A DNA stretch of 64,000 bases, from NCBI RefSeq assembly GCF_014205215.1, contig NZ_JACHNC010000001.1, forward strand, positions 1,927,001-1,991,000. Direction: 5' to 3'. This document shows, piece after piece, positions 1 to 64,000 of this stretch; position 1 is the first letter of the stretch, and each line of letters starts with the position of its first letter. The stretch comes from Actinoplanes lobatus (GTDB taxonomy: Bacteria; Actinomycetota; Actinomycetes; Mycobacteriales; Micromonosporaceae). The notes beneath the pieces are model-generated. The model did not search any database and was not told the origin of the DNA. It saw nothing but the letters and a program-made list of their open reading frames with translations. The position numbers and the translations under genes were made by a program.

Positions 1-481
1 CCGGCTCGGTGGTGGCGAAGATGAACTTCACATACTCCGGGGGCTCTTCGACGAGCTTGAGCAGCGCGTTGAACCCGGCCGACGAGACCATGTGCGCCTC
101 GTCGATCACGTAGATCTTGAAGCGGCTGTTGGCGGGCGCGAAGAACGCCTTCTCCCGGAGCTCCCGGGCGTCGTCGACACCACCGTGGCTGGCCGCGTCG
201 ATCTCGATGACATCGATCGATCCGCCGCCGTCGTTGGCCAGCGACCGGCAGGAGGTGCAGACGCCGCACGGCTCGGGGGTGGGACCCTGCTCACAGTTGA
301 GCGAGCGGGCCAGGATGCGGGCGCTGGAGGTCTTGCCGCAACCCCGTGGGCCGGAGAAGAGATAGGCGTGGTTGAGCCGCCCGCTGCGCAACGCCTGCGA
401 CAGCGGCTCCGTGACGTGCTCCTGGCCGATGACCTCGGCGAAGGTGCGCGGACGGTACTTGCGATAGAGGGCGAGAGCCAC
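1..481 (-). CDS. dnaX: DNA polymerase III subunit gamma/tau, N-terminal part (runs off the window)
   Basis: This is the clamp-loader ATPase of the replicative polymerase. About 160 N-terminal residues are visible and the gene continues past the left edge. The protein opens MALALYRKYRPRTF, has Walker A GPRGCGKTS, a Cys cluster of the zinc module (CEQ...CGVCTSC) and the DEAH-type Walker B VIDEAHMVS, all diagnostic of DnaX. I chose the GTG at 481 because AGGAGG (491-496) sits 8 bases upstream; another GTG at 490 overlaps that Shine-Dalgarno. The SRP RNA gene lies immediately upstream on the same strand. Confidence 0.96.
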   Translation of the reverse strand, partial: MALALYRKYRPRTFAEVIGQEHVTEPLSQALRSGRLNHAYLFSGPRGCGKTSSARILARSLNCEQGPTPEPCGVCTSCRSLANDGGGSIDVIEIDAASHGGVDDARELREKAFFAPANSRFKIYVIDEAHMVSSAGFNALLKLVEEPPEYVKFIFATTEP

Positions 482-572
482 TCCTGCCACCTCCTGAAGA
501 CCGCGTCATTCTCCGTCGAGGGTCTGACAAGAACAAACGGCGTGCCCCGGAAGAGGACCGGAAACGAAAGGA

Positions 573-657
573 CCCCCCGTGCACCCGTCAGAGCCCGCTT
601 ATCCTTGCTGCCTTCCGGCCCTGGGGAGGTTCACGAGATACACGCCGCACGAGGGGC
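573..657 (-). ncRNA. ffs: Signal recognition particle RNA (4.5S, small bacterial type)
   Basis: On the minus strand the sequence contains the SRP domain IV core GGCCGGAAGGCAGCAAGG, with the GGAA tetraloop and the Ffh-binding internal loop. The ends (CCCCTCGTGC near 656 and GCACGGGGGG near 573) pair into a 10-bp terminal stem. The RNA forms the SRP with Ffh and targets membrane proteins. Its place between a tRNA-Ser and dnaX is familiar from actinobacteria. The ends are uncertain by a few bases. Confidence 0.93.
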
Positions 658-744
658 TGATCGCAAGCCTACCCGGTGCACCGTGCGCCACCCAGACCCC
701 CTCCCCGCGCGTACGGACCGGAGGACGTCTGTATTCTGGCGCAC

Positions 745-829
745 GGAGGATTCGCCTAGAGGCCTAGGGCGCACGCTTGGAAAGCGTGTTGGGTTAACAC
801 CCTCACGAGTTCGAATCTCGTATCCTCCG
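745..829 (+). tRNA. serT-GGA: tRNA-Ser (anticodon GGA), integration site of the AICE
   Basis: The cloverleaf is complete: acceptor GGAGGAT pairs with ATCCTCC (822-828), a long variable arm typical of Ser tRNAs is present, the TTCGAAT T-loop is intact, and the anticodon loop TTGGAAA gives anticodon GGA. CCA is not encoded. From the anticodon loop onwards the 3' half is duplicated at 14994-15049, so this gene was the attB site. The gene stays intact because the element supplies or preserves the 3' half. Confidence 0.95.
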
Positions 830-831
830 CC
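776..831 (+). repeat. attL, 56-bp direct repeat
   Basis: These 56 bases run from the anticodon stem of tRNA-Ser(GGA) to just past its 3' end and are identical to 14994-15049. Tyrosine integrases of actinomycete elements typically recombine within such tRNA 3' halves. The repeat ends where 832 (T) differs from 15050 (A). Confidence 0.93.
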
Positions 832-849
832 TGAGGAAAAGTACCGTGA

Positions 850-885
850 GCAGGGGCGGGACCGAAAGGTCTCGCCCCTGCTTCG
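850..885 (+). terminator. Intrinsic terminator inside attL-proximal AICE DNA
   Basis: A 14-bp stem (850-863 with 868-881, one G-T pair) is closed by a GAAA loop and followed by TTCG. It lies 20 bases after tRNA-Ser(GGA) and 20 bases beyond the end of int on the other strand, so it can end both transcripts. The element thus replaces the tRNA terminator that it displaced to 15072-15098. Confidence 0.75.
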
Positions 886-903
886 TCTCTGCGGTACATC
901 CCT

Positions 904-2223
904 CTACCCGCGCCGTCTCAGTTTCCGTCTCAGTTGCGACCGGCTGACCCCCGCGACAGGCTCGGCGGCCGGCGCCTCCGCCGCCTTGACTGGCTGCCAG
1001 ATCAGGCCGCCCACCCGGTCGGCGATGTTTGCGCGAACCGGGTCGCTCACGTGCTGGTAGCGAGCAGCCATGCCGGTCGTAGCCCAACCCATCACGTCCA
1101 TCACGGCGCGTTCCTGGATGCCCAGCAGCATCAGGACAGTGGCGGCGGTGTGGCGGGCGTCATGGAGTCGGGCATCCCGAACGCACGCGTCCTTGAGTAG
1201 CTTCTTCCATTCGTGGTAGTCGGTATTCGGGTTGAGCGCGCGGCCGATCGGCGTAGTGAATACCCAGCCGCCATCCTCCCAGAGTTGGGCGGCTGTGCGC
1301 CTCTCTTTGTCTTGCGTATCCTTGTGTGCTCGAAGTAGCGTCACCACTTCGTCTGGAATTCCCATCACGCGGCGACCAGCGCGCGATTTCGTGTCGTCGG
1401 TATCTTTGTTGATTTGCTTGCGGCGCGGGCAATATCCCGATTTCTTGCCGCACGGATCGGTGCAACCGTGGGCGTATTTCGGTCGCAGGCGATTCTTTCG
1501 GACGCGGAGCGACTTCTTTTCCAGGTCGATGTTTTCCCATCGCAGTCCGAGCACTTCACCTTGACGTAGCCCGAGGGCAAGCGCGATTGCCCATCGAGTG
1601 CCATTCCGTGGTCGCTGCGCGGCTTGCGCAAGAATCCGTTGCACCTCCTCTACGGAATAGGGCTCGACCTCCTTTTCGCTCAAGCGCGGCGACTTGGCGA
1701 GAAGTACCGGGTTTTTGGTGAGATGCCCCCGGCGCTCCGCCTCATTCAAGGCCGTCCGCAGGGTACGGAATGCCTGGTGAGCGGTTCCGGCAGCACTACC
1801 GCCATCCTGCATCTTCCGCATCAACTTTTCGATGTGCTCGGGCGTGAGTTTCTCCAGTCGATGCGCTCCGATACCGGGGATCAGGTGCACCTTGACGGCG
1901 ACCCGGTAGCCGTCCGCCGTGTTCGGCTTGACGTTCGGCGGACAGGCGATGTTCTCGATCCAGAACATGAGCCATTTGGCAACGGTCCAGAACGATCCGG
2001 CCTTCCGCACCTTGCCGGAGTCGCGTTGCCGCTCCAGCGCACGGACGGCCCGGATCACTTCGGTTTCCGTCTTCCGTTCAACGTGCCGACGGTCCGGCGT
2101 GCCGTCGTCCTTGACGCCCATGGTTACTCGCCCGTGCCATTTCCCATCGGCGCCCTGATAAATCGACGATTCGCCGTTGGGCCGACGCTTCGCCTCTCCA
2201 TCGTCAGATCCGCGTTTCGCCAT
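904..2223 (-). CDS. int: Tyrosine recombinase / site-specific integrase of the AICE
   Basis: This 439-residue integrase catalyses recombination between attP and the tRNA-Ser attB, and with Xis the reverse reaction. The catalytic residues are visible: R220 in LGLRQGEVLGLRW, a candidate Lys near 279, H354-x-x-R357 (LHDARHTAA), W380 and the nucleophile Y389 (MAARYQH). An N-terminal SAM-like core-binding domain covers about 75-165. The start at 2223 follows AAGGAG; the longer open frame upstream overlaps xis and is rejected. A CxxxC...C segment (about 254-265) inside the catalytic domain resembles the zinc-like insertion of actinomycete integrases. The last codons overlap the left arm-type repeat (913-935). 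It lies directly downstream of xis and next to attL, the usual AICE order. Confidence 0.95.
   Translation of the reverse strand: MAKRGSDDGEAKRRPNGESSIYQGADGKWHGRVTMGVKDDGTPDRRHVERKTETEVIRAVRALERQRDSGKVRKAGSFWTVAKWLMFWIENIACPPNVKPNTADGYRVAVKVHLIPGIGAHRLEKLTPEHIEKLMRKMQDGGSAAGTAHQAFRTLRTALNEAERRGHLTKNPVLLAKSPRLSEKEVEPYSVEEVQRILAQAAQRPRNGTRWAIALALGLRQGEVLGLRWENIDLEKKSLRVRKNRLRPKYAHGCTDPCGKKSGYCPRRKQINKDTDDTKSRAGRRVMGIPDEVVTLLRAHKDTQDKERRTAAQLWEDGGWVFTTPIGRALNPNTDYHEWKKLLKDACVRDARLHDARHTAATVLMLLGIQERAVMDVMGWATTGMAARYQHVSDPVRANIADRVGGLIWQPVKAAEAPAAEPVAGVSRSQLRRKLRRRG
913..935. repeat. Left arm-type integrase sites (two tandem CCGTCTCAGTT units)
   Basis: Two 11-bp CCGTCTCAGTT units occur 12 bases apart, inside the end of int, 82 bp from the attL core. 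The same unit pair, slightly diverged in its second copy, recurs in the same orientation at 14878-14900, 94 bp from attR. Direct repeats on both sides of the core are what arm-binding domains of tyrosine integrases recognise. The repeat is seen directly; the role is inferred. Confidence 0.6.
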
Positions 2224-2236
2224 TCTGTTTCTCCTT

Positions 2237-2449
2237 TCAGGCGGCGGCCGGTAGTTGGGTGTTCTGCTGACGCAGGCGGTTGATGTACTCGGTAAGGCAT
2301 TCAGCGGGGATGCGGCGGAGTCGGCCGATCTGAACGGACTCGATTTCGCCGCTGGAAACGAGCGCATAGGTGAGCGTGCGGCCGATGCCGAGCCGCTTCG
2401 CCGCTTGTTCGATGGTCAAGACGAGTGGAATGGCGTCCGTGTACTGCAT
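2237..2449 (-). CDS. xis: Excisionase / MerR-type helix-turn-helix DNA-binding protein
   Basis: This 70-residue protein contains the winged-helix signature LTIEQAAKRLGIGRT...GEIESVQIGRLRRIP, as in the helix_turn_helix_17 excisionase family. It probably bends attachment-site DNA and steers Int towards excision. It sits directly upstream of int with 13 bases between the two frames, the standard xis-int pair of AICEs. The ATG at 2449 is preceded by GGGAG (GGGAGACGCC). Confidence 0.88.
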   Translation of the reverse strand: MQYTDAIPLVLTIEQAAKRLGIGRTLTYALVSSGEIESVQIGRLRRIPAECLTEYINRLRQQNTQLPAAA

Positions 2450-2706
2450 GGCGTCTCCCCGTGGGTGCGCTGAGGGGTGCGTGCAGGGTGCCCACGGCGT
2501 TGTGGCCGGCCGATCGGACGCGATGGGCCTTCCGCCATGGGTTGCGTAGGGGGTGGCACGGAAGGCCGCACAGCGGCCCCCTGAGAGCGCCGTAGAGCCA
2601 AGATCTCGGGCGTCCGAGGGTTAGGCCATAGGCGTAGGTGCGGGTGCGGCTCTCAGAGGGTCGTTTCGGTGACCGGATCGACCGGGCGGCCGGTTGGGGG
2701 CGGTCA
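2450..2706. other. Non-coding stretch between xis and the repeat array
   Basis: No convincing gene is seen on either strand. The stretch probably carries the xis-int leader and promoter. Frames that open here lack ribosome-binding sites and family resemblance. Together with 2707-2775 it makes a 326-base gap that ends in the symmetric repeat array. Confidence 0.5.
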
Positions 2707-2915
2707 AGCCGTACCAGCCGTACCAGCCGTACCAGTGCAGGTCAGGGGCGGTACGGCTTGTCGGGGCGGTACGGCTCAAGCCGTACCAGTGGCGTCGGCC
2801 GACGGGGGCGGGGGCATCTCGTCGAGGGTGGCCTGGTACGGCTGGAGCCGTACCACGTTGTCGAGCCGTACCGCCTCTGAGCTGGGCGGGTACGGCTGGT
2901 ACGGCTGGTACGGCT
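2707..2915. repeat. Mirror-symmetric array of twelve identical 9-bp sites (AGCCGTACC / GGTACGGCT)
   Basis: Forward copies (AGCCGTACC) start at 2707, 2716, 2725, 2779, 2846 and 2864. Reverse copies (GGTACGGCT) start at 2750, 2768, 2835, 2889, 2898 and 2907. Every copy has an exact mirror partner about the centre at 2811: start plus partner end is always 5622. The outer arms (2707-2733 and 2889-2915) are perfect 27-bp complements. Two inner pairs (2768-2787, 2835-2854) form 9-bp stems with 2-base loops. The spacers are only partly conserved, so selection acts on the sites. The right part lies in the 3' end of the DUF3631 gene and the rest is untranslated. Replication origin iterons are the likeliest role; a TraB-binding clt locus or a structured RNA are alternatives. 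Confidence 0.9.
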
Positions 2916-4002
2916 CTCCCTCCGGCTCGGGGCAGTAGCGCTGCCAGGCGTCGCCGAACACGGCGCGGCGGTAGCCCTTGGCCTGCCCGACCGGCTGAGG
3001 GAAGCGGATCGTGTCGGGCCGGATGTCGTACTCCCGAAGCAGCGTCCCGAGCCGCATCGGGGTGAGGCCGGTCCCGCCGTACTCCGACCACGGCGCTTCC
3101 GGGTCGGCCTTGAGCCGGTCGAGCAGCACGCCGGTCGGGATCGCCTCAGCGTCACCGAACGCGGCGCGGCAGTCGGTCAAGAGCCGGATGCGGTCGGACG
3201 TGACGGTGTTGCTGTCGCGCTCGGCGGTCAGCGACTCGGCCGCGTGCCGACCCCGATCGGGCCAGTCCCCGCCGGCCAGGTCGGCGACGGCGATTAGCGG
3301 TTCCCACGTGTCGGCCGCCCGGTCTTCCAGCGGCATGGTCGGCTCGGCGCGTTCGAGCACGTCGAGGCTGCCGCGTAGCCACTCGTTGAGGTCGTTGGCG
3401 AGTTGCCGCAGCGCGGGGCCGTCGCGGCGGTGCCGGTACGGCGAGACTGTCTCGCCCGGCGCGCGGCGCCGCATCCGGACCACGACGGCCCGGTCCTCGA
3501 TGGTGTCGGGCATCTGGCCGATGCCGGCGAGCGCGGCCATGGCGAACGTGCCGATCTTCTCGACCCGGTTACGGGCGTTGTCCCACCGGATCGTGGGCCG
3601 ATTGCGCTGGTGACCGGCGTTGAGCAGGCCACGCAACTCCTCGTTGGTCTCGGCCGCCTTGCCGCCGAAGATCGTGTCTGCCTCATCGACCAGCAGCGTC
3701 GGCGGGTCGTCCGAGCCGATCGACCGGTACACCGCCGCCGTGGACGCGTTGACGGTGATCAGCGGGTTGCAACAGGTCCCCTCGACCACGTCGAGCAGCC
3801 GGGACTTCCCGCATCGTTTCTCCGGGGCGCGGATTACCAGCCGGGGCGCGTGCGCCCATGCCTGTTGCGCGTGGGTGGCGGCGATCCACAACACGACAGC
3901 GTCGAGCGCTTCCGGCGAGGGAAGGACGACGTACTTCGTGAGTACGGCGTGCAGGCGGTCGAGGATCGCCGGTCCCTCGATCACCCGGTGGGGTTTGGTC
4001 AT
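2776..4002 (-). CDS. DUF3631-type AAA+/helicase-like ATPase (AICE replication)
   Basis: This 408-residue P-loop protein has Walker A RAPEKRCGKSRLL (59-70) and Walker B TLLVDEADT (102-110). An Arg-rich segment DRAVVVRMRRRAPGE and a C-terminal domain ending in RRAVFGDAWQRYC match proteins annotated as DUF3631, common in actinobacterial mobile elements and phages. The likely role is an ATP-driven helicase or initiator that works with the prim-pol encoded just upstream (32-base gap). The last ~45 residues are low-complexity and rich in P-Y-Q units because they are read through the 9-bp repeat array, so the tail is probably dictated by the DNA. The start at 4002 has GAGAGGAA upstream. Confidence 0.82.
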   Translation of the reverse strand: MTKPHRVIEGPAILDRLHAVLTKYVVLPSPEALDAVVLWIAATHAQQAWAHAPRLVIRAPEKRCGKSRLLDVVEGTCCNPLITVNASTAAVYRSIGSDDPPTLLVDEADTIFGGKAAETNEELRGLLNAGHQRNRPTIRWDNARNRVEKIGTFAMAALAGIGQMPDTIEDRAVVVRMRRRAPGETVSPYRHRRDGPALRQLANDLNEWLRGSLDVLERAEPTMPLEDRAADTWEPLIAVADLAGGDWPDRGRHAAESLTAERDSNTVTSDRIRLLTDCRAAFGDAEAIPTGVLLDRLKADPEAPWSEYGGTGLTPMRLGTLLREYDIRPDTIRFPQPVGQAKGYRRAVFGDAWQRYCPEPEGEPYQPYQPYPPSSEAVRLDNVVRLQPYQATLDEMPPPPSADATGTA

Positions 4003-4033
4003 GATGGGTTCCTCTCGTTGAGCGGGTCGCCGG

Positions 4034-5086
4034 TCATGCCGCCGCCCTCAGCAGCGCGACGCCTTCGGCTCGGAAGCCGCCCACGATGGCAGCGCGGGTG
4101 TCGCGGTCGGTCTGTCCGGCCGCCCGTCCGGCCTGGTAGAGGGCGGCGTACGCGTCGTCGGCGGTGATCGCTCCGGCGGCGACCATGCGAGCCACGCCGC
4201 GCGTCGCGCCGTAGAGGGTGTTGCGGCGGGTGCCCTCGGGGGCGGCGGCGACCGCTTGCAGGTTGGCGGCGAGCAGCGCGGCAGGGTCCGAGATGCCCAC
4301 CCCCCGGCCTAGCGGGGTCACCGTGCCGACGGGCGACACGGTGGGCGTCTCGACCGGCCGGGACAGCTCGACCAGCGCGCCGGGCATCTCGATCACCGCC
4401 CGGTCCCCGATCCGCCGGTACGGCTGACCGGTGGCCGGGTGGATCGACGGCGGCGCGACGACGTACCCGCCGTCAGCCTTGATGTCGACGCCGGGGTGAT
4501 CACGGAGCTTGGCGGTCAGGATGCCGCCGGGGTGGCGGTAGTACAGGTGCCACCCGCCGGACCCGGTCCGCACGGCGCGGGTGGGCGGCATCAGGTCGCG
4601 GTCGATCGTGCCGCCGTTGCGCGGGTCGATGTCAATCACGCACAGGTCGCAGATCCGGCCGGTCCGGATCGCCAGCAGCCCGCCAGGTACCCGCTGGTGC
4701 ATGGCGGCGATTCGGGCCGGGTCGCGGGTGGCGGCGTAGAAGCCGTGACAGGTCAGGTGACCGCACGACTCCGGATCGTGACCGGGGTCGATCTCGGCTT
4801 TCGGGCAGACAGCACAGTTGGCGACCGGCCGCTTGGACCGGCCGAGCAGAAAGACGGGGTAGCCCTCAGCGGCCAGCACCAGCGCGGCGGGCAGCGTCGG
4901 GACATAGTCGGGCATGGTCGACTCCCAACGGTTGATCACAGACGGCGCGTCCGCGCGGCCGACCAGCGCGGCCGGGGTGTGCGCGGGACAACGCGGTCCG
5001 GGCAGGTAGGGGCGGACATGGTCGGTGGCGAGGCAGTAGCGGCGCTCGCCACCGATCCAGTGGCCGCATATGGTGGCCGGGCTCAT
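4034..5086 (-). CDS. Bifunctional DNA primase/polymerase (prim-pol) of the AICE
   Basis: This 350-residue replication protein would make primers and extend DNA at the element origin (RepPP type). Prim-pol motifs are present: the metal-binding DID at 152-154 (VIDIDPRNGG), TGSGGWHLYY (175-184) with the catalytic His, and DIKADGGYVVAPPS (201-214). Cys/His pairs at 91-113 (CAVC...CGHLTCH) look like a zinc knuckle. A C-terminal helical domain (about 265-345) follows. The start overlaps the upstream gene by ATGA. A second candidate start is the ATG at 4915, which has GGGAG six bases upstream and would drop a Cys-rich extension of 57 residues; both may be used. Confidence 0.88.
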   Translation of the reverse strand: MSPATICGHWIGGERRYCLATDHVRPYLPGPRCPAHTPAALVGRADAPSVINRWESTMPDYVPTLPAALVLAAEGYPVFLLGRSKRPVANCAVCPKAEIDPGHDPESCGHLTCHGFYAATRDPARIAAMHQRVPGGLLAIRTGRICDLCVIDIDPRNGGTIDRDLMPPTRAVRTGSGGWHLYYRHPGGILTAKLRDHPGVDIKADGGYVVAPPSIHPATGQPYRRIGDRAVIEMPGALVELSRPVETPTVSPVGTVTPLGRGVGISDPAALLAANLQAVAAAPEGTRRNTLYGATRGVARMVAAGAITADDAYAALYQAGRAAGQTDRDTRAAIVGGFRAEGVALLRAAA

Positions 5087-5385
5087 CAGGCGATTTCCAG
5101 ATCGAAGAGGTCACCCGCCGGGGCCGGTCGACGGCGCGGTTCCGGCCGTACGGATTCGGCGACCGCGAGCCGGACGTAGACGCTGTGACGACCGGCGTCA
5201 CCCGCGCCGTGCAGCCGCCGGCGCTCGGAGCGCCAGACCAGCCGCCCGGCGCTGTCGAGGGCGGTCAGCGCGGCGTCCAACTCGTCGTGCGTGCCGTTGA
5301 GCCAGATCTCCAGTCCGCTTAGCGGCGCGTCGTTGCGGAAGCTGGGCTGGTCCGGGCGTCCACTCGGACCGCGCGGGACAGCCAT
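5086..5385 (-). CDS. Small AICE protein of unknown function
   Basis: A 99-residue protein with a predicted alpha/beta core (LEIWLNGTHDELDAALTALDSAGRLVWRSERR) and a basic Pro/Arg tail. It overlaps the prim-pol start by four bases, so the two are translationally coupled and it may act in replication. I do not recognise a family with certainty. The frame is intact and has the GC3 bias of its neighbours. Confidence 0.7.
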   Translation of the reverse strand: MAVPRGPSGRPDQPSFRNDAPLSGLEIWLNGTHDELDAALTALDSAGRLVWRSERRRLHGAGDAGRHSVYVRLAVAESVRPEPRRRPAPAGDLFDLEIA

Positions 5386-5388
5386 GAT

Positions 5389-5583
5389 CTACCCGGCCGG
5401 GTTGGGCTGCTCGGGGTGCAGCAGCATGCCGTCACGCGGGCCGTACTCGCAGGCGAGGCAGGGGCAGCAGCAGTCGCAGTGCGCGCACTCCTCGCCCTCG
5501 TCGATCAGCTCAAACGTCTCGGCGTCATAGGTATTCGTGCACTCGCCGTGACAGTGCTCGTCTTCGGGCTGGTAGACGGTCAT
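5389..5583 (-). CDS. Cysteine-rich small protein, probably metal-binding
   Basis: A 64-residue acidic protein with a Cys cluster in its middle (CAHCDCCCPCLAC, about 33-45) and an upstream HCHGEC. The spacing suggests zinc or another soft metal, as a small structural or DNA-associated factor. It overlaps the next upstream gene by four bases and stops three bases before the next downstream frame. No family was recognised. Confidence 0.65.
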   Translation of the reverse strand: MTVYQPEDEHCHGECTNTYDAETFELIDEGEECAHCDCCCPCLACEYGPRDGMLLHPEQPNPAG

Positions 5584-5921
5584 GCTGCGCTCCTTCGATC
5601 GAGGGCAGGCCGGATACGGCCGGCGAGAGCTTCGGGCCGGACGGCGTTGACTGCCCGGATCAGCCGATTGATCAGGTGCAGGGTGAGGCCGACCTGCCGG
5701 GCGGCGATGGGGTCACGGTGGTCGAGCCGCACGCGGATGGTGATCTCGGCGTAGTCGCGGTCACCGGCCCGCACGCGGGTCGTGACGGCTCGACCGCCGA
5801 GCGCGTCGGCGATGATCTCCGGCGAGCGGTGGGCGTCCAGGCCGCAGCGGTGATCGCGGGCGCACCAGTCGGTGTGTGGTGTCTCGGTGCGCTGGAGACG
5901 GGCCATGGTGCGGGCCTTCAT
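5580..5921 (-). CDS. Small AICE protein with CxxxxxC motif, unknown function
   Basis: A 113-residue protein from the ATG at 5921; a second ATG at 5906 is possible. The N-terminus has WCARDHRCGLDAHRSPE, followed by a beta-rich segment (AVTTRVRAGDRDYAEITIRVRL) and helices to the end. The fold resembles small conserved AICE proteins found between traB and the replication genes, but I cannot name it. ATGA-type overlaps with both neighbours show operon membership. Confidence 0.65.
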   Translation of the reverse strand: MKARTMARLQRTETPHTDWCARDHRCGLDAHRSPEIIADALGGRAVTTRVRAGDRDYAEITIRVRLDHRDPIAARQVGLTLHLINRLIRAVNAVRPEALAGRIRPALDRRSAA

Positions 5922-6151
5922 CGGGTGCCCTTGTCGTGCAGCTCCCGCAGGCCGTTGATGATGCGGCGGCCGATGCGCAGTCGCCGGCCGTCGCCGCCGC
6001 AGCGGCGGCACAGGCCGAACGACTTACCGAACGGTGAGCGGCGCTTGCCGCTGCCGTGGCACTTGCGGCAGTTGCCGAACGGCCAGATCCAGCAGCCGAA
6101 CGCGTAACAGAGAGTGGCGATCGCGGCGGCGAGGATCAGCGCGCCGATCAT
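5918..6151 (-). CDS. Membrane-anchored double CxxC protein
   Basis: A 77-residue protein with one N-terminal membrane helix (MIGALILAAAIATLCYAFGC), then two DnaJ-like zinc motifs, CRKCHGSGKR and CRRCGGDGRR, and a basic tail. The start at 6151 follows CAGGAAACCACC. The topology suggests a membrane-bound zinc-ribbon protein, perhaps an accessory factor of the transfer complex encoded directly upstream. This is an inference from position. Confidence 0.68.
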   Translation of the reverse strand: MIGALILAAAIATLCYAFGCWIWPFGNCRKCHGSGKRRSPFGKSFGLCRRCGGDGRRLRIGRRIINGLRELHDKGTR

Positions 6152-6237
6152 GGTGGTTTCCTGGGTTGCGGTCGCGGCGAGGGACGGCACGGTGATGCCT
6201 CCTGAGGCGTTTTCCGAGCGTGGAGGGGTGTCGGCGC

Positions 6238-6328
6238 GACCCGCGACCGGTGAATGTCTGTGCTGACCAGGCCGGTCGCGGGTCGAGTCGCGTTGACGCG
6301 ACCGGTCGCGGGGACGCCGCGACCGGTC
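6238..6328. repeat. Cluster of five GCGACCGG octamers; candidate clt (transfer) locus
   Basis: GCGACCGG lies at 6243-6250, 6298-6305 and 6319-6326, and its complement at 6272-6279 and 6303-6310. Two of them form the 14-bp palindrome CGCGACCGGTCGCG (6297-6310), and 6238-6250 with 6272-6284 are perfect 13-bp inverted repeats. TraB proteins of Streptomyces elements bind 8-bp repeats in the clt locus. This cluster touches the stop codon of the TraB-like gene. An ordinary terminator made of the inverted repeats is the alternative. Confidence 0.5.
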
Positions 6329-8483
6329 AGGCGGCCTTGCGGCGGTCGATCGCGGCGTCGATGTCGTCGACCTTGGCTCCCTTGAGAGCCCGCCCGCCGC
6401 GTTTGACATCTACGCTGCGTACACCGAACGCGCGGACCTGAGCCGAGATCGATTCGGCGGTGATGTCGGCGTAGTGCTCCGGCAGACGACCGGCCAGCCG
6501 CTCGGCCAGGTCCTCCCACTGCAAGCCGTTCTCGCCGCGCTCGAACATCGAGCGCACGTCGGCGAGCACGTCGCGGGAGATCCGGGCCACGTCCTCCCCG
6601 GCGGCCATACCGGTCAGCGTCCCCGTCTGTTCCCGCAGGCCACGAGCGGCGATCAGGATCTTCTCGGCGTCGTCGCCGTCGGCGAAGAACGTGCGCACCG
6701 TCGGCGTCGCGTCGGTGGCACCACGTAGGATGCCGACGCCCTTGTAGGACGGCAGCAGCGTGGACGAGTCGAAGCCTTCCGAGTACGCGCCGGAACCGAG
6801 TGCCAGGTCACTGACCTGCCACGACCCGGTGCGCAGGCTGAATCGCACCTGGTGGTTGTCGCGGAAGCTGATGAACTGCTGAGCGACCTGCCCGGTGCCG
6901 ACTCCGCTGGGCCGCTGGGTTGCGTCGACGAAGATGACGCCGGCCGCCGGGGCGACCTTGACCAGATACACCAGCAGCGCGGCGATCTCCTTGGAGATGT
7001 CCCCGAGATCGAAGTACTCCTGGAACTCGTCCAGGATCACCATGCGGACCGGCATCTTGTACTTCGGATCACGGGCGATCTCTCGGGTCAGCTTGCCTTC
7101 CGGGCACACGTCCACGGGCAGCTTGGACAGCCGCTCGTAACGGTCCTGAACGTCGGCCTTGATCTCCCGCAGCGCTTCCAACACGATCTCGGCCGGGTCG
7201 CCGTCGCGGGTCATCGCCAGACCGAACGCGCACCGGTCGGCGATCAACGCGAACTTGCGCCAGTCCGGCTTACCGCCACCGTCGAACACTGTGATCTTCA
7301 CGTACGGGTCGAGCGCGGCGTACAGGCCGAGCAACCGCGCGGCCCACGTCTTACCCTGCCGGGGCTGAGCGGCGATCATGATCGAGATCCACATCAGCAG
7401 GATCTCGACCTTGTTGCCGCGCTCGTCCAGGCCGAACGGGGCAGGCTGCCAGATGTCGGTGGGCTTGCACCGCAGCAGCGGCGTGCTCCCCACACCAACC
7501 GACAGCGGGTCACGGTCGGCCACCCACAGCGTGTGCCGCCGGTGCGAGGTGGCGTCGCGGGTGATGAACACCTGAGAGATCGCCACGTCCAGGCCGGACG
7601 CGATCGCGCCGCGCGCCTTGACCGCGTCGTCGAACGTCTTGCCGTACGGCAGATCGATCGACACCTGAGAGCCGGTCCCGGACCGGTCCCGGGCCATCGT
7701 CGAACCGAACGCCACCTGTTGGTGGGACCGGTCCGGGTGGCCGAGCCCGGCGGCGTAGTACGCCCGAAGGATGATGTCCGGGTTGATCCGGCGGAACCGT
7801 CCGGCGACGGTCGCCGGGGTGATGATCGGCCGGTCGTCGGGGCGGCCGATGTGGGCCAGGAACGCCACCACGCCCGCGGCGCTCGCCAGCAGCGCCCACG
7901 TCGGTGCGGTCGCGTACAGGATCGGTCCGCCGATCAGCAGCGTGAGCAGACCGGCCAGCAGCACGATCCCGCGCCACATCCGGGTGGCCTTGACCTCCCG
8001 GTGCAGCTTGAGCCACATCGCCGGGTCGTTGGCGTCGGCGGCGGCCTGCCGCAGCCCGTACTGCTCCGACACCCACCACCACTTGATCTGGCGGCCGAGC
8101 AGCCGGAACGCGCCGACGATCGACCAGAACGCGGCGAGCAGCGCGTACCAGGGCGAGCGCAGCGCGTGGAAGCCGAGCCGGTACGCGCCGATCGCGGCGG
8201 CCTGCTTCGCGCTGTGCTTGATGTTGGGCCAGGTGTTCCAGCCGACCGGCACGATCGGGATCCGGCCGCCGGTCGCGGCCGGCGGCGGGTCGACCGGGTC
8301 GCCGCCGCGCTGCGGCTCGGCGTCCAGGGCCACCTCGAAGTGGGTGCCGCCGGGCTCGGCCGCCGCCCGCCGGGCTCGGGCCGTGTCCAGGTCCACCACG
8401 GCGGCGTCGGGCTGGTCAGCCAGGTCGTATTCGGCGGCGCTCCAGTCGAACCCGTCAGGGCCGGGAGTCGGGTTGTCGCTCAC
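6327..8483 (-). CDS. traB: FtsK/SpoIIIE-type DNA translocase, TraB/TraSA-like conjugation protein
   Basis: This 718-residue protein is the presumed motor that moves double-stranded AICE DNA between mycelial cells. It has an acidic N-terminal region, weak helices near 110-130, two clear membrane helices (about 172-210), a Walker A AAQPRQGKT (371-379), Walker B MVILDEFQE (481-489), and VIFVDATQRP (517-526). A C-terminal winged-helix-like domain (about 630-700), equivalent to FtsK gamma, would read the target repeats. The GTG at 8483 is chosen because GGAGG lies 8 bases upstream and its TGA partner ends the upstream gene (GTGA overlap). No relaxase is present, as expected for this transfer type. 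Confidence 0.92.
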   Translation of the reverse strand: MSDNPTPGPDGFDWSAAEYDLADQPDAAVVDLDTARARRAAAEPGGTHFEVALDAEPQRGGDPVDPPPAATGGRIPIVPVGWNTWPNIKHSAKQAAAIGAYRLGFHALRSPWYALLAAFWSIVGAFRLLGRQIKWWWVSEQYGLRQAAADANDPAMWLKLHREVKATRMWRGIVLLAGLLTLLIGGPILYATAPTWALLASAAGVVAFLAHIGRPDDRPIITPATVAGRFRRINPDIILRAYYAAGLGHPDRSHQQVAFGSTMARDRSGTGSQVSIDLPYGKTFDDAVKARGAIASGLDVAISQVFITRDATSHRRHTLWVADRDPLSVGVGSTPLLRCKPTDIWQPAPFGLDERGNKVEILLMWISIMIAAQPRQGKTWAARLLGLYAALDPYVKITVFDGGGKPDWRKFALIADRCAFGLAMTRDGDPAEIVLEALREIKADVQDRYERLSKLPVDVCPEGKLTREIARDPKYKMPVRMVILDEFQEYFDLGDISKEIAALLVYLVKVAPAAGVIFVDATQRPSGVGTGQVAQQFISFRDNHQVRFSLRTGSWQVSDLALGSGAYSEGFDSSTLLPSYKGVGILRGATDATPTVRTFFADGDDAEKILIAARGLREQTGTLTGMAAGEDVARISRDVLADVRSMFERGENGLQWEDLAERLAGRLPEHYADITAESISAQVRAFGVRSVDVKRGGRALKGAKVDDIDAAIDRRKAA

Positions 8484-8863
8484 GGACGGTCCTCCGTTCC
8501 GTTCATGGTGCCTGGGCATTCGAGGGGGTTGGGCAGGCAAGACCCGATCAGGCCGGGGTATTCGCCGATGTCGAACAGGCCGATGAACGTGCTCACCGGT
8601 TCGGGCACGGTGGCGCACACCGTGCCGCCCGGCGTTTCGAGGTGCACCGCGTCCGAGCCGACCGCGACGCCGGTCAGCCGCGCGTCCCGATCGAGCAGGT
8701 ACCGGGCGATCGGGCACCAGTTCGGGTTCTCGGGCTCGCCCTTGACTCCGGCGCACATGAGTTCCGTCGCCACGTCCTCAGCGGTGCGGCCGAGCGCGTA
8801 CATCAGGTACTCGGCGTTGTTCCGGACGGCGTCCGGGTCGATGTCGAGGTGAACGAGGGTCAC
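8480..8863 (-). CDS. Conserved-looking AICE protein, unknown function
   Basis: A 127-residue acidic protein with a helical N-terminus (VRNNAEYLMYALGRTAEDVATELM) and an NWCPIARYLL motif. The remainder is beta-rich and ends in a Cys-Pro-rich tail. It is coupled to the translocase gene by a four-base overlap, so a role in transfer or in its control is plausible. I did not recognise a named family. Confidence 0.7.
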   Translation of the reverse strand: MTLVHLDIDPDAVRNNAEYLMYALGRTAEDVATELMCAGVKGEPENPNWCPIARYLLDRDARLTGVAVGSDAVHLETPGGTVCATVPEPVSTFIGLFDIGEYPGLIGSCLPNPLECPGTMNGTEDRP

Positions 8864-8875
8864 GACGCCTCCCGG

Positions 8876-9040
8876 TCAGTCGAGGGGTCCGCAGGCGTGC
8901 TCACGCTGCGAGCCGTGACAGCCGCACGTGAGGTATCCGCCGACATCGATCAGCGGGAAGTCGTCCATGTCCGTCACCTCCGGCTCGGCCGGGGTGAGGT
9001 CGACGGCGTCCGTGTCGGGTCGCGCGGGGATGGTGGTCAC
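8876..9040 (-). CDS. Very small acidic Cys-containing AICE protein
   Basis: A 54-residue frame starting with GTG at 9040, seven bases downstream of GGGGGAG. The sequence is Pro/Asp-rich and ends YLTCGCHGSQREHACGPLD, with three Cys and two His that could bind a metal. It lies 6 bases after the NUDIX stop codon and 12 before the next gene start, which supports a real gene in the operon. Function unknown. Confidence 0.55.
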   Translation of the reverse strand: MTTIPARPDTDAVDLTPAEPEVTDMDDFPLIDVGGYLTCGCHGSQREHACGPLD

Positions 9041-9046
9041 TGCCGA

Positions 9047-9739
9047 TCACTCCCCCGAGCCGAGCGCGTCGGCGAGCATCGCCCGGTGCGCCGGGAAGAT
9101 CTCGGCGTAGAACTCGTCGTCCAGGTAGGTGGTCAGGGCCTTGAAGTTGTCGGCCAGCACCCACGCCGCGCACACGGCGTCGTCGCCAGCGGTGGGCTGG
9201 GGGAGCTGCCACGGGTGCTCGATGGGGCCGAAGTCGATGCGGACCAGCACGGTGACCATCCACGCCTCATCCGAGGCACGCGGGTCGGGCACGTACCGGG
9301 CCGGCAGCGTCGTGACCCACGGGTCGCTGGGGTTGGCGGAAAGGCTGGTCTCTTCCCGGAGTTCCCGCACGGCGGCGTCGGTGGGGTCCTCACCCGGGTC
9401 GACGTAGCCGCCGGGGAGCGCCCATCCGTGGCCGTCGGAGCGCTCGACCATGACGATCCAGCGGTGTCCGGCGGAGTCGACGGCCGACACGAGGGCGTCG
9501 GCGCAGACCTGCTCGCCCCAATGGCCCAGCTCGTTGCGGCCGTAGCGGATGCCGGTGCTCTCACACGGGTTGACCGGCCGCCCGTCGATCACGTTGAACG
9601 GGATGACGGCGGCGGCCTGCCGGGTCGTCCAGTCGATGCGGGTCGGGTCGGTCTCGGGGTCGGCCCACGACGCGCCGGCCGCAGCGGCGGCGAGCACGTC
9701 GGGGTGGGTGAAGGTGCGGTGCGTGTGTTGCGGGACCAT
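9047..9739 (-). CDS. NUDIX hydrolase (AICE type)
   Basis: A 230-residue protein. The NUDIX box starts at G111 and reads GYVDPGE...RELREE to about residue 131, with the catalytic Glu residues intact. The last Gly of the consensus is replaced by Thr (EETSL). Such proteins hydrolyse nucleoside diphosphates linked to another group. NUDIX genes are frequent in AICEs and have been proposed to act in signalling between mycelia; the substrate is unknown. The ATG at 9739 follows GAGAGGACCCTC. Confidence 0.88.
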   Translation of the reverse strand: MVPQHTHRTFTHPDVLAAAAAGASWADPETDPTRIDWTTRQAAAVIPFNVIDGRPVNPCESTGIRYGRNELGHWGEQVCADALVSAVDSAGHRWIVMVERSDGHGWALPGGYVDPGEDPTDAAVRELREETSLSANPSDPWVTTLPARYVPDPRASDEAWMVTVLVRIDFGPIEHPWQLPQPTAGDDAVCAAWVLADNFKALTTYLDDEFYAEIFPAHRAMLADALGSGE

Positions 9740-9830
9740 GAGGGTCCTCTCTCGTGTCGGTGATACGGGGGTGAGGACCGGCGGCACGGCACGGGTTTCC
9801 AGGCCACAAGGGCCGTGCCGCCGGGCGAAG

Positions 9831-9983
9831 TCAGGACTGATCGGCCTTGCGTTTCTGCTCGCCGTAGATCAGGCGGCGGCGGGTCGCGTCGTCGGAAAGC
9901 ACGTCGCGGTTGGCCTTGTGGGCGCGACGGCTGATGTCGTCCCACTGCTGGTCAGTGATCGTGTTCGGGACGCGAGCCGACAT
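9831..9983 (-). CDS. 50-residue charged AICE protein
   Basis: The frame begins MSARVPNTITDQQWDDISRRA and continues as a charged helical peptide ending in KRKADQS. Its ATG overlaps the stop codon of the upstream small gene (CATCA on the plus strand), so the two are coupled. No family recognised; similar short helical proteins are common between spdB and nudix genes in AICEs. Confidence 0.6.
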   Translation of the reverse strand: MSARVPNTITDQQWDDISRRAHKANRDVLSDDATRRRLIYGEQKRKADQS

Positions 9984-10135
9984 CAGCGCTTGTCCTTGCT
10001 GCGCTGCTCGGCCATCCGGCGGAAGTACTCCCGCGTCGCGGCCTGCTCGCGCCGGGCGCGGTCCTCGCTGTAGCCGGCCCGCTTGAACATGCGGTACTTC
10101 TCGTCGGCTACCTGCTCGGAGACCTTCTTAGTCAT
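9983..10135 (-). CDS. 50-residue charged helical AICE protein
   Basis: It starts MTKKVSEQVADEKYRMFKRAG and is almost entirely charged helix (RARREQAATREYFRRMAEQR). The ATG at 10135 follows GGAAATCGTC. It overlaps the next small gene. It could be a DNA- or membrane-associated accessory protein; nothing more can be said. Confidence 0.6.
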   Translation of the reverse strand: MTKKVSEQVADEKYRMFKRAGYSEDRARREQAATREYFRRMAEQRSKDKR

Positions 10136-10212
10136 GACGATTTCCTTCCCGGTCGCCGATCTGGCGGCCACCGCACACGACCGGCGCACAGGTCCGGTCG
10201 CGGCGGCGGCGG

Positions 10213-10344
10213 TCAGCGCTTGGCGTTCTGCCTGGCCCGGCGCTCGTCGGCGAGGCGCTGTGCCTCGCGCATCTGCGCTTCGCGGGCCTGCCGGTTGCGT
10301 TCGCGGATCTCGTCGCGCTGGGCGTGCAGCCACTTGTCAGCCAT
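10213..10344 (-). CDS. 43-residue Arg/Gln-rich helical peptide
   Basis: The frame MADKWLHAQRDEIRERNRQA... continues as one long amphipathic helix rich in R, Q, E and A. The ATG at 10344 overlaps the upstream stop (TGATG) and GGAGG lies 6 bases before it. Its place in a chain of overlapping small genes supports that it is translated. Confidence 0.6.
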   Translation of the reverse strand: MADKWLHAQRDEIRERNRQAREAQMREAQRLADERRARQNAKR

Positions 10345-10529
10345 CAGGACCTCCGACCGGTGACGGCCCGGAACAGCGCCCGGCCGGCCGCGCTCGCGGC
10401 GTCGCCGGCCACGCGGGCGATCTGGTTCTCACGGAACGTCGCGGGGTCCTCGGTGCTGCCCTTGGGCATCCGGCCCTTGCTGGCGCGGCCGGTCTCGAAG
10501 TCGGCCACCCATCCGGTCTTGCGGCCCAT
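10344..10529 (-). CDS. 61-residue small AICE protein
   Basis: It starts MGRKTGWVADFETGRASKGR and has a C-terminal helix (RENQIARVAGDAASAAGRALF). The start overlaps the stop codon of the upstream gene. A Gly/Lys-rich N-terminus and hydrophobic C-terminal helix could mean peripheral membrane contact. No family recognised. Confidence 0.6.
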   Translation of the reverse strand: MGRKTGWVADFETGRASKGRMPKGSTEDPATFRENQIARVAGDAASAAGRALFRAVTGRRS

Positions 10530-10693
10530 CAGTGGCCACCGCTCTTGCCGATCGAGCGGCGGTCGCGGCCGGCGGCGCGCGCGGTGCGGTCCTTGGCCGT
10601 GTCCTCGGTGCGGGCGCGGGCCTGATCCGCCTTGATCTCGGCGGCGGTGCGGCCCATGTACGGGCCTCCCGCGCTGAACAGGTTGCTTGCCAT
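10529..10693 (-). CDS. 54-residue small AICE protein
   Basis: It opens MASNLFSAGGPYMGRTAAEIKADQ and becomes Arg/Asp-rich. The ATG at 10693 is preceded by TGGGAGGTCACCAGT. It is the first of a chain of tiny genes that follow the SpdB-like gene. Function unknown. Confidence 0.6.
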   Translation of the reverse strand: MASNLFSAGGPYMGRTAAEIKADQARARTEDTAKDRTARAAGRDRRSIGKSGGH

Positions 10694-10785
10694 ACTGGTG
10701 ACCTCCCAAAGGTCTGCTGACTGGATGGGGTGACCGGCGGCGCAGCACGTTGCTTGCAGGCCTTGGGCTGCGTCGCCGGGCGGAT

Positions 10786-11664
10786 CTAGTGCGAGCGGTG
10801 CATCAGGTGCGCGAGACCGGCGCCCATGCCGAGCACGGCGACCGGGATGCAGGAGACGGCGGCGGTGATCGGCCACGGGGCCGACTCCCACCCAGCGGCG
10901 GCCATCAGGTGGTAGGCGACCTGGCCGAGCGCGCCGAGCAGCAGCGACGCGAGCGCCGACCACTTGGCGAACTTGAGCGCCGGGCCAGTGACCATGCCGG
11001 ACAGCCACACGTACAGCGCGTACGCGGCGTAGGTCTCCACGCCGATCGGCAGCGTGATCGCCGTGTTGATCTGGAAGTCAGAGATGCCGGGCAGCAGCGT
11101 GACCATGCCGAACCCGGTGAGGCGTCCCATCTCGACCCAGCCGCCCCAGATCGCGACGAACGCGGGCAGGCAGAGGATCAGCACGGGCCAGACGATCGGC
11201 CGGCGGCGCTTCGGCGCGGGCTCGGCGACCGACTCGGCCGCCGGCGGCTCGACCGGCTCGGCGGGCGGACGGGCGATGCCGACCCACGCCATCTCGTCGC
11301 CGGGGTCGATCAGCGGAGGCGGATATACGACCGGCTCGACCGGCGAGACCGGGTCGTTCACCCGGCCCGCTCGGCGGAGCAGATCCTCGCGTTCCGCCGC
11401 GCTCGCCTCAGGCGAGTCCCACCCGCGACCAGTAGTCACGGTGGGCACGGCGATCGGCGGGACCGGCTCGGCGGCGGTCGGCGCGGCCGGGGCGGTCGTG
11501 AGCGCGGCGATCAGCTCTTTCGCCTTCGGTCCGCCGACCTTGAAGGTCTTCATCAACTGGTTGCGGCTCGGGATCTCGCCGAGCCGGTCGACCAGGTCGC
11601 GTGCGTGCGGGATCAGTTCGTCGACGGTGCGCGGGTAGGCGCTCGGGGTGGTCGTGGCGGTCAT
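10786..11664 (-). CDS. spdB: SpdB-like / DUF2637-like integral membrane spread protein
   Basis: A 292-residue protein. The N-terminal ~50 residues look like a helix-turn-helix (VDRLGEIPSRNQLMKTFKVGGPKAKELI), then an acidic Pro-rich linker, then four to five membrane helices from about residue 155 (PIVWPVLILCLPAFVAIWGG, ITLPIGVETYAAYALYVWL, and others) ending near a His/Arg tail. This layout matches spread proteins of Streptomyces plasmids and AICEs, which help DNA move along the mycelium. The ATG at 11664 is preceded by GAGAGGAACAGCCG. It lies upstream of the small-gene chain in the same train. Confidence 0.8.
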   Translation of the reverse strand: MTATTTPSAYPRTVDELIPHARDLVDRLGEIPSRNQLMKTFKVGGPKAKELIAALTTAPAAPTAAEPVPPIAVPTVTTGRGWDSPEASAAEREDLLRRAGRVNDPVSPVEPVVYPPPLIDPGDEMAWVGIARPPAEPVEPPAAESVAEPAPKRRRPIVWPVLILCLPAFVAIWGGWVEMGRLTGFGMVTLLPGISDFQINTAITLPIGVETYAAYALYVWLSGMVTGPALKFAKWSALASLLLGALGQVAYHLMAAAGWESAPWPITAAVSCIPVAVLGMGAGLAHLMHRSH

Positions 11665-11698
11665 CGGCTGTTCCTCTCGGAGCAGGGATAAAGGCAGG

Positions 11699-12052
11699 TC
11701 ACGCGCACTCGATGCAGCAGCCGAGCGAGCGCGGGATGCAGTAGGGCCGGACGGTCGAGCAGGTCGAGCAGGTGCGGCGAGCGCGCATCGCCTTGGCGAG
11801 CGCCGCTCGGACGGCCGGCGTCGCGGTGCGCTTGGGCCGGGCCAGGTCGAGCCGGTACAGGTAGGCGGCGCGGACGCCACCGACGCCGCGCCACATGATC
11901 TGAGCGGCGACGGGTTGTCCGCCGGGACAGAGGCCGCGTTCTCGCAGTTGGCGTCGGGTGGCGTAACCGGCAGGGGCACCCCGCCACCAGTAGGTGGGGA
12001 TGCCGTACCGGTCACCGTCCGGGTCGTGGAACGCGGCCCGGATGCGGGCCAT
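11699..12052 (-). CDS. RRQRL-motif zinc-binding AICE protein
   Basis: A 117-residue protein with the core ATRRQLRERGLCPGGQPV, the variant RRQL motif of a small protein family found in actinobacterial mobile elements. It has a C-terminal Cys cluster (CSTCSTVRPYCIPRSLGCCIEC) likely to bind zinc. The start overlaps the stop of the upstream gene by one base. The function is not known; the family travels with spdB and traB genes. Confidence 0.72.
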   Translation of the reverse strand: MARIRAAFHDPDGDRYGIPTYWWRGAPAGYATRRQLRERGLCPGGQPVAAQIMWRGVGGVRAAYLYRLDLARPKRTATPAVRAALAKAMRARRTCSTCSTVRPYCIPRSLGCCIECA

Positions 12053-12303
12053 CAGGCCGCGCGGCGCGGGCTCGGCGACCGAGTCAGCCGGGCCACCAGC
12101 GCGAACGTCTCGCGGATCACCGCGCGCTCGGCGCGGCGCACCCGGCGCACGTCCAGCTCACTCACCGGTCCGCGCTCGGCCGTGTTCAGCAAGGTGATCT
12201 CGGTGTCCAGCCAGACCAACTCGGCGTTGATCAGCGGTTCCTCGATCTCGATCGCCGCCAGGTCGGCGGCGGTCGGCTCGGCGTAGAAGTCGTGATCACT
12301 CAC
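12052..12303 (-). CDS. DUF6284-like small AICE protein, first gene of the minus-strand train
   Basis: An 83-residue acidic helical protein (ADLAAIEIEEPLINAELVWLDTEITLL...RRVRRAERAVI). I chose GTG 12303 because GGAGG lies 8 bases upstream; the ATG at 12318 would put that Shine-Dalgarno inside the gene. Sequence and position resemble the DUF6284 proteins that open many AICE transfer operons; this family call is from memory. The presumed operon promoter lies in 12304-12713. Confidence 0.65.
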   Translation of the reverse strand: MSDHDFYAEPTAADLAAIEIEEPLINAELVWLDTEITLLNTAERGPVSELDVRRVRRAERAVIRETFALVARLTRSPSPRRAA

Positions 12304-12713
12304 GGGGTGTTCCTCCATAGGAAGGGTCAGCGCGACACCGACGCGAGCGGCCGATGCCGCACTGACCAGCGAAAAATGACGAAGAGATGCATGGATGACC
12401 AGCGCCCATGCGCGGCGACCTTTTCGGGAATCCGTCCCTTGGGAGGTGCAGCCCAGCGGCTCTATGGAGTTCTCAGAGAACGTGTGCGCGGCGGGACGAT
12501 CACGAACGGTGCAGCCTGAGCCACATCCGCCGTGTCGGAGCCCGACCGGCTATGCAGCTCACGCTAACAGTTGTTAGGCATTCCAATCAACTGTTATGGC
12601 ACGAACCAGCCTTGACCAGCAGAGACGGGCCTCACAGCGCGGACAACTGTTAGGTCTTGATAGGCTCGGCGGGTTGGCTACCGGAGCCGCGTGCGGCAGT
12701 GAGGACAACCCAG
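12304..12713. other. Divergent regulatory region of the AICE
   Basis: These 410 bases separate the minus-strand gene train from the plus-strand regulator. No convincing gene is seen; short frames here lack ribosome-binding sites. The half next to the GntR gene is AT-richer and carries three CAACTGTTA boxes (listed separately). Promoters for both directions are expected here. Confidence 0.6.
12564..12653. promoter_or_regulatory. Three CAACTGTTA boxes, probable operators of the GntR-type regulator
   Basis: Site 1 is CTAACAGTTGTTAG (12564-12577), a palindrome with 6-base arms whose complement contains CAACTGTTA. Site 2 is CAACTGTTA at 12588-12596 and site 3 is CAACTGTTA at 12644-12652. They lie 60-150 bases upstream of the GntR-fusion gene. 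KorSA-like GntR repressors of AICEs autoregulate and control transfer from such sites. The repeats are seen; the binding protein is inferred. Confidence 0.6.
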
Positions 12714-13571
12714 ATGGCTACGTCTCGCCCCCGCCTGACCCCGCCCGAGTCGCTTCATCAGCAAATTGCGAGGAACATCCGCAACGAGATTGAGGCCGGC
12801 GTGCTTCGCGACGGTCAGGTGTTGCCCTCAACGCGCGACCTCGCGGCGCAATGGGACGTAAGCGTCTTCACCATTTCCGAAGCGATGAAAGTCCTCATGG
12901 AAGAGGGACTGGTGGTAAGCCAGTCTCGATCCCGCCGAGTTGTACGCGCGCCGGCACAGCCGGTACCACAGTCCGAGTACCGGACCTCAACTCCGCACGT
13001 GATTTTCATCGGCGGATTCGCCGGGAGCGGAAAAACCGAACTTGGCCGCATCCTCGCACGTCAGACCGGATGGCCGATACTAGACAAAGATACGCTCACG
13101 AGGCCCGTAGTCGAGGCGGCACTCGAAGTTCTCGGCATGTCGCCGAATGACAGAGAATCCGCTACTTACTTGGATCTCGTCCGGCCGCGTGAATACGAAT
13201 CACTGCTCGCGGCCACCGATGAGAACGTAGGGTGCGGGAATAGCGCCATCGTAACCGCGCCGTTTCTGCGTGAATTCGGGGATGCCGCATGGATTGGTCG
13301 GATCAGTGCCCAGATGTCGAAGTACCGGGCACAAGTGACCTTAGTTTGGGTGTTCTGTGACGAACCCACGATGCAGGCATACATCCGGCATCGTGGGGCA
13401 GCCAGAGATTCCGCCAAGCTCGCCGACTGGAATGGTTACATCGAGCGCATTGGCTTGGACTTCCGCCCCGTCTCACCATACGAGCTAGTCGACAACAGTG
13501 CCTCAAGTTCGCCGCTCCAAGAGCAGGCTCAAGAGCTACTAAAGGCAATTCTTGCCAGCGAGAGTGAGTGA
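12714..13571 (+). CDS. GntR-type winged helix fused to a P-loop kinase-like domain
   Basis: A 285-residue two-domain protein. Residues 11-80 are a GntR winged helix (SLHQQIARNIRNEIEAGVL...LPSTRDLAAQWDVSVFTISEAMKVL). Residues 95-285 form a nucleotide-kinase-like P-loop domain with Walker A GGFAGSGKTEL (100-110), a D-K-D segment (PILDKDTL) and an Arg-containing lid (IRHRGAARDSAKL). The N-terminal part resembles KorSA-type regulators, while the ATPase/kinase part could sense a small ligand. I chose the ATG at 12714 because an earlier start would add residues unlike the family. Lower GC than the minus-strand train suggests separate origin. Seven bases separate it from the next gene. Confidence 0.75.
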   Translation: MATSRPRLTPPESLHQQIARNIRNEIEAGVLRDGQVLPSTRDLAAQWDVSVFTISEAMKVLMEEGLVVSQSRSRRVVRAPAQPVPQSEYRTSTPHVIFIGGFAGSGKTELGRILARQTGWPILDKDTLTRPVVEAALEVLGMSPNDRESATYLDLVRPREYESLLAATDENVGCGNSAIVTAPFLREFGDAAWIGRISAQMSKYRAQVTLVWVFCDEPTMQAYIRHRGAARDSAKLADWNGYIERIGLDFRPVSPYELVDNSASSSPLQEQAQELLKAILASESE

Positions 13572-13577
13572 GACGCG

Positions 13578-14111
13578 ATGAAAGGCGTCATCCTCTATGG
13601 CCCACCGGCCTCTGGCAAAGACTCGATAACCGCCGCGCTGCATGAGATCAATCCTGTTTATTGTCTCTTTCCCCGCGTCAAGGTCGGTCCGGGTCGGACA
13701 AGCGGCTATCGGATGGCAACCGGGCAAGAGGCCGAGCAGCTACGGAAACAGGGTGAGGTGGTATGGGAGAACGCTCGATACAGTTCCAGCTATATCATCG
13801 ATCGGTCTTTCCTTCTTGACCACATCGGCCGATCCATAACGGTAGTACATCTAGGCCAGACTCAGGCCGTGTCAGAGGTGACGAAAGCGATACCGGAAGC
13901 CTCATGGACGGTCGCATATCTTTGGTGCCCCAGAGATATCGCCGCGATTCGCATTCGAGCGCGCAACACTAACGACGACGAAGAGCGCTTGCGCGCTTGG
14001 GACGCAACCGAACCACTTCAAGACGCAGACCTATTCATTGACACATCGAAGATATCGATCGAGCAGGCCGCGAAGCTTATCGACAGATTCCAGAAAGAGG
14101 CGTCTCGCTAG
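13578..14111 (+). CDS. Guanylate-kinase/PhnN-like P-loop nucleotide kinase
   Basis: A 177-residue protein with Walker A YGPPASGKDSITAAL. The Asp after the Lys (GKDS) is as in ribose 1,5-bisphosphate phosphokinase PhnN rather than classic GKS/GKT kinases. The middle (FPRVKVGPGRTSGYRM...VVWENARYSSSY) matches the NMP-binding region of the guanylate-kinase fold. An Arg-rich lid IRIRARNTNDDEERLRAWD follows. The substrate cannot be read from the sequence. It is the middle gene of a three-gene plus-strand unit; its TAG abuts the next ATG. Confidence 0.7.
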   Translation: MKGVILYGPPASGKDSITAALHEINPVYCLFPRVKVGPGRTSGYRMATGQEAEQLRKQGEVVWENARYSSSYIIDRSFLLDHIGRSITVVHLGQTQAVSEVTKAIPEASWTVAYLWCPRDIAAIRIRARNTNDDEERLRAWDATEPLQDADLFIDTSKISIEQAAKLIDRFQKEASR

Positions 14112-14825
14112 ATGATTGTCTGTGTTCCTGCCTTGACCCCTGGCGCACAGGGAACGATCGACACCAGCGCACTCAGGCCGTATATCAACCGCGCGGCCAA
14201 CACGTGGGTTCACTCATTCCTGTTATCTGGCTCCACTACGCGCGGCGATCTGCTAACCGCCAAGGATAAAGGGTCGATCATCGATATCTGGCTAGAGCAG
14301 TTGCCGCCTGGCAGGATAATCGCCTGTTGCTGGAATAGTGACGACATCAAGGAATCGAGCGCCCGTGGCGTTCGAGCCATGGCGGTTCTCCAGGCACTTC
14401 CGAACGAAAATGCCGCTCTAGATTTTCTAGCCTCACTTCCGGGCGGCTCTTACATTTACAGTCATCCGATGTACACACCGACTGTTTTCAATACGGAGCT
14501 AGCTACGCTCGCCGCTAAAGCCGGAGTACTCCCGGCGGGCGGAAAGGTGGCGAAAATCGGCTTCTCCGATATCACGGGAATCAGGAATGCAACAGGGCCG
14601 GAATTTGCCCTCCTAGACGGCTCATCGCGTCAAATAGGCAAGCGCATCGAGGCGGGCGCGTCAGGGGTAATTGCAACGCCCCTGAGCCACATCCCGTCAC
14701 CGTTCCCGACTGCTGACCTGCCCGCGCTCCAGCCGGTGATCGACGCGTCTCAGGCGACGCTAGACGCCCTGCCGGACCGACCTGCCAGGACGGCTCACCT
14801 ACTGCAAGCTGCGTTCGGGAGCTGA
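14112..14825 (+). CDS. Dihydrodipicolinate synthase/N-acetylneuraminate lyase-family aldolase
   Basis: A 237-residue class I aldolase-like protein, shorter than DapA (~290). It retains the GSTTRGDLL motif (40-48), Tyr residues in YIYSHPMY (114-121), and Lys148 in KIGFSD at the Schiff-base position. It therefore probably condenses or cleaves a pyruvate-type keto acid, but the substrate is unknown. The shortened C-terminal region may alter oligomerisation. No gap separates it from the kinase gene, so the two are co-translated. It ends 168 bases before attR and looks like AICE cargo. Confidence 0.72.
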   Translation: MIVCVPALTPGAQGTIDTSALRPYINRAANTWVHSFLLSGSTTRGDLLTAKDKGSIIDIWLEQLPPGRIIACCWNSDDIKESSARGVRAMAVLQALPNENAALDFLASLPGGSYIYSHPMYTPTVFNTELATLAAKAGVLPAGGKVAKIGFSDITGIRNATGPEFALLDGSSRQIGKRIEAGASGVIATPLSHIPSPFPTADLPALQPVIDASQATLDALPDRPARTAHLLQAAFGS

Positions 14826-14877
14826 GCCAGGCGACCGCCTGACCGGGGGGTCGGAGCGAGCCAACGCCAGCGCGCCA

Positions 14878-14900
14878 CCGTCTCAGTTTCCGTCTCGTTC
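14878..14900. repeat. Right arm-type integrase sites
   Basis: CCGTCTCAGTT is followed 12 bases later by the diverged CCGTCTCGTTC. The first 19 bases (14878-14896) are identical to 913-931 in the same orientation. With the left copy they flank the core of the predicted circular attP. Confidence 0.6.
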
Positions 14901-14963
14901 GCCGTCGCTCGCGACCGTTCACGGGCGTCCGACATTCCATGTCTGCCCAGGTCACGGATGGTG

Positions 14964-14983
14964 GCGAACGACGGCGAACGACG
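14964..14983. repeat. Tandem 10-bp repeat next to attR
   Basis: GGCGAACGAC occurs twice without spacer, 10 bases before attR. It may be a further recombinase or Xis site. No equivalent pair was seen beside attL. Confidence 0.45.
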
Positions 14984-14993
14984 GCACGCAGAC

Positions 14994-15049
14994 TTGGAAA
15001 GCGTGTTGGGTTAACACCCTCACGAGTTCGAATCTCGTATCCTCCGCCA
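14994..15049 (+). repeat. attR, 56-bp direct repeat (tRNA-Ser 3' half remnant)
   Basis: Identical to 776-831. It starts in the anticodon stem, lacks the 5' half of the tRNA and cannot make a tRNA. It marks the right end of the AICE; chromosomal DNA resumes at 15050. Confidence 0.93.
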
Positions 15050-15071
15050 AGCCCTACCAGGGCAGACGTTG

Positions 15072-15098
15072 AAGGCCGAGCCGGTTGGCTCGGCCTTT
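15072..15098 (+). terminator. Original tRNA-Ser terminator, now stranded beyond attR
   Basis: AAGGCCGAGCC pairs with GGCTCGGCCTT around a GGTT loop and ends in TTT. It lies 23 bases past the attR tRNA 3' end, exactly where a tRNA terminator belongs. Before integration it would have followed the tRNA gene directly. Confidence 0.75.
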
Positions 15099-15165
15099 GG
15101 TCGTTCTGGACCCGGCCTCGGCCGGCCAGTGGAGCGGTCTATTGTCGGGACCGAAAACAGTGCGG

Positions 15166-15200
15166 GCGAGGGCCGGCTCCCGATCGGGGCCGGCCCTCGC
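15166..15200 (-). terminator. Hairpin after the large secreted-protein gene
   Basis: A perfect 12-bp stem (15166-15177 with 15189-15200), GC-rich, 5 bases beyond the stop codon of the minus-strand gene. It has no strong U-run on the minus side, so it may be a non-canonical actinobacterial terminator. Confidence 0.6.
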
Positions 15201-15205
15201 CTCTT

Positions 15206-18130
15206 TCACTTCTTGATCTTGTAGGTGGCGGAGACGGCGCGACCGTCGTAGTGACCGGTCCGCTTGGCGATCACGGTCAGGGTCAGCTTCTTGCCGGCCC
15301 ACGACTTCTTGATCTTCAAGGACGACGTCACCGCGACCAGCTTGCCGTTCACGCGCCACTCGTACCGGAATGTGGTCGGCTGGGGTGACCAGGCACCCAC
15401 CGTGGCCTTGACCGTCCGGCCCGCCTTCACCGTGCCGTTGATCTTCGGCTTGGCCGACGTCTTCGGCGCCGCGCCGTAACCCACCACCAGCGTGCCCGAG
15501 GACGCCGGGGTGGAGACCCGGTCGGCACGCTTCGCGGTCACGGTCACCCCGAGGCGTTTCCCGCGCAGAGAGGCCGGGATCTGGTACGACGAAGCAGTCG
15601 CCCCCTTGATCGCCACACCGTTCGCCGTCCACTGGTACGAGTACGACGCCGGCGCCGGATCCCAGGAACCCACCGCGGCCCGCACCGTCACGCCCACCCG
15701 CACCGACCCGGTGATGCCCGGCGCCCGTACGACCCGGAACGGCTCGAGCGTGACCGGCACGCACGGCTCGCCGTCGCAGGTCGTCTCGGCCCGGAACGGC
15801 AGGTTCGCGTTCTCGGTCTTGGGCGCCAGCACGAACAGTGCCATCCCGGTCGGCTGCTCGTACGGCAGGCTCACCTGGCAGCCGCGGCCGCCCTCGGCGT
15901 ACGAGCAGGAGGTGATCCCGCCGTCGGCCAGGGTGGTGAAGTAGTACGGCTCGGGCGTCTCGGTTCCGCCACCGGTGTTGCTCAGCGCCACCGTGAAGGA
16001 GCTCCGGTTCTTCACCGGCACCGACGCGCAGACCGCTGTCCGCTGGTCGGAGAGGGTTCCGGCGAGCGGGCCGACGCCGGTCACCGGGCACTGGGCGACC
16101 GGCTGTCCGGCGCTGGTCAGCCGCCAGGTGTCCACCCGGTACGGCACCTGCTGCCCGTCCACCGCCGGCCAGACGAAGATCTGGTAGGCGGTCGAGCCGC
16201 CGACCCGGCACGGCACCACGTACCCCGCGCAGCGGTCGGCGCCGGACGCGTCGGTGATCCAGTAGCGGGCGGCGTACCCGGTGCTGCGCACGCCGAGCCA
16301 GTGGCTGTCGGCCGCCGCCGCGGTGACCCGGTAGCAGCGCACCTCGTCGTCGGTCCGCAGGGTGCCGGCCAGCGCCGGACCGCCGAGCACCGAGTTCGAC
16401 GGGGTCTCGCACCGCGCCCCGGCCGGGCTGTAGTCCTCCCGGTGGATCCGGTACTGGAAGTCGGCGGCCGCGGCGGTCAGCACCACGGTGTACGCCTTAC
16501 CCGTCTCGAACTTGCAGCGCAGGAGCTGGGCGGACGCGTACCGGGCGCTGCCACAGACCTGCTTGCCGGTGTCGTCCCGGACCGAGATCGAGGCCCAGCC
16601 GTCGTGGCCGGTGACCGGGGCGTACCCGATGATCTCGGCGGTCGAGTGCCGGTCCGCCGGGATGCTGTAGCAGGTGGCGAACCGGCCCGCCGAGAAGGCG
16701 GTGTTCACGCCGACGGTGGCGCCGATCGAGCCCTGCGGCAGGACGGCACACCCGCTCACCCGGTCCATCCGCTGCACGACCACGGCGTAGTCGCCGGAGG
16801 CGGCGCCGTCCGGAGCGTTCAGCAGGATCCGGTACGGGGCCCGGCCGGTCAGCACGCAACCGTTGGTGGCGCACAGATCGGTACCGTCGGCGTTGATCAA
16901 CGTCCAGTCCGGACGGGCGGCGCCGGTCACCTTCGGCGGGTACAGCAGCCCGATCGAGGCGCCGGCCGTACCGGTCAGCTCCAGGCAGCCGGTCTCGCCC
17001 GCGACGGTGAACGAGCCCCGCACGGCGCCGCCGGAGATGCCCTGGTCGGAGACCTGGACACAGCCCGTGGCGGTGGGCCGGGCGAACACCGTGGCGTACG
17101 CGGTCTCGGTCACACCGGAACCGGCGATCAGTGTGTAGCGGCCGGCGGCCGGGAAGTCGCAGAGGCCCCCGGCGGTGCACACATCCCTGCCCTGGGCGTC
17201 GTACACCTGCGCCGACGTCTCGTAGCCGCGGGCGTCGACGACCCGCACCAGGTGGCGACCGGCGGCCGGGACGTCCAGCAGGCGGCAACGGTTGACGTCC
17301 GGCGCACCGGCCGGGCCGGTCCCGAAAGTGCCGGGCGTGACCACCACGCACCCGGAGGGCGCGGACAGCCGCCGGACCTGGTAGCTCAGCTCACGGTCGG
17401 CGTCGCTGAACGCCACCAGACGGTACGGGCCCGAGCCGGGCAGCGCGCAGCCGTCCACCTCGTCGTACTCCTGGTCGGCGCAGATCCTCGCGCCGGTCCG
17501 GTCGGAGATCCACGACAGGTCGGCCCCGGAGACGTACGAGAGGATCCGCTCGCCGGGCTCCGCGGTGAACGGAAGGCAGAACGCCTGCAACGGTGACGTC
17601 GGGGTGATCCGTCCGGTCGGCCGGTCCCAGCCGGTGCCGGTCGCGGAGGTACAGCCCTGGTCGGTGTTCAGGTTGAGGAACACCGCCTGGTACGCGTAGG
17701 TGTCCCACTCGTCGTTGCGCAGCCACAGCGTGTACGTCCCCGCCTCGGCCAGGTCGCAGGTGCCGCCCCACTCCGAGCAGACCACCCCGCCGGCGTCGCT
17801 GAGCTCCCAGTCGAGCTGGCCGCCGTCGGAGGTCCGGACCCGTTTCAGGCCGGCCGAAGCCCGCACCGACCAGCAGTCGAAGCCGTCCGGCTCGACCTCG
17901 CCGGCCGCCACCTGGTCTTCGGCGAGGTCCCCGAAGCCGGCCTCGCGCAGGGTGCCGCAGCCGACCGGAATGTCCGCCTGCTCCGTCGAGGCGGATCCGG
18001 GCGAGAGTGTGGGCGTGGGCTCCGACACCGTGGGAGAGATCGAAGGGGACGGGGTGGCCGCGTGGGCGGCTCCCGGCAGTCCGGTCGCGATCAACAAGCC
18101 GCCCAGCAGAGCGGCGCTCCAACGCCTCAT
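15206..18130 (-). CDS. Large secreted Cys-rich repeat protein with C-terminal Ig-like domains
   Basis: A 974-residue exported protein. The signal peptide is MRRWSAALLGGLLIATGLPG...AHA, followed by a Ser/Thr/Pro linker. Residues ~50-800 hold about nine beta-rich repeats of ~80-100 residues with paired Cys (patterns such as CxxLxxPAAGRHLVRVVDA, YTLxxGS), each starting with a conserved Cys. The last ~170 residues are two Ig-like modules (PGITGSVRVGVTVRA...YQWTANGV; PKINGTVKAGRTVKATVGAW...YEWRVNG) found in actinobacterial surface proteins. No catalytic motif is seen. It lies directly against attR but its base use is that of the chromosome. A role in surface structure or ligand binding is an inference. 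Confidence 0.8.
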   Translation of the reverse strand: MRRWSAALLGGLLIATGLPGAAHAATPSPSISPTVSEPTPTLSPGSASTEQADIPVGCGTLREAGFGDLAEDQVAAGEVEPDGFDCWSVRASAGLKRVRTSDGGQLDWELSDAGGVVCSEWGGTCDLAEAGTYTLWLRNDEWDTYAYQAVFLNLNTDQGCTSATGTGWDRPTGRITPTSPLQAFCLPFTAEPGERILSYVSGADLSWISDRTGARICADQEYDEVDGCALPGSGPYRLVAFSDADRELSYQVRRLSAPSGCVVVTPGTFGTGPAGAPDVNRCRLLDVPAAGRHLVRVVDARGYETSAQVYDAQGRDVCTAGGLCDFPAAGRYTLIAGSGVTETAYATVFARPTATGCVQVSDQGISGGAVRGSFTVAGETGCLELTGTAGASIGLLYPPKVTGAARPDWTLINADGTDLCATNGCVLTGRAPYRILLNAPDGAASGDYAVVVQRMDRVSGCAVLPQGSIGATVGVNTAFSAGRFATCYSIPADRHSTAEIIGYAPVTGHDGWASISVRDDTGKQVCGSARYASAQLLRCKFETGKAYTVVLTAAAADFQYRIHREDYSPAGARCETPSNSVLGGPALAGTLRTDDEVRCYRVTAAAADSHWLGVRSTGYAARYWITDASGADRCAGYVVPCRVGGSTAYQIFVWPAVDGQQVPYRVDTWRLTSAGQPVAQCPVTGVGPLAGTLSDQRTAVCASVPVKNRSSFTVALSNTGGGTETPEPYYFTTLADGGITSCSYAEGGRGCQVSLPYEQPTGMALFVLAPKTENANLPFRAETTCDGEPCVPVTLEPFRVVRAPGITGSVRVGVTVRAAVGSWDPAPASYSYQWTANGVAIKGATASSYQIPASLRGKRLGVTVTAKRADRVSTPASSGTLVVGYGAAPKTSAKPKINGTVKAGRTVKATVGAWSPQPTTFRYEWRVNGKLVAVTSSLKIKKSWAGKKLTLTVIAKRTGHYDGRAVSATYKIKK

Positions 18131-18243
18131 GGGCGCTGCCTAATGCACATTTCTGGATCTTGACAGTCGCACAGATTGACCGGCGCCTAGCTCCCACCAT
18201 TCGGGAAGAGCCAGGTCAACCGTGGCGACGAAACCGTCCCGGC

Positions 18244-18585
18244 CTAGATCTGGGCAGCCGCTATCGCATCGTCGACTTCCGGAAAGATCGCGAAATATCG
18301 GCTGAGACCGACCGTCTCCATGAGCTGTGCGAGGAACGGGTTGGCGCCGGCGAAGCTCAGCCACCCGCCACGCGCGGAGATCACCTGTTTACTCGTGATG
18401 AACGCGCTCAGCCCCACCGAGTCGCAGAACTTCAGCCCGGTCAGGTCGACCACGATCCGCGGCACCGGGCGCTCCAGCAGGCCGGCCAGGGCCGTGGACA
18501 GCTGACCGGCGGTGTCGGCGTCCAGCTCGCCGCGCAGGTGCAGCACGGCGACATCGGAGCGGTGATCGGTGACTGTGGCGTGCAT
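18244..18585 (-). CDS. STAS-domain anti-sigma factor antagonist
   Basis: A 113-residue single STAS domain, the SpoIIAA/RsbV type that releases a sigma factor by binding its anti-sigma kinase. The phosphorylatable Ser is S56 in KFCDSVGLSAF, and VLHLRGELDADTA forms the first strands. GGAAG lies upstream of the ATG at 18585. No anti-sigma kinase or sigma gene is adjacent, so the partner is elsewhere. Confidence 0.88.
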   Translation of the reverse strand: MHATVTDHRSDVAVLHLRGELDADTAGQLSTALAGLLERPVPRIVVDLTGLKFCDSVGLSAFITSKQVISARGGWLSFAGANPFLAQLMETVGLSRYFAIFPEVDDAIAAAQI

Positions 18586-18676
18586 GATGATCGGCTTCCT
18601 ACCCGTGTGATGGGAATTTCAGGCTAGATCCAGAACTTCTCCACACACCGGACAGAGCGTGCGTCAGACAAACACG

Positions 18677-18710
18677 AACGGGCCGGACCCCATGTGGGAT
18701 CCGGCCCGTT
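18677..18710 (-). terminator. Intrinsic terminator (bidirectional hairpin)
   Basis: AACGGGCCGGACCC pairs with GGGATCCGGCCCGTT around a 5-base loop (one bulge). On the minus strand it follows the small gene at 18776-18985 and protects the STAS gene from read-through. Confidence 0.75.
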
Positions 18711-18775
18711 TCGAGGCTGGCCGGTTCAAAGTCAAGCACTTGAGGCGCAGCCTTGGGGGGCTCCTGGCACGGCTC

Positions 18776-18985
18776 CTAGAGCTCGCGCCACCGCCAGCGT
18801 GGACCACGCCACGCGTCGGCCAGGATCATCGCTGACGCCTTGCCGGGACACTGCTGCACCTTCGACTTGCCCTCGGGGCCGCCCATCTGGGCCTCGACCT
18901 CCCAGAGCGCGCCGTCGGTGCGGACGTAGACGTCTCGGCGCGCGAGCCGGACGTCGCCATTCCACCAGTGATGCTCAACTCTCAC
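18776..18985 (-). CDS. Small hypothetical protein
   Basis: A 69-residue protein from GTG 18985. It is rich in Trp and Arg (HHWWNGDVRLARRDVYVRTDGALWEVEAQ...WRGPRWRWREL). Repeated GDVRLARRDVYVRTDG-like strands suggest a small beta fold. Terminators on its 3' side support an independent unit. No family recognised. Confidence 0.55.
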   Translation of the reverse strand: MRVEHHWWNGDVRLARRDVYVRTDGALWEVEAQMGGPEGKSKVQQCPGKASAMILADAWRGPRWRWREL

Positions 18986-19297
18986 GTGTCAAATCTAGGA
19001 CAGATATCGACGAACCTGGGTCGAGTGATTCTGTGAATTCTTCTCGCCGCCAGGTCGGAACCACATTGTCTGATCCGGTATATTTTGCCAGCGTGACTTG
19101 CGCGACACCCTATGTATTAGGGCCGCGCACGGTCGGCTACAGAACGTGATCCCATGCTCTGAACTGCGAAGAAACATGCCCGTTACAACATGCGGGCTGA
19201 TCATGGAGAACGACCGAACGGATGAGCCGTCACTCCCGCGGTCGGCCGACCCGGAAACCGGCGACGGAGCGTAACAGGAACACGGTCCGAAAGACAG
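18986..19297. other. Intergenic region without a recognised gene
   Basis: No gene or clear RNA is seen here. The stretch is locally AT-richer (for example around 19070-19115), consistent with promoters for the small gene to the left. Short inverted segments (CATGCCCG / CATGCGGGC near 19177-19198) are not strong enough to name. Confidence 0.4.
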
Positions 19298-19324
19298 AAA
19301 GCCCGGTCCGTCGGACCGGGCTTT
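19298..19324 (-). terminator. Terminator of tRNA-Ser(CGA)
   Basis: AAAGCCCGGTCC pairs with GGACCGGGCTTT around GTC. It lies 8 bases downstream of the tRNA on the minus strand. Confidence 0.82.
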
Positions 19325-19331
19325 CCCGTGG

Positions 19332-19418
19332 CGGTGGCGGCGGGATTTGAACCCGCGGAGGGCGTAAACCCTCACACGCTTTCGAGGCGTGCTCCTTAGG
19401 CCACTCGGACACACCACC
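19332..19418 (-). tRNA. tRNA-Ser (anticodon CGA)
   Basis: Minus-strand cloverleaf: acceptor GGTGGTG pairs with CGCCACC (one G-T pair). A long variable arm is typical of Ser, the T-loop is GGTTCAAATCC, and the anticodon loop CTCGAAA gives CGA. CCA is not fully encoded. It shares much of the anticodon-arm sequence with tRNA-Ser(GGA), but no element is inserted here. Confidence 0.94.
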
Positions 19419-19533
19419 GGGAAGTACGTTACCCGACGCCGGAAGGCGCTTGCCGCCGGGTCACCCATAACCCGCCGTGACCCGGCTGACCTGGCAAGAT
19501 CGTCGCTATCGACACGGAAAACGGAGAAATCGC

Positions 19534-20247
19534 ATGAGCGTGCACATCGGTGGCAAGCCCGGAGACATCGCCGAACGGGTGCTGCTGCCCGGCGACCCGA
19601 TGCGGGCGAAGTGGATCGCCGAGACCTTCCTGGAGGACCCGGTCTGCTACACCCAGGTCCGGGGGATGCTCGGCTTCACCGGCACCTGGCAGGGTGTCCG
19701 GGTCTCGGTGCAGGGTTCCGGCATGGGCATGCCGTCGGCCTCCATCTACACCCACGAGCTGATCAACGAGTACGGCGTGAAGTCGGTCATCCGGATCGGC
19801 TCCTGCGGCGCCCTCGCCATGGACCTCAACCTGGGTGACGTGGTCGCGGCGATCGGCTCGGCCACCGACTCCAACATGAACCGGGCCCGGTTCGACGGTC
19901 TGATCGACTACGCCCCGGTCGCCGACTTCGGTCTGCTGCGCACCGCGGTCGACGTGGCCGAGGCGCAGGGCGTGCCGATCCGGGTGGGCCCGATCCTGGC
20001 CGCCGACGCCTTCTACACCGACCGCCCCGACCTGTACGACGCCCTCGCCGACTACGGCGTGCTCGCGGTCGAGATGGAGTCGGCCGCGATCTACACGATC
20101 GCCGCCCGCTACGGCGCCAAGGCGCTGACGATCCTCACCGTCAGCGACCACATCAAGCGCCACGAGGCGATGGACTCCGCTCAGCGCGAGCAGGGCTTCA
20201 GCAACATGGTGAAGATCGGCCTGGCGACAGCGATCGCGGACGCCTAG
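19534..20247 (+). CDS. deoD: Purine nucleoside phosphorylase, DeoD type
   Basis: A 237-residue phosphorylase that splits purine (deoxy)nucleosides into base and (deoxy)ribose 1-phosphate for salvage. It matches the hexameric DeoD family throughout: MSVHIGGKPGDIAERVLLPGDPMRAKWIAE, the phosphate-binding RIGSCGAL, the EMESAAIY ribose-binding motif and the TVSDHI motif with catalytic Asp. The ATG at 19534 follows GGAGAAA. Its TAG overlaps the TAG of the convergent tadA by two bases. Confidence 0.95.
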   Translation: MSVHIGGKPGDIAERVLLPGDPMRAKWIAETFLEDPVCYTQVRGMLGFTGTWQGVRVSVQGSGMGMPSASIYTHELINEYGVKSVIRIGSCGALAMDLNLGDVVAAIGSATDSNMNRARFDGLIDYAPVADFGLLRTAVDVAEAQGVPIRVGPILAADAFYTDRPDLYDALADYGVLAVEMESAAIYTIAARYGAKALTILTVSDHIKRHEAMDSAQREQGFSNMVKIGLATAIADA

Positions 20248-20690
20248 CGGAAGAAGTCGCGCATCAGCGTGGCGCACTCGGTTTCCAGGACGCCGCCGTA
20301 GACCTCCGGACGGTGGTTGAGGCGGCGGTCCCGGACCACGTCCCAGAGGGAACCGACCGCCCCGGTCTTGGGTTCCCAGGCGCCGAAGACCAGCGTGGAG
20401 ATCCGGGCCAGGACCAGCGCGCCGGCGCACATGGTGCACGGCTCCAGGGTGACCACCAGGGTGCAGCCCTCGAGCCGCCACTCGCCCAGCCGGGCGGCGG
20501 CCCGGCGGATGGCGAGGATCTCGGCGTGCCCGGTCGGATCACCGGTGAGCTCCCGCTCGTTGCCGGCGGACGCCAGCTCGGCGCCGTCCGGGCCGAGGAT
20601 GACCGCCCCGACCGGGACGTCGTCGGGCGAGGTGGACGCGACGGCGAGCGCGCGCCGCATCCACTCCTCGTGCTGCCTGCGGCGTATCAC
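20244..20690 (-). CDS. tadA: tRNA-specific adenosine deaminase
   Basis: A 148-residue zinc deaminase that converts A34 of tRNA-Arg(ACG) to inosine. The zinc site is H55-A-E57 and PCTMC (C85, C88), with Glu57 the proton shuttle. The GTG start at 20690 overlaps the stop of the upstream gene (GTGA), the usual coupling with the TadA-associated protein. Confidence 0.94.
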   Translation of the reverse strand: MIRRRQHEEWMRRALAVASTSPDDVPVGAVILGPDGAELASAGNERELTGDPTGHAEILAIRRAAARLGEWRLEGCTLVVTLEPCTMCAGALVLARISTLVFGAWEPKTGAVGSLWDVVRDRRLNHRPEVYGGVLETECATLMRDFFR

Positions 20691-21190
20691 GCCTCGCGCA
20701 GCTCCTCCATCTCGTCCCCGCAACCGATCCGCTGGCAGATCTCGGCGGTGACGTCGGACGGCAGCATCCCGTCCATCCCGCACAGGGCGAGCAGCCGCTG
20801 CGCGTTCACCCCGAGATCGCCGAGCAGATCGGCGTCACCGACCGGGTCGGCGTCCGGCTCGGCCGGCTTGTCGTCCTCGTCACCCGAACCCAGGTCGTCC
20901 AGCCCGAGGGCCGGTGTCTCCACCTCACCGAGCAGCACCGATCCGATCCGCGACTCCTCGGCGAAGGCCGAATCGGACCCGAAGACCCGCAGATCCTCGC
21001 CCTCGTCCAGGCGCAGGATGGCGAGGTACTCGTCGTCGCTCTCGACGAACAACACCGCGAGGTCGGCGTCCGGCTCGGTATCCCGGAGCGCGTCCACCAC
21101 CTCGTCGATGTCGGCCAGGCCTGAAAGGTCCAGCTCCGACGCCGTCCATCCGCTCTTGGCACGGGCGACAGCGGCAGCGAAAATCGACAC
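20687..21190 (-). CDS. tRNA adenosine deaminase-associated protein
   Basis: A 167-residue acidic protein (FAAAVARAKSGWTASELDLSGLADIDEVVDALRD...) followed by a C-terminal helical part with LLALCGMDGMLPSDVTAEICQRIGC. This is the actinobacterial family always encoded directly before tadA. The function is unknown; a role in TadA activity or stability is inferred from coupling. The GTG at 21190 follows GGGGGAAT. Confidence 0.88.
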   Translation of the reverse strand: MSIFAAAVARAKSGWTASELDLSGLADIDEVVDALRDTEPDADLAVLFVESDDEYLAILRLDEGEDLRVFGSDSAFAEESRIGSVLLGEVETPALGLDDLGSGDEDDKPAEPDADPVGDADLLGDLGVNAQRLLALCGMDGMLPSDVTAEICQRIGCGDEMEELREA

Positions 21191-21280
21191 GATTCCCCCA
21201 ACGCGACTCTAAACTCTCAGCGCCTGACGGTAGCGGGTACGGCGGCGGGTGCATCGCGCCACGCCTTGACGGGCTCGAAG

Positions 21281-21484
21281 TCAGTTCACCAGGCGACGTC
21301 GCGTGGCGATCAACTCGCGGAGCCGTAGACCACGGAGACGTTGTGAAGGCATCGACTCACGGGACGACTTCGCCTGGGCGAGAGCCGCCAGTAGTTCGAG
21401 ACGTCGACGGCAGCGATCGGGGTCGAGCCGTTCTGGCGAGGGGGCCATGACGCCGAGAGTGCCGAGCCGTACGACGTTCGTCAA
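21281..21484 (-). CDS. Possible small Arg/Leu-rich protein
   Basis: A 67-residue frame from TTG 21484, or 55 residues from ATG 21448. It is helical and highly basic (RCRRRLELLAALAQAKSSRESMPSQRLRGLRLRELIATRRRLVN). There is no clear Shine-Dalgarno and no family; it could be a chance frame. Confidence 0.3.
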   Translation of the reverse strand: MTNVVRLGTLGVMAPSPERLDPDRCRRRLELLAALAQAKSSRESMPSQRLRGLRLRELIATRRRLVN

Positions 21485-21550
21485 GGGTCGATGGCCACAT
21501 CGGCAGAACCACTGCTCAGGGCTACCGAGAGGGCACGTGTGGTGGTCGTC

Positions 21551-21952
21551 TCACCAGAGCGGCCAGTCGTAGGTGGCCACCCATCGGAGTGTGACGAAGA
21601 GCAGCGCGATCGACAGCGCCAGACCACTCGCGACGGCCACGCCGACGGCCACGCCACGGTCGCCGAGCACGGCCAGCAACAGGGCCACCGCCCAGGCGGC
21701 GAGCGCCGCGCCGATGGTCCACCACGCGTACGACGTCAGACTGCTCCCGAGACTGCCGAACAACACGAACCAGGCCGTGGTGGCGGCCAGCCCGGTGAGG
21801 ACGGGGGCCGCGGTGACCGGATGGGGCTCCCGGTAGGTGGGCCGCTGCGGCATCGCGCCGAACGGCGGGGGCGGTGGCGGAGTGCTCCGCGGCGGGAGGT
21901 AGCCCGGTGGTGGCGGCAGGGCCGCGGGCCAGGAACCTTGCCGGTCCGCCAT
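21551..21952 (-). CDS. Membrane protein with Pro-rich N-terminus
   Basis: A 133-residue protein. Residues 1-45 are Pro-rich and cytosolic (PPPPGYLPPRSTPPPPPPFG), then come three membrane helices (VLTGLAATTAWFVLFG, WWTIGAALAAWAVALLLAVLG, VAVASGLALSIALLFVTL). This layout is common in actinobacterial proteins of unknown function. The ATG at 21952 has GGCGGGCGACAG upstream. It stands alone, divergent from the lipoprotein gene. Confidence 0.75.
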   Translation of the reverse strand: MADRQGSWPAALPPPPGYLPPRSTPPPPPPFGAMPQRPTYREPHPVTAAPVLTGLAATTAWFVLFGSLGSSLTSYAWWTIGAALAAWAVALLLAVLGDRGVAVGVAVASGLALSIALLFVTLRWVATYDWPLW

Positions 21953-22059
21953 CTGTCGCCCGCCTCCTCCCGATCACGCCACGCTCCCGATGAAGCCTAG
22001 CCAACCCATCCACCGGTACGCGGTCTGCACGATTTCCGCTCATCTGCCAGGATGTCGCG

Positions 22060-22812
22060 GTGCGTTTACTCCGTACCCTCTCTGGTTTGACGATCGCGGC
22101 GGTCTGCCTGGCCGGCTGCGGGTCCACCAATGGGTCGGCCACGCCGACCTCGACCCCGCAGTTCGTCGACCCGGCCGCACAGGCGTCCTCGGCCGATCCG
22201 GCGGCGGCCCCCTCGGCCCCGGCCGGCGCCGCTCCCGGCCCGAGCACCGCGCCCAGCACGCCGCCGTCGGTGAAGCCGTCCACGAGCGCGACGGCCCCGG
22301 TCGACGTGAAGTACGTCTTCCCCGTCGACGCGTCGAACGTCGACTGGCACGACACCCACTCGAAGTACCCGGCGACCGACATCTTCGTGAACTGCGGCTC
22401 CCGGTTCGTCGCCACCACGAGTGGACGGGTGCTGGAGGTGAGCCTCACCGACACCTACGTCGAGGGGAAGCCGGACGGCCCGGCCAACGGTGGGCTGTCG
22501 GTGTCGATCCTGGGTGACGACGGGGTGCGCTACTACGGCTCGCACCTGAGCAAGGTGCAGTCCGGCATCCGGGCCGGCGTGCGGGTGAAGGCGGGGCAGC
22601 TGCTCGGCGTCACCGGCAAGACCGGCAACGCCAACGATGTCTGCCACCTGCACTACGGCATCTCGCCACCGTGCGCGAAGACCGGCGACTGGAAGGTGCG
22701 GCGCGGCGTGGTCTGGCCCTACACCTACCTGGCGTCGTGGCGTAAGGACGGCCAGAAGAGCCCGGTCGCGTCGGTCGCCACCTGGAAGCGCAAGAACAAC
22801 TGCCAGGCCTAG
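22060..22812 (+). CDS. M23-type peptidase lipoprotein (LytM-like cell-wall hydrolase)
   Basis: A 250-residue lipoprotein from GTG 22060. Signal peptide with lipobox LAGC (Cys20), an Ala/Pro/Thr linker to ~85, then a LytM domain. The zinc ligands are visible: H in DWHDTHSKYPATDIF with the following Asp, and HLHYG near residue 202. It probably cuts peptidoglycan cross-bridges outside the membrane; the domain contains all ligands so it is likely active. It ends 10 bases before tyrA. Confidence 0.85.
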   Translation: MRLLRTLSGLTIAAVCLAGCGSTNGSATPTSTPQFVDPAAQASSADPAAAPSAPAGAAPGPSTAPSTPPSVKPSTSATAPVDVKYVFPVDASNVDWHDTHSKYPATDIFVNCGSRFVATTSGRVLEVSLTDTYVEGKPDGPANGGLSVSILGDDGVRYYGSHLSKVQSGIRAGVRVKAGQLLGVTGKTGNANDVCHLHYGISPPCAKTGDWKVRRGVVWPYTYLASWRKDGQKSPVASVATWKRKNNCQA

Positions 22813-22822
22813 GCTCTGCGTC

Positions 22823-23767
22823 GTGAGCACAGCGGTGATCGGACTCGGGCTGATCGGTGGTTCCCTGCTGCGGGCGCTGGCCGCCGCCGGACACGACGTG
22901 GTGGGCTACGACGCCGACCCGGCCACCCGGGAGGCGGCACGCGCGGCCGGGTTCCGGGTCGCCGGCACGGTGCCCGAGGCGGTCCGGGGCACGGAACTGA
23001 CCGCTCTGGCCGTACCCCTGACGGTGTTGCCTGAAGTGATCGCCGAGATGGCCGGTCACGACGGCCTGGTGACCGACGTGACCTCGGTGAAGGGTCCCGT
23101 CAGGGACCTGATGAAGGGTTTCCGGTTCGTCGGCGGGCATCCGATGGCCGGCAAGGAGACCTCGGGGTTCGCGGCGTCGGAGGCGGCCCTGTTCGCAGGA
23201 TGCGCGTGGGTGCTCTGCCTGGAGCCGCACGGCACCGATCTGGCCGACTGGCTGTCGCTGGCCGGGCTGTTCACCTCGATGGGCGCGCGGGTGGTGCCGG
23301 TGACCGCGACCGAGCACGACACCGCGGTGGCCCGGATCAGTCACGTGCCGCACCTGTTCGCCGCCGCACTGGCCACCCAACTGGTGGCAGATCCGCTGGC
23401 CGGGACGCTGGCGGCCGGATCGTTCCGGGACGGCACCCGGGTGGCCGCGACCCGTCCCGAACTGACCGCGGCGATGTGCGGGGGCAACCGGAGTGCCGTT
23501 CAACGGGAGCTGCACCGGCTGATCGGTGATCTCCAGCGGCTGGAGGAGCACCTCTCGGCCGGCGACCCGACCTCGGCGCTGGTGCCCTACCTGTCGCTCG
23601 CCTCGCAGGCGCGGGGCGCGTGGCCGCCGGCGCCGGGCACGCCGGAGAAGGTGCCGGCCGACGTCGAGGCGCTTCTGGAGCTGGGCCGGGCGGGCGGATG
23701 GGTGACGTCGGTGAACGACACCGAGCTTGTCGGAATGCGGCCGGGATCTGACCTCTATCTCTCCTAA
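22823..23767 (+). CDS. tyrA: Prephenate dehydrogenase
   Basis: A 314-residue NAD(P)-dependent enzyme of tyrosine synthesis, converting prephenate to 4-hydroxyphenylpyruvate. N-terminal Rossmann motif GLGLIGGSLLRAL, VTDVTSVKGPV, the conserved GGHPMAGKETSGF and the catalytic His-containing EHDTAVARISHVPHLFAAAL. Start GTG 22823 gives the nucleotide-binding strand VSTAVIGLG. There is no ACT domain. The close spacing with the upstream lipoprotein suggests a shared transcript. Confidence 0.92.
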   Translation: MSTAVIGLGLIGGSLLRALAAAGHDVVGYDADPATREAARAAGFRVAGTVPEAVRGTELTALAVPLTVLPEVIAEMAGHDGLVTDVTSVKGPVRDLMKGFRFVGGHPMAGKETSGFAASEAALFAGCAWVLCLEPHGTDLADWLSLAGLFTSMGARVVPVTATEHDTAVARISHVPHLFAAALATQLVADPLAGTLAAGSFRDGTRVAATRPELTAAMCGGNRSAVQRELHRLIGDLQRLEEHLSAGDPTSALVPYLSLASQARGAWPPAPGTPEKVPADVEALLELGRAGGWVTSVNDTELVGMRPGSDLYLS

Positions 23768-23802
23768 CGTGATGGGTGACGCCCTACCGCTTAGGAGTTC
23801 CG

Positions 23803-24375
23803 ATGCCCGGTCAAGTTCGCCCCGTCACCGATGAGCAGGACGGTCTGCTCGCCTACCTCGCCCAGATGCGTTACGTGATCAAGCTGACCGCGTACGGGCT
23901 CACCCCGGAGCAGCTGCGGGCCGTGCCGAGCGCCAGCGAGCTCAGCGTCGGCGGGCTGATCCGGCACTGCGCCGCCACCGAAGAGGGCTGGCTGTCCACC
24001 GTGCGCGGCGAGCACGGCCCGGTCGACTACGAGGCCTACGAGCGCAACTTCAAGCTGGCCGACGGGGAGAGCGTCGAGGAGCTGTTCGCGTACTACGACC
24101 GGGTGGCCGAGGCGACCGAGAAGACGGTCCGGGACATCGCCGACCTCGACCACCCGGTGCCGATCGACCATTCGGTGCCGTGGAACCCCAAGGAGTACGA
24201 CGCCTGGTCGCTGCGGTGGGTGCTGCTGCACCTCATCCAGGAGACGGCACGGCACACCGGGCACGCCGACGTGATCCGGCAGACCGTCGACGGCGCCACC
24301 GCGTACCCGCTGATGGCGGCCGCCGAGGGCTGGCCGGAGTCGCCGTGGATGAAGCCCTGGAAGCCCCAGGACTGA
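23803..24375 (+). CDS. DinB-family (DUF664-like) putative metal-dependent protein
   Basis: A 190-residue four-helix-bundle protein. His ligands appear in LIRHCAATEEGWL and in LHLIQETARHTGHADVIR, the DinB/bacillithiol-transferase pattern. It may be a thiol-dependent transferase using mycothiol; this is inferred from the family. TTAGGAG lies 7 bases before ATG 23803. Confidence 0.85.
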   Translation: MPGQVRPVTDEQDGLLAYLAQMRYVIKLTAYGLTPEQLRAVPSASELSVGGLIRHCAATEEGWLSTVRGEHGPVDYEAYERNFKLADGESVEELFAYYDRVAEATEKTVRDIADLDHPVPIDHSVPWNPKEYDAWSLRWVLLHLIQETARHTGHADVIRQTVDGATAYPLMAAAEGWPESPWMKPWKPQD

Positions 24376-24394
24376 GCCTGCTGGCTCCGATTCG

Positions 24395-25357
24395 CTAGGG
24401 CTTCTCACCCCGGTCCACCCGGATCACGCGGCGGTCCGTGACGATCGCCGTGACCAGGTCGTACGGGGTGATGTCGAAGGCCGGGTTCACCGCCTCGCTC
24501 CAGGCGGTGACCTCGGCCGAACCCCGGTCCTCGATCTCCACCCGCGCGCCGGAGGGCGTGCCCACGTCGACCGTGGACTCCGGCGCCACCACCAGGAACG
24601 GGATCCCGGCCCGCTTGGCGCCGAGCGCGTGCGCGTACGTCCCGATCTTGTTGATCACGTCGCCGTTGGCGCAGATCCGGTCGGCGCCGAGGATCACCGC
24701 GTCCACCTCGCCGCGGGCCATCAGGAACGGCCCGGCCGAGTCGACCGCCACCCGGTGCTCGATGCCCCACCGGGTCAGCTCCCAGGAGGTGAGCCGGGCG
24801 CCCTGCAACAGTGGCCGCGTCTCGCTGGCGATCACGCCGGCGAGCAGGCCACGCTGGTGCAGCTCACCGACCACGCCGAGGGCGGTGCCGGTGGTCACCG
24901 CACACAGCCCGCCGGTGTTGCAGTGGGTGAGCAGCCGGGGCCGGGTCCCGCACATCTCGACGACCAGGTCGGCGCCGAGCCGCGCCATGGCCGCCGACGC
25001 CTCGATCTCCTCGTCACGGACCCGGCAGGCCTCGGCCAGCACGGCCTCCGGCCCGTGCGGGAGCAGCGCGGCGGCACGGCGGGCTCCGCGGGCCAGGTTC
25101 ACCGCCGTCGGGCGCGCGCTCTCGATCTTCCGTACGGCCACCGACAGCGCCGCCGGATCATCGGAGTGGACCCGGGCCGCCAGCGCGACCCCGAAGGCCC
25201 CCGCCACGCCGAGCGCCGGTGCGCCCCGGACCGCCAGCGACTGGATCGCCGCGATCAGCTCGCCCACGGTGTGCAGCCGCAGCACCCGCTCCTCGTTCGG
25301 CAACGCGGTCTGGTCGATGATCTCGACGGCGCCGTTGACCCAGTCGATCGTCCGCAT
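24395..25357 (-). CDS. mtnA: S-methyl-5-thioribose-1-phosphate isomerase
   Basis: A 320-residue enzyme of methionine salvage, isomerising methylthioribose 1-phosphate to the ribulose form. It has AVRGAPALGVAGAFG, THCNTGGLCAV (catalytic Cys), the ASETRPLLQGARLT motif and DAVILGADRICANGDVINKIGTY (catalytic Asp). It overlaps the stop of the M48 peptidase gene at 25357. No other salvage gene is in the window apart from deoD, which is too remote to form an operon. Confidence 0.94.
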   Translation of the reverse strand: MRTIDWVNGAVEIIDQTALPNEERVLRLHTVGELIAAIQSLAVRGAPALGVAGAFGVALAARVHSDDPAALSVAVRKIESARPTAVNLARGARRAAALLPHGPEAVLAEACRVRDEEIEASAAMARLGADLVVEMCGTRPRLLTHCNTGGLCAVTTGTALGVVGELHQRGLLAGVIASETRPLLQGARLTSWELTRWGIEHRVAVDSAGPFLMARGEVDAVILGADRICANGDVINKIGTYAHALGAKRAGIPFLVVAPESTVDVGTPSGARVEIEDRGSAEVTAWSEAVNPAFDITPYDLVTAIVTDRRVIRVDRGEKP

Positions 25358-27207
25358 CAGCGCCCGGCCCGCTCGTTGAGCCGGTTCAGGATCTTCTCCA
25401 GGGTGTCCTGGCTCTTGCCCAGCTCCTCACCGGTCCACCGGGCCTTGATTCGGACCGTGGAGCCGTCGTGCAGGTCCACCTCGGCGTTGATCGGCACCGG
25501 CTTGAGCACCCGGGCGCCGGTGACCTCCTCGTACGGCAGGTAGCGGTAGATCTGGGCCAGCGTCGCCGGGTCGTTGTTGGACAGCATCTCCTTGAGCCGC
25601 TTCTCACCGTCGTCGGTGCCCTTGGGCGCGGGCACGAACACGAAACCGCGGTCCAGCATGATCAGGTCGGTCTCCTGGTCGTTCACGCGGACGTTGGCCA
25701 TCGCCCCGATCACGTCCGAGCCGCCGGCCGTGGCGCGGGACTCGACGACCCGGGCCGCCTCGATCTGGATACCGAGCGTACCGAGCCGGGCGCGGGCCTC
25801 GGCCACACTTTCCGGCACGACCGCCAGCTTGGCGATCTCGGTGAAGTCGGCCGGCTGCCCGTCCCGGCCGACCAGCTGTGCCGGGCCGGACCAGGAGTGC
25901 TGGTAGCCGACCACCCCGGAGTGCACCGCGGCGAGGGTGATCAGGTCGTCCATCGGGTCGGCGAAGGCGAGGGCGGCCTCCTTGCGGGTGGCGTCCGGGA
26001 AGAACTCGGCGGCCAGTTTGCCCAGCTTGCCGTCGGCGGCCAGGTCGAGGATCTCGGCCAGTCCGGCCTCCTGGACGCCGAGCAGCCGGGCCGTGGACCG
26101 GAAGATCCGGTCGGCGCCGCGCTGCCGGGCCGCGGTGATCGAGGCGGCGGTGAACTCGGCCCAGGGCAGCACCGGCCGGTCACCGAAGTCGAACGCCTCG
26201 GCCTGGAGGGCCCGGCCGAGCTCGTCGACGTTCGGCAGCAGGATCGTGGCCGGGCGCTCGTCGGCGGTGTGCTGGACCGGGGGCAGGGCCCGGATCGCGG
26301 TGATCCGGTCGCCGAGGGCCGGGTGGGTGTCCCACACCGAGGTCTCGTCGTCCGGCTCGATGTCGCGCAGCCCGGCCAGTGCCTCGGTACGGGCCGCGTG
26401 CATCTGCCCGAAGCCGCCGAAGATGTCGTCCGGCGCGTAGCCCAGCTCCACGCCCTGGGCGACGTACTGTCCGAAGTAGAAGTTCCAGGCGAAGGTGGCC
26501 ACCGGCAGCTCGCGCATCACGCCGACGGCGGCGTCGGCACCGGCCACCCGGACCGCGACCTCGTCGGCCTCGAACTCCTGGCGGCGGCCGACCGCGTTGC
26601 TGACCAGGCGGTAGAGGCGGCCGTAGCCCTTGAAGACCCAGCCGAACACGTTGTACCGGCCGACCCGGCTGAGCGTCTCGTACATGGCGAGCCGGCCCCG
26701 GTACGCGATGGCGCCGAGCCGGGTGTGCGAGCCGGAGTAGTGGCCGAGCTCGTGCCCGAGGACCGCGCGCAGCTGGTCGACGGTGAAGGTCTGCAGCAGC
26801 GGCATGCCCAGGTAGAGACGACGGGTGCCGCCGAGCAGGCCGAGCAGCCGGGCGTCCTCGCTGACCGCCGCGTTGACCATCGGCTCGAGGCGGATCTCGT
26901 CGGGGGCGCGGGTGCCGGCCGCGGTGGCCAGCTCGCGGACCGTCGCCCACAGCTCGGGCGCCTGCTCCGGGGTGATCAGCAGGCCGTCCGGCTCGCTCGG
27001 CTTGGTCCGGATCGCCCGCCACAGACCGGCGAGCACCGCGCCGACCGCCGCGAGCAGCAGCCAGCTGAGCTTGGCCGCTCCGGCGCCGTGCATGTGCGTC
27101 CAGATCTCGTAGAGCAGCCAGCCGACCAGGGCCAGCTGGAGCAGGCCCAGCACGTAGAAACCGACGAGCATCGCGACCGAGACGGCGGCGCGCAGCGTAG
27201 TGGACAT
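25357..27207 (-). CDS. M48-family membrane zinc metallopeptidase
   Basis: A 616-residue protein. Two N-terminal membrane helices (about 8-35 and 46-65), then an M48 catalytic domain with HELGH at 152-156 and a distal Glu in RRQEFEADEVAV. Much longer than HtpX (~290): the C-terminal ~300 residues hold an extra mixed alpha/beta domain of unknown role. It probably degrades misfolded membrane proteins. The ATG at 27207 has GGGAGGGAACC upstream. It is followed by mtnA in the same unit. Confidence 0.88.
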   Translation of the reverse strand: MSTTLRAAVSVAMLVGFYVLGLLQLALVGWLLYEIWTHMHGAGAAKLSWLLLAAVGAVLAGLWRAIRTKPSEPDGLLITPEQAPELWATVRELATAAGTRAPDEIRLEPMVNAAVSEDARLLGLLGGTRRLYLGMPLLQTFTVDQLRAVLGHELGHYSGSHTRLGAIAYRGRLAMYETLSRVGRYNVFGWVFKGYGRLYRLVSNAVGRRQEFEADEVAVRVAGADAAVGVMRELPVATFAWNFYFGQYVAQGVELGYAPDDIFGGFGQMHAARTEALAGLRDIEPDDETSVWDTHPALGDRITAIRALPPVQHTADERPATILLPNVDELGRALQAEAFDFGDRPVLPWAEFTAASITAARQRGADRIFRSTARLLGVQEAGLAEILDLAADGKLGKLAAEFFPDATRKEAALAFADPMDDLITLAAVHSGVVGYQHSWSGPAQLVGRDGQPADFTEIAKLAVVPESVAEARARLGTLGIQIEAARVVESRATAGGSDVIGAMANVRVNDQETDLIMLDRGFVFVPAPKGTDDGEKRLKEMLSNNDPATLAQIYRYLPYEEVTGARVLKPVPINAEVDLHDGSTVRIKARWTGEELGKSQDTLEKILNRLNERAGR

Positions 27208-27311
27208 GACGGTGGTTCCCTCCCCGTGATGCGCCCGTCCGGGCGGCCGTCGGAAGATACCGACCTCGATATGCGCCGGGCAAGATCCTTAAAAGGTCCT
27301 AGGCTGCGGTT

Positions 27312-28370
27312 ATGGCTTCTCGTGATCCGGTCGCCGATCTGCGGCGCATCGCGTTCCTGCTGGAGCGGGCGAACGAGGCGACGTACCGGGTGCGCGCCTT
27401 CCGGTCGGCGGCCGCGACCGTGTCGAAGACCCCGCCGGACGAGCTGGCCGCCCGGGCCGGGGCGGGCACCCTGGCGAAGTTGCCCGGCATCGGCGACGTG
27501 ACCGCGCGCTGCGTGGCCGAGTCCCTGGCCGGGGAGGAGCCGGTCTACCTGCGCCGGCTGACCGCCACCGAGGGCACCGAGATCCCGGCCGCGGCCGCCG
27601 CGCTGCGGGCCGCGCTGCGCGGTGACTGTCACGTGCACTCGGACTGGTCGGACGGTGGCTCGCCGATCGAGGAGATGGCGCTGGCCGCCGCCGACCTCGG
27701 CCACGAGTACTTCGTGCTGACCGACCACTCGCCGCGGCTCACCGTGGCCCGGGGGCTGACCGCCGACCGGTTGCGGCGCCAACTCGATCACGTGGCGATG
27801 CTGAACGAGGCGCTGCCCGAGGGGTTTCGCATCCTCACCGGCATCGAGGTGGACATCCTCGAGGACGGGAGCCTGGACCAGGAGGAGGAGCTGCTGGCCC
27901 GGCTCGACGTGGTGGTCGGCTCGGTGCACAGCAAGCTGCGCGACGACGCGTCCCGGATGACGCGGCGGATGGTGACCGCGATCGGCAACCCGCATCTCGA
28001 CGTCCTCGGGCACATGACCGGGCGCAAGGTGTCGGCCGCCGGCGAGGGCGACGCCGCGCACCGCCGGGCCCGGACCCGGCCGCCCAGCGACTTCGACCTG
28101 GAGAAGGTGCTGGCCGCCTGCCTCGACCACGGCAAGGCCATCGAGATCAACTCCCGGCCGGACCGGCTCGACCCGCCGAAACGGATGCTCACCGTCGCGG
28201 TGGAGGCGGGCTGCGTGTTCAGCATCGACACCGATGCGCACGCCCCCGGCCAACTGGACTGGCTGGACTTCGGTTGTGGGCGGGCCGCGCTGTGCGGCGT
28301 GCCGGCCGACCGGGTGGTGAACACCTGGACGGCCGAACGCCTGCTGGAGTGGACCGGATCACATGGTTGA
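27312..28370 (+). CDS. PHP-domain phosphoesterase with N-terminal helix-hairpin-helix
   Basis: A 352-residue protein resembling the C-terminal half of bacterial family X polymerases without the polymerase. Residues 1-80 contain a helix-hairpin-helix (AKLPGIGDVTARCV). From ~108 is a PHP domain with the metal-ligand motif CHVHSDWSDG, LTDHSPRLTV, EVDILEDG and DTDAHAPGQ. It is likely a DNA-end or 3' phosphoesterase, or a histidinol-phosphatase-like enzyme. The ATG at 27312 begins 104 bases from the divergent M48 gene. Confidence 0.88.
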   Translation: MASRDPVADLRRIAFLLERANEATYRVRAFRSAAATVSKTPPDELAARAGAGTLAKLPGIGDVTARCVAESLAGEEPVYLRRLTATEGTEIPAAAAALRAALRGDCHVHSDWSDGGSPIEEMALAAADLGHEYFVLTDHSPRLTVARGLTADRLRRQLDHVAMLNEALPEGFRILTGIEVDILEDGSLDQEEELLARLDVVVGSVHSKLRDDASRMTRRMVTAIGNPHLDVLGHMTGRKVSAAGEGDAAHRRARTRPPSDFDLEKVLAACLDHGKAIEINSRPDRLDPPKRMLTVAVEAGCVFSIDTDAHAPGQLDWLDFGCGRAALCGVPADRVVNTWTAERLLEWTGSHG

Positions 28371-28390
28371 GATCACGTAGGGTCGGCGGC

Positions 28391-30061
28391 GTGGGACGAA
28401 TTGACGAACTCGCGAACCGATACGTCGACGAATGGGCCGCGCTCAACCCGACCGGCGCCACCGCCACCGGCATAACCGGTTACGAGGACAAGACCGACGA
28501 CCTCTCCCCGGAGGGCTTCGAGGCTCAGGCCGAGCTGCTCCGCCGGACCATCAACGATCTCGACGTGACCGAGCCGGAGCACGAATCCGAGCAGGTCGCC
28601 AAGGACGCCATGCTGGAGCGGCTGGGCCTGCAACTGGCGCAGTACGACGCGGGCTATGTGAGCACCGACGTCAGTGTCATCACCAGCTCGCTGCACGAGC
28701 TGCGGATGGTCCTCGACGTGATGCCCACCGAGGGCGAGCAGGCGGTCGCCGACATCACGGCCCGGCTCAACGCCTTCCCGTACGCCCTGGAGCAGTACCG
28801 CCGGACCCTGCTCGAGGGCGCCGGCGACGGCCGGGTCAGTGCCCGGGCGCAGCTGCTGGCGGTGGCCGAGCAGTGCGAGGCGTGGACCGATCCGGCCCGT
28901 GACGACTTCTTCCACGGGCTGGCCCGGCGGCTGGGCGCGTCCGGCGCGCTCGCCAAGGAGCTGGAGCGGGGCGCGGCGGCGGCCACCGCGGCGACCGCCT
29001 CCTTCGGTGACTTCCTCCGCGACGAGCTGGCCCCGCGCGGCCGGGAGAAGGAGGCTGCCGGCCCCGAGCGGTACGCGCTGGCCTCCCAGTACTTCCTCGG
29101 CGCCAAGGTGGACCAGCTGGAGACGTACCACTGGGGTTTCGCCGAGCTGGACCGGCTGGAGCGGGAGATGCGCGCCGTGTCGGCGGCGATCGCCGGCGCC
29201 GGGGCGACGGTGAACGAGGCGGTCGCCGTGCTCGACGCCGACCCGGCCCGCAACATCCGCGGCAAGGAGGCCTTCCGGGACTGGATGCAGGCGCTCTCCG
29301 ACCGGGCGATCACCGAGCTGAACGGTGTCCACTTCGACATCGAGGGCCCGGCCCAGAAGCTGGAGTGCTGCCTCACGCCGACCAGCGACGGCGGCATCTA
29401 CTACACCGGCCCGAGCGAGGACTTCTCCCGGCCCGGCCGGATGTGGTGGGCGGTGCCGGAGGGCCAGGAGGTCTTCTCCACCTGGCGCGAGGTCACCACC
29501 GTCTATCACGAGGGTGTGCCCGGCCATCACCTCCAGGTCAGCCAGACGCTGCTGCGCGCCGACCAGCTGAACCGGTACCAGCGGCTGCTCTGCTGGTGCT
29601 CCGGCCACGGCGAGGGCTGGGCCCTGTACGCCGAGCGGCTGATGGACGAGCTGGGCTACCTCACCGATCCGGGCGACCGGCTCGGCATGCTCGACGGCCA
29701 GGCGCTGCGTGCGGCCCGGGTGATCGTCGACATCGGCATGCACCTGGAACTTCCGATCCCCCAGGACAACCCGTTCGGCTTCCACCCGGGTGAACGATGG
29801 ACGCCGGAACTCGGCTGGGAGTTCCTGCGGGCACACACCCGGATGCCGGAGGAGGTCCTCCGGTTCGAGTGGAAGCGCTATCTGGGGTGGCCGGGGCAGG
29901 CGCCTTCGTACAAGGTCGGCGAGCGGATCTGGTTCGAGGCCCGCGACGAGGCGAAACGCCGCAAGGGCAGTGACTTCGACCTCAAGAGGTTCCACCGGGA
30001 CGCGCTCAACCTCGGTTCGCTGGGGCTCGACCCGCTCCGTAAGGCACTGGCCAGGATTTGA
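28391..30061 (+). CDS. DUF885-family zinc metallopeptidase
   Basis: A 556-residue M32-like protein. The catalytic motif is HEGVPGHH (in TVYHEGVPGHHLQVSQ), with downstream Glu in GHGEGWALYAERLMDELG. These enzymes are predicted cytosolic carboxypeptidases or oligopeptidases. I chose GTG 28391 because the family begins with GRIDELANRYVDEW. It starts 20 bases after the PHP gene stop, so the two share a transcript that ends at the strong terminator at 30069. Confidence 0.9.
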   Translation: MGRIDELANRYVDEWAALNPTGATATGITGYEDKTDDLSPEGFEAQAELLRRTINDLDVTEPEHESEQVAKDAMLERLGLQLAQYDAGYVSTDVSVITSSLHELRMVLDVMPTEGEQAVADITARLNAFPYALEQYRRTLLEGAGDGRVSARAQLLAVAEQCEAWTDPARDDFFHGLARRLGASGALAKELERGAAAATAATASFGDFLRDELAPRGREKEAAGPERYALASQYFLGAKVDQLETYHWGFAELDRLEREMRAVSAAIAGAGATVNEAVAVLDADPARNIRGKEAFRDWMQALSDRAITELNGVHFDIEGPAQKLECCLTPTSDGGIYYTGPSEDFSRPGRMWWAVPEGQEVFSTWREVTTVYHEGVPGHHLQVSQTLLRADQLNRYQRLLCWCSGHGEGWALYAERLMDELGYLTDPGDRLGMLDGQALRAARVIVDIGMHLELPIPQDNPFGFHPGERWTPELGWEFLRAHTRMPEEVLRFEWKRYLGWPGQAPSYKVGERIWFEARDEAKRRKGSDFDLKRFHRDALNLGSLGLDPLRKALARI

Positions 30062-30068
30062 GTCATTC

Positions 30069-30113
30069 GGGTCTCTCCGTGCCGAAAACGGGACGGAGAG
30101 ACCCGCCTTTTTG
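30069..30113 (+). terminator. Intrinsic terminator after the DUF885 gene
   Basis: GGGTCTCTCCGT pairs with ACGGAGAGACCC (12 bp) around a 12-base loop, followed by GCCTTTTTG. It is a textbook rho-independent terminator 8 bases past the stop codon. Confidence 0.9.
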
Positions 30114-30503
30114 TATTTGATCCATTACTCTGCGCACAATTCCTCCGCTGAGCGATCGTTCAACCACGCTCCGCGAATGGGCCGCTACCCAGATGTAACA
30201 AATCCGAAGTAGAACTCATATTCACGTCCCGCCTGAGGTGCGGATACGATCTCCCGCGGCGCTCCGCACTTGTTCCGGAAGCAGCGTGGACTGGGCCTTT
30301 CTCGATCCGGCCCCGGCCCGGGCGTTCGTACAGCCAAGTCGGCAGTGCCGCGTATCCCCCGATCAGCCGAGCGAACTCTGACCCTTGGAAAGGGGTTTTC
30401 TGAGGATTTCTCGGATAGATTGACCCGGATCGGTGTGCCCGCATGGCTACTCTCCGTAGCCCCCCACTGGCCCATAGCGTGTGCATGGCGGAGGACTAAA
30501 GCA
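30114..30503. other. Upstream region of the conservon, no gene seen
   Basis: About 390 bases, visibly less GC-rich at its left end. No frame with a Shine-Dalgarno or family match is present. It should contain the promoter of the sensor/conservon unit; a TTGACC (30420-30425) is a possible -35 box but no well-spaced -10 is evident. Confidence 0.45.
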
Positions 30504-31640
30504 ATGTCAGTCTCGGTGAACAGCCGGCGAACGCGTTTACGCTCCGCCCTCGCGGTGGTGCTGACGGTTCTCGTCGTGCTGCCGACCGCAGCCCTGTTCC
30601 TGCGTGTCCTGGACGAGATCAACACTCAGCGGGACGAGACGCAGCTCAAGCAGCACGGTGTCGAGTACCTCGTGACCCTGGCGCCGCTGGTCAGCGCGCT
30701 CGCCGAGTCACAGTCGCAGGCTCTGCAGGGTGTCACCGCCGAGCCCCAGTCGCTGACCGCCGCCGTCGCCCGGGTGCAGGCCGTGGACGAGCGCCTCGGC
30801 GAGGAGCTGGACACCTCCAGCCGCTGGGCCGGCCTGAAGGAGAAGATCGGTCGCCTGCCCGGCATCGCCGGCACCGCGCAGACCGTCTACGACTCCCACG
30901 TCGAGGTCGGCGAGCTGGCCCTCGCGCTGTACAGCGCGGTCCGCGAGAACGCCAAGCTCAACATGGACCAGCAGTCCGACATCTGGTTCCTCCAGGAGAC
31001 CATCACGGTGGACATGCCCGAGGCGGTCACCAACGTGAGCCGGATGAGCGACTCGGCCAACATGCTGGCCGCCGCCGGCCAGCGGCAGCGGGCCGTCCTC
31101 CAGGTGCAGCTCGGCGTCGCCGTCGCGGCCGTCGAGGAGAGCGTCGAAAAGCTGACCGACCACCTCCAGGCCGCCGCCGAGGACACCGAGAGCTCCACGC
31201 TCGCCGGCAACCTGGTGAGCAACCTCGACTCGTTCCGTCGTGGCGTCGAGTCCGCCAACCGTGGCACCAACTACGGTGGTCAACCGAACGTGTCGACCCT
31301 GGTGACCGCGCAGAGCACGCTGTCCACCGCGCTGAACGCGCTGACCACGGTGACCCTCAAGGAGCTGTCGACGCTGCTCGAGGAGCGCGACGACGACCTC
31401 CAGATCCGCCAGATCGAGGCGTGGGCGCTGCTCGGCGTCTCCATCGCGCTGCTGCTGGTCGCCGCCTTCTGGACCCGGAGCCGGGCCGCCCGGGTCCGCG
31501 ACTCGCTCGACAGCAGCCGCAACGTCTCGGTGCGTGCCGACAGCGACGGCCCAGGGTCGTCCGCGGTCAGCCCGTACGACCAGGCCCCCGTCTACGGCGG
31601 CAGTGCTACTGGGCGGGAGCGTTCCGGTGCTCTTCGGTAA
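30504..31640 (+). CDS. Two-helix membrane sensor-like protein upstream of the conservon
   Basis: A 378-residue protein. A signal/membrane helix (LRSALAVVLTVLVVLPTAALFL), then ~290 extracellular residues of all-helical sequence with the spacing of NIT-type sensor modules, a second helix (WALLGVSIALLLVAAFW), and a short cytosolic tail. No kinase or methyl-acceptor domain is present. The ATG at 30504 follows GGAGGACTAAAGCA. Its end overlaps the start of the kinase gene by 14 bases, so it probably works as a partner sensor with the CvnA-like kinase. Confidence 0.78.
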   Translation: MSVSVNSRRTRLRSALAVVLTVLVVLPTAALFLRVLDEINTQRDETQLKQHGVEYLVTLAPLVSALAESQSQALQGVTAEPQSLTAAVARVQAVDERLGEELDTSSRWAGLKEKIGRLPGIAGTAQTVYDSHVEVGELALALYSAVRENAKLNMDQQSDIWFLQETITVDMPEAVTNVSRMSDSANMLAAAGQRQRAVLQVQLGVAVAAVEESVEKLTDHLQAAAEDTESSTLAGNLVSNLDSFRRGVESANRGTNYGGQPNVSTLVTAQSTLSTALNALTTVTLKELSTLLEERDDDLQIRQIEAWALLGVSIALLLVAAFWTRSRAARVRDSLDSSRNVSVRADSDGPGSSAVSPYDQAPVYGGSATGRERSGALR

Positions 31641-34560
31641 GTTCCGCATCCTGGGCAAACTCGCCCTGCTGATCCTCGTACCGCTACTCGGCGTCCTCGG
31701 CCTGAGTGTTCCGGTCATCTACGAGCGCGTCGACGCGGCTCGCGTCGCCGGTGAAATCTCGGACACCATCCAGCGGGCCACCCAGGTCAGTTCGGCGCTT
31801 ATCGAGATCCAGGAAGAGCGCCTGCTCTCGGTCGGCTATCTACTCGGTCTGATCGACCGCACGACCCTGGTGGTGCAGAGCGCGGAGGCCGCCGACGCGG
31901 TAGCCGGGCTCGCCGATGATGACGCCCCGGTGGCCCTACGCCGTGCCGTCGCTGCCGCCACCCGACTCACCAGCACTCGGCAGAACGTGCTGAACCAAGC
32001 GATCGACGTCTCCCAGGTCGTCGCGGATTTCACCGGCGCGGTCGACCCGCTGATCGACGGTCTGGGCCTGTCCAGCAAGGCTGACCTGACCACCGGCCTC
32101 GGCCGACAGATCTACGCGCTGGACCGCTCCATGCGCTCGGACGACCTGATCAACCAAGCGGCCTGCTGGATGGCCTCGGCGGCGGTCGCGGCCAGCAGCA
32201 ACCCGCGGGACGCCGCGTTCCTGCTGAGCCAGTTCAACGCGACCTTTGCCCAGGTCGAATCGATCATCCGCACGTCGCGGATCTACTTCACCGACCCGCA
32301 GTACAAGCTCTACCTCGCCAACCAGCAGGCGTTCGCCGGCCGTATGGGCTCCACCTTCGTCAAGGGCCTTCAGACGAACCCGACGGGGGCGCTGCAGAAA
32401 CTGAACATCAGGACGGTCTTCCCGTCCCTCCAGACGGTGGTCGTTCTGGGTAGCTTCGTCGAGAAGCGCGTGGCCCAGGACGTGGACACCACGGCGACCG
32501 ACAACCGGGAAAGCGCCATCCGCCAGTCGGTGCTCCTCGGTGGCGGCACCTTCCTGCTGCTGATCCTGGTCGCCACACTGTCGATCTTCATGGCCCGTGC
32601 GGTCGCCCGGCCGCTGCGCCGTCTGACCGTCTCGGCCGACCGGATCGCCCGCGCCGCCGAGTCCGAGCTGGAGCGCGTGGCCGACGACGAGGCCGAGGCC
32701 CAGGTCCGGCCGATTCGACTCGACCCGGTCGACGTCGAGGCCCAGGACGAGATCGGTGACCTGGCCCGCGCGTTCGACCGCGTGCAGACCACCGCCGCCC
32801 GGCTGGTGGAGCGCCAGGTTCTCGGTCGCCGTAACGTCGCCCAGATGTTCGGCCACGTCGGCCGTCGTACCCAGAACCTGGTCGGCCGTCAGCTGAGCCT
32901 GATCGACTCCCTGGAGCGCAAGGAGACCGACAGCGACCGGCTCCGCGAGCTGTACCGCCTGGACCACATGTCCAGCCGTCTGCGCCGGAACGCGTCCGCG
33001 CTGGTCGTGCTCTCCGGTGGCGCCGGCGCGAACGAGCACATGGCCCCGCTGGCCCTCTCCGACGTGGTCCGTCTCGCCCTCGGTGAGATCGAGGACTACA
33101 CCCGTGTCGAGGTGGACATCCCCGAGGACATCATCGTGGTCCCGGCCGTCCTCGCCGACCTGACGCTGCTCCTGGCCGAGCTGCTGGAGAACTCCACCTC
33201 GTTCTCCCCGCCGCACACCAACGTCACGGTCACCGCCGACGAGCTGCGCGGCGGCGCCCGCCTCGCGATCATCGACCACGGCCTGGGCCTCGCGCCCGAG
33301 CGTCTGGCCGAGGAGAACGCGCGACTGACCCGCCGTGAGCGTCTCGACCTGGCCCCCACCGAGGTGCTCGGTCTCTTCGTGGTCGGCCGGCTCGCCCGCC
33401 GGCACGGCATCGAGGTGACCCTCACCGACACCCCGGACGGCGGTCTGACCGCCTGGATCGACCTGAACCCGTCGCACCTGGTCGCCCGGGTGGAGAACCT
33501 CGCCCCGCTCGCGGCGCCGAGCTTCCCGTCGGCCTTCCCGGCCGCACCGGTGCCGCCGCAGATCCGGGCCGCTGAGCCGGGCGCCGCGGCGCCCGCCTAC
33601 TCGCCCGCCCTGCGCGGCAACACCACCGAGGTCGCGATCACCAGCGGCGCGGTCCGGTCGGTGCCGGGCAGCCAGCAGCCGTTCGACCCGGTGGTGCTGG
33701 GCCGGGCCACCGAGATCGTCGAGGCCGGCCAGTCCTGGAACGCTTTCGGGGGGCGGTCCGCGCCGGCCCTCGAATCGGCCCCGGCCGCTGACCCGTACGC
33801 GGACCAGCCGGTCTACGACGCCGAGCCGGTGTACTCGCCGCGCCCGGCGTACCAGGAGCCGGCGCCCGCGTACGACATGGGCACCCCGGTGGCCGGCCGC
33901 GTCCCGAACTCGCGGCCGGAACTGCCCGCCGGGCAGGGTGGCTGGCACACCCCGATGCCGCAGGAGACCGCCTGGGCCCCGGCCGCCGCCATCCCGGCGC
34001 CGGTCAGCCCCGCGCCGTACACCCCGGAGCCGGTCGCCGCTCCGTCGGTGCACCGCGAGGAACCCGCCGCCCCGCTGCGCCGCCGGGTTCCCGGCAGCCA
34101 GCTCCCGGCCGCGGAGGACGCCACCGTGCAGAGGATGGCGGTGCCCACCACACCGGACGACGCGCTGGCCGCCCGGGCCATGTTCGACGCCTTCGAGGCG
34201 GGTGTCAGCCGGGCCCACGGCGACATCAGCGACACCAGCGTCTCGATGCCGGCTCCCGACTTCGGCACTCCGGCGTGGGAGACCCCCGCTCCGGTCTGGG
34301 CGGAGCCCGCTCCCGCATGGGAGCCGCCGCCCGCGCCGATCGTTCCGCCGGCGCCGCCGTCACCCAACGGTGGCCCGCAGCTGACCCGTCGTGTGCCGGG
34401 CGCCACCCTGCCGCTCGACGAGATGCGCCAACCGATCACCCCGCCGGCCCCGGCCACGCTCGACCCCGAGGCCGCCCGAGCCCTGATGGATCAGTTCGAG
34501 TACGGGGTCGCACTCGCACTGAATGAAAGTCAGCCACAACACGAGGGACAACCGCGATGA
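31627..34560 (+). CDS. cvnA: CvnA-like membrane sensor kinase with NIT domain
   Basis: A 977-residue histidine-kinase-like protein, first gene of the conservon. A helix at ~12-32, an extracellular NIT domain (about 40-290) of the nitrate/nitrite-sensor type, a second helix (about 295-318), HAMP (to ~395), a dimerisation helix with RLDHMSSRLRRN (candidate phospho-His), then a HATPase (N-box LLAELLENSTSFSPPH ~510-525, DHGLGL ~550). The last ~350 residues are Pro/Ala-rich and disordered, with repeated RRVPGSQLP / RRVPGATLP motifs. The GTG at 31627 is chosen because the preceding frame belongs to the upstream gene. It overlaps the next gene by four bases. Confidence 0.9.
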   Translation: MLFGKFRILGKLALLILVPLLGVLGLSVPVIYERVDAARVAGEISDTIQRATQVSSALIEIQEERLLSVGYLLGLIDRTTLVVQSAEAADAVAGLADDDAPVALRRAVAAATRLTSTRQNVLNQAIDVSQVVADFTGAVDPLIDGLGLSSKADLTTGLGRQIYALDRSMRSDDLINQAACWMASAAVAASSNPRDAAFLLSQFNATFAQVESIIRTSRIYFTDPQYKLYLANQQAFAGRMGSTFVKGLQTNPTGALQKLNIRTVFPSLQTVVVLGSFVEKRVAQDVDTTATDNRESAIRQSVLLGGGTFLLLILVATLSIFMARAVARPLRRLTVSADRIARAAESELERVADDEAEAQVRPIRLDPVDVEAQDEIGDLARAFDRVQTTAARLVERQVLGRRNVAQMFGHVGRRTQNLVGRQLSLIDSLERKETDSDRLRELYRLDHMSSRLRRNASALVVLSGGAGANEHMAPLALSDVVRLALGEIEDYTRVEVDIPEDIIVVPAVLADLTLLLAELLENSTSFSPPHTNVTVTADELRGGARLAIIDHGLGLAPERLAEENARLTRRERLDLAPTEVLGLFVVGRLARRHGIEVTLTDTPDGGLTAWIDLNPSHLVARVENLAPLAAPSFPSAFPAAPVPPQIRAAEPGAAAPAYSPALRGNTTEVAITSGAVRSVPGSQQPFDPVVLGRATEIVEAGQSWNAFGGRSAPALESAPAADPYADQPVYDAEPVYSPRPAYQEPAPAYDMGTPVAGRVPNSRPELPAGQGGWHTPMPQETAWAPAAAIPAPVSPAPYTPEPVAAPSVHREEPAAPLRRRVPGSQLPAAEDATVQRMAVPTTPDDALAARAMFDAFEAGVSRAHGDISDTSVSMPAPDFGTPAWETPAPVWAEPAPAWEPPPAPIVPPAPPSPNGGPQLTRRVPGATLPLDEMRQPITPPAPATLDPEAARALMDQFEYGVALALNESQPQHEGQPR

Positions 34561-35003
34561 CTTCCCCCTACTCCACCGCGCAAAGTCAGCTCAGCGCCGA
34601 AGCCAAGACCTTCAACTGGCTGCTGGACTCGTTCACCTCCGGCACCGCGGGCGTGATCGAGGCCATCGCGGTCTCCTCGGACGGCCTCCTGATGGCCATG
34701 TCCGCGATCAAGGACCGGCCCAACGCCGAGCGCCTCGCGGCCGTGGTCTCCGGGCTCACCAGCCTCGCCGGTGGTGCGGCGAGCTGGTACCGGCTGGGCG
34801 CCCTGAACCGGGTCATCATCGACATGGCCGACGGGTACCTGCTGGTGACCGCGATCAGCGCCGGCTCGGTGCTGGGCGTCATCGCCGACCGGTCCGCGAA
34901 CCTCGGCACCCTGGCGTACGAGATGACGCTCTTCGCGACCCGTGCCGGTGGCGCCCTGAGCCCGCGTCTCATCGCCGAGTTGAAGAACGCAGTCCAGCAG
35001 TGA
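34557..35003 (+). CDS. cvnB: Roadblock/LC7-domain protein, CvnB-like
   Basis: A 148-residue roadblock/LC7 protein (WLLDSFTSGTAGVIEAIAVSSDGLLMAMSAIKDRPNAERLAAVVSGLTSLA). In Streptomyces conservons, CvnB probably acts as a GTPase-activating or adaptor protein for CvnD. Both ends overlap neighbours by four bases (ATGA at the start, GTGA at the end). Confidence 0.92.
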   Translation: MTSPYSTAQSQLSAEAKTFNWLLDSFTSGTAGVIEAIAVSSDGLLMAMSAIKDRPNAERLAAVVSGLTSLAGGAASWYRLGALNRVIIDMADGYLLVTAISAGSVLGVIADRSANLGTLAYEMTLFATRAGGALSPRLIAELKNAVQQ

Positions 35004-35461
35004 CCTACCCGGATTCCGACGACCCGGTACCTCCGGCGCGGCCCGGAGTCCGGCCCTTCCTGCAATCCGGTTCTCAGCACTCGACCGGCGGCTACACCCC
35101 CACCGGGGAGCACCCGCCGGTCGAGGCCTCGACCAATACGCTGCGCCCGTTCGTCATCACGGCCGGGCGGACCGATGGAGGCGATCCCGACATCGGTATG
35201 GAGACGCAGGTGACGCTGGTGCCGGGTGCGCCGGCGTCCCGGCTCTCTCCGGAAACCAGGGCGATCGTGGCTCTCTGCGAGGAGAGCCCGATCTCGGTAG
35301 CCGAGATCTCCGCGCGCCTCCACCTGCACCTGGGCGTGACCCGAATCCTGGTCGGCGACCTGCGTGCCACCGGCCAGCTCGACGTCCACGTGCTGGACAA
35401 CGACACACCTGACCCCGAGACCATCATGCGAGTGATCCGTGGACTTCGATCCATCAGCTAA
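35000..35461 (+). CDS. cvnC: DUF742 protein, CvnC-like
   Basis: A 153-residue protein. An N-terminal Pro/Ser-rich part is followed by the DUF742 winged-helix-like domain (VRPFVITAGRT-type start, SRLSPETRAIVALCEESPISVAEISARLHLHLGVTRILVGDLRATGQLDVH). CvnC proteins are thought to bridge kinase and GTPase. Start GTG 35000 overlaps cvnB. The end overlaps cvnD by 23 bases. Confidence 0.9.
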   Translation: MTYPDSDDPVPPARPGVRPFLQSGSQHSTGGYTPTGEHPPVEASTNTLRPFVITAGRTDGGDPDIGMETQVTLVPGAPASRLSPETRAIVALCEESPISVAEISARLHLHLGVTRILVGDLRATGQLDVHVLDNDTPDPETIMRVIRGLRSIS

Positions 35462-36065
35462 CCGCGTCGTCGGTACCGCGCGCATACCCGGCGCGCCGGA
35501 GCCCAAGAAGGCGCCGGTTCCGGTCAAGATCATCGTGGCCGGCGGCTTCGGGGTCGGCAAGACGACCACCGTCGGCGCCATCTCCGAGATCTCGCCGCTC
35601 ACCACCGAGGCCGAGATGACCTCGGAGTCCGTCGGCATCGACGACCCCGGTCAGGCGACCATGAAGACCGGTACCACGGTCGCGATGGACTTCGGCGTCC
35701 TCACCATCGACCAGACGCTCAAGCTCTACATCTTCGGCACGCCCGGCCAGACCCGGTTCGCGTTCATGTGGGACGACCTGGTCCGGGGTGCCCTTGGCGC
35801 ACTGGTTGTGGTAGATACCAACCGAATAGACGACTGTTATCCGGCAGTCGACTACTTCGAGCGCCAGGGCCTCCCGTTCGTTGTCGGCATCAACACCTTC
35901 AACGGGCAGATGTCGTACAGCATCGACGAGGTTCGGTGGGCCCTCGCGGTGCGCGAGGACGTGCCGGTCATATCCTTTGACGCACGGTTCCGCGCATCCG
36001 TGCGGGATGCCCTTCTCGTTGTGCTGGACCAGGCACTCGACAAGGCGATCCGGATGAAGTCATAG
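35439..36065 (+). CDS. cvnD: Small GTPase-like ATP/GTP-binding protein, CvnD-like
   Basis: A 208-residue P-loop protein. G1 GGFGVGKTTTVGAIS, G3-like IFGTPGQTRF, and NTFNGQ where Ras-type GTPases have NKxD. It is the MglA/Rab-like output of the conservon, switched by CvnA-C. Start GTG 35439 is read from inside the cvnC end. Confidence 0.92.
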   Translation: MDFDPSANRVVGTARIPGAPEPKKAPVPVKIIVAGGFGVGKTTTVGAISEISPLTTEAEMTSESVGIDDPGQATMKTGTTVAMDFGVLTIDQTLKLYIFGTPGQTRFAFMWDDLVRGALGALVVVDTNRIDDCYPAVDYFERQGLPFVVGINTFNGQMSYSIDEVRWALAVREDVPVISFDARFRASVRDALLVVLDQALDKAIRMKS

Positions 36066-36187
36066 GGTTGTGACCGGTTGCCCGGTCACGGATTCCGCAG
36101 CGATCCCAGAACGGGACGGTTCCCAAACCGGCCGGTCGAGGAGCAGAGTGGGAACCGGGCGACCGCGCAGCGAAAGAGGACGGTGAA

Positions 36188-36961
36188 GTGCGAGGCGGAC
36201 TGGACGACGCGCTCGACAAGCTCGCCCGGCGGGATGAGCTGAGGCGCCGCGCCGCCGGCGAGGCCAACGGCACCCCGCCGGCGGTGACCGAGCTGGTCGA
36301 GGCGATCGCGGCCGTGGTGGCCCGGAATCCCCAGTTGGGCGTCACGGTCGGCGTCGAGGGCGCGGGCGACCCGGTGCTGCTCCATTTCTCGTTCGCCGAC
36401 GGCACGGTCCAGGTGAACGCCGACAATCGGGTCACGGCCCGGGCCACCGACGCCGCTCCGCGGCACGTCGATTTCGAGATCGACGTCGAGGAGCCGGCCG
36501 AGGAGCCGCCGCCCGTCCCCCGGGCCAGCCGCGACGACCAGGACCGCTTCGGCCCCACCGACTTCGAGTACCCGGAGCCCGCCTACCAGGAGGCGGGCGC
36601 CTACGGCGAGCACGCGGCCTACGACGAGCCGACCACGGCTGAGCAGCCCTTCGTGTTCAACCGCCACGAGCAGGCTTTCAGCCACGATCCGGCCGGCTAC
36701 GCCGACCAGGGCAACACCACGCCGCATCCGTTCGCGCCGACGCCGCCTCCGCATGTGCCGTCCCAGGCGACCCCGCATTCGTACGTTCCCGCGCCGCCCG
36801 CACACGCATACCCGGAACCATCGCACCCCGAGCCACAGCCGGGGTTCCCGGAGCCGCTGCCCGAGCCGATCCCGCTACAGGTGGAGCGTCCCGAGGAGAC
36901 GGAGCTGGCGGCCCGCCGTCTGGCCGCGATGCTGCGCGACAACCCGTCCCTCCTGGACTGA
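36188..36961 (+). CDS. Pro-rich protein following the conservon, unknown function
   Basis: A 257-residue protein. Residues 1-100 form a small folded domain (LDDALDKLARRDELRRRA...VTELVEAIAAVVARNPQLGVTVGV). Then comes a long Pro/Glu/Tyr-rich disordered segment (EYPEPAYQEAGAYG, PHPFAPTPPPHVP), ending in ELAARRLAAMLRDNPSLLD. The GTG at 36188 follows AGAGGACGGTGAA. It lies 122 bases after cvnD in the same direction and may be a conservon effector or scaffold. Confidence 0.72.
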   Translation: MRGGLDDALDKLARRDELRRRAAGEANGTPPAVTELVEAIAAVVARNPQLGVTVGVEGAGDPVLLHFSFADGTVQVNADNRVTARATDAAPRHVDFEIDVEEPAEEPPPVPRASRDDQDRFGPTDFEYPEPAYQEAGAYGEHAAYDEPTTAEQPFVFNRHEQAFSHDPAGYADQGNTTPHPFAPTPPPHVPSQATPHSYVPAPPAHAYPEPSHPEPQPGFPEPLPEPIPLQVERPEETELAARRLAAMLRDNPSLLD

Positions 36962-37252
36962 CCGCGGCATTTCCACTACTCGCGGTAGTCAACGTCACGC
37001 GAGCCAGAACATCACTCTCCGAAGTCACTTGATCACTCTTCACGTTTGCCGGAAAACACCCGGTTTTCGCTGATCAGTGCGGTCTGAGATGTCTGGCTTC
37101 GCCCGTTTAGCCGATCTTCCCCTCCGTTCCGCTCACCACCCTTGAGTCACGCTCGGTAGCGACATAGTGTCCTACTGCCTCGGCTGACGACACCGACAGT
37201 GATCATTGCGGAGGAGATCCCCGCCTGAGATCCCCTCGAGAAGAGGCTCCCC

Positions 37253-38416
37253 ATGTCTCGTCGTGAAGCCCACCTGGTCGGCGGCACCCACCCCGAGGCC
37301 GTCAGGCTCGCCCCGGTCGCCCTCGCCATGCGTGCGGCCGGTCTGCTCGAGCCCGTCCTGCTGGCCGCCGGTGAGCACGCCACGACGGTCACCGGGGCGC
37401 TCGCCGCGTTCGGTCTCGAGCCGGACATCACGCTCCAGGCCGAACCGTCCGCCGGCGGCCGTGCCGAGGCGCTCACCGCGATGGTCCGCGAACTGGACGA
37501 GCTGTGGTCGGTACGCACCCCGGCCGCCGTGCTCGTGCAGGGCGACACCACCACCAGCATGGCCGGTGCGCTGGCCGCGTTCTGGCGCCGCATCCCGGTC
37601 GTCCACCTGGGGTCCGGCCTGCGCTCGGGTGACCTGGAGTCGCCGTTCCCGGAGGAGGGCGACCGCCGCCTGGTCGCCCAGGTCTCCGCCCTGCACCTGG
37701 CGCCCACCCCGCTGGCCGCCATGAACCTGCTGGACGAGCGGATCCCGGCCCGCGACGTGCTGATCACCGGCGACACCGTGGTGGACGCGACGCTCGCGTT
37801 GGCCGGCCGGAAGCAGCCGTTCGAGAACCCGGACGTCGCCGCGGCCCGGGCCACCGGCACCAACCGCCTGATCCTGGTGACCGCGCGCTGCCACGACCGG
37901 ATCCTCGCCGCGGTCCGCGAACTGATCGGCCGCTACCCGGACATCGACGTGATCCTGCCGGGCCACCCGGACCCGGCGGTCCGGTCCCAGGTGGACACCG
38001 TGCTGGCCGGGGTGGATCGGGTGACGGTCACCGGCCCGCTGTCCTACCCGGACCTGTCCCGGCTGCTGTCCGAGGCCTACCTGCTGCTCACCGACTCGGG
38101 CGGCCCCCTGGAGGAGGCCCCGTCGTTCGGGGTGCCGGCCCTGGTGCTGCGCGACGGCACCGAGCGGGTCGAGTCGCCGCACACCGACTGCGCCAAACCG
38201 GTCGGCCCGGACACCGCGCTGATCGTGTCGGAGGCGTCCACGCTGCTGGACAGCCGGTTCCGCCGTGACGCCATGACGGCCGGCGGGAACCCGTACGGTG
38301 ACGGTCTGGCCGCCCGGCGCACCGCGCAGGCCACCGCCGCCCTCCTGGGTCTCGCACCCGTCCCCGAGGCCATGCCCGTCACCCCGCACATCCCCGACGC
38401 GATCCTGAACGGCTGA
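37253..38416 (+). CDS. UDP-N-acetylglucosamine 2-epimerase-like protein, active site degenerate
   Basis: A 387-residue GT-B-fold protein like WecB throughout (VGGTHPEAVRLAPVALAMRAAGLLEP; QGDTTTSMAGALAAFW; DSGGPLEEAPSFGVPALVLRDGTERVES). The Asp of QGDTT (98) and Glu of FPEEGDRR (134/135) are kept. The Glu of the HVEAGLR motif is absent (HLGSGLRS, 118-125), and the conserved HRREN His motif reads TARCHDR (210-216). So epimerase activity is doubtful; another sugar-nucleotide reaction or binding role is possible. The ATG at 37253 follows GAGAAGAGGCTCCCC. It starts a unit with the SnoaL-like gene. Confidence 0.85.
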   Translation: MSRREAHLVGGTHPEAVRLAPVALAMRAAGLLEPVLLAAGEHATTVTGALAAFGLEPDITLQAEPSAGGRAEALTAMVRELDELWSVRTPAAVLVQGDTTTSMAGALAAFWRRIPVVHLGSGLRSGDLESPFPEEGDRRLVAQVSALHLAPTPLAAMNLLDERIPARDVLITGDTVVDATLALAGRKQPFENPDVAAARATGTNRLILVTARCHDRILAAVRELIGRYPDIDVILPGHPDPAVRSQVDTVLAGVDRVTVTGPLSYPDLSRLLSEAYLLLTDSGGPLEEAPSFGVPALVLRDGTERVESPHTDCAKPVGPDTALIVSEASTLLDSRFRRDAMTAGGNPYGDGLAARRTAQATAALLGLAPVPEAMPVTPHIPDAILNG

Positions 38417-38421
38417 GGCAC

Positions 38422-38772
38422 ATGGACGTAGTGGATTTCTGGATCCGTTCGTGGACCAGTGACGACCTGCCCGGGGCGCGGAAGCTGCTCGCCCCGGACG
38501 TCGAGGCGGAGTGGAATCTCGACGCCCCGGTCGACGACGAGGAGATGCTCCAGGTCCTGCACCGGATCGCCGCCTTCGCGGACGGCGTCTCGGTGGTCGC
38601 CCGGACCGACGCGGTGGACGGGTCCGCGCTGATCTACGACCTGACGGCGCCGTTCGGCACGGCCCGCCTGGTCGAGTTCCTCGGCGTGGACGGTCAGAGC
38701 ATCAACGAGGTCCGGCACGTGTACGACGTGACCGCGATCGATCGATTCTTCCCCGGCCTGTACGCCAATTAG
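38422..38772 (+). CDS. SnoaL/NTF2-like protein
   Basis: A 116-residue cone-shaped alpha+beta barrel protein (VVDFWIRSWTSDDLPGARKLLAPDVEAEWNLDAPVDDEEMLQVLHRIAAFADGV). Such proteins bind small hydrophobic ligands or act as cyclases/isomerases. The substrate cannot be told. It starts 5 bases after the epimerase-like gene. Confidence 0.75.
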   Translation: MDVVDFWIRSWTSDDLPGARKLLAPDVEAEWNLDAPVDDEEMLQVLHRIAAFADGVSVVARTDAVDGSALIYDLTAPFGTARLVEFLGVDGQSINEVRHVYDVTAIDRFFPGLYAN

Positions 38773-38810
38773 GCCGTTTTCTGACCTGAACCGTGGGTAG
38801 CGTGCGGTCC

Positions 38811-39233
38811 ATGGCATACGACTTCCAGATCGTCGTGGACTGCGCCGAACCCCACACGCTCGCCGACTGGTGGGCCGAGACCCTGGGCTGGAACGTGGAA
38901 CCCCAGGACGAGGCGTTCATCAAGGAGATGGTCGCCAAGGGCTTCGCCACCGACGAGGAGACCACCCACCACCGCGGGAGGCTGGTGTGGCGGACCGGTG
39001 CGGCGATCCGCCACCCGGAGACCGACCAGCGGGTCCTCTTCCAGTTCGACGCCGCCGCCAAGAGCGTGAAGAACCGGGTGCACCTCGACGTCTTCGTCGG
39101 CGCCGACCAGCGGGACGCGGTCCGCGACCGGCTGGTCGAGCGCGGCGCCACCTTCCTCTGGGCCGGCCGTCAGGGCCCGCACTCGTGGCTGACGATGGCC
39201 GACCCGGAGTCCAACGAGTTCTGCGTCACCTGA
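38811..39233 (+). CDS. VOC (glyoxalase-like) superfamily protein
   Basis: A 140-residue protein of the vicinal-oxygen-chelate fold (FQIVVDCAEPHTLADWWAETLGWNVEP ... SWLTMADPESNEFCVT). This branch is widespread in actinobacteria and usually lacks full metal ligands. ATG 38811 is preferred over an earlier GTG because it gives the family N-terminus. It overlaps the convergent hydrolase gene by eight bases. Confidence 0.85.
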   Translation: MAYDFQIVVDCAEPHTLADWWAETLGWNVEPQDEAFIKEMVAKGFATDEETTHHRGRLVWRTGAAIRHPETDQRVLFQFDAAAKSVKNRVHLDVFVGADQRDAVRDRLVERGATFLWAGRQGPHSWLTMADPESNEFCVT

Positions 39234-39981
39234 CCGGCAGGGTGCGGCCCAGCAGGGCGAAGAGCGCCTCCCAGTGCCGCTGCTCGCCCTCCTCGTGGTG
39301 CATCGAGGTGTCCGACATGGTGAAGCCGTGCGGCGCGCCCTCGTACAGCTCCGAGGTGTAGGTGACGCCCGCCGCGTCGAAGGCGGCCTCCAGCGTCTTG
39401 ATCTGCTCGGGCGTCATCGAGCCGTCGTTGTCGGCGTGCGCGATGTAGACCTCGGCGGTGATCGCGGCGACACCCGTGTGCGGGCTGTCCGGCGCGCCGG
39501 TCACCATCCCGCCCGCGTGGAAGCTGCCCAGCGCCGCGATCCGGTCCGGCAGCGCCGCCGTCACGATCAACCCGTTGCGGCCGCCCATGCAGTAGCCGAC
39601 CAGCCCGGCCGGACCGTCCGCCACCTTCTCCTGCCCGGCGAGGAAGTCCAGGTAGGCGGTGGCGTCGGCGGTGATCCGCTCCGGTGTGAGGGCCCGGATC
39701 ATCGGCATCAGGCGGCCGAACGCGGCGCCCCGCTTCGCGCCGTCGGTCAGTTCCTCCGGGGCGACCAGGGGGCCGCTCGCGTCGCGGTAGAAGAGGTTCG
39801 GGACGAGAACCGCGTACCCCCGGGCGGCGATCCGCCGCGCCATCTCCATGAGCCGCGGGCGCAGACCGAAGGCATCCATGAAAATCAGGACCGCGGGGTA
39901 CGGGCCGGCGCCGTCCGGAGTCACGAAATACGCCTCGGCGACGCCGTCAGCAGCCGGGACAACGATCTCACTGGGTGACAT
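39226..39981 (-). CDS. Dienelactone hydrolase-family alpha/beta hydrolase
   Basis: A 251-residue hydrolase. The nucleophile is Cys131 in GYCMGG, with Asp in AHADNDGSM and His in GAPHGFTM: the Cys-Asp-His triad of dienelactone hydrolases. The natural substrate is unknown. The ATG at 39981 is 58 bases from the divergent TetR gene, which may regulate it. Confidence 0.9.
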   Translation of the reverse strand: MSPSEIVVPAADGVAEAYFVTPDGAGPYPAVLIFMDAFGLRPRLMEMARRIAARGYAVLVPNLFYRDASGPLVAPEELTDGAKRGAAFGRLMPMIRALTPERITADATAYLDFLAGQEKVADGPAGLVGYCMGGRNGLIVTAALPDRIAALGSFHAGGMVTGAPDSPHTGVAAITAEVYIAHADNDGSMTPEQIKTLEAAFDAAGVTYTSELYEGAPHGFTMSDTSMHHEEGEQRHWEALFALLGRTLPVR

Positions 39982-40039
39982 AGCGGCACCGTAACATCGG
40001 ATCTCCGTGATTCACGCCGCACGCCGTATCCTGTGGCCC

Positions 40040-40603
40040 ATGGCCACCCGGCTGCGTGCGGACGCCCGCCGTAACCGTGCAGCCCTGCTCGCCGCGGCGC
40101 GCGAGGTCTTCGCCGAGCAGGGCCTAGACGCGTCGCTCGACGAGATCGCCCGGCGGGCCGGCGTCGGCAACGCCACCCTCTACCGGCGCTTCCCGAGCCG
40201 CCGCCATCTGATCGCCGAGGTCTTCGCGAGCCACATGACCGCCGCGGTCCATCTGGCCGAGCAGGCGCTCGAGCATCCGGACCCGTGGGCGGCGTTCGTC
40301 GGCTACCTGACCCGGGTCTGCGAGTTGCAGGCCACCGACCGAGGGCTCGCCGAGTTGCTGGTCACCACGGCCTTCGACGACGACGAGCGGCTGGCCGCGC
40401 TGCGGGTCGCCGCCCAGCGGCGGGCCGTCGACGTGCTGACCCGGGCCCAGCGGGCGGGCCGGCTGCGGTCCGACTTCACCCGGGACGACCTGGGCCTGCT
40501 GATGATGGCGAACGCCGGGGTGGCACAGCACTCGGCTGATCCGCACGCCTGGCGGCGGCAACTCACCCTCGTCATCGGCGGCCTCGGCACACGGCCGGCC
40601 TGA
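40040..40603 (+). CDS. TetR-family transcriptional regulator
   Basis: A 187-residue repressor. The N-terminal HTH is RAALLAAAREVFAEQGLDASLDEIARRAGVGNATLYRRFPSRRHL. The C-terminal ligand domain is of the SBP/TetR_C type. It is divergent from the dienelactone hydrolase gene and probably controls that promoter region. The ATG at 40040 is preferred over one at 40007. Confidence 0.9.
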   Translation: MATRLRADARRNRAALLAAAREVFAEQGLDASLDEIARRAGVGNATLYRRFPSRRHLIAEVFASHMTAAVHLAEQALEHPDPWAAFVGYLTRVCELQATDRGLAELLVTTAFDDDERLAALRVAAQRRAVDVLTRAQRAGRLRSDFTRDDLGLLMMANAGVAQHSADPHAWRRQLTLVIGGLGTRPA

Positions 40604-40609
40604 GGGGCC

Positions 40610-41209
40610 CTATCGCTGGGCGGCGAATCCCCGGCCCGCGTCGGCCAGCGCCTCACCGGCCAGCGCCCAGAACGACGTCGCCGTGGGATCCTCCAGCCAC
40701 ACGTTCAGCGAGATGCGCAGGGCGGCCAGGAAGGTGGCGGCGAGCAGCGTCGCCCGTACCCCTGAAGGGTCTGGGTCCTTGATCCGGACCGCGACCTCGG
40801 CGGCCAGCTCGCGCTCCAGCTCGGCGAAGATCCGCACCTGGGCGGCCGCCAGCGACGGGTGCCGGCGGACCAGACGGCTCCGGGAGATCCACTCGGGATC
40901 GGGATCGCCCCGGTCGCCGTAGAACTCGCCGGCGGCCGCGGTCAGCGCGGCCCACGGCGGCTCGTCCACCGGACGTGCCCGGACCAGCCCGGCCAGCTTC
41001 CGCATGCGGCGCAGATCGCCGTAGAAGAGCGCCTCCTCCTTGTTGGCGAAGTAGTTGGAGAAGGTCCGCCGGGAGACACCCGCCTCGTCGGCGATCGCCT
41101 CGACCGTGATCCGCTCCGGCCCGTGCTCCAGCGCCAGCCGCAGGGCCGCCTGGTAGAGGGCCTGCCGGGTGGCCTCTTTCTTGCGCTCCCGCAGGCCCGC
41201 CTCACTCAT
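40610..41209 (-). CDS. TetR-family regulator, probable repressor of the MFS exporter
   Basis: A 199-residue regulator with HTH RQALYQAALRLALEHGPERITVEAIADEAGVSRRTFSNYF. It is divergent from the DHA2-type exporter gene with 112 bases between starts. This is the standard arrangement of a drug-efflux repressor. It lies tail-to-tail with the other TetR gene (6 bases). Confidence 0.92.
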   Translation of the reverse strand: MSEAGLRERKKEATRQALYQAALRLALEHGPERITVEAIADEAGVSRRTFSNYFANKEEALFYGDLRRMRKLAGLVRARPVDEPPWAALTAAAGEFYGDRGDPDPEWISRSRLVRRHPSLAAAQVRIFAELERELAAEVAVRIKDPDPSGVRATLLAATFLAALRISLNVWLEDPTATSFWALAGEALADAGRGFAAQR

Positions 41210-41321
41210 GACCTGAGCGTACCGGCGTGTGATTCAGTTCCCAACGCGCAAACTTGCACACCGGGCAACCTTGAGCCGACAGTTGTCTGTACAAGCTTTC
41301 CGAGGAGAGGCCGGCCGCCTG

Positions 41322-42893
41322 ATGAGCGCACCCACCCTGGACCAGGTGGAGCAGCAGAGCCCGATGACGCACCGCGAGATCATGGAAGCCCTGTCCGGCC
41401 TCCTTCTCGTGCTCTTCGTCGCGATGGCCAGCTCCACCATCGTCTCCACCGCCCTACCGAAGATCATCGGTGACCTGAACGGCAGCCAGACCCAGTACAC
41501 CTGGGTGGTCACCGCGACCCTGCTGACCGCCACGGCGACCACCCCGATCTGGGGCAAACTCTCCGACCTCTACAGCAAGAAGCTGCTGGTCCAGCTCTCC
41601 ATCGTGCTGTTCGTGCTCGGCTCGCTCGCGGCCGGCTTCACCCAGACCACCGAGCAGCTGATCGCCGCCCGGGCCTTCCAGGGCCTCGGCATGGGCGGTG
41701 TGCAGGCGCTGGTGCAGGTCGCCATCGCCGCGATGATCCCGCCGCGGGAACGTGGCCGCTACAACGGGTACCTGGGCGGCGTCCTGGCCCTCGCCACCGT
41801 CGCCGGCCCGCTGCTGGGCGGCGTGATCGTGGACACCGAAGCGCTCGGCTGGCGCTGGTGCTTCTTCATCGGCGCGCCGTTCGCCGTGATCGCCCTGCTG
41901 GTCCTCCAGAAGACCCTGCACCTGCCGGTCATCCGCCGGGAGAACGTGAAGGTCGACTACCTGGGCGCCACCCTGATCGCCGCCGGCGTCAGCACCATCC
42001 TGATCTGGGTCTCATTCGTGGACGACTCGTTCGGCTGGGTCTCCTGGCAGACCTTCGCCATGGTCGGCGGCGGCCTGGCCCTGCTCGGCATCGCCACCTG
42101 GGTCGAGTCGCGCGTCGCCGAGCCGGTGGTGCCGCTGTCGATCGTCCGCCAGCGCACCACGGCCCTCGCCATCCTCGGCAGCCTGGCGGTCGGCATGGCG
42201 ATGTTCGGCGGCTCCGTCTTCCTCGGCCAGTACTTCCAGATCGGCCGCGGCTACAGCCCGACCGAGGCCGGCCTGCTGATGATCCCGATGATGTTCGGCA
42301 TCATGCTCTCCTCGACCATCGCCGGAAAGGCCATGACCAAGAGCGGCAAAATCAAGCCGTACGTGGTGGCCGGCACGATCATCCTGGTCATCGGGTTCGC
42401 CGGGCTCTCCGTGCTCGACCACGAGACCCCGCTCTGGTACATCGGCTCCGCCATGGCCCTGGTCGGCATCGGCGTCGGCATGTCCATGCAGAACCTGGTC
42501 CTGGCCGTGCAGAACACCGTCTCGCTCAAGGACATCGGGGCGGCCAGCTCGACCGTCGCGTTCTTCCGGTCACTGGGCGGCACGATCGGCGTCTCGGTCC
42601 TCGGCGCGGTCCTCGCCCGGCGGGTCACCGACTCGATCACCGAGCAGCTCACCGCGATGGGCGTACCGGCGGGCGGCAGTTCGGGCACCAGCTCGCTCAA
42701 CCTGAGCAGCCTGCCGGAGTCGATCCAGCACGTGGTCCGGGCCGCGTACGGGGACGCCACCGGGCACATCTTCCTGATCTCCATGGGCGTCGCGGTGATC
42801 GGCGTGGTGGCCGCGGTCGCCATGAAGCCGGCCAAGCTGCGCTCGACGGTCGATGTCTCCGCCCCCGCGAAGGTTCCCGCCTCCACGAAGTAG
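41322..42893 (+). CDS. MFS multidrug exporter, DHA2 family (14 helices)
   Basis: A 523-residue transporter with the loop motif GKLSDLYSKK, LAARAFQGLGMGG-type motif B/C (AARAFQGLGMGGVQALVQ) and about 14 helices. DHA2 proteins export lipophilic drugs by proton antiport. A short region at 475-490 (SSGTSSLNLSSLPESIQ) is the usual extracytoplasmic loop. The ATG at 41322 follows GAGGAGAGG with somewhat long spacing. The upstream region contains ACAGTTGTCTGT as a possible TetR site. Confidence 0.9.
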   Translation: MSAPTLDQVEQQSPMTHREIMEALSGLLLVLFVAMASSTIVSTALPKIIGDLNGSQTQYTWVVTATLLTATATTPIWGKLSDLYSKKLLVQLSIVLFVLGSLAAGFTQTTEQLIAARAFQGLGMGGVQALVQVAIAAMIPPRERGRYNGYLGGVLALATVAGPLLGGVIVDTEALGWRWCFFIGAPFAVIALLVLQKTLHLPVIRRENVKVDYLGATLIAAGVSTILIWVSFVDDSFGWVSWQTFAMVGGGLALLGIATWVESRVAEPVVPLSIVRQRTTALAILGSLAVGMAMFGGSVFLGQYFQIGRGYSPTEAGLLMIPMMFGIMLSSTIAGKAMTKSGKIKPYVVAGTIILVIGFAGLSVLDHETPLWYIGSAMALVGIGVGMSMQNLVLAVQNTVSLKDIGAASSTVAFFRSLGGTIGVSVLGAVLARRVTDSITEQLTAMGVPAGGSSGTSSLNLSSLPESIQHVVRAAYGDATGHIFLISMGVAVIGVVAAVAMKPAKLRSTVDVSAPAKVPASTK

Positions 42894-43012
42894 GGCAGAT
42901 CACTCCGCACTCCTTGGAATGATCCGCTCACGCAGCGCTAATCTCGGGTTTCCTCAGTCGTAACGTTCCCCGGCCGATGGTTCACGTCGGCAGAACAGAG
43001 GAGGAGGCTCGG

Positions 43013-44587
43013 ATGGTGCGGTCGGTCGACGCCGAGGTGCTCTCGGCCGCTCTGCTCACCATCGAGGACGAGCGTTCCTGGGACGCGCAGGCCGAGTTGA
43101 CCCGGGCGATCTCCATCGAGGAGGCCGCCCGGGTCCTCGGCGATCCACTCCTGATCGCCCGGGCCCGGCTCTGCCAGGCCAACATGCGGATGCGCTCGGG
43201 CGACGTCGCCGGGGCCGCCGAACAGATCTGGCAGGTCCACGAGTGGGCGGTCGGCAACGACGCCCGTCTCCTGCTCGCCCGCACCCATCTGATCTGGGCC
43301 TGCATCCACCAGTACCTCGGCGACTCCGAGCAGGCCCTGGAGCACGCGCTGCTCTCGGTCGAGCTGCTCGACGACGAGTCCACCACCCACATGCACATCT
43401 GGCACCGCACCAAACTCGCCGACGCGCTGTGGGCGGCCGGCTCGATGGACGCCGCCCGGCTCCGCTACGCGCAGGCCGAGGAGCTCGCCGTCCTCAGCGG
43501 GTCACCGGCCCTGCTCTGCCTGCTCAACAACCACGCCTACGCGGAGTACGACACCGGCCACCAGCAGCGCGCCGAAGAGGTCGCGAAACGCCTCCAGCGG
43601 CTGGCCGACGAACGCGGCATCCCCCTCGAACCGGCCTTCCTCGACACGGTCGGGGCCATCCAGATCGGCAACGGGCGGTTCGCCGAGGCCGAGGCCACCA
43701 TGCGGCTGTGCATCGAGCGGCATGCCGAGGGCCGCCACGAGGACGCCGACGCCCTCCCGGAGTACCTGTTGACCCTCGCCCAGGCGCAGCGCGGCCTCAG
43801 GGCGTATTCACGGGCCCAGGAGAGCCTCGACGAGTGCCGGGCCCTGTGCACCGAACGCGACCTCGTCGACGTCCTCGCCCGGGCGCACCAGGAGCAGGCC
43901 GAGCTGCACGCCGCCCGGGGCGAGTTCGCCGAGGCGTTCGCGGTGCACAAGACGTTCTTCACGGCGTACCAGAATCTGCACTCGCTCCAGCGGGAAGCGC
44001 GTACCCGTACCCGGCAGGCGATGTTCGAGACGGTCGAGGCCCGGCAGGAGGCCGAGCGGTTCCGCGAGCAGGCCCGCCGCGACCCGCTCACCGGGCTGCA
44101 CAACCGCCGCCACGTCGACGAGGTGCTGCCCGTCCTGATCGCGTCGGACCCGGCGCTCACCATCGCGCTGGTCGACCTCGACCACTTCAAACAGGTCAAC
44201 GACCGACTCTCGCACAGCGTCGGCGACCAGGTGCTGGTCAAGGTGGCCGCCCTGATCGCGGACGGGGCGGCGGCCGTCTGCCCGGAGGGTTTCACCGCGC
44301 GGATCGGCGGCGAGGAGTTCCTCGTCGTACTGCCCGGCACCCTTCCGGCCCGGGCGTTCGCCCTGCTCGACGGCATCCGCCGGACGATCCGGGAGCATGA
44401 CTGGCGCGACCTCACGCACGGCCTTCCGGTCACCGTGAGCATCGGTGTCGCCGCCGCCGCGGACGTCCCGGCGCCCACCCAGCCGACCCTTCTGTCCACT
44501 GCGGACGGTCACCTGTACTCTGCCAAGCACGCCGGACGTGATCGTGTCGTCTCGGCCGCCTCCCGGGGATACGCCTCGGCCGCCTGA
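43013..44587 (+). CDS. TPR-containing diguanylate cyclase (GGDEF)
   Basis: A 524-residue cytosolic protein. Residues ~20-350 are helical TPR-like repeats, followed by a coiled-coil (EARQEAERFREQARRD) and a GGDEF domain starting at DPLTGLHNRRHVD with active site RIGGEEFLVVLPG (about 428-440). It would make cyclic di-GMP; the A-site is intact. No EAL domain and no membrane helix are seen. ATG 43013 has GGAGG five bases upstream. Proteins of this build are common in Micromonosporaceae. Confidence 0.9.
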   Translation: MVRSVDAEVLSAALLTIEDERSWDAQAELTRAISIEEAARVLGDPLLIARARLCQANMRMRSGDVAGAAEQIWQVHEWAVGNDARLLLARTHLIWACIHQYLGDSEQALEHALLSVELLDDESTTHMHIWHRTKLADALWAAGSMDAARLRYAQAEELAVLSGSPALLCLLNNHAYAEYDTGHQQRAEEVAKRLQRLADERGIPLEPAFLDTVGAIQIGNGRFAEAEATMRLCIERHAEGRHEDADALPEYLLTLAQAQRGLRAYSRAQESLDECRALCTERDLVDVLARAHQEQAELHAARGEFAEAFAVHKTFFTAYQNLHSLQREARTRTRQAMFETVEARQEAERFREQARRDPLTGLHNRRHVDEVLPVLIASDPALTIALVDLDHFKQVNDRLSHSVGDQVLVKVAALIADGAAAVCPEGFTARIGGEEFLVVLPGTLPARAFALLDGIRRTIREHDWRDLTHGLPVTVSIGVAAAADVPAPTQPTLLSTADGHLYSAKHAGRDRVVSAASRGYASAA

Positions 44588-44677
44588 AATCCCCGATCGC
44601 GGGGGTGAAGTCGGTCGATCGTTCGGGCTAGGCTGATGGCGCTTGAGCTCGACAGGTTGTGTCGCAAGGAGGCGGTC

Positions 44678-45499
44678 GTGACAGAGGGCAGTTCCGCACC
44701 CACCGAGGTGGCTCCGCCCGGGGTCAACATCAACGTGCCGCACTCCGCCCGCATCTACGACTACTGGCTCGGCGGCAAGGACAACTTCGCCGTCGACCGT
44801 GCCGTCGGAGAGGCGATCATCCAGGCCATCCCCGGCATGAAGTACATGGCCGGCGAGAACCGGAAGTTCGTCCACCGGGCGGCCCGTGACCTGGTCGCCA
44901 AGGAGGGCATCCGCCAGTTCCTGGACATCGGCACCGGCATCCCGACCCGGCCCAACCTGCACGAGATCGCCCAGCAGATCGCACCCGAGACCCGCGTCGT
45001 CTACGTCGACAACGACCCGATCGTGCTGGTCCACGCCCGCGCCCTGATGATCAGCGACCCCGCCGGCCGTAGTGAGTACATCGCCGCCGACATCCGCAAG
45101 CCGCGCTCCATCCTCGACGACCCGGCCCTGCGCGACACCCTCGACCTGACCCAGCCGGTCGGCCTCACCCTGATCGCCATCCTGATGCTGCTCGCCGACA
45201 CCGACGACCCGTGGACCAAGGTCGCCGAGCTGCGCGACGCCCTGCCCTCCGGCAGCTGCCTGGCCATCACCCACCCGACCGCCGACTTCAACCCGGCCGA
45301 GGTCGACGCCGCGGTCGCCGCCGCCACCGGCGCCGGCATGACCCTGGTGGCCCGCAACCGCGAGGCCGTCGAGCGCTTCTTCGGCGACTGGGAGCTCCTC
45401 GAGCCCGGCCTGGTCCCGGTCTCGGCCTGGCGCCCGGACGGCAAGGTCGAAAACCCGGAGGCCGCCTACTACTGGTCAGGCGTGGCCCGCAAGCCTTAA
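44678..45499 (+). CDS. SAM-dependent methyltransferase, DUF574 family
   Basis: A 273-residue protein of the actinobacterial DUF574 (PF04672) family: VNINVPHSARIYDYWLGGKDNFAVDRAVGEAI, the SAM motif FLDIGTGIPTRPNLHE, VVYVDNDPIVLVHA. The substrate is unknown. GTG 44678 is preferred because AAGGAGG lies five bases before it. Confidence 0.9.
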   Translation: MTEGSSAPTEVAPPGVNINVPHSARIYDYWLGGKDNFAVDRAVGEAIIQAIPGMKYMAGENRKFVHRAARDLVAKEGIRQFLDIGTGIPTRPNLHEIAQQIAPETRVVYVDNDPIVLVHARALMISDPAGRSEYIAADIRKPRSILDDPALRDTLDLTQPVGLTLIAILMLLADTDDPWTKVAELRDALPSGSCLAITHPTADFNPAEVDAAVAAATGAGMTLVARNREAVERFFGDWELLEPGLVPVSAWRPDGKVENPEAAYYWSGVARKP

Positions 45500-45625
45500 C
45501 CCCTTCTCCGGTACTGGGGACAGATGATTCCCCGGCGCCCGCGGGGCGTGCCGACGTCGGGGAACCACCTACCTCGCCACCGCCGGTGTTTGCCATGGAG
45601 CAAAACGAGGTGGTCGAGCCCCTAC

Positions 45626-45668
45626 CCGGGTGGGCGGCCCAGCACGGGGAACCGCGCCGCCCACCCGG
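45626..45668. terminator. Perfect 13-bp hairpin between convergent genes
   Basis: CCGGGTGGGCGGC (45626-45638) pairs with GCCGCCCACCCGG (45656-45668), with a 17-base loop. There is no U-run. It separates the methyltransferase gene from the convergent small gene and probably acts as a bidirectional transcription stop. Confidence 0.6.
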
Positions 45669-45671
45669 TGA

Positions 45672-46046
45672 TCAAACGGGCGTGCTGCGCAACACCCTCA
45701 GGCGGGGGCGCTTGCACGCCGGGGGGACCGGCACGCTGTCGGCGCGGACGAGCATTTCGCGGACCGGACCCTCGCGGCCGGTGCGGTCGATGACGATGGC
45801 GTGGACGCCGAGCCAGAGGTCTCCCTCGTGCGGGATGGGCTGTGCCCAGTTCACCCGGAGCAGGCGGATCCGGATCGGGCCGATGCCGTAGCAGTAGTCC
45901 GATTCGGCGAACTCGTACACCGGCCAGGCCGGACCGCTCGGCCGCAGCCGGTGGTCACGGACACGCGGCGCCCGGGGCCGCGGCAGCCTGGCGGATCGTT
46001 GCTGGCGGTGGCAACGGACGAGCTCAGTCACGCGCGTCGGACTCAT
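45672..46046 (-). CDS. Hypothetical protein
   Basis: A 124-residue protein with a basic N-terminus (RCHRQQRSARLPRPRAPRVRDHRLRP) and a beta-rich C-terminus (YGIGPIRIRLLRVNWAQPIPHEGDLWLGVHAIVIDRTGREGPVREMLVRADSVP). I do not recognise it. The start overlaps the upstream gene by 23 bases, suggesting coupling. Related small proteins often sit beside XRE/DUF397 loci. Confidence 0.6.
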   Translation of the reverse strand: MSPTRVTELVRCHRQQRSARLPRPRAPRVRDHRLRPSGPAWPVYEFAESDYCYGIGPIRIRLLRVNWAQPIPHEGDLWLGVHAIVIDRTGREGPVREMLVRADSVPVPPACKRPRLRVLRSTPV

Positions 46047-46257
46047 CCTCCTCGGCAGGCGGCCGTCGCAGGATGGTCCCGCCGGGCCGGCTCAATCCAA
46101 AACGGTGGGTGACCGCGCTGGCCCGGGTCGACGCCGCGAACACATCGTCCGCGAACGGCTCGTCCCGGTAGACCAACGGGTTCGCCCGGCGCGAGCTGTC
46201 GGACGCGCCGGGCTCACTCGAATCGGGGTGCTCGGGGCCGAAGTTGGGTATCGACAT
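46024..46257 (-). CDS. Hypothetical acidic protein
   Basis: A 77-residue disordered acidic protein (MSIPNFGPEHPDSSEPGASDSSRR...). I chose ATG 46257 since AGAGGTG is eight bases upstream. It lies upstream of another small gene and is divergent from the DUF397 gene. Function unknown. Confidence 0.6.
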   Translation of the reverse strand: MSIPNFGPEHPDSSEPGASDSSRRANPLVYRDEPFADDVFAASTRASAVTHRFGLSRPGGTILRRPPAEEDESDARD

Positions 46258-46386
46258 ACTCGTCACCTCTCGCTCGGACGCCCCCGCCAGGGAGCCTCGC
46301 GCCGAGGCCGCAGACGTCGCTCCGCAGCCGACCCGTCACCTAAAGATGTCACCCTGAGTGACACCCCTAGGAACCAGTACGTGCGT

Positions 46387-46434
46387 TATCATGCTCAGAA
46401 TCTCGTGACTACGCAAGGCCAGATGCACGTGCAT
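46387..46434 (+). promoter_or_regulatory. Promoter/operator module of the DUF397 gene (copy 1)
   Basis: It has TATCATGCTC (46387-46396; likely -10), then 15 bases, then CGCAAGGCC-A-GATGCACGTGCAT (46412-46434) ending in the 12-bp palindrome ATGCACGTGCAT. The same order and spacing occur on the other strand at 47820-47867 before the XRE gene. The site lies just downstream of the -10, where a repressor would block. It starts 85 bases from the DUF397 start. Confidence 0.7.
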
Positions 46435-46518
46435 TTGCATCAGCGCCCAGTTTAGGCACGCAGAGACCACCGATTCCCGGATCGATGGGCGATCCGGGGC
46501 AAATCTAGGGAGCTTGGA

Positions 46519-46755
46519 ATGACCTATGTGGTCAACGGCATGCCTGCCGGCGAGCTGCAGGGCGTCACCTGGCAGAAGAGCCGGCGCAGCAACCCAAGTG
46601 GCAACTGCGTGGAGTGCGCCGTCCTGCCGGGTGGCGATGTTGCCGTGCGTAACTCCCGCGATCCCGAGGGTGCGGCACTGATCTACACCCGGGCCGAGAT
46701 CGAGGCGTTCCTCGGCGGCGTCCGCGACGGAGACTTCGACAACCTGATCGCCTGA
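46519..46755 (+). CDS. DUF397-domain protein
   Basis: A 78-residue protein with the DUF397 core (VTWQKSRRSNPSGNCVECAVLPGGDVAVRNSRDPEGAALIYTRAEIEAFLGGVRDGDFD). In Streptomyces, such proteins pair with XRE regulators (WhiJ/AbaA-type loci) and modulate development or antibiotics. The convergent gene at 46815 is that XRE partner. GGGAGC lies upstream of the ATG. Confidence 0.92.
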   Translation: MTYVVNGMPAGELQGVTWQKSRRSNPSGNCVECAVLPGGDVAVRNSRDPEGAALIYTRAEIEAFLGGVRDGDFDNLIA

Positions 46756-46776
46756 CCCTCAGGCATTCGACCGGGT

Positions 46777-46804
46777 CCGGCCGCGCGATGTCGCGGCCGG
46801 CCCT
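46777..46804. terminator. Hairpin between DUF397 and XRE genes
   Basis: CCGGCCGCG pairs with CGCGGCCGG (46777-46785, 46792-46800), followed by CCCTTTC. A terminator for the convergent pair. Confidence 0.65.
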
Positions 46805-46814
46805 TTCGTGCTGA

Positions 46815-47705
46815 TCAGGCCGGGCGGCCGACCTCGTTCAGCAGCTTGCCGAGGATCTCCGGCGTGTGGTTCGGCGGTTCCGCGTCGATGCAGACGCGCT
46901 CCATCGCCATGGCGTAGTGGTCCACGTCCTCGCGCTTGTCCAGGTAGATGGCGCTGGTCAGCTGTTCCACGTAGACCACGTCGGGCAGCTCCGGCTCGGG
47001 GAACCGCAGGATCGCGAACGGTCCGCCGGCCGCCGCGTGGCCGCCCGCCTGGAACGGGATGATCTGCAACCGGACGCTCGGCATCTTCGACGCCTCGATG
47101 AGCGCCTCGATCTGGGCGCGCATCACCTCGACGCCGCCGATCGGGCGCCGCAGCACCGCCTCGTCGATCACCGCCCACAGTTGCGGGCCACCCGAACGGG
47201 TGAGGATCTGCTGCCGCTGAAGACGAACGTCGACCCGCCGGTTGATCTCGTCGGCGGTGGCGCCGGCGTGACCCAACATGATCACGGCACGGGCGTAGTC
47301 GGGCGTCTGGAGCAGGCCCGGAACGAACTGGATCTCGTACGTCCGGATCAGCGAGGCCGCGGCCTCGAGACCGAGGTACGCCTGGAACCAGCCCGGAAGG
47401 ACATCGCTGAAATGCTGCCACCAGCCGGGGTTGTTGGCCTGGCGGGCGAGATTGATCAACGCGTCCCGCTCGGCCGAGTCGCTCACGCCGTACATGGTCA
47501 ACAGGTCCGCGACGTCACGTTCCTTGAAACTGACGCGGCCCAGCTCCATGCGGCTGATCTTCGATCCGGACGCACGGATCTCGTAACCCGCGGCCTCCCG
47601 GGTGATCCCCCTCGACTCCCGCAGCTTCCGAAGCTGGGAGCCGAGCAGGATGCGCAGCACGGTCGGGCCGCCTCCCGGCGCCTCCTCCTGCGAACCCGCG
47701 CTCAC
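46815..47705 (-). CDS. XRE-family regulator with DUF5753 domain
   Basis: A 296-residue regulator. The N-terminal HTH is LGSQLRKLRESRGITREAAGYEIRASGSKISRMELGRVSFKERDVADLL; residues ~95-290 are the DUF5753 domain (PGWFQAYLGLEAAASLIRTYEIQFVPGLLQTPDYARAV). It is the WhiJ-like partner of the DUF397 protein and probably binds the duplicated palindrome module upstream of both genes. The start is GTG 47705. Confidence 0.92.
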   Translation of the reverse strand: MSAGSQEEAPGGGPTVLRILLGSQLRKLRESRGITREAAGYEIRASGSKISRMELGRVSFKERDVADLLTMYGVSDSAERDALINLARQANNPGWWQHFSDVLPGWFQAYLGLEAAASLIRTYEIQFVPGLLQTPDYARAVIMLGHAGATADEINRRVDVRLQRQQILTRSGGPQLWAVIDEAVLRRPIGGVEVMRAQIEALIEASKMPSVRLQIIPFQAGGHAAAGGPFAILRFPEPELPDVVYVEQLTSAIYLDKREDVDHYAMAMERVCIDAEPPNHTPEILGKLLNEVGRPA

Positions 47706-47819
47706 CTGACTCCTCGTCGCTGCTCTGTGACTGCCGGCGCAGCCTTACGCATCCTAGAGCGGAGATCCTTCTCGCGGTACCGGCGGGATCGCGGCCTCAC
47801 GATCGTTCGTTCATTGCGG

Positions 47820-47867
47820 ATGCACGTGCATCCGGCCTTGCGAACGCACTTGATGACGAGCATGATA
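47820..47867 (-). promoter_or_regulatory. Promoter/operator module of the XRE gene (copy 2)
   Basis: Reading the minus strand: TATCATGCTC (47867-47858), 15 bases, CGCAAGGCC-G-GATGCACGTGCAT (47842-47820). The 10-bp box and 22 of 23 operator bases match copy 1 with the same spacing. It lies 115 bases upstream of the XRE start. Confidence 0.72.
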
Positions 47868-47987
47868 GCTGACAGACACGTACCAACCGCTGACGGAGCG
47901 TGCCGAAATCTTCGGCTGCTCAGCCGGTTGTGGGTGTTGCTCATGAAACACCGGAGCACCGCCTCGACACCTTGGAGGCAATCCCCC

Positions 47988-48287
47988 ATGCCGAACCTGA
48001 TGGCGTCCACTCCCACCGTGACCCCGCCCTACCGTGACCCGGCAGAGGTGGCCCCGGCCGAGAGCTACCGGCCAGCAGATCCGGTGTGGGTCTACCGGGA
48101 CGGCTGGCGGGCGGGTGTCATCGAGGCGGCCTCGCCACGCGCTGTCACGGTCACCTACCGGCCGGAGAACCATCGGGGCACCGGCGTGGACACCTTCACG
48201 GCGCCCTACGTGACGTCGCGGGCCGACGCCGACCCGGCTCTCGACCAGCGCGCTCTACGCCTGGTTCGCCGGAATCCGCTGCGATGA
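47988..48287 (+). CDS. Hypothetical protein, KOW/SH3-like beta fold likely
   Basis: A 99-residue protein (PADPVWVYRDGWRAGVIEAASPRAVTVTYRPENHRGTGVDTFTAPYVTSRAD). The V-W-V-Y-R-D-G-W-R-A-G-V pattern suggests a small SH3-like barrel, as in proteins from XRE/DUF397 neighbourhoods. The ATG at 47988 follows TTGGAGGCAATCCCCC. It is divergent from the XRE gene and coupled to the next. Confidence 0.7.
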   Translation: MPNLMASTPTVTPPYRDPAEVAPAESYRPADPVWVYRDGWRAGVIEAASPRAVTVTYRPENHRGTGVDTFTAPYVTSRADADPALDQRALRLVRRNPLR

Positions 48288-48478
48288 CCGGCGCGGTCAC
48301 GGTCTCGGCGGTGGTCGGGCTGCTCAGCCTCTTCTCCGGGGTCGCCCTCGGGTGGTATCTCCGTCGCACCAACGACTGGTGCCCAACCTGCGGCGAGCAA
48401 CTCTCGTGCGGCGCCTGCAAGATGCCGATCAACTGGTCGGAGCAGCAACAGAGCACCGCGCAGCGCTCGCCCGTGTAG
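48284..48478 (+). CDS. Small membrane protein with CxxC zinc ribbon
   Basis: A 64-residue protein with an N-terminal membrane helix (VTVSAVVGLLSLFSGVALGWYL) followed by WCPTCGEQLSCGACK, a four-Cys zinc motif. The ATG overlaps the previous TGA (ATGA). Function unknown. Confidence 0.7.
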   Translation: MTGAVTVSAVVGLLSLFSGVALGWYLRRTNDWCPTCGEQLSCGACKMPINWSEQQQSTAQRSPV

Positions 48479-48488
48479 TTTTACCAGC

Positions 48489-48827
48489 ATGACAGCGGTG
48501 AATGAGGAGCAGCAGCTGTCGTGCCGGGTCCGAGACGCCGCGCTGTCCCGGGCCTTCGAGTTCCTCGGCCGCCGGTGGAATGCCGCAGTGCTGGGCAAGC
48601 TTCACGACGGCCCGGTCGGTTTCCGGGAGCTGTCCCGCGGCATCGACGGGATCAGTGACTCGGTGCTCTCCAACCGCCTGTCCAGCCTGGTGTCGGCCGG
48701 CCTGATCATCCGGGCCGTCGACGAGGGCCCACCGGTCTCCGTCTCCTACACGCTCACCGAGGCCGGACGCGCCCTGATGCCGGCTCTCGATCAGATCGCG
48801 CTCTGGGCCAACGAGCACCTGCCCTGA
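48489..48827 (+). CDS. HxlR-family transcriptional regulator
   Basis: A 112-residue winged-helix protein (FLGRRWNAAVLGKLHDGPVGFRELSRGIDGISDSVLSNRLSSLVSAGLIIR). HxlR regulators respond to redox or electrophile stress and often control adjacent oxidoreductase genes; the nitroreductase at 49024 fits. The site at 49002-49031 is its probable operator. The regulator lacks the N-terminal Cys at the usual position (Cys is at 12). Confidence 0.88.
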   Translation: MTAVNEEQQLSCRVRDAALSRAFEFLGRRWNAAVLGKLHDGPVGFRELSRGIDGISDSVLSNRLSSLVSAGLIIRAVDEGPPVSVSYTLTEAGRALMPALDQIALWANEHLP

Positions 48828-49001
48828 GGTTTTGGAGCGCAACCGCTCACGCACGTCGCCCGGTGGGGCTCGCGTTCTGGACGCGCCAGCGGCCAGCGAG
48901 ACGCGCCGGGCCCTCGGCGGGAGCAGCGGTCTGTACCACCCACCCCGCTACGACAGGGATTTTCGGTTCTTAGTGATCATCTTCACGGGGGCTTTCTGAT
49001 G

Positions 49002-49031
49002 GTAAGCCACTAGTTTTTTAGAAGTGGATAC
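49002..49031. promoter_or_regulatory. Probable HxlR operator overlapping the nitroreductase start
   Basis: GTAAGCCACT and AGTGGATAC form an imperfect inverted repeat around an AT-rich centre (TAGTTTTTTAG), the architecture of HxlR sites. It overlaps the GTG at 49024, so binding would block initiation directly. Confidence 0.5.
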
Positions 49032-49629
49032 TTTTTCAAGAGCTGGTCTGACCGCGGATGCTCGGGCGCTGCTGTTCACCGAGGCGCGCACGGCGAGCGC
49101 GTTCGCGGCCACGCCGGTGACCGACGAGGAGCTCGCGGAGCTCTGGGATCTCGCCAAATGGCCGCCGACCGCGGCGAACACGCAGCCGCTGCGGGTGCTG
49201 TTCGTGCGCAGCGCGGAGGGTCGGGAGCGCCTCATCCCGCATCTCGCCGAGGGCAACCGGCCCAAATCGCAGAGCGCACCGGCGGTGGCCGTGCTGGCGC
49301 TGGACACGTCGTTCCACGAGTACGTGCCCGAGGTGTTTCCGCACAATCCCGGGCTGAAGGACGTCTACGAGGCGAACGAGGCCCTGCGTCTGACCGCCGG
49401 CAACCTCAGTGCCGGGCTCCAGATCGGCTACTTCATCCTCGCGGCGCGGGCGATCGGCCTGGTCGCCGGCCCGATGAGCGGTTTCGACAAGGCGGGTGTG
49501 GACGCCGAGTTCTTCCCCGGCGGGCGCTACCGGTCACTGGTCGTCGTCAACCTGGGTCACCCGGGCGAGAACGCGTGGCGCGACCGGCTGCCCCGCCTGC
49601 CCCACGAGACCACGGTCCAGTGGGCCTGA
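49024..49629 (+). CDS. Nitroreductase-family protein, RutE/malonic semialdehyde reductase-like
   Basis: A 201-residue FMN-dependent reductase (LFTEARTASAFAATPVTDEELAELWDLAKWPPTAANTQPLRVLFVRS ... AGPMSGFDKAGVDAEFFPGGRYRSLVVVNLGHPG). RutE-type proteins reduce malonic semialdehyde or similar electrophiles. GTG 49024 lacks a Shine-Dalgarno, so the message may be leaderless. It is likely regulated by the upstream HxlR protein. Confidence 0.85.
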   Translation: MDTFSRAGLTADARALLFTEARTASAFAATPVTDEELAELWDLAKWPPTAANTQPLRVLFVRSAEGRERLIPHLAEGNRPKSQSAPAVAVLALDTSFHEYVPEVFPHNPGLKDVYEANEALRLTAGNLSAGLQIGYFILAARAIGLVAGPMSGFDKAGVDAEFFPGGRYRSLVVVNLGHPGENAWRDRLPRLPHETTVQWA

Positions 49630-49636
49630 ATCCGTG

Positions 49637-49673
49637 AAAAACGGCCCGGTGGCGCCTCGCCACCGGGCCGTTT
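49637..49673. terminator. Bidirectional intrinsic terminator
   Basis: AAAACGGCCCGGTGGCG pairs with CGCCACCGGGCCGTTT around CCT. It separates the nitroreductase gene from the convergent purC and has an A-run and a T-run on opposite sides. Confidence 0.88.
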
Positions 49674-49676
49674 CCG

Positions 49677-50513
49677 TCAGCGCCAGCGGTCGCCGGTGAG
49701 GCGCTCGTAGACCTCGACGTACCGGTTACGGGTGGCCTCGACCACCTCGTCCGGGATCTCCGGGCCCGGCGCCGTCCGGTTCCAGTCGGTGAGCTGCCCC
49801 GACCAGTCCCGCAGGAACTGCTTGTCCAGGTAGCGGGGCACGCTGCCCGGCTTCCACTCGTCGGCGCCCCAGAACCGGGACGAGTCCGGCGTGAGCACCT
49901 CGTCGCCGAGCTTCAGCGTGCCGTTCGCGTACCCGACCTCGATCTTGGTGTCGGCGATGACGATGCCCTTGGCGGCGGCGATCTCCGACCCGCGGCGGTA
50001 CACCTCGAGCGTGACCCGGCGCAGCTCCTCGGCCAGCTCCTTACCCACCCGGTCGACCGTCTGCTCAAAGGTGAGCGGCTCGTCGTGGCCGCCGCCGACC
50101 GGCTCCTTCGTGCTCGGCGTGAAGATCGGCTCCGGCAGCCGGGACGACTCCACCAACCCCTCCGGCAGCACGTTGCCGGAGATCGTCCGGTTGCGCTCGT
50201 AGTCCTTCAGCCCCGACCCGGCCAGGTAACCACGCGCGATGCACTCGACCATGACCATCTCCAGGCGCTCACACCGGATGGCCCGCCCACTCCACTCCGC
50301 CGGCACGTCGGTGGCCGAGATGACGTGGTTCGGGATGACGTCGGAGAGCTGGTCGAACCACCAGAGCGAGAGCTGGGTGAGGATCTTGCCCTTGTCCGGG
50401 ATCGGCGTGGGCAGGATGACGTCGTAGATCGAGATCCGGTCGGAGGTGACCAGGATCAGGTCGTCGCCGTCGGCGTAGACGTCCCGGACCTTGCCGGAGT
50501 GCAGGAGCTCCAC
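49677..50513 (-). CDS. purC: Phosphoribosylaminoimidazole-succinocarboxamide synthase
   Basis: A 278-residue ATP-dependent ligase of purine synthesis. Motifs: LHSGKVRDVYADGDDLILVTSDRISIYDV, MVMVECIARGYLAGSGLKDY, and IADTKIEVGY. Start GTG 50513 follows GAGGGGAACAA. It is a single gene closed by the terminator at 49637. Confidence 0.96.
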   Translation of the reverse strand: MELLHSGKVRDVYADGDDLILVTSDRISIYDVILPTPIPDKGKILTQLSLWWFDQLSDVIPNHVISATDVPAEWSGRAIRCERLEMVMVECIARGYLAGSGLKDYERNRTISGNVLPEGLVESSRLPEPIFTPSTKEPVGGGHDEPLTFEQTVDRVGKELAEELRRVTLEVYRRGSEIAAAKGIVIADTKIEVGYANGTLKLGDEVLTPDSSRFWGADEWKPGSVPRYLDKQFLRDWSGQLTDWNRTAPGPEIPDEVVEATRNRYVEVYERLTGDRWR

Positions 50514-50685
50514 TTGTTCCCCTCGGTGGGCGGCGGGTGAGGTGCGCTTTCACGCTATCGAACACCGCGCGCCAGGAGCACACCTCCCACCGGGAGCACC
50601 CCTGAACGACACAGACGCGGACTTCTTGGCACGCCGCTAGGGCGCCCACCGATACGGTCCGCCGAAAACGCGGGGAGTGCTATCG

Positions 50686-51462
50686 ATGGGCGTTCGCGAC
50701 GGTTTGCCATGGCTGCTCGACGAATACTGGATCGTGGGCGATCTCTGGCTGCGACGAGGCCGCACGGTGGGAACCGGTGACCCCGAGGTTGTGGCGATAG
50801 CCAGCCTTCTCGGCCGCAGTCCCAGCTCGGTCAGCAGGCGGGTCGGCAACTTCGCCGGCACCGATCAGCCGGGTAAAGGGTTGAAGCCCTTGACTGGCGA
50901 ACCCCTCCGCATTTGGGAGTCGCTCCGCGGGAATCCCGCGGCTTTGGCTCGTGCCGTGGCCCAAGCGCGTTCCCGCCTTACGCTGCTGAACAGCGGCTTC
51001 TCGGTGAGCCGCGTCGGTGCGGGTGTCCGGATAATCGCGCCAGAGCTGCCGAACACCGAGCCGGTCGCCGTCACCACTCAAGAGACAGTCAGGGAAGCCA
51101 AGCAGGCGGAGGCCGAACTTCGGGAGCAGTTCCGAGTGTGGCGGGATCCCAAAGGACAACGGCTGCGTGGCATAGCGATCAAGGCACCGGAATCAACACT
51201 TCGTGTCGATCTTTACGACCAATCCATCAACCTCCTCATCGAAGTGAAGGCGACCACGGATCGCGATCTTCTCCGGTTCGCGGTTGGCCAACTCTACGAT
51301 TACCGCCGCTACCTGGACTTCGAGGTAGATCTGGCGATTCTTCTTCCCAGCCGGCCCAACGAGGACCTGATGGGTCTGTTGGAGGTCGCACGGATCGGCG
51401 CCATCTGGCGTGACGGCACGTCCTTCACCGATTCCCAGGACGGTCACCTTCTCCGTTCTTGA
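50686..51462 (+). CDS. Candidate orphan PD-(D/E)XK nuclease with N-terminal helical DNA-binding domain
   Basis: A 258-residue protein. Residues 1-100 (LPWLLDEYWIVGDLWLRRGRT...PEVVAIASLLGRSPSSVSRRVGNFAG) resemble the N-terminal module found before nuclease domains in actinobacterial McrA-like proteins. Residues ~140-258 hold a PD-(D/E)XK core: Asp175/178 (RVDLYDQ), E186-x-K188 (LLIEVKATT), and a following helix (LLRFAVGQLYDYRRYL). No methyltransferase is adjacent. It is less GC-rich than neighbours, suggesting transfer. A type IV-like restriction role is an inference. ATG 50686 has GGGGAG 8 bases upstream. Confidence 0.7.
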   Translation: MGVRDGLPWLLDEYWIVGDLWLRRGRTVGTGDPEVVAIASLLGRSPSSVSRRVGNFAGTDQPGKGLKPLTGEPLRIWESLRGNPAALARAVAQARSRLTLLNSGFSVSRVGAGVRIIAPELPNTEPVAVTTQETVREAKQAEAELREQFRVWRDPKGQRLRGIAIKAPESTLRVDLYDQSINLLIEVKATTDRDLLRFAVGQLYDYRRYLDFEVDLAILLPSRPNEDLMGLLEVARIGAIWRDGTSFTDSQDGHLLRS

Positions 51463-51477
51463 CGGAGAAACCAGAGA

Positions 51478-51507
51478 ATGCCGCCCGGCGGGAAGATCGG
51501 GCGGCAT
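51478..51507 (+). terminator. Terminator of the nuclease gene
   Basis: ATGCCGCCC pairs with GGGCGGCAT around a 12-base loop, 15 bases past the stop codon, between convergent genes. Confidence 0.65.
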
Positions 51508-51519
51508 CGCCGGTGTGGG

Positions 51520-52767
51520 TCAGGCGGGCTGTTCGGTGGGGCGACCCAGCAGGAATGCCAGGCTGAGCGACCGCCCCTTCAAGCGCACCAGCGCAAGCCC
51601 ACCCGCCACCGCCGCGGTCGTGGTGACCGTGCCGGCCAGGAGGAGGGCGCCGCGGGGGCCCAGCGAGTCGCAGAGCCAGCCGATGGCGGGGGCGCCGACG
51701 ATCGCGGAGAGGGACGAGACGATGCCGACGGTCGCGAGGACGCGGCCGCGCATCTCCTCGCGGGTGTCGAGCAGGACGCGGGTGGAGACGATGGTGTCGA
51801 CGATGACGGCGCCGGCGGCGATGGGCAGGATCAGGGCGGCGAAGCCGAGGATGTTCGGGGCCAGGCCGGAGCAGAATTGCAGGACGCTGATCAGGAGGCC
51901 AGCGCCGAGCAGGACGCGCAGGGTGGAGCGGCCGCTGCCGGCCAGCAGGAGGCCGCCGGCGACCGCGCCGACCGCGAAGACCGTCGACACCAGACCGTAC
52001 GATCCGGACGAACCGCCCAGCGGGCCGGAGACCATGGCGGCCATCGAGACCTGGTAGTTGCGGCCCAGGGAGCCGAGCACGAACGACAGCGCCAGGACGA
52101 TCAGGATGACCGGCTGGCCGAGCAGGTAGCGGAAGCCGGCCAGCACGCCGCCCTGGCCGGCGGGGGCGGAGGCGAGGGTGCGCATGTCACCGAGGCGTAT
52201 GGCGAGCAGGGCGGCGATCACGCCGAGGTACGAGACGGCGTTGATCAGGAAGAGGGCGGACGGGCCGGTGATACCGATCAGCACGCCGCCGAGGGCCATG
52301 CCGCCGATGCGGCCGGCCGAGTTGAGGACGGAGCCGAGCGCCACGGCGGAGGCCAGGGTGTCCTTGGGCACGAGGGCCGAGCCGAAGCGGCCGAGCACCG
52401 GGCCTTCGAAGGCGCCGATCACGCCGGAGGCGAGTGCGACGCCGTAGATGAGCCAGTTGCCGCCGGCGAATGCGGCCGGAAGGAGGGCGGGGAGGATCAG
52501 GGCGAGGGCGAGCAGAGCGCGGAGCGCCTGGAAGGTGATCAGCAGCGGCCGGGCCGGGAGGCGGTCGGCGAGCGCGCCGCCCCAGCTGCCGAGGAGCAGC
52601 ACCGGCAGCGATTGCAGCATGATGACCGCGCCCATCGCGGTGGCCGAGCCGGTCGCCGTCAGGATCAGCCAGTTCAGCGCCAGCACCTGCATCCACGTGC
52701 CGCTGACCGAGACCAGGTCGGCGGCCGCCCACAGGCGGTAGTTGCGCTCTCGGAGCGGCGCGAACAT
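51520..52767 (-). CDS. MFS transporter, EntS/DHA3-like exporter
   Basis: A 415-residue transporter with about 12 helices. It begins MFAPLRERNYRLWAAADLVSVSGTWMQVLALNWLILTATGS, the signature of the DHA3 group that exports macrolides, enterobactin or other hydrophobic products, and has GGALADRLPARPLL as motif A. Start ATG 52767 chosen to match the family; the upstream 120 bases have no Shine-Dalgarno. Substrate unknown. Confidence 0.88.
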   Translation of the reverse strand: MFAPLRERNYRLWAAADLVSVSGTWMQVLALNWLILTATGSATAMGAVIMLQSLPVLLLGSWGGALADRLPARPLLITFQALRALLALALILPALLPAAFAGGNWLIYGVALASGVIGAFEGPVLGRFGSALVPKDTLASAVALGSVLNSAGRIGGMALGGVLIGITGPSALFLINAVSYLGVIAALLAIRLGDMRTLASAPAGQGGVLAGFRYLLGQPVILIVLALSFVLGSLGRNYQVSMAAMVSGPLGGSSGSYGLVSTVFAVGAVAGGLLLAGSGRSTLRVLLGAGLLISVLQFCSGLAPNILGFAALILPIAAGAVIVDTIVSTRVLLDTREEMRGRVLATVGIVSSLSAIVGAPAIGWLCDSLGPRGALLLAGTVTTTAAVAGGLALVRLKGRSLSLAFLLGRPTEQPA

Positions 52768-52957
52768 CGGAGCCAAGGCGGCGGCACCCCCACGAGGAAA
52801 GTGGCGCCGTCTCTCGGTGCCGCCTCCCTCTTCGGGCCGGCCTCGCGTTCCGCTTCGGCCGGAGCCTCCGGAACACCGCAATCGCAACCTGCATGGTTGC
52901 GCTCCTCAGAAAGACCTTTCCCGGTACGGGTGAAGCACCCGGATTACGCTCCCTGCC

Positions 52958-53371
52958 ATGACCGACGTTCCCGCGCAGCCCACCAGGGCCCGCTCCATCT
53001 TTCAGACGGTCGGCGCCCTCGCCGTGGCCGTCCTCTCCGCGCTCACCTGGTTCGGCTGGCTGGGCTGGGACCACGAGTACCAGGCCGACGGCAGTGGCCC
53101 GTACCAGGCGTGGCAGGTGGTGGGCTGCGTCCTGAGCCTGATCGTGATCATGTTCGGCGCCGTGCAGCTGGGTGTGCTGCCGTTGTCCGCGGCGGCCGCC
53201 ATGACGCTGGGGTTCACCGCGGCGTTCAGCATGACGGCTTCCGATGACGAGACCGGCCTGTGGGCGGTCGGCGCGCTGATGATCTTCGTCTCGCTGGCGT
53301 CGGCGTCGGTCCTGGTCGGGTTCCTCTCCCTGCACCTCCGGCATCGGCGGCTCAGGGGGCGTACGCGCTGA
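52958..53371 (+). CDS. Small membrane protein, unknown function
   Basis: A 137-residue protein with four membrane helices (VGALAVAVLSALTWFGWLGW, WQVVGCVLSLIVIMFGAVQLG, AAAMTLGFTAAFSM, VGALMIFVSLASASVLVGFLS). A charged tail RHRRLRGRTR is cytosolic. Its end overlaps the convergent gene by 20 bases. No family recognised. Confidence 0.75.
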   Translation: MTDVPAQPTRARSIFQTVGALAVAVLSALTWFGWLGWDHEYQADGSGPYQAWQVVGCVLSLIVIMFGAVQLGVLPLSAAAAMTLGFTAAFSMTASDDETGLWAVGALMIFVSLASASVLVGFLSLHLRHRRLRGRTR

Positions 53372-54491
53372 GCGTCCCGTCGAGCACCTGATGGATCCGC
53401 CCGCCGGCGACGATGACCGCTCCGTCGTAGGCGGGCCCGGTCACCGTCCCGTCGGCGGCCTTCCGCACCTGCCCGGCGCTGTAGAGCAGTCCACCGGCCC
53501 GGACCGGCTGGGCCATGTCGGCGGCCGCCCGTACGCTCCAGACCCGTTTCCCGTCGGTCACCCGGAGCGCCTCGATGCCCTGGTCGAACACTCGGTAGAG
53601 CCGGTTCCCGTCGATCGCGATCATGGACTGGAGCAGCGGCGGCGCCGTCCACGTGGGCTGCCCGTCGGCGACCCGGACGGCGCTGAGCCGTTCGGCCTGC
53701 TTGTCCCGGACGTAGAACCGGGTGCCGTCCGGGTCGGCGGCTTCCGCGGTCCAGTCGGCCTTGCGGGTCCATCGCACCCGCCCGCTGACGATGTCCACGG
53801 CGGCGCTCTCGCCCTCGGCGGCCTCGCTGCCGTCGGTCCGGCGCAGCAGGATCGTCCCGTTCGCGGACACCCCGGAGGACAGGTGTTTCGCCTTGGTCCA
53901 GAGGGTCCGGCCGTCCCGGGCCGAGAACGCCACGACCTTGTCCTCGTCCGAGGGCGATCCACCGGACACCACGATGACGCCCTTGTCGACGGCGGTGTCG
54001 TTCACCGGGATGTCCGTGCTCTGGCTCCAGCGGGGCAGCCCGCTGCGCAGGTCGAGGGCGATGATCTGCCCGTCCGGGTCGCTCTGTGAGTTGCAGCCGT
54101 TGTTGGCGAGGATGACGAGCCCGTCGACGACTCCCAGCCGTGGTGTCCCGTTGTCGCCGGGGTCGTCCCAGTCGTAACGCCACAGCAGCCGCCCGGTGTC
54201 CGCCGCGTAGGCCGAGACGCCGAGCTGGTCGCTGGCGACGACGCGCCCTCCGGACAGCAGGGGGGCCGACCAGCCGGAGCAGCTGGTGTCGCTGGACCGG
54301 AGCTTGACCTGCCATTTCTTGCCGACCCGCCGGATGCTGCCGGCGTTGATCACGTTTTCCGCCGGGTTGTAGTAGCTGTTCTCGGCGTCGTAGCCGGGGT
54401 GGTCCCAGACCGGCGTGACGGCCGCGGCGGCTGGGCTCGCTGCCGCGCCGGCGGCAAGGGTGACGGAGAGGAACCAGGCAAGCATGCACAT
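53352..54491 (-). CDS. Secreted PQQ-like beta-propeller protein
   Basis: A 379-residue exported protein. A short signal peptide (MCMLAWFLSVTLAAGAAASPAAAA) is followed by seven or so PQQ-type blades with repeated patterns (GLVILANNG, IIALDLRSGLPRW, VVAFSARDGRTLW, IEALRVTDGKRVWSV). PQQ-like propellers bind partners rather than cofactor in many exported proteins. ATG at 54491 lacks a strong Shine-Dalgarno. It lies downstream of the DUF305 gene. Confidence 0.82.
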   Translation of the reverse strand: MCMLAWFLSVTLAAGAAASPAAAAVTPVWDHPGYDAENSYYNPAENVINAGSIRRVGKKWQVKLRSSDTSCSGWSAPLLSGGRVVASDQLGVSAYAADTGRLLWRYDWDDPGDNGTPRLGVVDGLVILANNGCNSQSDPDGQIIALDLRSGLPRWSQSTDIPVNDTAVDKGVIVVSGGSPSDEDKVVAFSARDGRTLWTKAKHLSSGVSANGTILLRRTDGSEAAEGESAAVDIVSGRVRWTRKADWTAEAADPDGTRFYVRDKQAERLSAVRVADGQPTWTAPPLLQSMIAIDGNRLYRVFDQGIEALRVTDGKRVWSVRAAADMAQPVRAGGLLYSAGQVRKAADGTVTGPAYDGAVIVAGGRIHQVLDGTLSAYAP

Positions 54492-54521
54492 AAGGTATGC
54501 GGACCAACCTGCCTGAAGAGC

Positions 54522-54556
54522 AAGAATGGGACGACCCGGGTGGGCCGTCCCATTCT
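54522..54556 (-). terminator. Terminator after the DUF305 gene
   Basis: AGAATGGGACG pairs with CGTCCCATTCT (11 bp). It follows the DUF305 stop at 54569 on the minus strand and separates it from the propeller gene. Confidence 0.8.
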
Positions 54557-54568
54557 GGTCCCGCTGAT

Positions 54569-55186
54569 TCAGCCGGCGAGCAGCTTGAGCATCTGCTGGA
54601 CCTGGTCGGTGCGGGACTGCTTGACCCGCTCGGCGAAGGCCTTGGCCTGCTCGTTGCCGCCCTTGGAGAGTTCGAGCTGGGCGAACTCGACGGCGTTGTG
54701 CTGGTGGCCCAGGAAGAGGTTGAGGAAGGCGGTCTCGAACTGCGCCTTCTTCATCGTCTTCAGCGCCGCGATCTCCTTCTCGCTGGTGGCCGGCAGACCA
54801 CCGTGATCGGCGTGCAGACTGGTCCGCTCGTCGAGGGTGGCGGGTTTGCCCCACTCGGTGAGCCAGTTCGTCATCATCTTGATCTCGTCGGCCTGGGTGA
54901 CCTGTACGGCCTTGGCCAGCTCGACGACCTCGGGGCGACCGGCCCGCTTGGCGGCGATCTGCGCCATCTGCTGCCCCTGCTGCTGGTTGTCGATCAGCAT
55001 CTGGAGGAACATCACGTCGGTGTCGTTGAAGGTCGACCCGGCGGTGATCTCGGAGACGTTCTTGACGTTCTGCGCCGGGGCCGTGGCGGCCGGCGCGGCC
55101 TCCTGCTTGTCGACCGCGGTGCCGCACGCCCCGAGCAGGAACGGCGCGGCCGCGACGACCAGGGCGGCTACGTGACGGGCCTTCAC
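54569..55186 (-). CDS. DUF305-family lipoprotein, possible copper handler
   Basis: A 205-residue lipoprotein (lipobox LGAC, Cys21). DUF305 has two helical halves with Met/His motifs; here they read DVMFLQMLIDNQQQGQQMA and LFLGHQHNAVEFAQLELS. The first His pair is lost (NQ) and the second is HxH. Some DUF305 proteins (cyanobacterial CopM) bind copper. GTG 55186 overlaps the LPMO stop codon (GTGA). Since LPMOs need copper, a chaperone role is attractive but inferred. Confidence 0.85.
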   Translation of the reverse strand: MKARHVAALVVAAAPFLLGACGTAVDKQEAAPAATAPAQNVKNVSEITAGSTFNDTDVMFLQMLIDNQQQGQQMAQIAAKRAGRPEVVELAKAVQVTQADEIKMMTNWLTEWGKPATLDERTSLHADHGGLPATSEKEIAALKTMKKAQFETAFLNLFLGHQHNAVEFAQLELSKGGNEQAKAFAERVKQSRTDQVQQMLKLLAG

Positions 55187-55983
55187 AGCGGCAGCCAGAG
55201 GGCGAGCGTCCAGATGCCGGGCTCCCAGCTGCGGATCGACGTGTGCGCCTGGCGGCACTGGTAGGAGACGCCCTCGTAGCTCACCACGTCACCGGTCTTG
55301 TACGACACTCCCGGAGCCCACGCGACCCCCTTCCCAGGAGCGGTCGTGCTGGTCGGGGCGATCGTCGGCGCGGTGGTGGGCGCCTTGGTGGGAGCGGTGG
55401 TGGGCGCCTTGGTGGGAGCGGTGGTCGGCGCGGCCGTGGTCGGCGCCGTGGTCGGCGTCGTCGAGCCGGTACCGCCGACGTTGACGTCCACGCAGTTGTA
55501 GAAGGCGTTGACGGTGTCCCCGATGTTCCACACCGCGAGGACCGTCTTCCGGCCCGAGAACCGGCTCAGGTCGACGGTGTGCGAGACGGTGGCCGCGGGG
55601 ATGGCGTTGTTGTCGTTGAACGAGGCGACCTCGGCGCCGTCCACGTAGTACACCCAGGTGGCGGTCCGGTGCCGGGCGGTCAGCACCCAGTTGAAGGTCA
55701 CCGACCTACCGACGGTGGTGGCCGGCCAGTTCCTGGACTCGTCGTTCAGGACCGTGAAGTTGGCGTTTCCGCCGTTGCACTGCTTGGACCCCTTCGGGGC
55801 CTCCACGCTCTGCGGCTCGAACTGGATGGCGCCACAGTTCGCGACCGTGCCGGCCGCGCAGAGCGCCTGCCGACTCGGGGGCGAGGAGACGTAGCCGTGT
55901 GCGAGGGCGGGCGACGACGCGACCGCCAGGGTGGAGGCGACCATCCCGAGGGTGGCCAGCGGGTAGGCGATCTTCCTGCGCAT
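55183..55983 (-). CDS. Secreted AA10 lytic polysaccharide monooxygenase with CBM5/12-like domain
   Basis: A 266-residue protein. The signal peptide ends ...SPALA, leaving His29 as the mature N-terminus (HGYVSSPPSRQALCAAG), the first ligand of the copper His-brace; His105 (TARHRTATW) is the second. The AA10 domain covers 29-~180. A Thr/Pro linker of TAPTKAPT repeats (~185-215) leads to a C-terminal chitin/cellulose-binding module (WAPGVSYKTGDVVSYEGVSYQCRQAHTS). It cuts crystalline chitin or cellulose. Start ATG 55983. Confidence 0.93.
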   Translation of the reverse strand: MRRKIAYPLATLGMVASTLAVASSPALAHGYVSSPPSRQALCAAGTVANCGAIQFEPQSVEAPKGSKQCNGGNANFTVLNDESRNWPATTVGRSVTFNWVLTARHRTATWVYYVDGAEVASFNDNNAIPAATVSHTVDLSRFSGRKTVLAVWNIGDTVNAFYNCVDVNVGGTGSTTPTTAPTTAAPTTAPTKAPTTAPTKAPTTAPTIAPTSTTAPGKGVAWAPGVSYKTGDVVSYEGVSYQCRQAHTSIRSWEPGIWTLALWLPL

Positions 55984-56087
55984 GTCAGCTCTCCAACGGT
56001 TCGACCTGGCAGTTACCGGCCGAACATTAGGAGTGGCTGCCATAACGGAGCCTTAACGGAACCGTCAAACCCCTTTAAAAGCCTGCC

Positions 56088-57392
56088 CTACCGACGTCTG
56101 CGCTGGTCAGCAGGCTCGAGAACGGGCGCGTGGAGAAGGAATCCGATGCGCGCGCCACCCAGCGGGCTACGGTCGATGACCAGTTGCCCACGGACCGTCT
56201 CCGCGGTCCGGCGCACGATGTCCAGGCCCAGACCGGTGGAGCCGGCGCCGCTCACGCCACGCCGCACGGCGGTCTCCGGATCCGGGATGCCGGGGCCGGC
56301 GTCGTCGACGAGCAGGCCGCTGGCCGAGACGCTGACCCGGAACGCGGTGCCGTCCGGGGTGTGCGAGAAGACGTTGCCGAGCAGCGCGTCCACCACCAGG
56401 ATCACGTCGGCGGCCGACATCGGGATCATCACCGGCTCGTTGCCGCCGACCACCTCCCACGGGCGCTCCTGGTCCTCGGCCAGCACCGACCAGAAGGCCA
56501 GCCGGTCGGCCAGCACCTCGACCAGGTCGCACTGCTGGGAGCCGCGCTTCTCGATGCTGCCCAGCCGGGCGCCGGTGATGATCGCCTCCAGCTCCTCGTC
56601 GAGCAGGTCGCACGCCTGCCGCATCCGCTCCGCGATCGGGCCGGGTGGCATCGCCTCCACGTCGAGACGAAGACCCGTCAGGGGCGTACGCAATCGGTGT
56701 GAGAGATCTGCGGCGAGCTCGCGCTCCCGGTCGAGCAGGCGCCGCAGATCGTCGGCCATGCCGTTGAAGGCGGTGGCGGCGTCGCGCAGCTCGCTCGGGC
56801 CGATCGGGGTGATCCGCTCGTTGAGCTCGCCGCCGCCGAGGCGGCGGCTGGCCGCCGCGAGCCCGCGGGTGGCCCGGACCAGCTGGCTGCCGAGCCGGTC
56901 GGCGAAGAGGATCGAGCCGCCGACCAGGACGACGGCGAGCGCGCCCAGGTAGAGCCAGGCCGTGCCGACGCCGCGCCGGGTGTCCGCCTCGGGGATGAAC
57001 ACCTCGACGACCACGGTCCGGCCGTCGGTCAGCACGGTCGGCTGAAGGTAGGCGACGCCGCCGGCACTGTCCGCGGTGGCGGCCCGGCGGTCCTGCGCGG
57101 CCCGCCGCACGGTGGCGTCGCTGAGGTGGCTGGCGCCGATCGGCTCGATGCCGGGCAGGTGGACCGCCAGGTTGCCGGCGCTGCCCGCGGCGGTGCTGGC
57201 CACCGCGTTGGTGAGGGACACCAGGTCGCTGTCGACACCGAGCACGGTGACCATCGAGGTGGCCTGCTGCCGTGCGTCCGAGATGGCCCGGTCGTACGCG
57301 ATCTGCCGGGTGGCCACCGCGAGCGGCACCAGGAAGGCGAGGGCCACCATCGAGGTGATGGCCAGCGCCAGCCGGTTGAGCGCCCACCTCAT
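56088..57392 (-). CDS. Sensor histidine kinase
   Basis: A 434-residue kinase. Helix 1 ~8-27, an extracellular sensor (~30-143), helix 2 ~144-164, HAMP to ~220, DHp with His232 (LSHRLRTPLTG), and HATPase (N-box ALLGNVFSHTPDG, DDAGPGIP, GSTGLGLDIV). ATG at 57392 overlaps the response regulator stop (ATGA). Stimulus unknown. Confidence 0.92.
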   Translation of the reverse strand: MRWALNRLALAITSMVALAFLVPLAVATRQIAYDRAISDARQQATSMVTVLGVDSDLVSLTNAVASTAAGSAGNLAVHLPGIEPIGASHLSDATVRRAAQDRRAATADSAGGVAYLQPTVLTDGRTVVVEVFIPEADTRRGVGTAWLYLGALAVVLVGGSILFADRLGSQLVRATRGLAAASRRLGGGELNERITPIGPSELRDAATAFNGMADDLRRLLDRERELAADLSHRLRTPLTGLRLDVEAMPPGPIAERMRQACDLLDEELEAIITGARLGSIEKRGSQQCDLVEVLADRLAFWSVLAEDQERPWEVVGGNEPVMIPMSAADVILVVDALLGNVFSHTPDGTAFRVSVSASGLLVDDAGPGIPDPETAVRRGVSGAGSTGLGLDIVRRTAETVRGQLVIDRSPLGGARIGFLLHAPVLEPADQRRRR

Positions 57393-58075
57393 TGCGGATC
57401 GACCATCATGACGCCCACTCCTCGGACGGTGTGCAGGAAGCGCGGTTTCGCGGCGGTCTCGCCGAGTTTGCGGCGCAGCCACGAGATGTGGACGTCGATG
57501 GTCTGCTCCTCGCCGATCCGGGCCTGCTGCCACACCTGGTTCATCAGCTCGCGCCGGCTGATCACCTGGCCGACCCGCTCGGCAAGATACGCGAGAACGT
57601 CGAACTCGCGCCGGGTCAGCTGCAACGGCTCGCCACGCAGCTCCACCCGGCGCTGCCGCGGCTTGATCACCAGTTCACCCACGGTGATGGTGTTGGGCTG
57701 CTGCTCGATGGTGGTCCGGGCGCGGCGCAGCACCGCCGAGATGCGGGCCAGGATGTGGCCGCCGGAGAACGGCTTGGTCACGTAGTCGTCGGCGCCGGCC
57801 GAGAGGAGCGCGATGATGTCCGCCTCCGACCGGCGGGCAGTGGCGACGATCACCGGTACGTCGGACACGGTCCGCATCATCCGCAGCGCGTCGGTGCCGT
57901 CGATGTCGGGCAGTCCAAGGTCGAGAATCACCAGGTCCGGCCGCTCCTGGGTGACGATCTTCAGCGCCTGGGCAGCCTGACCGACCGGGCGCACCACGTG
58001 CCCGGCGTCGGTCAGCGCACGGGTCAGCGCGGCCGTGATGATGCGGTCGTCCTCGACCAACAGGATCATCGCCAT
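57389..58075 (-). CDS. OmpR-type response regulator
   Basis: A 228-residue regulator. Receiver 3-120 with phospho-Asp52 (LVILDLGLPDIDG), Lys in VTKPFSG, then an OmpR winged helix (LQLTRREFDVLAYLAERVGQVISRRELMNQVW...IDVHISWLRRKLGE). It is the partner of the downstream kinase. Three in-frame ATGs lie close together; 58075 is the most family-like. It is divergent from a secreted-protein gene it may regulate. Confidence 0.93.
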   Translation of the reverse strand: MAMILLVEDDRIITAALTRALTDAGHVVRPVGQAAQALKIVTQERPDLVILDLGLPDIDGTDALRMMRTVSDVPVIVATARRSEADIIALLSAGADDYVTKPFSGGHILARISAVLRRARTTIEQQPNTITVGELVIKPRQRRVELRGEPLQLTRREFDVLAYLAERVGQVISRRELMNQVWQQARIGEEQTIDVHISWLRRKLGETAAKPRFLHTVRGVGVMMVDPQ

Positions 58076-58111
58076 GGCGACAACCATAAGACCGGGTGAG
58101 AAGATGGCCGC

Positions 58112-58702
58112 GTGCGATCTTCCAGGTGGGTGCCGATAGCGGGTTGGTGCCTGGCCACCGCGACCAGCATCGTGCTCGGCTCGGTGGCGCTGTCGCCGGT
58201 TTTGACCGCGGCCCGCGCCGACAACGGGGCGCTGCCGGACATCGATCAGCTTCCGGCGCCCGCCGCGGTCTCCGAGACCAGCGACGCGCCGCCGCCGGCC
58301 GAGACGACCGCACCGGCCCGGACCACCCGGCCCACCACGTCCGCGAAGCCCGGCCGGACCCGTCCCTCGTCGGCCCGGCCCACCGGCGCCACGACCACGC
58401 CGGCCGCCACGACGAAGCCGGCGACCACCACCGAGGACGGGTGGACCGTCACCACCAGTGACGGCGTGAAGACGTACGTCCGGTCCTTCACCACCGAGGG
58501 TGGCACGGCGGTCGTCAAGATGACCAGCGAGGGCATCGTCTCCCTGGTCACCGCCACTCCGGCGGACGGTTACCGGGTGGAGAAGACCGGCTCCGACGTC
58601 AACCTGGCGGTCTACTTCAACGAGACCAACCACAGCTTCATCATTCACGCGCAGTGGTTCAACGGCGCGCCCTTCGTGGAGGTCAGCGAAGTCGGCGAGT
58701 GA
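58112..58702 (+). CDS. Secreted or membrane-anchored Thr-rich protein
   Basis: A 196-residue protein from GTG 58112. A hydrophobic N-terminus (VPIAGWCLATATSIVLGSVALSPV), a disordered Ala/Thr/Pro stretch (about 55-110), then a ~85-residue beta-rich domain (WTVTTSDGVKTYVRSFTTEGGTAVVKMTSEGIVSLVTATP). No family known. It starts 36 bases from the divergent response regulator. Confidence 0.75.
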   Translation: MRSSRWVPIAGWCLATATSIVLGSVALSPVLTAARADNGALPDIDQLPAPAAVSETSDAPPPAETTAPARTTRPTTSAKPGRTRPSSARPTGATTTPAATTKPATTTEDGWTVTTSDGVKTYVRSFTTEGGTAVVKMTSEGIVSLVTATPADGYRVEKTGSDVNLAVYFNETNHSFIIHAQWFNGAPFVEVSEVGE

Positions 58703-58839
58703 TCGCAAGGGTTTTCCCCGATTCGCTGACGCCGGTCGATATCTAACGTCTCACCTCAAGTCACCTCGGTGTGACCCACCGCCCCTTCCCGGGACGGTCG
58801 AGGCCCGCCCGCCATCCCCCGGGCGGGAGAGGAGAAGGC

Positions 58840-60810
58840 GTGAAATCCCGTACCCCCGTCGTCATCGCGCTGACCGCCGCCACCGCGGCGGCGTCCGCGA
58901 TGGTGGCGGTCGCCGGACCGGCGACCGCCCTGCCTCCCACCGACCCGGCCGCCGTCGCGGCCCGGGCGGCGGGCACCGCGTCGGCCCTCGTCGCCGACCG
59001 CCCATCAGTGCTGCAGGCCAGCGCGGATGAGGCGTTCGTGCAGCACCAGGTGATCACCACGGACAACCTGCAGTACGTGCCCTACGACCGCACCTACAAG
59101 GGACTGCCGGTCATCGGCGGTGACTTCGTCGTGGTCACCGACGCGGCCGGGCAGACGAAGTACACGTCGGTCGCACAGACTCAGCCGATCGGTGAGCTCT
59201 CGGTGACCCCGAAGCTCTCCGCGGCCGACACCGTGACCATCGCCAAGGGCGAGCTCAAGACGATCAAGAACGTCGAGAGCACCCGCCTGGTCGTGGTCAA
59301 CACCACCGGCGCCCCGGCGCTGGCCTGGGAGTCCATCATCAACGGCACCCGGGTCAACGATCACGGTGAACTGGGCGTCAGCCGCCTCACCGTGGACGTG
59401 GACGCGGCCTCCGGCTCGGTCCTGCGCACCCACGAGAACGTCACCGGGGTGAGCGGCACCGGCACCGGCTGGATCACCGGCTCGGTCACCCTGGACACCA
59501 CGCTGTCCGGCTCGACGTACAGCCTGCGTGACCCGTCGATCACCACGCTGAGCTGCCAGGACTCGTCGACCAACACGGTGTTCAGCGGCACCGACAACGC
59601 GTGGGGCAACGGCACCGGCACCAACAAGGAGACCGGCTGCGTGGACGCGTTCTACGCGGCGCAGAAGCAGAAGGCGATGCTCTCCAGCTGGCTGGGCCGC
59701 ACCGGCTTCACCAGCAGCGGCGGCGCCTGGCCGATCCGCGTCGGCCTGAACGAGACCAACGCCTACTACGACGGCACCCAGGTCCAGATCGGCAAGAACA
59801 GCGCCGGCCAGTGGATCTCGTCGCTCGACGTGGTGGGTCACGAGATCGGCCACGGCATCGACGACAACACCCCCGGCGGCATCTCCGCCAACGGCACGCA
59901 GGAGTTCGTCGGCGACGTCTTCGGCGCGGCCACCGAGGCCTACGCCGCCAACGCCAACGACCCGGCCGACTACCAGGTCGGTGAGGAGGTCAACCTGGTC
60001 GGCAGCGGCCCGATCCGGTACATGTACAACCCGTCGCTCGCCGGTGACGACAACTGCTACTCCAGCAGCACCCCGAGCCAGGAAGTGCACGCCGCGGCCG
60101 GTCCCGGCAACCACTGGTTCTACCTGCTCGCCGAGGGCACCAGCCCGACCAACGGGCAGCCGGCCAGCACCCGGTGCAGCGGCACCGGCGCCCTGACCGG
60201 CGTCGGCATCCAGACCGCCACCAAGATCTTCTACAACGCGATGCTGATGAAGACCTCCAGCTCGTCGTACCTGAAGTACCGCACCTGGACGCTGACCTCG
60301 GCCAAGGCCCTGGACAGCACCTGTGGCCTGTTCAACAAGACCAAGGCCGCCTGGGACGCGGTCAGCGTGCCGGCGCAGACCGCCGACCCGACCTGCACCA
60401 CCAGCACGCCCACCACGTCGCCGACCGCATCGCCCACCACCTCGCCGACGACCGCGCCGGCGAGCTGCACCGGGACCAACGCCACCGATGTCTCGATCCC
60501 GGACGCCGGTTCGGCGATCTACAGCGACATCGTGATCAGCGGCTGTGCCCGCAGCGCGTCGTCCACCTCGACGATCGCGGTGAACGTCGTCCACACGTAC
60601 CGGGGTGACGTGAAGCTCGACCTGGTCGCGCCGGACGGCACCACCTACGCCCTGAAGGCGACGTCCAGCTCCGACAGCACCGACAACATCAGCGCCACCT
60701 ACACCGCGAACCTGTCGAGCGAGGCGGCGAACGGCACCTGGCGTCTCAAGGCGCAGGACGTCTACTCGTCGGACACCGGTTACATCAACACCTGGACTCT
60801 CACACTCTGA
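58840..60810 (+). CDS. Secreted M4 (thermolysin-like) metallopeptidase with C-terminal P-domain
   Basis: A 656-residue protease. A signal peptide, an FTP/PepSY-like propeptide (about 30-200), then an M4 catalytic domain with HEIGH (~333-337) in VVGHEIGHGID and the third ligand Glu in GTQEFVGDVFGA. HWFYLLAEG carries the catalytic His. A Thr/Ser/Pro linker leads to a P-domain (CTGTNATDVSIPDAGSAIYSDIVISG...YRGDVKLDLVAPDGT). GTG 58840 follows GAGAGGAGAAGGC. It would digest extracellular protein. Confidence 0.94.
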   Translation: MKSRTPVVIALTAATAAASAMVAVAGPATALPPTDPAAVAARAAGTASALVADRPSVLQASADEAFVQHQVITTDNLQYVPYDRTYKGLPVIGGDFVVVTDAAGQTKYTSVAQTQPIGELSVTPKLSAADTVTIAKGELKTIKNVESTRLVVVNTTGAPALAWESIINGTRVNDHGELGVSRLTVDVDAASGSVLRTHENVTGVSGTGTGWITGSVTLDTTLSGSTYSLRDPSITTLSCQDSSTNTVFSGTDNAWGNGTGTNKETGCVDAFYAAQKQKAMLSSWLGRTGFTSSGGAWPIRVGLNETNAYYDGTQVQIGKNSAGQWISSLDVVGHEIGHGIDDNTPGGISANGTQEFVGDVFGAATEAYAANANDPADYQVGEEVNLVGSGPIRYMYNPSLAGDDNCYSSSTPSQEVHAAAGPGNHWFYLLAEGTSPTNGQPASTRCSGTGALTGVGIQTATKIFYNAMLMKTSSSSYLKYRTWTLTSAKALDSTCGLFNKTKAAWDAVSVPAQTADPTCTTSTPTTSPTASPTTSPTTAPASCTGTNATDVSIPDAGSAIYSDIVISGCARSASSTSTIAVNVVHTYRGDVKLDLVAPDGTTYALKATSSSDSTDNISATYTANLSSEAANGTWRLKAQDVYSSDTGYINTWTLTL

Positions 60811-60817
60811 GAGCCCG

Positions 60818-60853
60818 GTTCCGCCGGCGCCGCACCTGCGGCGCCGGCGGAAC
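60818..60853 (+). terminator. Terminator after the M4 peptidase gene
   Basis: GTTCCGCCGGCGCCGC pairs perfectly with GCGGCGCCGGCGGAAC (16 bp) around ACCT, 8 bases past the stop codon. No U-run, as often in high-GC actinobacteria. Confidence 0.7.
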
Positions 60854-60947
60854 GATCACCAGCTGATCACGTTCGTCACTCAGATCTGCCGCTCGGGCCG
60901 GGAGGGCCATAAGGTGCCTCCTAGATGTACGGACAGGAGGGCCCCCG

Positions 60948-61559
60948 GTGACTTACAGCGTGTACGGAATGACGGCCGGGCGGCCCACCGGCGTCCTGGC
61001 CGACGTGTGGGGCCGTTCGCTGGTCCGGGACGTGGTGCTCACCGTCGGAGCGGCCGCCGCGGTCGGCCTGGCCGCGCAGATCTCCCTCCCGGTCCCCGGT
61101 TCCCCGGTCCCGATCACCGGGCAGACCTTCGCCGTCCTGCTGGCGGGCGCCACCCTCGGCGCGACCCGCGGCGCCGCCGGCATGCTGCTGTACGTGGTGG
61201 CCGGCGCCCTGGGCGTCCCGTGGTTCGCGGACGGCGCCTCCGGCTGGCCCTCGGCCACCGCCGGCTACCTGATCGGGTTCGTCCTGGCGGCCGCCCTGGC
61301 CGGCCAGCTGGCGGCCCTCGGCGGGGACCGCCGCCCGGTCCACACGGTCGGGCTGATGGCCGCCGGCAACGGGCTGATCTACCTGGTCGGGGTGCCGTGG
61401 CTGGCGTTCTCCACGGGCATCGGCCTGACCACCGCGCTGAGCCTGGGCCTCACCCCGTACCTGCTGGGTGATGTGCTGAAGACGCTGCTGGCGGCGGCTC
61501 TGCTGCCGGGCGTCTGGGCGCTGATCCACCGGCACGTCGACACCGGCGATCGCTACTGA
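60948..61559 (+). CDS. bioY: BioY-family biotin transporter S component
   Basis: A 203-residue membrane protein with six helices. BioY motifs: ISLPVPGSPVPITGQTFAVLLAGATLGATRGAAGMLLYVVAGALGVPWFADG and GYLIGFVLAAALAG. It captures biotin for an ECF transporter; the EcfA/T genes are not adjacent. GTG 60948 follows GGAGGGCCCCC. Confidence 0.93.
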   Translation: MTYSVYGMTAGRPTGVLADVWGRSLVRDVVLTVGAAAAVGLAAQISLPVPGSPVPITGQTFAVLLAGATLGATRGAAGMLLYVVAGALGVPWFADGASGWPSATAGYLIGFVLAAALAGQLAALGGDRRPVHTVGLMAAGNGLIYLVGVPWLAFSTGIGLTTALSLGLTPYLLGDVLKTLLAAALLPGVWALIHRHVDTGDRY

Positions 61560-61570
61560 CAAGCGATACA

Positions 61571-61594
61571 CACAGGCTGTGCACACAGCCTGTG
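61571..61594. terminator. Perfect 11-bp inverted repeat between convergent genes
   Basis: CACAGGCTGTG, a CA spacer and CACAGCCTGTG. It lies between bioY and the convergent DUF2071 gene and could be a terminator or a protein site. Confidence 0.5.
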
Positions 61595-61622
61595 GATAAC
61601 TCGAACAGATGTGCGAATCCGG

Positions 61623-62327
61623 TCAGCGGATCACCCTGGGTAGACCGATCCGGGTTCGCACGCCGGGCGACGAATGCACCAGCGGGGCGCCGTGCGGCAT
61701 CGGCAGACCGGCCGCCGTGGTCAGATCCTGTTCCAGATCGAGTACCCGCGCCCGGTGCAGCACCCACGGCGGATGCCACACATCGACGCTGGTCAGGCGG
61801 CCGGCGACCACGGTGTAGAGGCGGTACTGGGTGGTCAGGAAATGGTCGATCCGGCCCAGTTCGGCGTCCGGGAACCGCTCTCCGGACCGGACCCGGAGCC
61901 GATACCCGGCACCGCGCGGCTCGTAGCGACGGCTGCCGCGATACACGGTCACGTCGCCGTCGGTACACAGTGTCATCCGCGACCACCGGTACGGCAGATT
62001 GAGACCGGCCCGGGCGGTCACCACGGCCGGCAGCCGGGCGGCGTCGAGCGAGAAGAAATAGATCCCGGCACCGCCGTCCGGACCGCGTACGTACGTGCGC
62101 AGGTTGGTCTCCGGGAAAGTGGAGAGCCAGGGCAGGGCGGGCAGCCAGGGTGGGCGGATCTCGTCCATCAGGAACGGGAGCATGCCCACCCAGACCAGGC
62201 CGTCCTTGGCGTCCGGCGTGAGCCCGGCCGGAAGCAGCGGGCCCACCACCTCGGCCGGGTAACGCCAGTGCAGAAACGTCATCCGGCGCCACCACTGGAT
62301 CATCATGGCGGTGCGGACCTCGGCCAT
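61623..62327 (-). CDS. DUF2071 (YqjF-like) protein
   Basis: A 234-residue protein of the YqjF family (MIQWWRRMTFLHWRYPAEVVGPLLPAGLTPDAKDGLVWVGMLPFLMDEIRPPWLPALPWLSTFPETNLRTYV; STARAGLNLPYRWSRM-like). Function unknown; distant acetoacetate decarboxylase fold. The ATG at 62327 has no strong Shine-Dalgarno; the ATGs at 62309 and 62306 (MMIQWW) are alternatives. Confidence 0.82.
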   Translation of the reverse strand: MAEVRTAMMIQWWRRMTFLHWRYPAEVVGPLLPAGLTPDAKDGLVWVGMLPFLMDEIRPPWLPALPWLSTFPETNLRTYVRGPDGGAGIYFFSLDAARLPAVVTARAGLNLPYRWSRMTLCTDGDVTVYRGSRRYEPRGAGYRLRVRSGERFPDAELGRIDHFLTTQYRLYTVVAGRLTSVDVWHPPWVLHRARVLDLEQDLTTAAGLPMPHGAPLVHSSPGVRTRIGLPRVIR

Positions 62328-62403
62328 CGGCGGGGCGAGCACAGTCGACCACCTCCCGCCTCGAGTGTCCCCGGTCCACCGCTCGAAACGGACCGGGAAA
62401 CGC

Positions 62404-62775
62404 TCAGATATCCAGAGCCACCTCGATCCGCCGCAGCTGGTGCCGGGCCAGGGCCAGATTGGCACGATCCTTGTTCAGCGCCAGGTAGAGGAACAGGCCC
62501 TGCCCGGAACGGCCGGTCAACGGCCGGATCAGGTGGTACTGGGTGTCCAGTGAAATCAGGATGTCCTCGATCTTCTCGTGCAGGCTCAACATCTCCATGG
62601 TGCGCAGCTTCGCCCGTACCACCTCGGTGTTCGCGGCCGACGCCACCTGGAGATCGAAGTCCCTGCCCCCGCCGGCGATGCCCAGCGCCATACCGCTGGA
62701 TCGGTCGACCAGGGCGACGCCGATGGCGCCGTCGATCTGCATCGCGTCCTTGAGGGCTACGTCCATGTCCGGCAT
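62404..62775 (-). CDS. Roadblock/LC7-like small protein
   Basis: A 123-residue protein (MDVALKDAMQIDGAIGVALVDRSSGMALGIAGGGRDFDLQVASAANTEVVRAKLRTM...ILISLDTQYHLIRPLTGRSGQGLFLYLAL) of the roadblock/profilin-like fold. It stands alone rather than in a conservon. GGGAGG lies 9 bases before ATG 62775. Confidence 0.8.
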   Translation of the reverse strand: MPDMDVALKDAMQIDGAIGVALVDRSSGMALGIAGGGRDFDLQVASAANTEVVRAKLRTMEMLSLHEKIEDILISLDTQYHLIRPLTGRSGQGLFLYLALNKDRANLALARHQLRRIEVALDI

Positions 62776-62849
62776 CTCGGGTGTCCTCCCACTTCCTCGG
62801 GTCTGGGCCTGAGCGTGATGGACACCGGCGGTAACCGGTCGCACACGAT

Positions 62850-63032
62850 GTGCGCCTCGACCTCATCCGGTCATGGGATCTTCAGGTGTACGACGGCCGA
62901 GTTGCGGTTTTCTTCAAGTCAGAAACTGCTCATGGCTTCACGTTGCGGTCCGTCGTGGTCACGCTCACGGATCGAAAACCCTTGGGGGTACGCCGTAACC
63001 GCGCCCGATTCTCCGAAGTTGGGCGTCGGTAG
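62850..63032 (+). CDS. Doubtful small ORF upstream of the ArsR gene
   Basis: A 60-residue frame (LDLIRSWDLQVYDGRVAVFFKSETAHGF...) with no Shine-Dalgarno and no family. It may simply be leader DNA of the ArsR gene. The surrounding 62776-63058 region holds no other candidate. Confidence 0.2.
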   Translation: MRLDLIRSWDLQVYDGRVAVFFKSETAHGFTLRSVVVTLTDRKPLGVRRNRARFSEVGRR

Positions 63033-63058
63033 AGCCGGGGTCTAGGCGGAGGGGACGC

Positions 63059-63400
63059 ATGGTGTCAGTGCCGCTGTACCAGGCGAAGGCCGAGATGTTC
63101 CGGACTCTCGGCCACCCGGTCCGGATCCGGGTGCTGGAACTCCTCCAGGACGGCCCGAAACCGGTCCGCGACCTGCTGGCCGAGATCGACGTGGAGGCGT
63201 CGAACCTCTCCCAGCAGCTCGCCGTCCTGCGCCGGGCCGGCATCGTGACATCGTTCCGCGACGGCGCCCTGGTCATGTACATGCTCAGCACCCCGGACGT
63301 CGCCGACCTGCTCGCCGCGGGCCGGCGCATCCTGGGCGCGGTCCTCACCGACCGCGACGGCCTCCTGGTGGAGCTCCGCGCCCAGGGCTCGACGAGCTAA
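63059..63400 (+). CDS. ArsR-family transcriptional regulator
   Basis: A 113-residue winged-helix repressor (FRTLGHPVRIRVLELLQDGPKPVRDLLAEIDVEASNLSQQLAVLRRAGIVTSFRDGALVMYML). No Cys metal site is present, so it may sense something other than metal. ATG 63059 follows GGAGGGGACGC. Its stop overlaps the convergent RTX-protein stop. Confidence 0.9.
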   Translation: MVSVPLYQAKAEMFRTLGHPVRIRVLELLQDGPKPVRDLLAEIDVEASNLSQQLAVLRRAGIVTSFRDGALVMYMLSTPDVADLLAAGRRILGAVLTDRDGLLVELRAQGSTS

Positions 63401-64000
63401 CGCTCGCAGTTCACCACCACATCCGGCGCCGCGTAGTCGCACTCGTCCCCGGCCGCCGTGGCGTTCTCACCGCCGTCGAGGCGGTCCGCATCGTTTTCGA
63501 AGTCGCCGGTGTCCGTACGGAGCAGATCGTCGCCGCCCTCACCGAAGAAGGTGTCGACACCCGCGGTGTCGTGGATGAAGTCGCGTGCGTCGCCGCCGTG
63601 GACGACGTCGTCTCCCCACCCTCCCGAGATGTCGTCGTAGCCCCCGCCACCCCGGATCTCGTCGTCGCCGTCGCCACCCCGGATGAGATTGGCCGCGCCG
63701 TTGCCGATCAGGACGTCGTTGCCGCTGCCACTCCAGATCCACTCGACGTCATCGCCGACGGTGTCGCCCTCACCCGCCTGGCCGTCGTTGCCCGCCGGCC
63801 CACCCAGGTCGACACGGACCGGATCGAGGTAGTTGTAGTAGTCGACCAGGTCGAGCCCGGTGTTGCCGATGAGGACATCGGCCGACACCGCGTGGCTCAG
63901 CGGGTCGTCACCGGCCATGCTGTCGTTGCCGGGCCCGCCGTCGATCCGGTCCGGGCCGGCCTCGCCCGAGAGGTAGTCGTGGCCGGTGCCGCCCAGCACC
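63397..64000 (-). CDS. Calcium-binding RTX-repeat protein, C-terminal part (runs off the window)
   Basis: About 201 residues of a secreted protein made of hemolysin-type nonapeptide repeats (GGxGxDxL: GGPGNDSMAGDD, GSGNDVLIGNGAANLIRGGDGDDEIRGGGGYDDISGGWGDDVVHGG). These fold into a calcium-bound beta-roll. The 5' end lies past 64000. It ends CDYAAPDVVVNCER, a Cys-containing C-terminus frequent in actinobacterial RTX proteins. Confidence 0.88.
   Translation of the reverse strand, partial: VLGGTGHDYLSGEAGPDRIDGGPGNDSMAGDDPLSHAVSADVLIGNTGLDLVDYYNYLDPVRVDLGGPAGNDGQAGEGDTVGDDVEWIWSGSGNDVLIGNGAANLIRGGDGDDEIRGGGGYDDISGGWGDDVVHGGDARDFIHDTAGVDTFFGEGGDDLLRTDTGDFENDADRLDGGENATAAGDECDYAAPDVVVNCER

Follow-up and report, generated by a model that had tools for sequence, protein, structure and literature searches.

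We propose that a 209-bp array of twelve identical 9-bp iterons (AGCCGTACC/GGTACGGCT), located at 2707..2915 of the window, the whole 64-kb stretch of Actinoplanes lobatus DNA analysed here, is the replication origin of an AICE, and we put the probability of this sequence-based reading at about 0.8. By analogy with known origins, this is how an origin would look: sites for the initiator, arranged in mirror order, at the point where the initiator's own gene ends. The iterons start at 2707, 2716, 2725, 2779, 2846 and 2864 on the plus strand and at 2750, 2768, 2835, 2889, 2898 and 2907 on the minus strand. In all six mirror pairs, the start of one iteron and the end of its partner add up to 5622, with the axis at 2811; the outer 27 bp are completely complementary, and the 83-nt arms are 86% complementary. 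This exact recount agrees with an earlier note on the same DNA, which had described the twelve 9-mers, their mirror order, the constant sum and the complementary ends. Shuffling the whole 64 kb yields 0.32 copies of AGCCGTACC on average and two at most (100 shuffles). With one mismatch allowed, the array region holds 13 clustered sites, 12 of them mirror-paired, compared to 4.7 on average for random placement of 13 sites. The tandem 18-mer (at most one mismatch) has no second occurrence in the 10.4-Mb genome. A thirteenth exact iteron at 4417-4425, within the prim-pol gene, abuts CTGACC and encodes G-Q-P-Y; it may reflect chance or coding constraint.

Read from one end, the array consists of an outer tandem triplet on the plus strand (2707..2733), a conserved box CAGGTCA in the spacer of this arm (2738..2744), an inner iteron on the minus strand (2750..2758) and an inner dyad (2768..2787) formed by the iterons 2768-2776 (minus) and 2779-2787 (plus), which overlaps the stop codon of the DUF3631 gene. 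Beyond the axis follow the mirror dyad (2835..2854; iterons 2835-2843, minus, and 2846-2854, plus), an inner iteron on the plus strand (2864..2872), the second arm's spacer with the box TGAGCTG (2878..2884) and the second outer triplet on the minus strand (2889..2915). Seven of the twelve iterons lie within the DUF3631 coding sequence, which ends at 2776, so that the array is indeed half embedded in a gene, as had been noted, and its right part, the triplet 2889..2915, encodes the P-Y-Q repeat of the protein tail.

The array is located between xis (2237..2449, minus strand; excisionase-family DNA-binding protein, TIGR01764) and the end of the DUF3631 initiator gene (2776..4002, minus strand; PF12307, RepAM type, 408 aa). 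They are accompanied by a tyrosine integrase gene (904..2223, minus strand, start codon assigned by eye in an open frame extending to 2367), a prim-pol gene (4034..5086, minus strand; PF09250) and a weakly matching TraB/FtsK-like transfer ATPase gene (6327..8756, minus strand), whose product matches an annotated TraB with a BLASTP E value of 2e-4 and has no Pfam match at 1e-3 and no NCBIfam match at 0.01. The element of about 14.2 kb is bounded by two plus-strand copies of a 56-bp att repeat, one at 776..831, the 3' part of a tRNA-Ser gene (745-831), and the other at 14993..15048. It thus combines the tyrosine integrase, xis and tRNA att repeats of an AICE with the corresponding replication module, RepAM and/or prim-pol. 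According to passages of PMC3218068, AICEs replicate once excised, replication is required for the transfer of pSAM2, and the initiator RepAM of pMEA300 is tabled as DUF3631.

Conservation of the array in related elements

A protein search provided 41 related DUF3631 loci from named genomes, including Actinoplanes, Actinomadura, Streptosporangium, Nonomuraea, Pseudonocardia, Saccharothrix, Kribbella and Streptomyces, in which sites were sought with iteron words picked for each locus. The results for L042 and L045 are identical, and the covariation, held-out, GC, box and spacer counts leave out L045. An array of at least five sites is present at the DUF3631 gene end in 40 of the 41 loci, and mirror pairing exceeds that of 400 random placements (P <= 0.03) in 34 of the 41, with 5 to 13 iterons per locus; the symmetric array that the earlier note required at the same place in close relatives is therefore there. 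A motif-free detector reported an array in 30 of 41 loci, always just one per locus, and the 47 shuffled controls yielded none. The 11 loci missed comprise ten with shorter or degenerate arrays and L029, where DUF3631 is present, the array is absent and the next reading frame follows directly after the gene (L029:6960-7320); this element may be defunct or may have its origin elsewhere. The arrays of L009, L014, L016, L031, L033 and L044 are either incomplete or without significant mirror order, and the repeat score of L042 does not exceed that of shuffled DNA.

In many loci most sites share one word, and in others, such as L025, L028 and L040, the sites vary. The words differ between loci (AGCCGTACC, AGCCGTCCC, ATCCGTMCC, ACCCGTCCC, AGCCGTACR), and distant DUF3631 loci use still others, among them TCCGCTACC, TCCGCCACA and TCCGCAACA. 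Two distant array-bearing relatives are deposited as circles, one of 14.3 kb (L064), with an array that is not significantly mirrored, and one of 13.5 kb (L065), with a mirrored array (P 0.018). When the tandem 18-mer was used as the query, 10 of 249 genomes matched, at 13 distinct places: six DUF3631 arrays including that of the window, two arrays of DUF3987 elements, and five lone repeats without an array (L070-L074). With a looser pattern of iteron plus box there were matches in 67 of 394 genomes, mostly one each, and most of them look like chance. Two records deserve separate mention. The one named Pseudomonas phage Phipami28 encodes a DUF3631 protein (L066:7710-9260) at which no array was found; it may hold bacterial DNA, since ABC transporter genes are nearby. 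The other, NZ_LT559118.1 (L067), carries a DUF3631 with M331 and a mixed AGCCGTAAC-type array, and is an 11.85-Mb record listed as a plasmid that is evidently a Nonomuraea chromosome.

The arrays follow a common grammar: outer tandem iterons are followed by a box-bearing spacer, an inner site, a second spacer (8-9 bp) and one or two <NN> dyads, after which the order is roughly mirrored. Read along the gene, the CTGACCWG-like box, which the earlier note had missed, has the form CWGSTCA in the left arm and TGASCWG in the right arm. Of 37 arrays, 33 have both forms in their spacers, whereas 0.01 would be expected when letters are shuffled inside spacers. This count covers arrays with at least seven sites (six smaller ones omitted) and uses a box defined after inspecting the array layouts; L021, L042, L064 and L067 lack the pair. 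The box may be a host-factor or priming site, as it is independent of both the iteron and the initiator family. The earlier note had regarded the spacers as drifted, which holds for those free of the box (0.31 complementary versus 0.23 when shuffled) and does not hold for those adjoining the outer iterons (0.62), owing to the conserved CWGSTCA/TGASCWG box.

The position of the array relative to the gene varies: it lies wholly inside in L028, L035 and L041, astride the gene end in the window, and wholly outside in L018, L026 and L038. The iterons are read in different frames, giving DUF3631 tails of S-R-T, A-V-P or P-Y-Q, which suggests that these repeats are translated iterons. Since its position shifts across the stop codon and between reading frames, the array acts as DNA. 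Where a site deviates from its word, the deviating position is matched in the mirror partner in only 6 of 66 cases. Given the varying position and frames, this low matching and the weak complementarity of box-free spacers, the array cannot be accounted for by the protein tail or by base pairing.

Similar arrays are found next to another initiator family. In genome G239, two elements (L068 and L069) with related int and xis genes carry a AGCCGTCCC array, and no DUF3631 or prim-pol match was found in 18 kb of either. The initiator of L068 is a DUF3987 protein, and L069 encodes a protein 93% identical to it. Relatives of DUF3987 occur in 10 of 248 genomes of the order, and 9 of 11 loci, including L068 and L069 and leaving out the fragments L164 and L167, have an array at the DUF3987 gene end with ACGAAC, GCGAAC, AACGAA or ACGCGG words (0 of 100 shuffles for each). 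In raw counts, at least one box form is present in 10 of the 11 and both in 9, mostly in the reverse order compared to DUF3631 arrays. L068 and L069 themselves have an ACGAAC array at this position. Between int and the DUF3987 gene, both show short arrays side by side, of ATGAGC, ATCCAC, CGTCCC and TACGAA in L068 (7790-9720) and of AGTTAG, CGCTAG, ATCCAC, CGTCCC and ACGAAC in L069 (7920-9700), with TTCCCTG also visible by eye and some accompanied by CTGACC-type boxes. These multiple short arrays may be origins for several initiators. G239 also hosts a DUF3631 element with a CCGTCCC-word array. Elsewhere, pairs of elements whose iteron words are similar occur together in a single genome (L021 with L023, L028 with L030); having a word in common thus does not preclude coexistence, at least while the elements are integrated.

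Covariation of the iteron with DUF3631

In most loci base 7 of the iteron is A or C. Over 40 loci, this base is strongly associated with residue 331 of DUF3631 (T, the residue of the window, with A and N with C), with |phi| 0.95 and a permutation P of 5e-4, the maximum among 2000 permutations being 0.67. None of the best columns of the other proteins is significant: 0.47 for PrimPol (36 loci), 0.51 for Xis (32), 0.50 for Int (35) and 0.58 for TraB (33, in a mixed alignment gathered with three different TraB queries). On the tree of the training loci, six independent pairs agree (p 0.03). Residue 331 lies near the end of the DUF3631 domain in a stretch that appears helix-turn-helix-like by eye (...LLREYDIRPD-T-IRF...).

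The T/N versus A/C rule was fixed in advance and then scored on two further sets of 53 and 49 loci, weaker or fragmentary matches being left out. After restriction to non-redundant loci (below 95% identity) readable by one fixed script, 59 held-out loci remained; 29 loci of the whole set were unreadable, many having other words. The rule holds in 49 of the 55 held-out loci with T or N (T with A in 22 of 24, N with C in 27 of 31), and the other 4 of the 59 have another residue or a gap at 331. The misfits are L150, L152, L189, L190, L193 and L202 among the held-out loci, L043 and L067 in the training set and, outside the 49/55 count, L119 (T with ACTCGTCAC, read by eye). Two patterns were noticed post hoc: an acidic residue 330 in all four N/A misfits and in the training exception L043, and a change of R333 to T accompanying a change of the last iteron base from C to G (3 of 3).

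A tree-aware test was made on 87 rows whose arrays read SCGTMCC and whose residue 331 is T or N, and hence without misfits such as L043, L067, L150, L152, L190 and L193. With the helix columns excluded from the tree, the minimum number of changes is 21 for base 7 and 22 for residue 331, the two agree in 85 of these 87 rows, and all seven independent pairs on supported branches go in the same direction. Residue 298 is also associated with iteron base 2 (0.76, 88 loci), which may reflect shared descent. Mapped on protein trees of 26 common loci, base 7 changes 7 times for DUF3631 against 8.2 when shuffled (P 0.25) and 8 times for the other proteins (P 0.55-0.59). The covariation signal thus resides in one DUF3631 column and not in the protein trees.

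These data indicate that DUF3631 is the likely reader of the iterons, via its C-terminal part, and we hold this with somewhat more confidence than the origin function. The suggestion in the earlier note that the ATPase binds iterons at an AICE origin is well supported at the level of sequence, as the array accompanies the DUF3631 gene and residue 331 covaries with the iteron. Prim-pol, the other reader suggested there, is not supported: it has no significant column, and no prim-pol match lies within 6 kb upstream in L028, L038 and L039. A sequence comparison of DUF3631 with PDB chains gave no match at E <= 1, and a profile found only V-ATPase subunit F (E 0.4-0.5).

Origin function and alternative readings

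The array adjoins or overlaps the 3' end of the initiator gene, which is where a PICI-type origin is located. As described in passages of PMC6092414, PICI/SaPI elements likewise carry int, xis, a primase and an initiator, and their origin, in the order pri-rep then ori, lies directly 3' of the initiator gene and contains two iteron sets flanking an AT-rich region. In contrast, the centre of the AICE array is GC-rich (77% in the window), and no marked AT-rich region was found, the 50-bp GC means ranging from 0.64 to 0.78 over 37 loci with no dip at the array. The AICE array further differs in its mirror-image arms, its extra CTGACCWG-like box, its frequent overlap with the coding sequence and its initiator, which is DUF3631 or DUF3987. 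The pMEA300 RepAM module (DUF3631, PF12307) represents the same initiator family and element class as the window, and the passages of PMC3218068 concerned describe no origin for it. Among the matches listed for literature on AICEs, iterons and origins, no origin of the DUF3631 type appears in the parts of the texts covered (including PMC3218068, PMC3364876, PMC9513070 and PMC7433901); the primary work on pMEA300 or the 2008 review of AICEs may already have described such repeats.

The alternative that survives best, although we consider it unlikely, is that the DUF3631-bound array is mainly an operator or a copy-number (handcuffing) locus that represses the initiator or over-replication, the true start being elsewhere. 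The overlap with the initiator gene end, the position ahead of xis-int and the lack of an AT-rich melting site would all suit such a locus, and plasmid iteron arrays can serve both replication start and copy control. However, the array is downstream of the initiator gene, elements with similar words are co-resident, at least when integrated, and 5 to 13 mostly mirror-ordered sites with two boxes would seem to exceed the needs of an operator.

It is far less probable that the array is a TraB loading site (clt) for conjugative transfer of double-stranded DNA, as the earlier note had also considered. AICEs depend on a region of short repeats that TraB recognises, but no TraB column tracks the iteron. 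Moreover, across the 41 loci the best TraB-query matches vary between 23 and 68% identity, yet the array persists, and L024, L027, L028 and L038 have no TraB match within 6 kb upstream. An excision or integration site read by Xis or Int is equally improbable. The array adjoins xis, and in L068 and L069 the AGCCGTCCC array occurs with related int and xis in the absence of DUF3631. Yet these two elements have their own array at the DUF3987 end and share their genome with the CCGTCCC-word DUF3631 element, no Xis or Int column tracks the iteron, and the att repeats are 1.9 and 12 kb from the array. In addition, 8 of 40 loci have no match to Xis, a short protein that may be missed, and all eight have arrays, three of which (L014, L016, L031) are not mirrored. 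Finally, a structured RNA or cruciform in which the symmetry serves strand folding, another earlier suggestion, is highly improbable despite the complementary arms, because deviating positions and box-free spacers are so rarely matched between them, pairing does not require tandem copies of one word, and no Rfam family matches the array at gathering score.

Palindromic viral origins, such as those of SV40 and phage P4, are read by the AAA+ helicases T antigen and alpha. The proposed AICE origin may resemble them in having inverted sets of short sites where helicase-initiators assemble, a resemblance that does not imply homology. The architecture, conservation and position of the array and the joint change of word and residue, all visible in the sequences, suggest the following model. 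The AAA+-like initiator DUF3631 would bind the 9-bp iterons via a helix close to the C-terminus of its DUF3631 domain, with residue 331 helping to choose base 7. As the arms are mirror images, the excised circle would carry two oppositely oriented initiator assemblies, each next to a CTGACCWG-like box. These could then launch two outward forks by opening the DNA or loading replication proteins, and prim-pol would usually supply the primers.

A broader reading, which we advance tentatively and at somewhat less than even odds, is that mirror-ordered 9-bp iterons with a CTGACCWG-like box at the 3' end of an AAA+-like initiator gene represent a portable origin format of actinobacterial mobile elements, common to DUF3631 and DUF3987. 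Its address would be rewritten by single substitutions in the initiator (T331/N331 for A/C), and some elements, such as L068 and L069, would carry arrays addressed to initiators that they do not encode, as if borrowing replication from co-residents.

Taken together, the analysis provides a precise origin candidate in many genomes, with its likely reader and residue named, and the pairing of T331/N331 with base 7 would constitute a simple specificity switch. If this reading is true, the origins of these elements could be located by sequence, and one could test which co-resident elements are able to replicate one another.
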